NCBI GenBank assembly: GCA_021159825.1 | Contig: JAGHDR010000215.1 | Location: 1-12,366, forward strand | DNA length: 12,366 bases | From: Deltaproteobacteria bacterium | GTDB lineage: Bacteria; Desulfobacterota; DSM-4660; Desulfatiglandales; Desulfatiglandaceae | Direction of reading: 5' to 3' | In this document: in pieces, positions 1 to 12,366 of the stretch | Layout of the letters: each line of letters begins with the position of its first letter | How positions within the stretch are numbered: the first letter of the stretch is position 1 | Translations under genes and position numbers: made by a program | The notes under the pieces: model-generated | What the model was told of the DNA's origin: nothing | The model's input: only the letters and a program-made list of their open reading frames with translations | Database searches by the model: none

Positions 1-521
1 AAACGGGACAGGTATTTCTTGAGAATCATGTTGGATTCCGGTTTTCCCACCCAGCCTTCTTCCACCAGGGGGACCAGAAGTGGACAGGCCTGCCCGTAGA
101 TTTTGAGCTCAGTTCTCAGCTTTCGCAACTCTTCCTCATAGACCCCTGATTCAATGGTGGCTTGTGTGCCGATAATACCGATTCGGCCGTAACGCGTCGA
201 TTCAACGGCGGATTCAGCCATCGGAATTACAACCCCCAGAACACGGCGGTCCGGATAGTTCACAGGCAGCCATTCTTGCTGGATTTTGCGAAGCGCTTTG
301 GTTGAGGCCGTGTTACAAGCAAGAATAATCACCATACACCCTTTGCTGAAAAGAAAATCTACTGCTTGACGGGTGTACGAATAGATGACCTCTTGGCTTT
401 TGCTGCCATAGGGTGTATGAGCGCTGTCACCCAGATAGAGATAATCATACGCTGGAAGCTTTTTCAAAAATGCGCTCAAGATAGTGAGTCCACCAAATCC
501 TGAATCGAAGACGCCGATCAT
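1..521 (-). CDS. murI: Glutamate racemase, C-terminal part beyond the window edge
   Basis: The enzyme interconverts L- and D-glutamate in the cytoplasm to supply D-Glu for peptidoglycan. About 173 N-terminal residues are visible, and the gene runs off the left edge without a stop. The protein begins MIGVFDSGFGGL, with the conserved Asp6-Ser7 of the racemase active site. It continues with GDSAHTPYGSKS (31-42, the P-Y-G substrate loop), then ACNTAS (68-73) with the first catalytic cysteine at Cys69, a G-T-Q-A-T-I-E-S segment near 118-125, and PLVEEG (151-156). The second catalytic Cys (CTHYPL-type motif) would lie outside the window. The ATG at 521-519 is well supported by a strong Shine-Dalgarno (AAAGGAGGT, complement of 531-539) about 9 nt upstream. 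The gene is divergent from htpG, and the two share a 204-bp intergenic region. Family assignment is firm. Whether the missing half is intact cannot be judged here. Confidence 0.93.
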   Translation of the reverse strand, partial: MIGVFDSGFGGLTILSAFLKKLPAYDYLYLGDSAHTPYGSKSQEVIYSYTRQAVDFLFSKGCMVIILACNTASTKALRKIQQEWLPVNYPDRRVLGVVIPMAESAVESTRYGRIGIIGTQATIESGVYEEELRKLRTELKIYGQACPLLVPLVEEGWVGKPESNMILKKYLSR

Positions 522-609
522 GGTGAGATGACCTCCTTTCCCCCCTGGTTTCCCTCTGATGACCTCGATCTGTCAAGAAAAAAATTCAACCATTACTACA
601 TCACAGGCA

Positions 610-642
610 CCCGCAGGTCTTCAATGGATTCCCGCAGGTCTT
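610..642. repeat. 12-bp direct repeat upstream of htpG
   Basis: The sequence CCCGCAGGTCTT occurs exactly at 610-621 and again at 631-642. The starts are 21 bp apart, which is two helical turns, so both copies face the same side of the DNA. The second copy overlaps the first bases of the CTTGACA -35 element of the htpG promoter. This placement suits an operator or activator site, but a chance tandem duplication is also possible. Confidence 0.5.
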
Positions 643-670
643 GACATCTCAAAATTTGCGCCCATTTTAT
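640..670 (+). promoter_or_regulatory. Probable heat-shock (sigma32-type) promoter of htpG
   Basis: CTTGACA (640-646), 13 nt, then GCCCATTT (660-667) matches the enterobacterial sigma32 consensus (CTTGAAA, 11-16 nt, CCCCATNT) at 6 of 7 and 7 of 8 positions. A sigma70 reading of the same DNA is also possible: TTGACA (641-646), 18 nt, TTTTAT (665-670). A start site near 673-678 would give a leader of about 50 nt. Placement directly before a heat-shock chaperone gene supports the sigma32 reading. No CIRCE-type inverted repeat was seen. Confidence 0.6.
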
Positions 671-725
671 TAGGGTGAATTTTTGAATAAAATGTAGAAC
701 GAGACCTTTCGGAAGAGGAGCTAAC

Positions 726-2654
726 ATGTCAGGAAAGCAAGAGACCCATGAATTTAAAACGGAAATGCAGCAGATGCTCAATCTTATTATCAATTCATTG
801 TATTCCAACCGGGATATATTTCTGAGAGAATTGATCTCCAATTCATCGGATGCCATCGACCGGTTGCGGTTTAAAGCCCAGACTGATGTGGATATCCTGG
901 GCAACGACGCCGAGTTTTTTATCCGAATCACCCCGGATACGGAAAAAAAGACCCTTGAGGTTGCGGACAATGGTATCGGCATGACCCGTGACGAGGTTAT
1001 GGAAAATATCGGCACCATCGCTAAAAGCGGTACCTCCGCATTTCTGGAGGCCCTTAAAAATTCGAAAAAAGAGGACGCTCTCGCCCCTGATCTCATTGGC
1101 AAATTCGGGGTTGGTTTTTACAGTGCATTTATTGTGGCCGATAAAGTGATTTTGACCACCAAGGCCGCCGGGTCGGACACCGCAGTTCGGTGGGAGTCCA
1201 AAGGGGACGGTTCTTACACCATTGAAGAGGTGAAAAAAGAAAAGCGGGGGACCACCATTCTGCTTGAGCTGAAAGATCCCGAGGAGAAAGACGATAACAA
1301 TTACACCGATGAGTGGGTAATTCGTCAAACCGTGAAGAAACATTCGGATTTTGTTCGGTATCCCATTCTGATGGAGGTGGACAAAACCGAACCCATTCCC
1401 GAAGCGGAACAGCTCAAAGATAAGGAGGGAAAACCGCTTTCCACCACCCGAAAAGTGCGGGGAGACGAGACCCTCAATTCCATGAAGGCTATCTGGACTC
1501 GGCCCAAGTCCGAAATCAAGGAAGAGGAATACAAGGAGTTTTATAAACACATCAGCCACGACTGGAACGACCCCCTTTCCTATCTTCATGTGAAACTGGA
1601 AGGGGTGGTGGAATACACGATGCTCCTGTTTGTTCCGGAAATGGCGCCATTTGATTTCTTCACGGCTGAACGAAAACACGGAATCCGGCTTTTTTCCCGC
1701 CGGGTGTTCATCATGGAAAACTGTAAGGACCTGATCCCTGAATACCTGCGGTTTATCAAAGGCGTTGTGGATGCCATGGATCTGAACCTGAACGTCAGCC
1801 GTGAAATATTGCAGCAGGACAAGATAGTTCGAAACATTCGAAAAAATGTCATCAAGAACGTTCTGAACCATCTTGGTGAGATGGACAAGGAGACTTACGA
1901 AAAATTCTTTGACGCTTTTGGTGTGGTGCTAAAAGAGGGCATCCATTCGGATTTTGAAAACAAGGATAAGCTTGCGGATCTGGCCCGCTACAAAACCACC
2001 AAATCGGACGGAAAATATGTTTCCCTCAAAGAATACATGGTCAATATGAAGCCGGATCAGGAAGGGATCTATTATATAACCGGAGAGAACATCTCCACCC
2101 TCATCAATAGTCCCCATCTGGAAGCCCTGAAAGCCAAGGAGTATGAAGTGCTGCTCATGAGCGATCCCATCGACGAATGGGTGGTCCAGGCCCTGACCGA
2201 ATATGACAAAAAACCCCTCATAAGCGCTGAAAAAGGGGATTTGAAAATCGATGAGGAAAAGAAAGAGGAAAAGACGAAAGATCTGAGTTCCCTCTTTGAA
2301 TTCATCAAGAGCGAGTTGCATGAGAAGGTCAAAGAAGTGCGGCTTTCAACACACCTCAAAGATTCCGTGGCCTGCCTTTCCAGCGATGAAGGGGAGATGA
2401 GTGCCTACATGGAAAAGATCATGAAGGCCACCGGCAATGCCGCCCCCAACACCAAGCGGGTGCTGGAACTGAACGCGGATCATCCGGCTATCAGTAAAAT
2501 GAAGGAAATGTTTGAAAACAGCAAGAAAGATCCAAAACTGAAAGACTACAGCCAACTGCTCTTTGATATGGCAGTAATCGGCGAGGGCGGAAAAATCGAT
2601 AATCCCTCCCGTTTCAACAGGCAGGTGGGCGAATTGCTGATCGGTGCCTTTTAG
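726..2654 (+). CDS. htpG: Chaperone protein HtpG (bacterial Hsp90)
   Basis: This is an ATP-dependent cytosolic dimeric chaperone of 642 residues, slightly longer than the E. coli protein (624). The N-terminal GHKL ATPase domain shows [15 protein letters not shown] (35-49, with the catalytic Glu35 and the Mg-binding Asn39), DNGIGM (81-86, nucleotide-binding Asp81), SGTSAF in the lid (101-106) and GKFGVGF (125-131). The middle domain has [23 protein letters not shown] and [11 protein letters not shown], the last containing the Arg that contacts the ATP gamma phosphate in the family. The C-terminal dimerisation domain carries [14 protein letters not shown]. The ATG at 726 follows GAGGAG (715-720) with a 5-nt spacer. 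The gene looks complete and intact. It appears monocistronic: only a decayed gene remnant follows, and no clear terminator hairpin was found after the stop. The promoter is probably heat-shock controlled. Confidence 0.98.
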
Positions 2655-2896
2655 GTCTGTAAGGAGCAGTACAAATTGGTGAATGGAAAATATGTTTTCC
2701 CCGCTGCCCTGGAAGAGGAGATTAAACTGCTTCCCCAGGTGGAAACGGTAATGATTTACGGCGATGGGCGGGACTACAATGTTGCCCTGGTGATTCCCGA
2801 TTTTACGGTATGCTGACCCAGACCATGAAGCTTAAACGCCGCAATGTGCTGGAGCGGTACATGCCTGAGATTGAATCCCTGTATGGGAATGGATGA
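2655..2896 (+). pseudogene. Remnant of a long-chain acyl-CoA synthetase (AMP-forming), C-terminal end only
   Basis: Two short open stretches in different frames together resemble the C-terminal domain of FadD15/FAA-type long-chain fatty acid-CoA ligases. The first (2655-2816) begins immediately after the htpG stop and reads VCKEQYKLVNGKYVFP, then EEEIKLLPQVETVMIYGDGR, then YNVALVIPDF, before a TGA. In the family this is the hinge and K-E-x-Y-K-L-x-N-G-K-Y-V region. The second (2813-2896) is in another frame and reads LTQTMKLKRRNVLERY through IESLYGNG and a natural stop, which is the usual end of the protein (L-T-P-T-x-K-L-K-R-R). The segment normally lying between P-D-F and L-T-x-T is missing, and no N-terminal domain is present. 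No start codon or Shine-Dalgarno fits. It is inferred to be a non-functional leftover of a deletion or rearrangement next to htpG. Confidence 0.8.
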
Positions 2897-2954
2897 GCAA
2901 AGCGTTGTGTTTTCTTGTGAAACTTTTAGGATAGGTTTTGCCGATTTAAAATAC

Positions 2955-2985
2955 TTGACAAAGTATGGTTTTGGCAAGTATGGTT
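2955..2985 (+). promoter_or_regulatory. Candidate sigma70-type promoter of the two-component pair, with a 10-bp direct repeat
   Basis: TTGACA (2955-2960), 18 nt, then TATGGT (2979-2984) is a full -35 match with a 4-of-6 -10 match. The stretch AAGTATGGTT occurs twice, at 2961-2970 and 2976-2985, so one copy follows the -35 and the other covers the -10. This could be a regulator site. The rest of 2897-3058 holds no gene. It has only a weak 5-bp hairpin (AGAGA at 2993-2997 with TCTCT at 3003-3007) in the probable leader, and the ribosome binding site AAGGAG at 3044-3049. Confidence 0.45.
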
Positions 2986-3058
2986 CTCCGGCAGAGATTC
3001 CGTCTCTTTCAAAGCGTTCTTTCCAAAGCCAAACCCTGTTCCGAAGGAGCCGTCCGTT

Positions 3059-3553
3059 ATGAGCGAAAAATCCGATATCAGAGTTCTACTCATTGATGAT
3101 GAAGAAACCCTAGTTGAGTATCTCTCAAAACGTCTTTTGAGGGAAGGGTACACGGTAAAAGCCACTTTTTCCGGCGAGGAAGCCACTGAAGTGGCCAACA
3201 ATGATGATTTTGATGTGGCCATCGTTGACCTCAAAATGCCGGGCATGGATGGGGTTGAGACCCAGAAAAGGCTCAAGAAAATCCAGCCTTTTCTCCAGTG
3301 TGTTGTCCTCACCGGTCATGGGACCATCGATACAGCCCTGGAAAGTGGGAAGAAAGAAGCCTTTAAGTATTTGCTCAAGCCCATTGAATACGACAATCTG
3401 GTTGAGACCATCAATGAGGCTTATGAGCACAAAGTGCAGTTGCAGAATGCCAGATTCAAAGACGAAGTGGAGGACATCTACCGCTCAGGTCTCGGGGCCA
3501 GGGGAATGAAGAAAGCCATGAGCAAATTACGAAAGATTTATGGAATCTCCTGA
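3059..3553 (+). CDS. Receiver-only response regulator
   Basis: This 164-residue cytoplasmic phospho-acceptor is the likely partner of the histidine kinase that follows. The CheY-like receiver domain covers about residues 6-122. The acidic pocket is IDDEE (12-16, Asp13-Asp14), the phospho-accepting Asp57 lies in VDLKMPGMDG (56-65), the switch residue is Thr85 in VLTGHG, and Lys107 is in YLLKPIEY. No DNA-binding, AAA+ or enzymatic output domain follows. The charged, probably helical tail (about 123-164) is rich in Lys, Arg and Glu. The ATG at 3059 has AAGGAG (3044-3049) 9 nt upstream. Its last 14 nt overlap the start of the kinase gene, which implies coupled translation. Without an output domain it must act by protein-protein contact or pass phosphate on to another protein. 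The target is unknown. Confidence 0.93.
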   Translation: MSEKSDIRVLLIDDEETLVEYLSKRLLREGYTVKATFSGEEATEVANNDDFDVAIVDLKMPGMDGVETQKRLKKIQPFLQCVVLTGHGTIDTALESGKKEAFKYLLKPIEYDNLVETINEAYEHKVQLQNARFKDEVEDIYRSGLGARGMKKAMSKLRKIYGIS

Positions 3554-4706
3554 GACACTCCAGGCAAAACTGAAAAAAGCAAACGAGGCCCTCTCTGAGA
3601 AAAAAGAGGCGCTCCATCGGGCCAGGGACTATCTGGAAAATGTTCTGGAAAATTCAAGGGACATGGTTTTCAGGGCGGATTTGGATGATGTGCTGGTTTC
3701 TTTCAGCAAAGGGGGAGAATCGGCGCTGGGTTATACCCGGGAGGAACTCTCCGGTCGGAAAATGAAAGATCTGGCTGAGCATCCCCATGATTTTGAGAGC
3801 CTGGCGGTTCAATGCTTGGAAAAGAAGGAAACTGTCCGTGAAGAAATTTCTTTTCAGCACAAAACCGGCCGCATCGTCTATTGTGAAGTGATCCTCTCGC
3901 CTTTGACCAACACCCGTGGAAAGGTCATCGGCATGGCGGGTGTGTGCCGGGATATAACCGCCTGGAAGAAGTTCAAGGAAGACCTCATCCGGGTGGATCG
4001 CCTGGCCGAGGTGGGGCGTATCGCTTCCGGAATCGTTCATGAACTTAACAACCCCGTGGCCGTGATCGGCGAGATTTCCGGCTGGGTCGGGTCGGTGGCG
4101 GGTGATGCGGAAGGACTGAGTGAGGAAGACCGTGAAGAAATAAAGACCTCGATTCGGCATATCGGAGAACAGACCCAACGGTGCCGAAATATTACCCACC
4201 AACTGTTGAGTTTTGTCCGTGAATCAAAACTGGCCACCTCATCCCTGGATGCTCACGAACTTCTGAAAGAGACGATCAATCTACTGACCCCTGAATTGAA
4301 ATTCACGGATGTCGAAATTGTATATAATTTCCTGGAAGGTCCTGTTTTTATCAATTCCGATAAGCAGTTGCTGGAACAGGTTTTTGTGAATTTCATATCC
4401 AATGCCGTTTATGCCGTGAAGGAGAAGGGGGAGAAGAGGGGGCGAATTACGCTGGAAACGTTTTTGGACGACTCCGGGGATTCCCCTATGGTAGGAATCG
4501 CTATCTCCGACACGGGTGTCGGCATTTCCAGGAAAGATCAGAAAAGCATCTACGAATATTTTTATTCCACCAAACCACCCGGCAAGGGGACGGGCCTGGG
4601 CCTTCCCATTAGCCGCAACATCATCAAGAATTTAGGAGGAAGCCTTTCGCTTGAAAGTGAGCCGGGAGAAGGCACGACTTTTACGGTTCGATTGCCGGTT
4701 TCGTAA
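3540..4706 (+). CDS. Soluble PAS-domain sensor histidine kinase
   Basis: This 388-residue kinase probably phosphorylates the preceding receiver protein. A Lys/Glu-rich coiled coil (about 4-35) leads into a PAS sensor domain (about 33-145) with GYTREELSGR (64-73) and the typical closing motif GVCRDIT (134-140). The HisKA dimerisation domain has the phospho-accepting His167 in GIVHELNNP, the NtrB-like form. The HATPase domain shows the N box NFISNAVYAV (284-293), the G1 box DTGVGI (324-329) and the G2 box GKGTGLGL (348-355). No transmembrane segment or signal peptide is visible, so the signal should be cytoplasmic. The start at 3540 is the first ATG after an in-frame stop at 3519-3521 and lies inside the response regulator gene, with only a weak ribosome site. 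The PAS ligand cannot be told from sequence, and no Cys or His cluster points clearly to heme or an FeS cofactor. Confidence 0.94.
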   Translation: MESPETLQAKLKKANEALSEKKEALHRARDYLENVLENSRDMVFRADLDDVLVSFSKGGESALGYTREELSGRKMKDLAEHPHDFESLAVQCLEKKETVREEISFQHKTGRIVYCEVILSPLTNTRGKVIGMAGVCRDITAWKKFKEDLIRVDRLAEVGRIASGIVHELNNPVAVIGEISGWVGSVAGDAEGLSEEDREEIKTSIRHIGEQTQRCRNITHQLLSFVRESKLATSSLDAHELLKETINLLTPELKFTDVEIVYNFLEGPVFINSDKQLLEQVFVNFISNAVYAVKEKGEKRGRITLETFLDDSGDSPMVGIAISDTGVGISRKDQKSIYEYFYSTKPPGKGTGLGLPISRNIIKNLGGSLSLESEPGEGTTFTVRLPVS

Positions 4707-4790
4707 CGTCCCATATCAGCTCAACAGCATTGTATTGTTACCTTGTTAATTTTGTCCGTACTTTGAAACCAGAAGGAAAGGGGGCATTTT

Positions 4791-5372
4791 TTGAAGGAAC
4801 ATTTGGCAGAAGTGAAAACCCTCCACCTTGGGAACGTGTCCGGCAGCAGGTCCGGTGGTTTGCCTGAGCATCCCGCCCCAAGACCCATTTTTTCTCGTAT
4901 TATAACGTTCATTGTCCTGATAGGTGTCTGGGTGATTCTTTCAGGAAAATTTGATCTGTTTCACCTGAGCCTTGGCCTCATTTCATGCGCCATTGTGACT
5001 ATTCTTTCCGGTGATCTTCTGTTTCCCGAAACAAGAACCGGAGGGCTGTTCCGGCATATACTGCCGGTGATCAACTATGTGCCATGGCTCTTGTATCAGG
5101 TGGTCTTGGCGAACCTTCATATCCTGTATCTGGTGTTCCATCCCCGTATGATGGAATTGATCGATCCTCAAATCATTCGATTTGACAGTACACTCAAAAA
5201 AGAAATTTCCCTGGTGACCTTTGCCAACTCCATTACCCTGACCCCGGGCACCATCACCATGTATGTCTCGGTGGAAGGTGCATTTCAGGTGCATGCCATT
5301 GACAAGGCATCTGCTGACCCGCTTCCAGGTGAAATGGAAAGAAGGATTGCAAGGGCCTTTGAGGACGAATGA
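4791..5372 (+). CDS. mrpE: Mrp antiporter subunit E (MnhE/MbhA-like)
   Basis: This is a membrane subunit of the Mrp-type cation/proton antiporter complex, 193 residues long and PF01899-like. A polar tail of about 33 residues at the N terminus precedes three hydrophobic segments (about 36-51, 56-74 and 90-117). The family signature NSITLTPGTIT is at 146-156 and is followed by V-H-A-I-D (167-171). The start is a TTG at 4791, chosen because the purine-rich AAAGGGGG (4777-4784) sits 6 nt upstream. The next candidates, GTG codons at 4812 and 4836, lack such a site. It is the first gene of the antiporter operon and lies 84 nt after the kinase gene. It overlaps mrpF by 4 nt (ATGA). In standard mrp operons the E subunit comes fifth; as first gene it mirrors mbhA. 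Confidence 0.93.
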   Translation: MKEHLAEVKTLHLGNVSGSRSGGLPEHPAPRPIFSRIITFIVLIGVWVILSGKFDLFHLSLGLISCAIVTILSGDLLFPETRTGGLFRHILPVINYVPWLLYQVVLANLHILYLVFHPRMMELIDPQIIRFDSTLKKEISLVTFANSITLTPGTITMYVSVEGAFQVHAIDKASADPLPGEMERRIARAFEDE

Positions 5373-5659
5373 TGGTGAATGTTTTTCTATATGCCGGTCT
5401 TTTTTTGTGTCTGCTGATGGTTGCTTCACTCTACCGGTCGGTTTTCGGCCCCACGGTTTTGGACCGCTTGATCGGCGTCAATGCCATCGGCAGCAAGACC
5501 GTTATCCTCCTTCTCCTGATCGGGTTGATTTATGAACGTCTGGATATGTTTGTTGATATTGCGCTGGCTTATGCGCTGCTCAATTTTATGGCGGTCTTGG
5601 CGGCATCCAGGTATTTCCAGAAACGAAAAGGGTTGTACGAGGAGCCGCCTTATAAATAA
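5369..5659 (+). CDS. mrpF: Mrp antiporter subunit F (MnhF/MbhB-like)
   Basis: This small membrane subunit of 96 residues has three predicted helices (about 4-22, 34-54 and 59-80). The family hallmark GPTVLDRLIGVNAI (27-40) includes the conserved Asp32, and a second acidic residue, Asp63, lies in the third helix (MFVDIALAYALLNF). Length and topology are normal for MrpF. The start ATG at 5369 overlaps the mrpE stop in an ATGA arrangement, so translation is probably coupled. A second ATG follows directly at 5372 and could equally be used. In the Mrp complex, subunits E, F and G form the small-subunit side of the membrane arm thought to be involved in cation movement. Confidence 0.94.
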   Translation: MMVNVFLYAGLFLCLLMVASLYRSVFGPTVLDRLIGVNAIGSKTVILLLLIGLIYERLDMFVDIALAYALLNFMAVLAASRYFQKRKGLYEEPPYK

Positions 5660-5683
5660 TTGGGTGGAGAGGGTGTGAATTTC

Positions 5684-6007
5684 ATGGATATTATCGTTGT
5701 GTTTTTGATCATCTGCGGCCTGGTTTTTTTTACCGGGGGCGCCGTGGGGATCCTTCGCTTCCCGGATTTTTATACCCGGCTGCATCCGGCCGGCAAGATG
5801 GATACCCTGGGGTCTTTTCTCATGGTGCTGGCCGTATCCCTTTTTAACCTGCGCGAATTTTCATGGGCCGCCGTTCTCACAAGCCTTAAAATACTTCTGA
5901 TTGTGCTTTTCATTTTCATCCTGAATCCCACCGCTACCCATGCCATTGTGGATGCGGGGTTCCGGGCGGGAATGCGGCCCTGGACGAAAAAGGATAAGGG
6001 GAAATAG
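5684..6007 (+). CDS. mrpG: Mrp antiporter subunit G (MnhG/MbhC-like)
   Basis: This membrane subunit of about 107 residues has three hydrophobic helices. The family motif follows the first helix: GILRFPDFYTRLH, then K-M-D-T-L-G, counted from about residue 22. The polar C-terminal tail is RPWTKKDKGK. The start is uncertain. The ATG at 5684 gives an N terminus that begins right at the first helix, as usual for MrpG, and has GGAGAGG (5666-5672) upstream. An in-frame GTG at 5675 with GGAG 5 nt upstream would add three residues, and a TTG at 5660 directly after the mrpF stop is also possible. It is separated by only 3 nt from the DUF4040 gene that follows. Confidence 0.92.
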   Translation: MDIIVVFLIICGLVFFTGGAVGILRFPDFYTRLHPAGKMDTLGSFLMVLAVSLFNLREFSWAAVLTSLKILLIVLFIFILNPTATHAIVDAGFRAGMRPWTKKDKGK

Positions 6008-6010
6008 ACC

Positions 6011-6256
6011 ATGATCTGGGAACTGGACCTGGCCATTCTGATTCTGGTGATTGTTGCGGCTATTGGCGTCATACAGGTGAAAGACCTGCTGGGATGCGCC
6101 ATTTTGTTCAGTGCTTACAGCTTTCTCATGTGTCTGCTCTGGGCCATTATGGGGGCCGTGGACGTGGCATTTACCGAAGCATCGGTGGGGGCGGGTGTCA
6201 GCACCGTTTTTTTTGTGGCCGCCGTATTTCGAACCACCCGGAGGACCAAGGATTGA
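6011..6256 (+). CDS. DUF4040 / MbhD-like subunit (detached piece of the MrpA C-terminal region)
   Basis: This small hydrophobic protein of 81 residues has about three helices. The sequence VKDLLGCAILFSAYSFLMC (23-41), followed by MGAVDVAFTEASVGAGVST (47-65), is the DUF4040/MbhD signature (D-V-A-x-T-E-A-x-V-G-A-G). In canonical Mrp systems this domain lies in the C-terminal part of the large MrpA protein. Here it is a free-standing gene, as in archaeal Mbh and Mbs complexes. A purine-rich GGGGA stands a few bases before the ATG. Its stop overlaps the TTG start of the next gene (TTGA, 4 nt). The acidic pair Asp51 and Glu56 sits within the membrane and matches conserved residues proposed to take part in ion transfer. 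Confidence 0.88.
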   Translation: MIWELDLAILILVIVAAIGVIQVKDLLGCAILFSAYSFLMCLLWAIMGAVDVAFTEASVGAGVSTVFFVAAVFRTTRRTKD

Positions 6257-7077
6257 AGGCGATCGGTTTGATCATCGTTGTTCTGGCCGGGGCGCTCCTG
6301 CTCTATTCCACACAGGATTTCCCCTTCTGGGGTGATCCCGCATCGCCCGCCGGCACCCATACCGCCACCTACTATCTTACAAAAGCCTTTGAAGAGACTT
6401 CCGTTCCCAATGTGGTGACGGCGGTTCTGGCCGACTATCGCGGGTTTGACACCATGTTTGAGACCGGTGTTATTTTTTGCGCGGGCCTAGGATGTTTTGT
6501 CCTGTTGAGGTTGTCCAGGAGTCGGGACGAGGATAGTTATTATCGCCATGTGGCCACCGGTATCACCCTACACATCAAGAGCGCCAAAATACCCGACGTC
6601 TCCAGTGAGTTTGAACGAATCGACACCCTTTGGACGCCATATGATCTGATTGTTAAAACGGTTTGCAGGCTCTTGGCGCCTTTTGTTCAACTTTTTGGGT
6701 TATATGTGATCGCCCATGGGCATCACAGTCCCGGCGGCGGGTTTCAGGGAGGTGTGATTTTAGGGGCCAGTGTGATTCTCATCGCCATCAGCCACAACAT
6801 GCGTACCGCCATCGGGCGCATCAGTGAAAAGACCATTCACATCCTCATGGCCGTGGGCGTGCTTCTCTATTCAGGCATTGGCGCCCTGTGCATCCTTCTG
6901 GGGGGGAATTTTCTGGATTACGCAAGCCTGAGCAGGATACTGTTCACCAATGAAATCGAAGCCCGTTCATTGGGTATCCTTGGCGTTGAAGTGGGCGTGG
7001 GGATCACGGTGATGGCGGTTATGATTACCATCTATAACAACTTGAGTTCGGATGGCAGGCTGGATGAAGGATTATAG
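6253..7077 (+). CDS. mrpB: MbhE-MrpB fusion: Mrp antiporter subunit B with an N-terminal MrpA-type domain
   Basis: This 274-residue membrane protein consists of two known modules. Residues 1 to about 90 resemble MbhE, the last domain of MrpA: D-F-P-F-W-G-D-P (22-29), S-P-A-x-T-H, then VPNVVTAVLADYRGFDT (51-67) and a second helix (72-86). Residues about 128-262 form the MrpB/MnhB domain, with HGHHSPGGGFQGG (155-167) and four hydrophobic helices. A polar linker (88-127) joins them. The TTG at 6253 is taken as start because GGAGG (6240-6244) lies 8 nt upstream and it overlaps the preceding stop as TTGA. A start farther upstream would read through the DUF4040 gene in another frame and lacks motif support. 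Together with the previous gene it supplies the MrpA tail domains. No full MrpA is encoded within the window. Confidence 0.9.
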   Translation: MKAIGLIIVVLAGALLLYSTQDFPFWGDPASPAGTHTATYYLTKAFEETSVPNVVTAVLADYRGFDTMFETGVIFCAGLGCFVLLRLSRSRDEDSYYRHVATGITLHIKSAKIPDVSSEFERIDTLWTPYDLIVKTVCRLLAPFVQLFGLYVIAHGHHSPGGGFQGGVILGASVILIAISHNMRTAIGRISEKTIHILMAVGVLLYSGIGALCILLGGNFLDYASLSRILFTNEIEARSLGILGVEVGVGITVMAVMITIYNNLSSDGRLDEGL

Positions 7078-7080
7078 AAG

Positions 7081-7470
7081 ATGAGCGATCTGGTGGTGAC
7101 CCTTCTGGGTAAGTATAATTATTGGCTGTGTGTTATTTTAATGATGATCGGCCTTTACGCCATGATTGCCAAGAACAACCTCATTAAGAAACTGGTGGGG
7201 ATGAATATTTTTCAAACCTCCATTATCCTTTTTTATGTGTCTATCGGGTGTAAAAAAGGGGCCACAATTTCCATCCTTGAACATGGTGCCGGTCATCACG
7301 GGGTGGACCCCACCCACTACATCAATCCGCTGCCCCATGTGCTGATGCTGACGGCCATTGTGGTTTCCGTATCCACCTTCGGGGTGGCCCTGGCCCTGGC
7401 CATTAAGGTTTACCGGAAGCACAAAACCCTTGAAGAAGATGAAATACTCATGCAGTTGAGGTCGGAATGA
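7081..7470 (+). CDS. mrpC: Mrp antiporter subunit C (MnhC/NuoK-like)
   Basis: This 129-residue membrane subunit is homologous to NuoK of complex I. It has three helices (about 14-29, 35-57 and 85-110). The typical stretch NLIKKLVGMNIFQTSIILFY (33-52) is followed by a variable polar loop and then PHVLMLTAIVVSVSTFGVAL (85-104). The loop between helices 2 and 3 contains a His-rich patch (H-G-A-G-H-H-G, about 68-74). The gene begins 3 nt after the mrpB stop with a weak ribosome site and ends in a 4-nt ATGA overlap with mrpD. In the Mrp complex, C sits between B and D and contributes to the linking of the antiporter-like modules. Confidence 0.94.
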   Translation: MSDLVVTLLGKYNYWLCVILMMIGLYAMIAKNNLIKKLVGMNIFQTSIILFYVSIGCKKGATISILEHGAGHHGVDPTHYINPLPHVLMLTAIVVSVSTFGVALALAIKVYRKHKTLEEDEILMQLRSE

Positions 7471-8963
7471 CCAATCACTATCCCGCACTGATTGTTGTTC
7501 TGCCGCTTTTGTTTGCTTTTGTGGTCAGCGGGGTGGCCTGGGTTAAGAAGTCGCTCTGCTTTCCCCTGACCATTGTGGGAATGGGGTTATCGGCAGGGTT
7601 ATCGGTGTGTTTACTGGGGCGGGTGGCTACAACCGGCCTGGTGGAATACCGGATGGGGGGATGGGAGACACCGTGGGGAATCGGTTATCACGTGGATTAT
7701 TTAAACGCGCTGGTGGTGACGGTGGTCACGGTTTTAGCCTTTATCAACCTGATCGCCACCCGGAAAAACGTGGTAGAAGAAACCCCCGAGAAAGCGGGGG
7801 CGTTTTACAGCCTGTATCTGCTTTTCATCGTGGGGCTCACGGGTATTGTGCTCACCGGAGACCTGTTCAATCTTTATGTGCTCCTGGAAGTTGCGTCCCT
7901 CACCAGTTATGCTTTGATCGGCATGGGAAACGGGCGTGCGCCCATGTCGGCGCTAAATTATCTCTTTGTAGGCACCGTAGGGGGATGTTTCTACCTGCTG
8001 GGGGTAGGCTACCTGTATATTATGACCGGATCGCTCAACATGGTGGATGTAGCGACTCTGCTGCCCCAAATGTATCACAGCAGTGCCGTTGTCATGGCCT
8101 TCATCTTCTGCCTGGTGGGGGTGGGCATCAAAATGGCGTTTTTCCCCCTGCACATGTGGCTTCCCAATGCCTACGGTTTTGCGCCTACGGCCGTTGGCAG
8201 TCTGATCGCACCGCTGATGACCAAGGTGATGGTCTATGTGCTCATCCGGCTTATACTTACCGTCTTCTCCGTTGATTTTGCCTTTGTAATTTTGAAAATG
8301 GGAGATCCGATGGTGTGGCTGTCGAGCCTGGCCATTGTGGCGGGCGCCGTGTTTGCCCTGGCCCAGAAAAACCTGAAACGGATGTTTTGCTACATTATCG
8401 TTTCTGAAATCGGATACATGATGGGCGGCGCTTGGCTGGGTAACAATACCGGCATGACCGGGGCCATCCTTCATATTTTTAATGATGCCATCATGACCCT
8501 GTGCCTTTTTCTCTGCGCCGGCAGTATTTATTATCGCGTTCGTGGTCTGGAACTGGATCGGTTGAAGGGGTTGTTCTCAAAAATGCCGGTGACCATGGCC
8601 TGTTTGGTGGCGGGTGCCTTGAGCATCATCGGTGTACCGCCCACTTGTGGATTTTTCAGCAAATGGTACCTCATATCGGGGGGTCTCGAGGCTGGGCAAT
8701 ATGGGTTTGTGGCGGCACTGCTGTTCAGCAGCCTGGTAAACGTCGTCCTTTTTTTCAGAGTGATTGAGATCAGTTACTACGGCGATTTTGAGGATCATCA
8801 CGGACATGGTTCGTCCGGGGAAGCTGTCATGGAGGCACCCGCGAGCATGCTGGTCCCCCTGCTCATCGTCTCCATCGGTCTGATTGTGGTGGGACTCTAC
8901 ACGGGAGGCATTGTGAACCATCTGATTAATCCCCTGTTATTGAAACAAGGCTTTTTGGGCTGA
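7467..8963 (+). CDS. mrpD: Mrp antiporter subunit D, first copy (MrpD/NuoM-like)
   Basis: This 498-residue polytopic proton-translocating subunit has about 14 helices and a Proton_antipo_M core. Pump residues assigned by motif are Glu141 in helix 5 (VLLEVASLTSY), Lys222 in helix 7 (GIKMAFFPLHMWLP), Lys253 in helix 8 (MTKVMVYVLIR) and Lys399 in helix 12 (GFFSKWYL). At the helix-10 position where NuoL-like proteins have Lys, this copy has Thr344 (HIFNDAIMTLCLF), which is a NuoM-like state. A His-rich polar loop (444-448, H-H-G-H-G) precedes the last helix pair. The start ATG at 7467 overlaps the mrpC stop by 4 nt. The gene appears complete, and the next large subunit starts 4 nt after it. Confidence 0.95.
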   Translation: MTNHYPALIVVLPLLFAFVVSGVAWVKKSLCFPLTIVGMGLSAGLSVCLLGRVATTGLVEYRMGGWETPWGIGYHVDYLNALVVTVVTVLAFINLIATRKNVVEETPEKAGAFYSLYLLFIVGLTGIVLTGDLFNLYVLLEVASLTSYALIGMGNGRAPMSALNYLFVGTVGGCFYLLGVGYLYIMTGSLNMVDVATLLPQMYHSSAVVMAFIFCLVGVGIKMAFFPLHMWLPNAYGFAPTAVGSLIAPLMTKVMVYVLIRLILTVFSVDFAFVILKMGDPMVWLSSLAIVAGAVFALAQKNLKRMFCYIIVSEIGYMMGGAWLGNNTGMTGAILHIFNDAIMTLCLFLCAGSIYYRVRGLELDRLKGLFSKMPVTMACLVAGALSIIGVPPTCGFFSKWYLISGGLEAGQYGFVAALLFSSLVNVVLFFRVIEISYYGDFEDHHGHGSSGEAVMEAPASMLVPLLIVSIGLIVVGLYTGGIVNHLINPLLLKQGFLG

Positions 8964-8967
8964 TTAT

Positions 8968-10446
8968 ATGGAAACCATTCAATCCATAAAACCCCTGATT
9001 GCGGTCCTGGTGTCCATTTGCGTGGTTCCGCTCCTGGTTTTGTGCAAAAAGCCCAATCTTCGGGAAGGCTGGACCTTTGCCGCGGCAGCCGTGAAACTTC
9101 TGCTGGTTCTCTCCATGCTGCCCGTAATTCTCAACGGCAACCAGATTGTCTATACCCTGGTAGAGGGCGTTCCGGGGGTGGCTATCAAATTCCGGGTGGA
9201 TGCGCTGGGCATGTTGTTTGCGTGTGTGGCGGCATCGCTCTGGATCATTACCAGCGCCTATTCCATCGGGTATATGCGAGGGCTCAAGGAACATAGCCAA
9301 ACAAGATATTACGTGTTTTTTGCTCTGGCTCTGTCCGCCACCATCGGCGTGGCGTTTTCAGCCAACCTCCTGACCCTTTATCTCTTCTATGAAATGCTCT
9401 CCCTGGCCACGTACCCGCTGGTGACCCACCATCAGGATCGGGAAGCACGGGCCGCGGGCCGAAAGTACCTCACCTATATTCTGGGGACTTCCATCGGTCT
9501 GGTGTTGCCCGCCATGCTGGTCTGCTATCATTTGACGGGCACCCTTGAATTTGCAAGCCAGGGGTTCCTGGCAGGTGCCTGCAACCGGGGGCTTGCGGGG
9601 GTCCTGCTGGTTTTTTTCATCTTCGGGTTTGCCAAGGCAGCCGTCATGCCCTTTCACGGATGGCTCCCGGCCGCCATGGTGGCCCCAACCCCCGTGAGCG
9701 CTCTTCTGCATGCGGTGGCCGTTGTCACAGTGGGGGTTTTCAGTATTGTCCGTATTTTGACCGGGGTATTCGGAACGGAACTATTGGGCCAATTCGATTT
9801 TGGTGTCATCATCTGTGCCATTGCATCGGTTACGATCATCGTGGCATCACTCATTGCTCTCAGCCAAGATAACCTTAAGCGGATGCTGGCCTTTTCCACC
9901 ATCGGCCAGTTGTCGTATATTATTTTGGGGGTGGGCCTTTTGTCCCCCAAAGGAATCACCGGCGGCATGCTCCATATTGCCATGCACGCCTTTGGAAAGA
10001 TCACCTTGTTTTTCTGTGCCGGCGCCATATTCATGGCCACGGGAAAGAGAAACATCAGCGAGATGGTGGGTATCGGCAGGCGAATGCCCTGGACCATGGG
10101 GGCCTTTTTTGTGGGTTCCCTGAGCATTATCGGGCTTCCGCCCACCGGGGGCTTCATCAGCAAGTGGTACCTGGTGCTGGGGACATTGGAAGCCAACCAG
10201 ATGACGTTTCTGCTTGTGCTTCTCGGAAGCTCCCTGCTTAGTGCCGCTTATTTCATGCCGGTGGTTTATCGGGCGTTTTTTCCGCCACCTGGGAAGGCCA
10301 TGTTTGAAAACAAGGTCGGGGAAGCGCCCATACTCTGCGTGGCGCCTCCGGTGATAACCGCCTTTATCTCGGTGGTCTTGTTCTTTTATCCCGAACCTTT
10401 TTTCAGGCTGGTGAGTATGGCGGTCCGGTTTATCGGGGGAAATTAG
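8968..10446 (+). CDS. Second MrpD/NuoL-like antiporter subunit
   Basis: This 492-residue polytopic member of the same proton-pump family is clearly diverged from the preceding gene. It carries Glu142 in helix 5 (YLFYEMLSLATYPLVT), Lys223 in helix 7 (FAKAAVMPFHGWLP), His248 in helix 8 (SALLHAVAVVTVGV), Lys344 in helix 10 (HIAMHAFGKITLFF) and Lys399 in helix 12 (GGFISKWYLV). His in helix 8 together with Lys in helix 10 is the NuoL/MrpA-like combination, so this protein may fill the place of the MrpA core that is missing from the locus. Annotation pipelines would probably call it subunit D. The ATG at 8968 lies 4 nt after the previous stop with no clear ribosome site, so reinitiation is likely. 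It ends about 10 nt before a small membrane-protein gene. Confidence 0.93.
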   Translation: METIQSIKPLIAVLVSICVVPLLVLCKKPNLREGWTFAAAAVKLLLVLSMLPVILNGNQIVYTLVEGVPGVAIKFRVDALGMLFACVAASLWIITSAYSIGYMRGLKEHSQTRYYVFFALALSATIGVAFSANLLTLYLFYEMLSLATYPLVTHHQDREARAAGRKYLTYILGTSIGLVLPAMLVCYHLTGTLEFASQGFLAGACNRGLAGVLLVFFIFGFAKAAVMPFHGWLPAAMVAPTPVSALLHAVAVVTVGVFSIVRILTGVFGTELLGQFDFGVIICAIASVTIIVASLIALSQDNLKRMLAFSTIGQLSYIILGVGLLSPKGITGGMLHIAMHAFGKITLFFCAGAIFMATGKRNISEMVGIGRRMPWTMGAFFVGSLSIIGLPPTGGFISKWYLVLGTLEANQMTFLLVLLGSSLLSAAYFMPVVYRAFFPPPGKAMFENKVGEAPILCVAPPVITAFISVVLFFYPEPFFRLVSMAVRFIGGN

Positions 10447-10456
10447 GAGCGTTTAA

Positions 10457-10588
10457 ATGACTGAAAACAATCAAGAGAAAATGGAACTCAGCCATGAGCC
10501 CGTGCCGGGGTACAGAACAGCCTTTTTTATTTCCATTACGGTGGGTTCCCTGTACCTGGCGCTGATTCTTTACAACACGCTGTTTTGA
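10457..10588 (+). CDS. Small single-helix membrane protein in the antiporter operon
   Basis: This open frame of 43 residues is supported by AGGAG (10445-10449) 7 nt before its ATG and by its place between two operon genes. A polar N terminus (1-18) is followed by V-P-G-Y-R-T and one hydrophobic helix (about 22-40, FFISITVGSLYLALILYNT), ending shortly after it. There is no catalytic motif and no named family is recognised. It is probably an accessory or assembly subunit of the complex, inferred only from position and topology. A 39-nt gap follows before the next ribosome site and gene. Confidence 0.72.
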   Translation: MTENNQEKMELSHEPVPGYRTAFFISITVGSLYLALILYNTLF

Positions 10589-10627
10589 ATTGCAGAGTGC
10601 GGAATTTATTTTAAAGAGGACTAGACC

Positions 10628-10909
10628 ATGAAAACGCCCGAAGCGAAATCAGGTGATCAGGGAGGGCCGGGAAAAAAATACCTCTTTGACAATCCCAAAA
10701 ACGTCAAGATCCTGCTGGGCTGTTTTTACGCGTCCCTGGTGGTGCTGTTGCTGATCGAGTTTTTGCTCCACAAACATCCTCATTTCGGCTGGGAAGCCTG
10801 GCCCGAGTTTTTTGCGGTCTATGGGTTCGTGGCCTGCGTGGTACTGGTGATTGTGGCGAAATACTTTCTGCGGCCCCTGGTCAAAAGAGACGAGGATTAC
10901 TATGACTGA
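10628..10909 (+). CDS. Small two-helix membrane protein in the antiporter operon
   Basis: This 93-residue protein has a polar N terminus (1-17), then YLFDNPKNVK (18-27), a first helix (about 27-47), the loop HKHPHFGWEAWPEF (48-61), and a second helix (about 60-81, AVYGFVACVVLVIVAK). It ends in an acidic tail, RDEDYYD (87-93). The ATG at 10628 is preceded by AGAGGA (10615-10620) with 7 nt spacing. The stop overlaps the next gene (ATG at 10902) by 8 nt. No catalytic motif or named family is recognised. A conserved-looking hydrophobic body with the aromatic loop, encoded within an antiporter operon, suggests a structural subunit. The exact role is unknown. Confidence 0.85.
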   Translation: MKTPEAKSGDQGGPGKKYLFDNPKNVKILLGCFYASLVVLLLIEFLLHKHPHFGWEAWPEFFAVYGFVACVVLVIVAKYFLRPLVKRDEDYYD

Positions 10910-12366
10910 TGCGGTTCCTCCGGTAATTATTTTCGTTGTGGGTGCACTGCTGGTCCCCTTTATTCCGGAACGTCTCAAAAGCGCCTGGCTGCTTTTGATC
11001 CCCGTGATCGGTTTCCTGAATCTGATGGTTCTGGGGGAGGGCACCCATTTCAGGATCGATTTTCTGGACTACCACCTGGTTTTGGGACGGGTGGACAAGC
11101 TCAGTCTGCTGTTCGCCTATGTTTTTCACCTCATCAGTTTTATCGCTATCCTTTACGCGCTTCATGTGAAAGACAACCTTCAGCAGATGATGGGCCTTCT
11201 TTATGCGGGAAGCGCCCTGGGGGCGATTTTTGCCGGTGATCTTTTCAGCTTTTTCATTTTCTGGGAAATGTTGACCGTATGTTCCATTTTCCTGATCTGG
11301 GCCCGTCGAACAGAAGCCGCGCTGGGCGCGGGGTACCCGTACCTGCTGGTTCATGTGGCCGGGGGACTGTGTTTGCTGGCGGGCATCGTGATTCATGTCA
11401 ATCAAACCGGTTCCATTCAATTTGATTATCTGGGGCTGAATGGGTTGGGCAGTTACCTCATCTTTCTGGGATTCGGCCTCAATTGTGCCTGGCCCCTGTT
11501 TCATCCGTGGCTTACCGACAGTTACCCCGAAGCCACCATCACCGGTACCATTTTTCTGAGTGCTTTTACCACCAAGGTGGCGGTCTATGCCCTGGCACGC
11601 AGTTTTCCCGGTACCGAGGCCCTCATCTGGATCGGGGCGGTTATGACGGGATTCCCCATCTTTTATGCCGTCATTGAAAATGATTTGAGACGGGTCCTGG
11701 CTTACAGCCTGGTAAACCAGGTGGGGTTCATGGTATGCGGTATCGGTATCGGGACGGCCCTGGCCATTAACGGCGCCGTGTGCCACGCCTTTAACGACAT
11801 CCTGTTCAAAGGGCTTTTGTTCATGAGTATGGGTGCGGTCATGTACCGGACGGGCAAAATCAACGGGACGGACCTGGGCGGATTGTACCGGACCATGCCG
11901 CTGACCTGCATCTTTTGTATGGTGGGAGCCGCATCCATATCTGCTTTTCCGCTTTTCAGCGGTTTTGTGAGCAAATCCATGGTGATGGATGCCGCTGCGA
12001 GCGGTCATATGCGGATTGTCTGGTTTATTCTGCTCTTTGCCTCCGCTGGTGTGTTTCACCATGCAGGCATCAAGATTCCCTATTTTGCCTTTTTTTCTCA
12101 TGATTCGGGCTGGCGGCCGAAAGAGGCGCCCATCCACATGCTGCTGGCCATGGGGATTGCGGCGTTCTTGTGCATTTTTATCGGTGTCTATCCCGCCCCT
12201 CTGTATGCATTGCTCCCATATCCCGTGGATTATGTTCCCTATACAGCGCCCCATGTGGTGGGACAAACACAGCTTCTGTTCTTCTCGGCACTGGCGTTTA
12301 CGCTGCTTTTGCGGGCCGGCATTTATCCGGCGGAAATCCGGTGCATGAACCTGGATGCGGATTGGT
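10902..12366 (+). CDS. Third MrpD-like antiporter subunit, C terminus beyond the window edge
   Basis: At least 488 residues of a third proton-pump family member are present, running off the right edge without a stop. Helix 5 has Glu122 (FFIFWEMLTVCS), helix 8 has Lys225 (FLSAFTTKVAVYALAR), helix 10 has Lys303 (HAFNDILFKGLLF) and helix 12 has Lys358 (FSGFVSKSMV). In helix 7, where the two other copies have the central Lys, this one has Asn194 (FGLNCAWPLFHPWL). The loop Y-P-E-A-T-I-T-G (208-215) is also specific to this copy. The start ATG at 10902 lies inside the end of the preceding small gene, with GAGGA (10892-10896) just upstream. The gene belongs to the same transcript. It may be an antiporter-like scaffold with an altered proton path. 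Transport ability is uncertain. Confidence 0.92.
   Translation, partial: MTDAVPPVIIFVVGALLVPFIPERLKSAWLLLIPVIGFLNLMVLGEGTHFRIDFLDYHLVLGRVDKLSLLFAYVFHLISFIAILYALHVKDNLQQMMGLLYAGSALGAIFAGDLFSFFIFWEMLTVCSIFLIWARRTEAALGAGYPYLLVHVAGGLCLLAGIVIHVNQTGSIQFDYLGLNGLGSYLIFLGFGLNCAWPLFHPWLTDSYPEATITGTIFLSAFTTKVAVYALARSFPGTEALIWIGAVMTGFPIFYAVIENDLRRVLAYSLVNQVGFMVCGIGIGTALAINGAVCHAFNDILFKGLLFMSMGAVMYRTGKINGTDLGGLYRTMPLTCIFCMVGAASISAFPLFSGFVSKSMVMDAAASGHMRIVWFILLFASAGVFHHAGIKIPYFAFFSHDSGWRPKEAPIHMLLAMGIAAFLCIFIGVYPAPLYALLPYPVDYVPYTAPHVVGQTQLLFFSALAFTLLLRAGIYPAEIRCMNLDADW

Follow-up and report, generated by a model that had tools for sequence, protein, structure and literature searches.

The operon described here bears on how complex I, starting from Mrp-like antiporters, came to have a row of pumps, and current models of that row set side by side systems in which the number of antiporter-like subunits runs from one to five. 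Our analysis of the locus suggests, with a probability of roughly 0.8 and by sequence comparison, that its product is a monovalent cation/proton antiporter of the group 3 Mrp type, stand-alone and with three antiporter-like subunits. The operon type represents a widespread redox-free system, and close equivalents of two of these subunits (D2 and D3) are present distally in certain complex I enzymes. Modular evolution becomes testable here because the same D2-D3 pair occurs both with and without a redox arm.

Gene content of the window

The window, meaning the whole stretch of DNA analysed, is an entire contig of 12,366 nt from an assembly that is 75.8% complete. All features lie on the forward strand, and families were assigned with Pfam and NCBIfam profiles. 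Upstream are a receiver-only response regulator (3059..3553, PF00072 alone) and a PAS-domain histidine kinase (3540..4706, with PAS, HisKA and HATPase_c); the regulator occupies the same position in most near relatives and is absent there in L026 and L027. The Mrp genes begin with mrpE (MbhA-like, 4791..5372, TTG start, PF01899 at 1.6e-31, MNHE), whose product has 193 aa, as in L016 to L019, and continue with mrpF (MbhB-like, 5369..5659, PF04066 at 1e-13), mrpG (MbhC-like, 5660..6007, exact start uncertain, PF03334 at 5e-25) and mbhD, a DUF4040 gene equivalent to part of the MrpA C-terminal domain (6011..6256, PF13244 at 1.8e-19). These are followed by an mbhE-mrpB fusion in one frame (6253..7077, PF20501 plus PF04039, MnhB), whose start codon is probably the TTG at 6253, by mrpC (MbhG/NuoK-like, 7081..7470, PF00420 at 9.8e-21) and by D1, an antiporter subunit of the MrpD/MbhH/MbsH kind (7467..8963, PF00361). 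Both profile libraries confirmed the order E, F, G, MbhD, MbhE-MrpB fusion, C, D of the initial annotation, whose gene list was right through D1 and ended too early. The window also carries D2 (8968..10446, PF00361 at 2.8e-56), an antiporter subunit with a TM8 histidine of the NuoL/MrpA type and without a long tail, a gene for a small 93-aa protein (10628..10909), and D3, a third antiporter subunit that is truncated where the contig stops (10902..12366, NF009310 over its cut-off). The small protein shows two membrane helices by eye and a C-terminal EDYYD motif, and 142 homologues were aligned. No family in Pfam or NCBIfam matched it above cut-off; it is a conserved subunit unnamed in the two family libraries searched.

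A group 3 Mrp is defined, in the excerpt of PMC8415708 used here, by the lack of mrpA and by one or more copies of mrpD. The window combines MrpB, C, D, E, F and G-type subunits in one cluster with three D-type genes, and the profile searches found in it no full-length MrpA, separate or fused to MrpB as in groups 1 and 2, consistent with what had been claimed. The Shinella MrpA is a contrast case, being of full length. The likeness to the Mbh and Mbs gene order was likewise borne out, the best PDB match of the MbhE-MrpB fusion being MbsE (6u8y_E) of the Pyrococcus MBS. This order alone is not diagnostic, because Pyrococcus furiosus has a stand-alone Mrp arranged as mrpEFGBB'CD (Pf1147-53), according to the same excerpt of PMC8415708.

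Distribution of the operon

An Mrp-type operon surrounded D3 in 15 of 21 operons of relatives, in 58 of 83 from the named scan (the best 80 of 577 matches) and in 33 of 61 from the phylum draw, whose 60 regions were hand-picked, mostly one per family, among the matches listed for the window's phylum; the sets overlap, with contigs shared by L041/L023, L043/L018 and L091/L028. Since the association recurs in all of these sets, the presence of D3 in an Mrp operon is not a matter of chance. The order E-F-G-(MbhD)-MbhE-B-C-D1-D2-small-D3, fused or unfused, was found in 49 of the 91 Mrp-type loci from the named scan (best 80 of 577) and the phylum draw, with MbhD not separately called in six of the 49; the order truly differed in nine of the 91, and the remainder lacked at least one called gene. 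In the window's phylum, judged to be Desulfobacterota from the names of near homologues, 394 genomes were searched at E <= 1e-60 and 179 had the D3 family. Relatives of the Mrp with three antiporter-like subunits span haloarchaea to Proteobacteria. In 102 Mrp-type loci (the named scan contributing the best 80 of 577), an antiporter domain and MbhD/MbhE never shared one gene; over-long D2 frames without an MbhD/MbhE domain appeared in L102 (740 aa) and L118 (1044 aa), and the sole real fusion seen (764 aa) was in L035, a locus without D3.

Search for a redox partner

The initial annotation had offered two options, a stand-alone antiporter or a membrane module docking to the product of downstream oxidoreductase genes, be it a hydrogenase, a sulfane reductase or a ferredoxin-linked enzyme; such a partner might also be encoded elsewhere, with the module serving as in MBH and MBS. 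The shared E-F-G-D-E/B-C-D1 order, the MbsE-like fusion, the part of the genome missing from the assembly and the NuoH-family genes in the same-genus genomes G001, G002 and G003 would all favor docking. Because the window is the whole contig of an incomplete assembly, the genes past position 12366 were examined in relatives. In near relatives with sequence past D3, a gene with a cyclic-nucleotide-binding (cNMP) domain follows D3, with other genes beyond it, and neither NuoB/C/D/I-like or hydrogenase subunits of the docking kind nor a full-length mrpA, which had been named as contrary evidence, were found downstream. The search for a downstream oxidoreductase, extended to the named scan (best 80 of 577) and the phylum draw, returned none of the docking kind. 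Across 102 Mrp-type loci (named scan part, best 80 of 577), Nuo and Hyf subunit profiles gave a redox-like match in three and no NuoB-, NuoD- or NuoH-like match, other redox families being covered by neighbor clustering alone. L025 has a molybdopterin enzyme upstream and L069 one on the opposite strand; the weak NuoI-profile match in L155 is an SLBB/4Fe-4S protein according to Pfam, about 8 kb off and on the opposite strand. Clustering the neighbors of 100 Mrp-type loci gave signaling (32 loci) and universal-stress-like genes (8 loci, by eye) as the widest families, with no redox-looking one among the 14 listed, which are the widest and are named partly by eye.

Among 15 carrier genomes examined for the NuoH/MbhM anchor family PF00146, 11 lacked it, and nine of those 11 were at least 90% complete; the 15 were our own choice from 27 with a match, and those omitted include G007, which has complex I (L030). 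In G003, the anchor at C652 sits within a complex I cluster that has its own D2-D3 (L032). As assessed in relatives, the combination seen in MBH and MBS, an anchor and a NuoB/D/I-like arm together with Mrp-like genes, was not found. These results argue against docking, which we consider very improbable, and the cNMP-domain gene after D3, together with the lack of a linked redox partner in relatives, supports the stand-alone option.

Residues, models, and a possible mechanism

In a residue alignment referenced to E. coli positions, D1 retained Glu in TM5 and Lys in TM7, TM8 and TM12; its best PDB match was MbsH (6u8y_H), with MrpD chains next. D2, which matched NF006236 barely above cut-off, kept Glu in TM5, Lys in TM7, His in TM8 and Lys in TM12 in 40 of 40 sampled sequences, the window's TM8 histidine being His248, with Thr at the TM8 Lys position. 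The AF2 model of the window's own D2 (pLDDT 90.4) placed MrpD, NuoM and NuoL chains within a few Z units of one another, and D3 did the same for NuoL, MrpD and MrpA chains; because these scores are so close, fold does not sort the antiporter subunits, and sequence motifs and trees sort them better. By profile, D3 is nearest to MbsH', with a lead of only about 7 bits on MbhH, and its best PDB match is also MbsH'.

In the window's lineage, D3 has Asn194 at the TM7 position where the central Lys is expected, and the family falls into two groups, Lys and Asn, at this residue. With the central lysine missing, D3 of this lineage probably serves as a clamp or provides an altered path and, as judged from its sequence, is not a full third pump. 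The two natural groups offer a ready comparison for the role of the TM7 lysine. Since the window's D3 stops at about residue 488 of 590 and homologues are complete, the tail was predicted on P0002, a homologue 98% identical to it, whose AF2 model has tail helices at 488-529, 531-546, 552-567 and, finally, 572-589. The full-length model aligned with NuoL at an rmsd of about 27, and the orientation of the tail helix in a monomer model carries no meaning. This tail resembles the clamp of NuoL and MbsH'. Past the aligned core, it measures 124 residues versus about 61 in MbsH' (two pumps), an excess that three pumps would predict; from another anchor, it measures 113 versus 92 for the three-pump NuoL of E. 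coli. The idea that the length of helix HL counts pumps, taken from part of PMC7684303, failed as a strict rule, with D3 tails ranging from 72 to 131 residues across Mrp-type loci and gene number not changing in step.

We infer that the products assemble into one complex, presumably in a defined stoichiometry, in which MrpE, F, G, B, MbhD and MbhE would form a cation module, MrpC and D1 an adjacent MrpD-like proton unit, and D2 an MrpA/NuoL-like proton-input unit, which is missing from the stand-alone Mrp of P. furiosus. D3 would close the row, its long lateral helix clamping D1 and D2. The proton motive force may drive transport, D2 and D1 letting protons in as a cation, Na+ being the likeliest, is expelled. 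Na+ coupling is discussed for group 3 Mrp in the excerpt of PMC8415708, which also gives its authors' reading of the P. furiosus Mrp as a pump that exports protons while Na+ enters. The direction proposed here is opposite to that reading, as the excerpt presents it.

Descent of the subunits

Our trees were built by a quick method, with SH-aLRT as the sole measure of support; the subunit tree drew long-branch warnings for Halo_Dc, Pepto_Da, Pepto_Dc and several Nuo and Hyf rows, among others, and odd-composition warnings for Pepto_Da, Halo_Da and Pepto_Dc. D1, D2 and D3 formed three separate groups, none lying inside Mrp group 1 or 2, so the placement that had been named as contradicting the initial annotation did not occur, and each group was joined by a D gene of a haloarchaeal Mrp operon. 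D1 grouped with MrpD from groups 1 and 2 and with Mrp D subunits of haloarchaea and clostridia, and not with MbhH/MbsH, at a support of 85 (below the starred level); the suggested derivation from an MBH-like complex finds no support in this placement. The three-D operons of haloarchaea (L186) and clostridia (L185), which have no small gene between their D genes, both joined the D2 group, and that of haloarchaea joined the D3 group as well.

An ordinary group 1-like Mrp, its MrpA split into D2, MbhD and MbhE and D3 being a redundant MrpD copy, would account for the TM8 His of D2 and for MbhD and MbhE, which equal the MrpA tail in our comparison and in the excerpt of PMC7419157. MrpA, however, joined NuoL and HyfD (98, starred) and left D2 apart, and D3 had its own group, albeit in a quick tree with long branches. 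Moreover, D2 and D3 accompany each other in different phyla and also within complex I operons, which argues against redundancy of D3, and the split is in our view unlikely.

The D2-small-D3 trio stands in NuoL's place in 24 of 61 phylum-draw operons (hand-picked among the matches listed), and Rhizobium sp. Pop5 and Phyllobacterium plasmids have nuoK-[D2-small-D3]-nuoM, with a D3 about 48% identical to P0002. This matches the rhizobial "green" complex I, whose source study is reportedly that of Degli Esposti and Martinez Romero in 2016. In the excerpt of PMC9040806, NuoL of that enzyme is replaced by two MrpD-like subunits. The window has the trio, and neither it nor its near relatives have nuo redox genes in the operon.

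A joined D2+D3 tree, from which five near-duplicates were dropped, required by parsimony at least five switches between Mrp and complex I settings. The pair could have arisen in complex I and been donated to Mrp, so that the antiporter partly descends from a complex I-like enzyme; complex I rows indeed account for much of one side of the tree, with the Mrp rows L139, L140, L164 and L177 among them. The parsimony root state is nonetheless Mrp, although a single long branch of haloarchaea forms the root, and the haloarchaeal and clostridial three-D operons in the D2 group, the former also in the D3 group, point the same way, leaving an origin in complex I rather doubtful. A further possibility, with odds slightly below even, is a self-contained two-subunit pump cassette, repeatedly passed between stand-alone antiporters and complex I, mostly though not always as a unit, with the small protein and the long D3 clamp holding it together. 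The window would then show the antiporter setting, which could have supplied green complex I with its extra pump, and in the window's lineage D3, lacking the TM7 lysine, would be a clamp or an altered path. In L145, of complex I type, D2 lies among complex I-type D2 (94) and D3 beside Mrp-type D3 (94), and this case moved our estimate of such exchange from even to slightly below. A strictly joint movement of D2 and D3 is contradicted by L145, where the two subunits have differing histories.

Comparison with known systems

The stand-alone Mrp of P. furiosus shares with the window the E-F-G-B-C-D order, the lack of mrpA and an operon free of redox genes, but its antiporter-like subunit is the only one and, in the excerpt of PMC8415708, it has "no energy-input module", whereas the window adds D2, D3 and the small protein. 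MBH and MBS of the same organism resemble the window in their Mrp-like arm subunits and in MbhE-B being fused as MbsE, and differ, according to the part of PMC7684303 used, by an MbhM/NuoH anchor and a peripheral arm, both missing from this locus. The cyanobacterial group 3 cluster mrpCD1D2EFGAB likewise has several D genes in an irregular order, although the order and the D gene number are other than here (excerpt of PMC5703873). The group 3 locus of "Ca. Nitrospira alkalitolerans", compared by description only, is not tied to the complex I pair in the portion of PMC7784846 describing it. The rhizobial green complex I shares the D2-small-D3 trio itself; in that redox enzyme the trio takes the place of NuoL, whereas in the window it lies within an antiporter operon.

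Gene content of the operon

The open reading frame list and profile searches confirmed every gene that the initial annotation had named: mrpE (4791-5372), mrpF (5369-5659), mrpG (5660-6007), mbhD/DUF4040 (6011-6256), an mbhE-mrpB fusion ending at 7077 with a likely TTG start at 6253, mrpC (7081-7470), and mrpD (7467-8963; hereafter D1). The list was incomplete, however, as it omitted three genes inside the window: D2 (8968-10446), narrowly over the cut-off for NCBIfam NF006236 (antiporter subunit D); a gene for a small, 93-aa protein (10628-10909); and D3, which starts at 10902, exceeds the cut-off for NF009310 (antiporter subunit D), and is truncated at the contig end. Upstream genes encode a response regulator consisting of a receiver domain only and a histidine kinase with PAS. 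Because the window is one whole contig of a 75.8%-complete assembly, the sequence past 12366 was read in relatives instead.

Same-genus and same-family genomes displayed the order E-F-G-MbhD-MbhE/B-C-D1-D2-small-D3, preceded in most (L026 and L027 lack it) by the regulator-kinase pair. Downstream of D3, where oxidoreductase genes had been envisaged, these genomes (L016-L028) encode a cNMP-binding-domain protein, either alone (about 160-175 aa) or PAS-fused. Together with the upstream receiver-only regulator and PAS kinase, this protein suggests that the antiporter may be under signal control. Among the 120 D3 homologues listed, nearly all were 590 aa long, and their names include those of Desulfobacterota, among them strain NaphS2 at 92% identity.

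We scored 163 sequences (the window, L016-L035, and L039-L180) using profiles derived from proteins of the window, rhizobia, and E. coli; the operon sets comprised 20 relative loci (L016-L035), 80 named loci (L041-L120, the best 80 of 577), and 60 hand-picked phylum-draw loci (L121-L180). The operon around D3 was Mrp-type in 15/21 cases from the relative loci, 58/83 from the named scan, and 33/61 from the phylum draw; complex I-type operons numbered 2, 1, and 24, respectively, and the remainder, cut by contig ends or of other kinds, 4, 24, and 4. Several loci were unusual. L023 (G013:C199) has two distinct Mrp operons facing one another on a single contig, the second with a different gene order, and a gene for a ~500-aa membrane protein, transporter-like by eye, lies directly 5' of mrpE on the same strand in L045, L050, L054, and L123. 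Antiporter genes of 1031 aa (L184, Paraburkholderia, 7988-11083) and 1044 aa (L118, 6602-9736) could each represent a head-to-tail fusion of two antiporter subunits. The D3 frame of L033 (G040, 10720-15594; 1624 aa) extends into an isoleucyl-tRNA-synthetase-like part, owing either to a genuine fusion or to misassembly, and 2-oxoacid:ferredoxin oxidoreductase genes lie 5' of its D2.

Search for a redox partner

The proposal that the membrane module docks to an oxidoreductase was not supported in the relatives. A redox-like profile match occurred anywhere in the stretch in 3/102 Mrp-type loci: molybdopterin oxidoreductase genes upstream of the operon (L025) or on the other strand (one gene, L069), and an SLBB/4Fe-4S protein ~8 kb away on the other strand (L155). 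Downstream sequence reached at least 3 kb in 88 and at least 8 kb in 56 of the 106 Mrp-type operons. Clustering of 650 ORFs around 100 Mrp-type loci, with families named by eye, revealed signalling proteins (32 loci), universal-stress-like proteins (8), and ABC-transporter-like proteins (7, mostly on the other strand) as the widest families, and none of the 14 families listed looked redox-related. MBH, MBS, and complex I all require the NuoH/MbhM/HyfC anchor family, PF00146. This family was absent from 11/15 carrier genomes tested, nine of them at least 90% complete, and present in four, three from the window's genus; 11/14 control genomes were positive, and the MrpB family PF04039 was found in 15/15 carriers (single-copy in 14). 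In carrier genome G003, moreover, the PF00146 match (C652) is part of a complex I cluster that carries D2-D3 and M-N genes of its own (L032), which, with the anchor mostly absent elsewhere, argues against docking, although less firmly for the window's own incomplete genome.

The D2-small-D3 trio in two settings

The small protein, with two membrane helices by eye and a C-terminal EDYYD motif, had no family over the cut-off in Pfam or NCBIfam; its gene lies directly 5' of D3 in 100/106 Mrp-type operons, and 142 homologues were found in the fetched loci. The same trio is located between nuoK and nuoM on rhizobial plasmids. In the hand-picked phylum draw, 24/61 operons carried D2 and D3 inside complex I, in most cases flanked by NuoK and NuoM (after NuoN in L143 and L157), indicating that this setting extends beyond rhizobia and Manganitrophaceae. 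These 24 operons, from L141-L180 (e.g., L149, L162, L180), have no NuoL between NuoK and NuoM. Residue 194 of D3 (homologue numbering), the TM7 Lys site, is Asn in 31/31 complex I-type and 70/101 Mrp-type proteins; the central TM7 lysine is kept in each of the six E. coli proteins used for comparison (NuoL/M/N and HyfB/D/F).

A tree of D2 joined to D3 (117 rows, 90 Mrp and 27 complex I, after removal of five near-duplicates) required at least five switches between settings, compared with a mean of 24.7 and a minimum of 21 after shuffling. The root state was Mrp, so exchange likely ran from Mrp to complex I, a direction no firmer than likely because the root is a single long haloarchaeal branch. 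A second tree of 110 antiporter-like proteins, with long-branch and odd-composition warnings for several reference rows, resolved D1, D2, and D3 as three separate groups; D1 grouped with the MrpD subunits from groups 1 and 2 (support 85), and D2 did not group with MrpA. Subject to the long-branch warnings, the three D genes of a haloarchaeal operon joined the D1, D2, and D3 groups, respectively, and two of three from a clostridial operon joined D1 and D2; in neither operon are the D genes separated by a small gene. Evidence against strict movement of D2 and D3 as one unit comes from complex I-type L145 (G243), whose D2 (10107-11588) fell among complex I-type D2 (support 94) and whose D3 (7925-9703) fell next to an Mrp-type D3 (support 94), as if one subunit had been exchanged alone.

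Proposed mechanism and comparison with known systems

PMC8415708 defines group 3 Mrp by the absence of mrpA and the presence of at least one mrpD, and on its gene content the window operon falls into this class. Mbh order in stand-alone Mrp was already known (PMC8415708), and 'Ca. Nitrospira alkalitolerans' shares with the window further antiporter-like genes after mrpD, noted there as NuoM/NuoL-like (PMC7784846). The trio of the window sits in an Mrp operon, unlike that of the 'green complex I', the rhizobial nuoK-[D2-small-D3]-nuoM setting. Within the literature covered (mainly open papers, the first green complex I paper being outside this scope), we found no description linking this operon type to the green complex I pair, nor one of the small subunit.

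Gene order, families, conserved residues, the lack of linked redox partners, and the two settings of the trio form the observed basis of our model. By analogy with the Mrp literature (PMC7419157, PMC8415708), protons would enter via D2 and D1, the charge change would then pass to MbhD/MbhE/MrpC, and Na+ would exit through the E-F-G-B module, with D3 holding the row of subunits together. The stand-alone P. furiosus Mrp, also without MrpA, helps against acidification with Na+ as the coupling ion; the authors of that work interpret this as Na+ influx and proton efflux (PMC8415708). Because the window operon adds a putative proton-input unit that the P. furiosus system lacks, its transport direction may differ.
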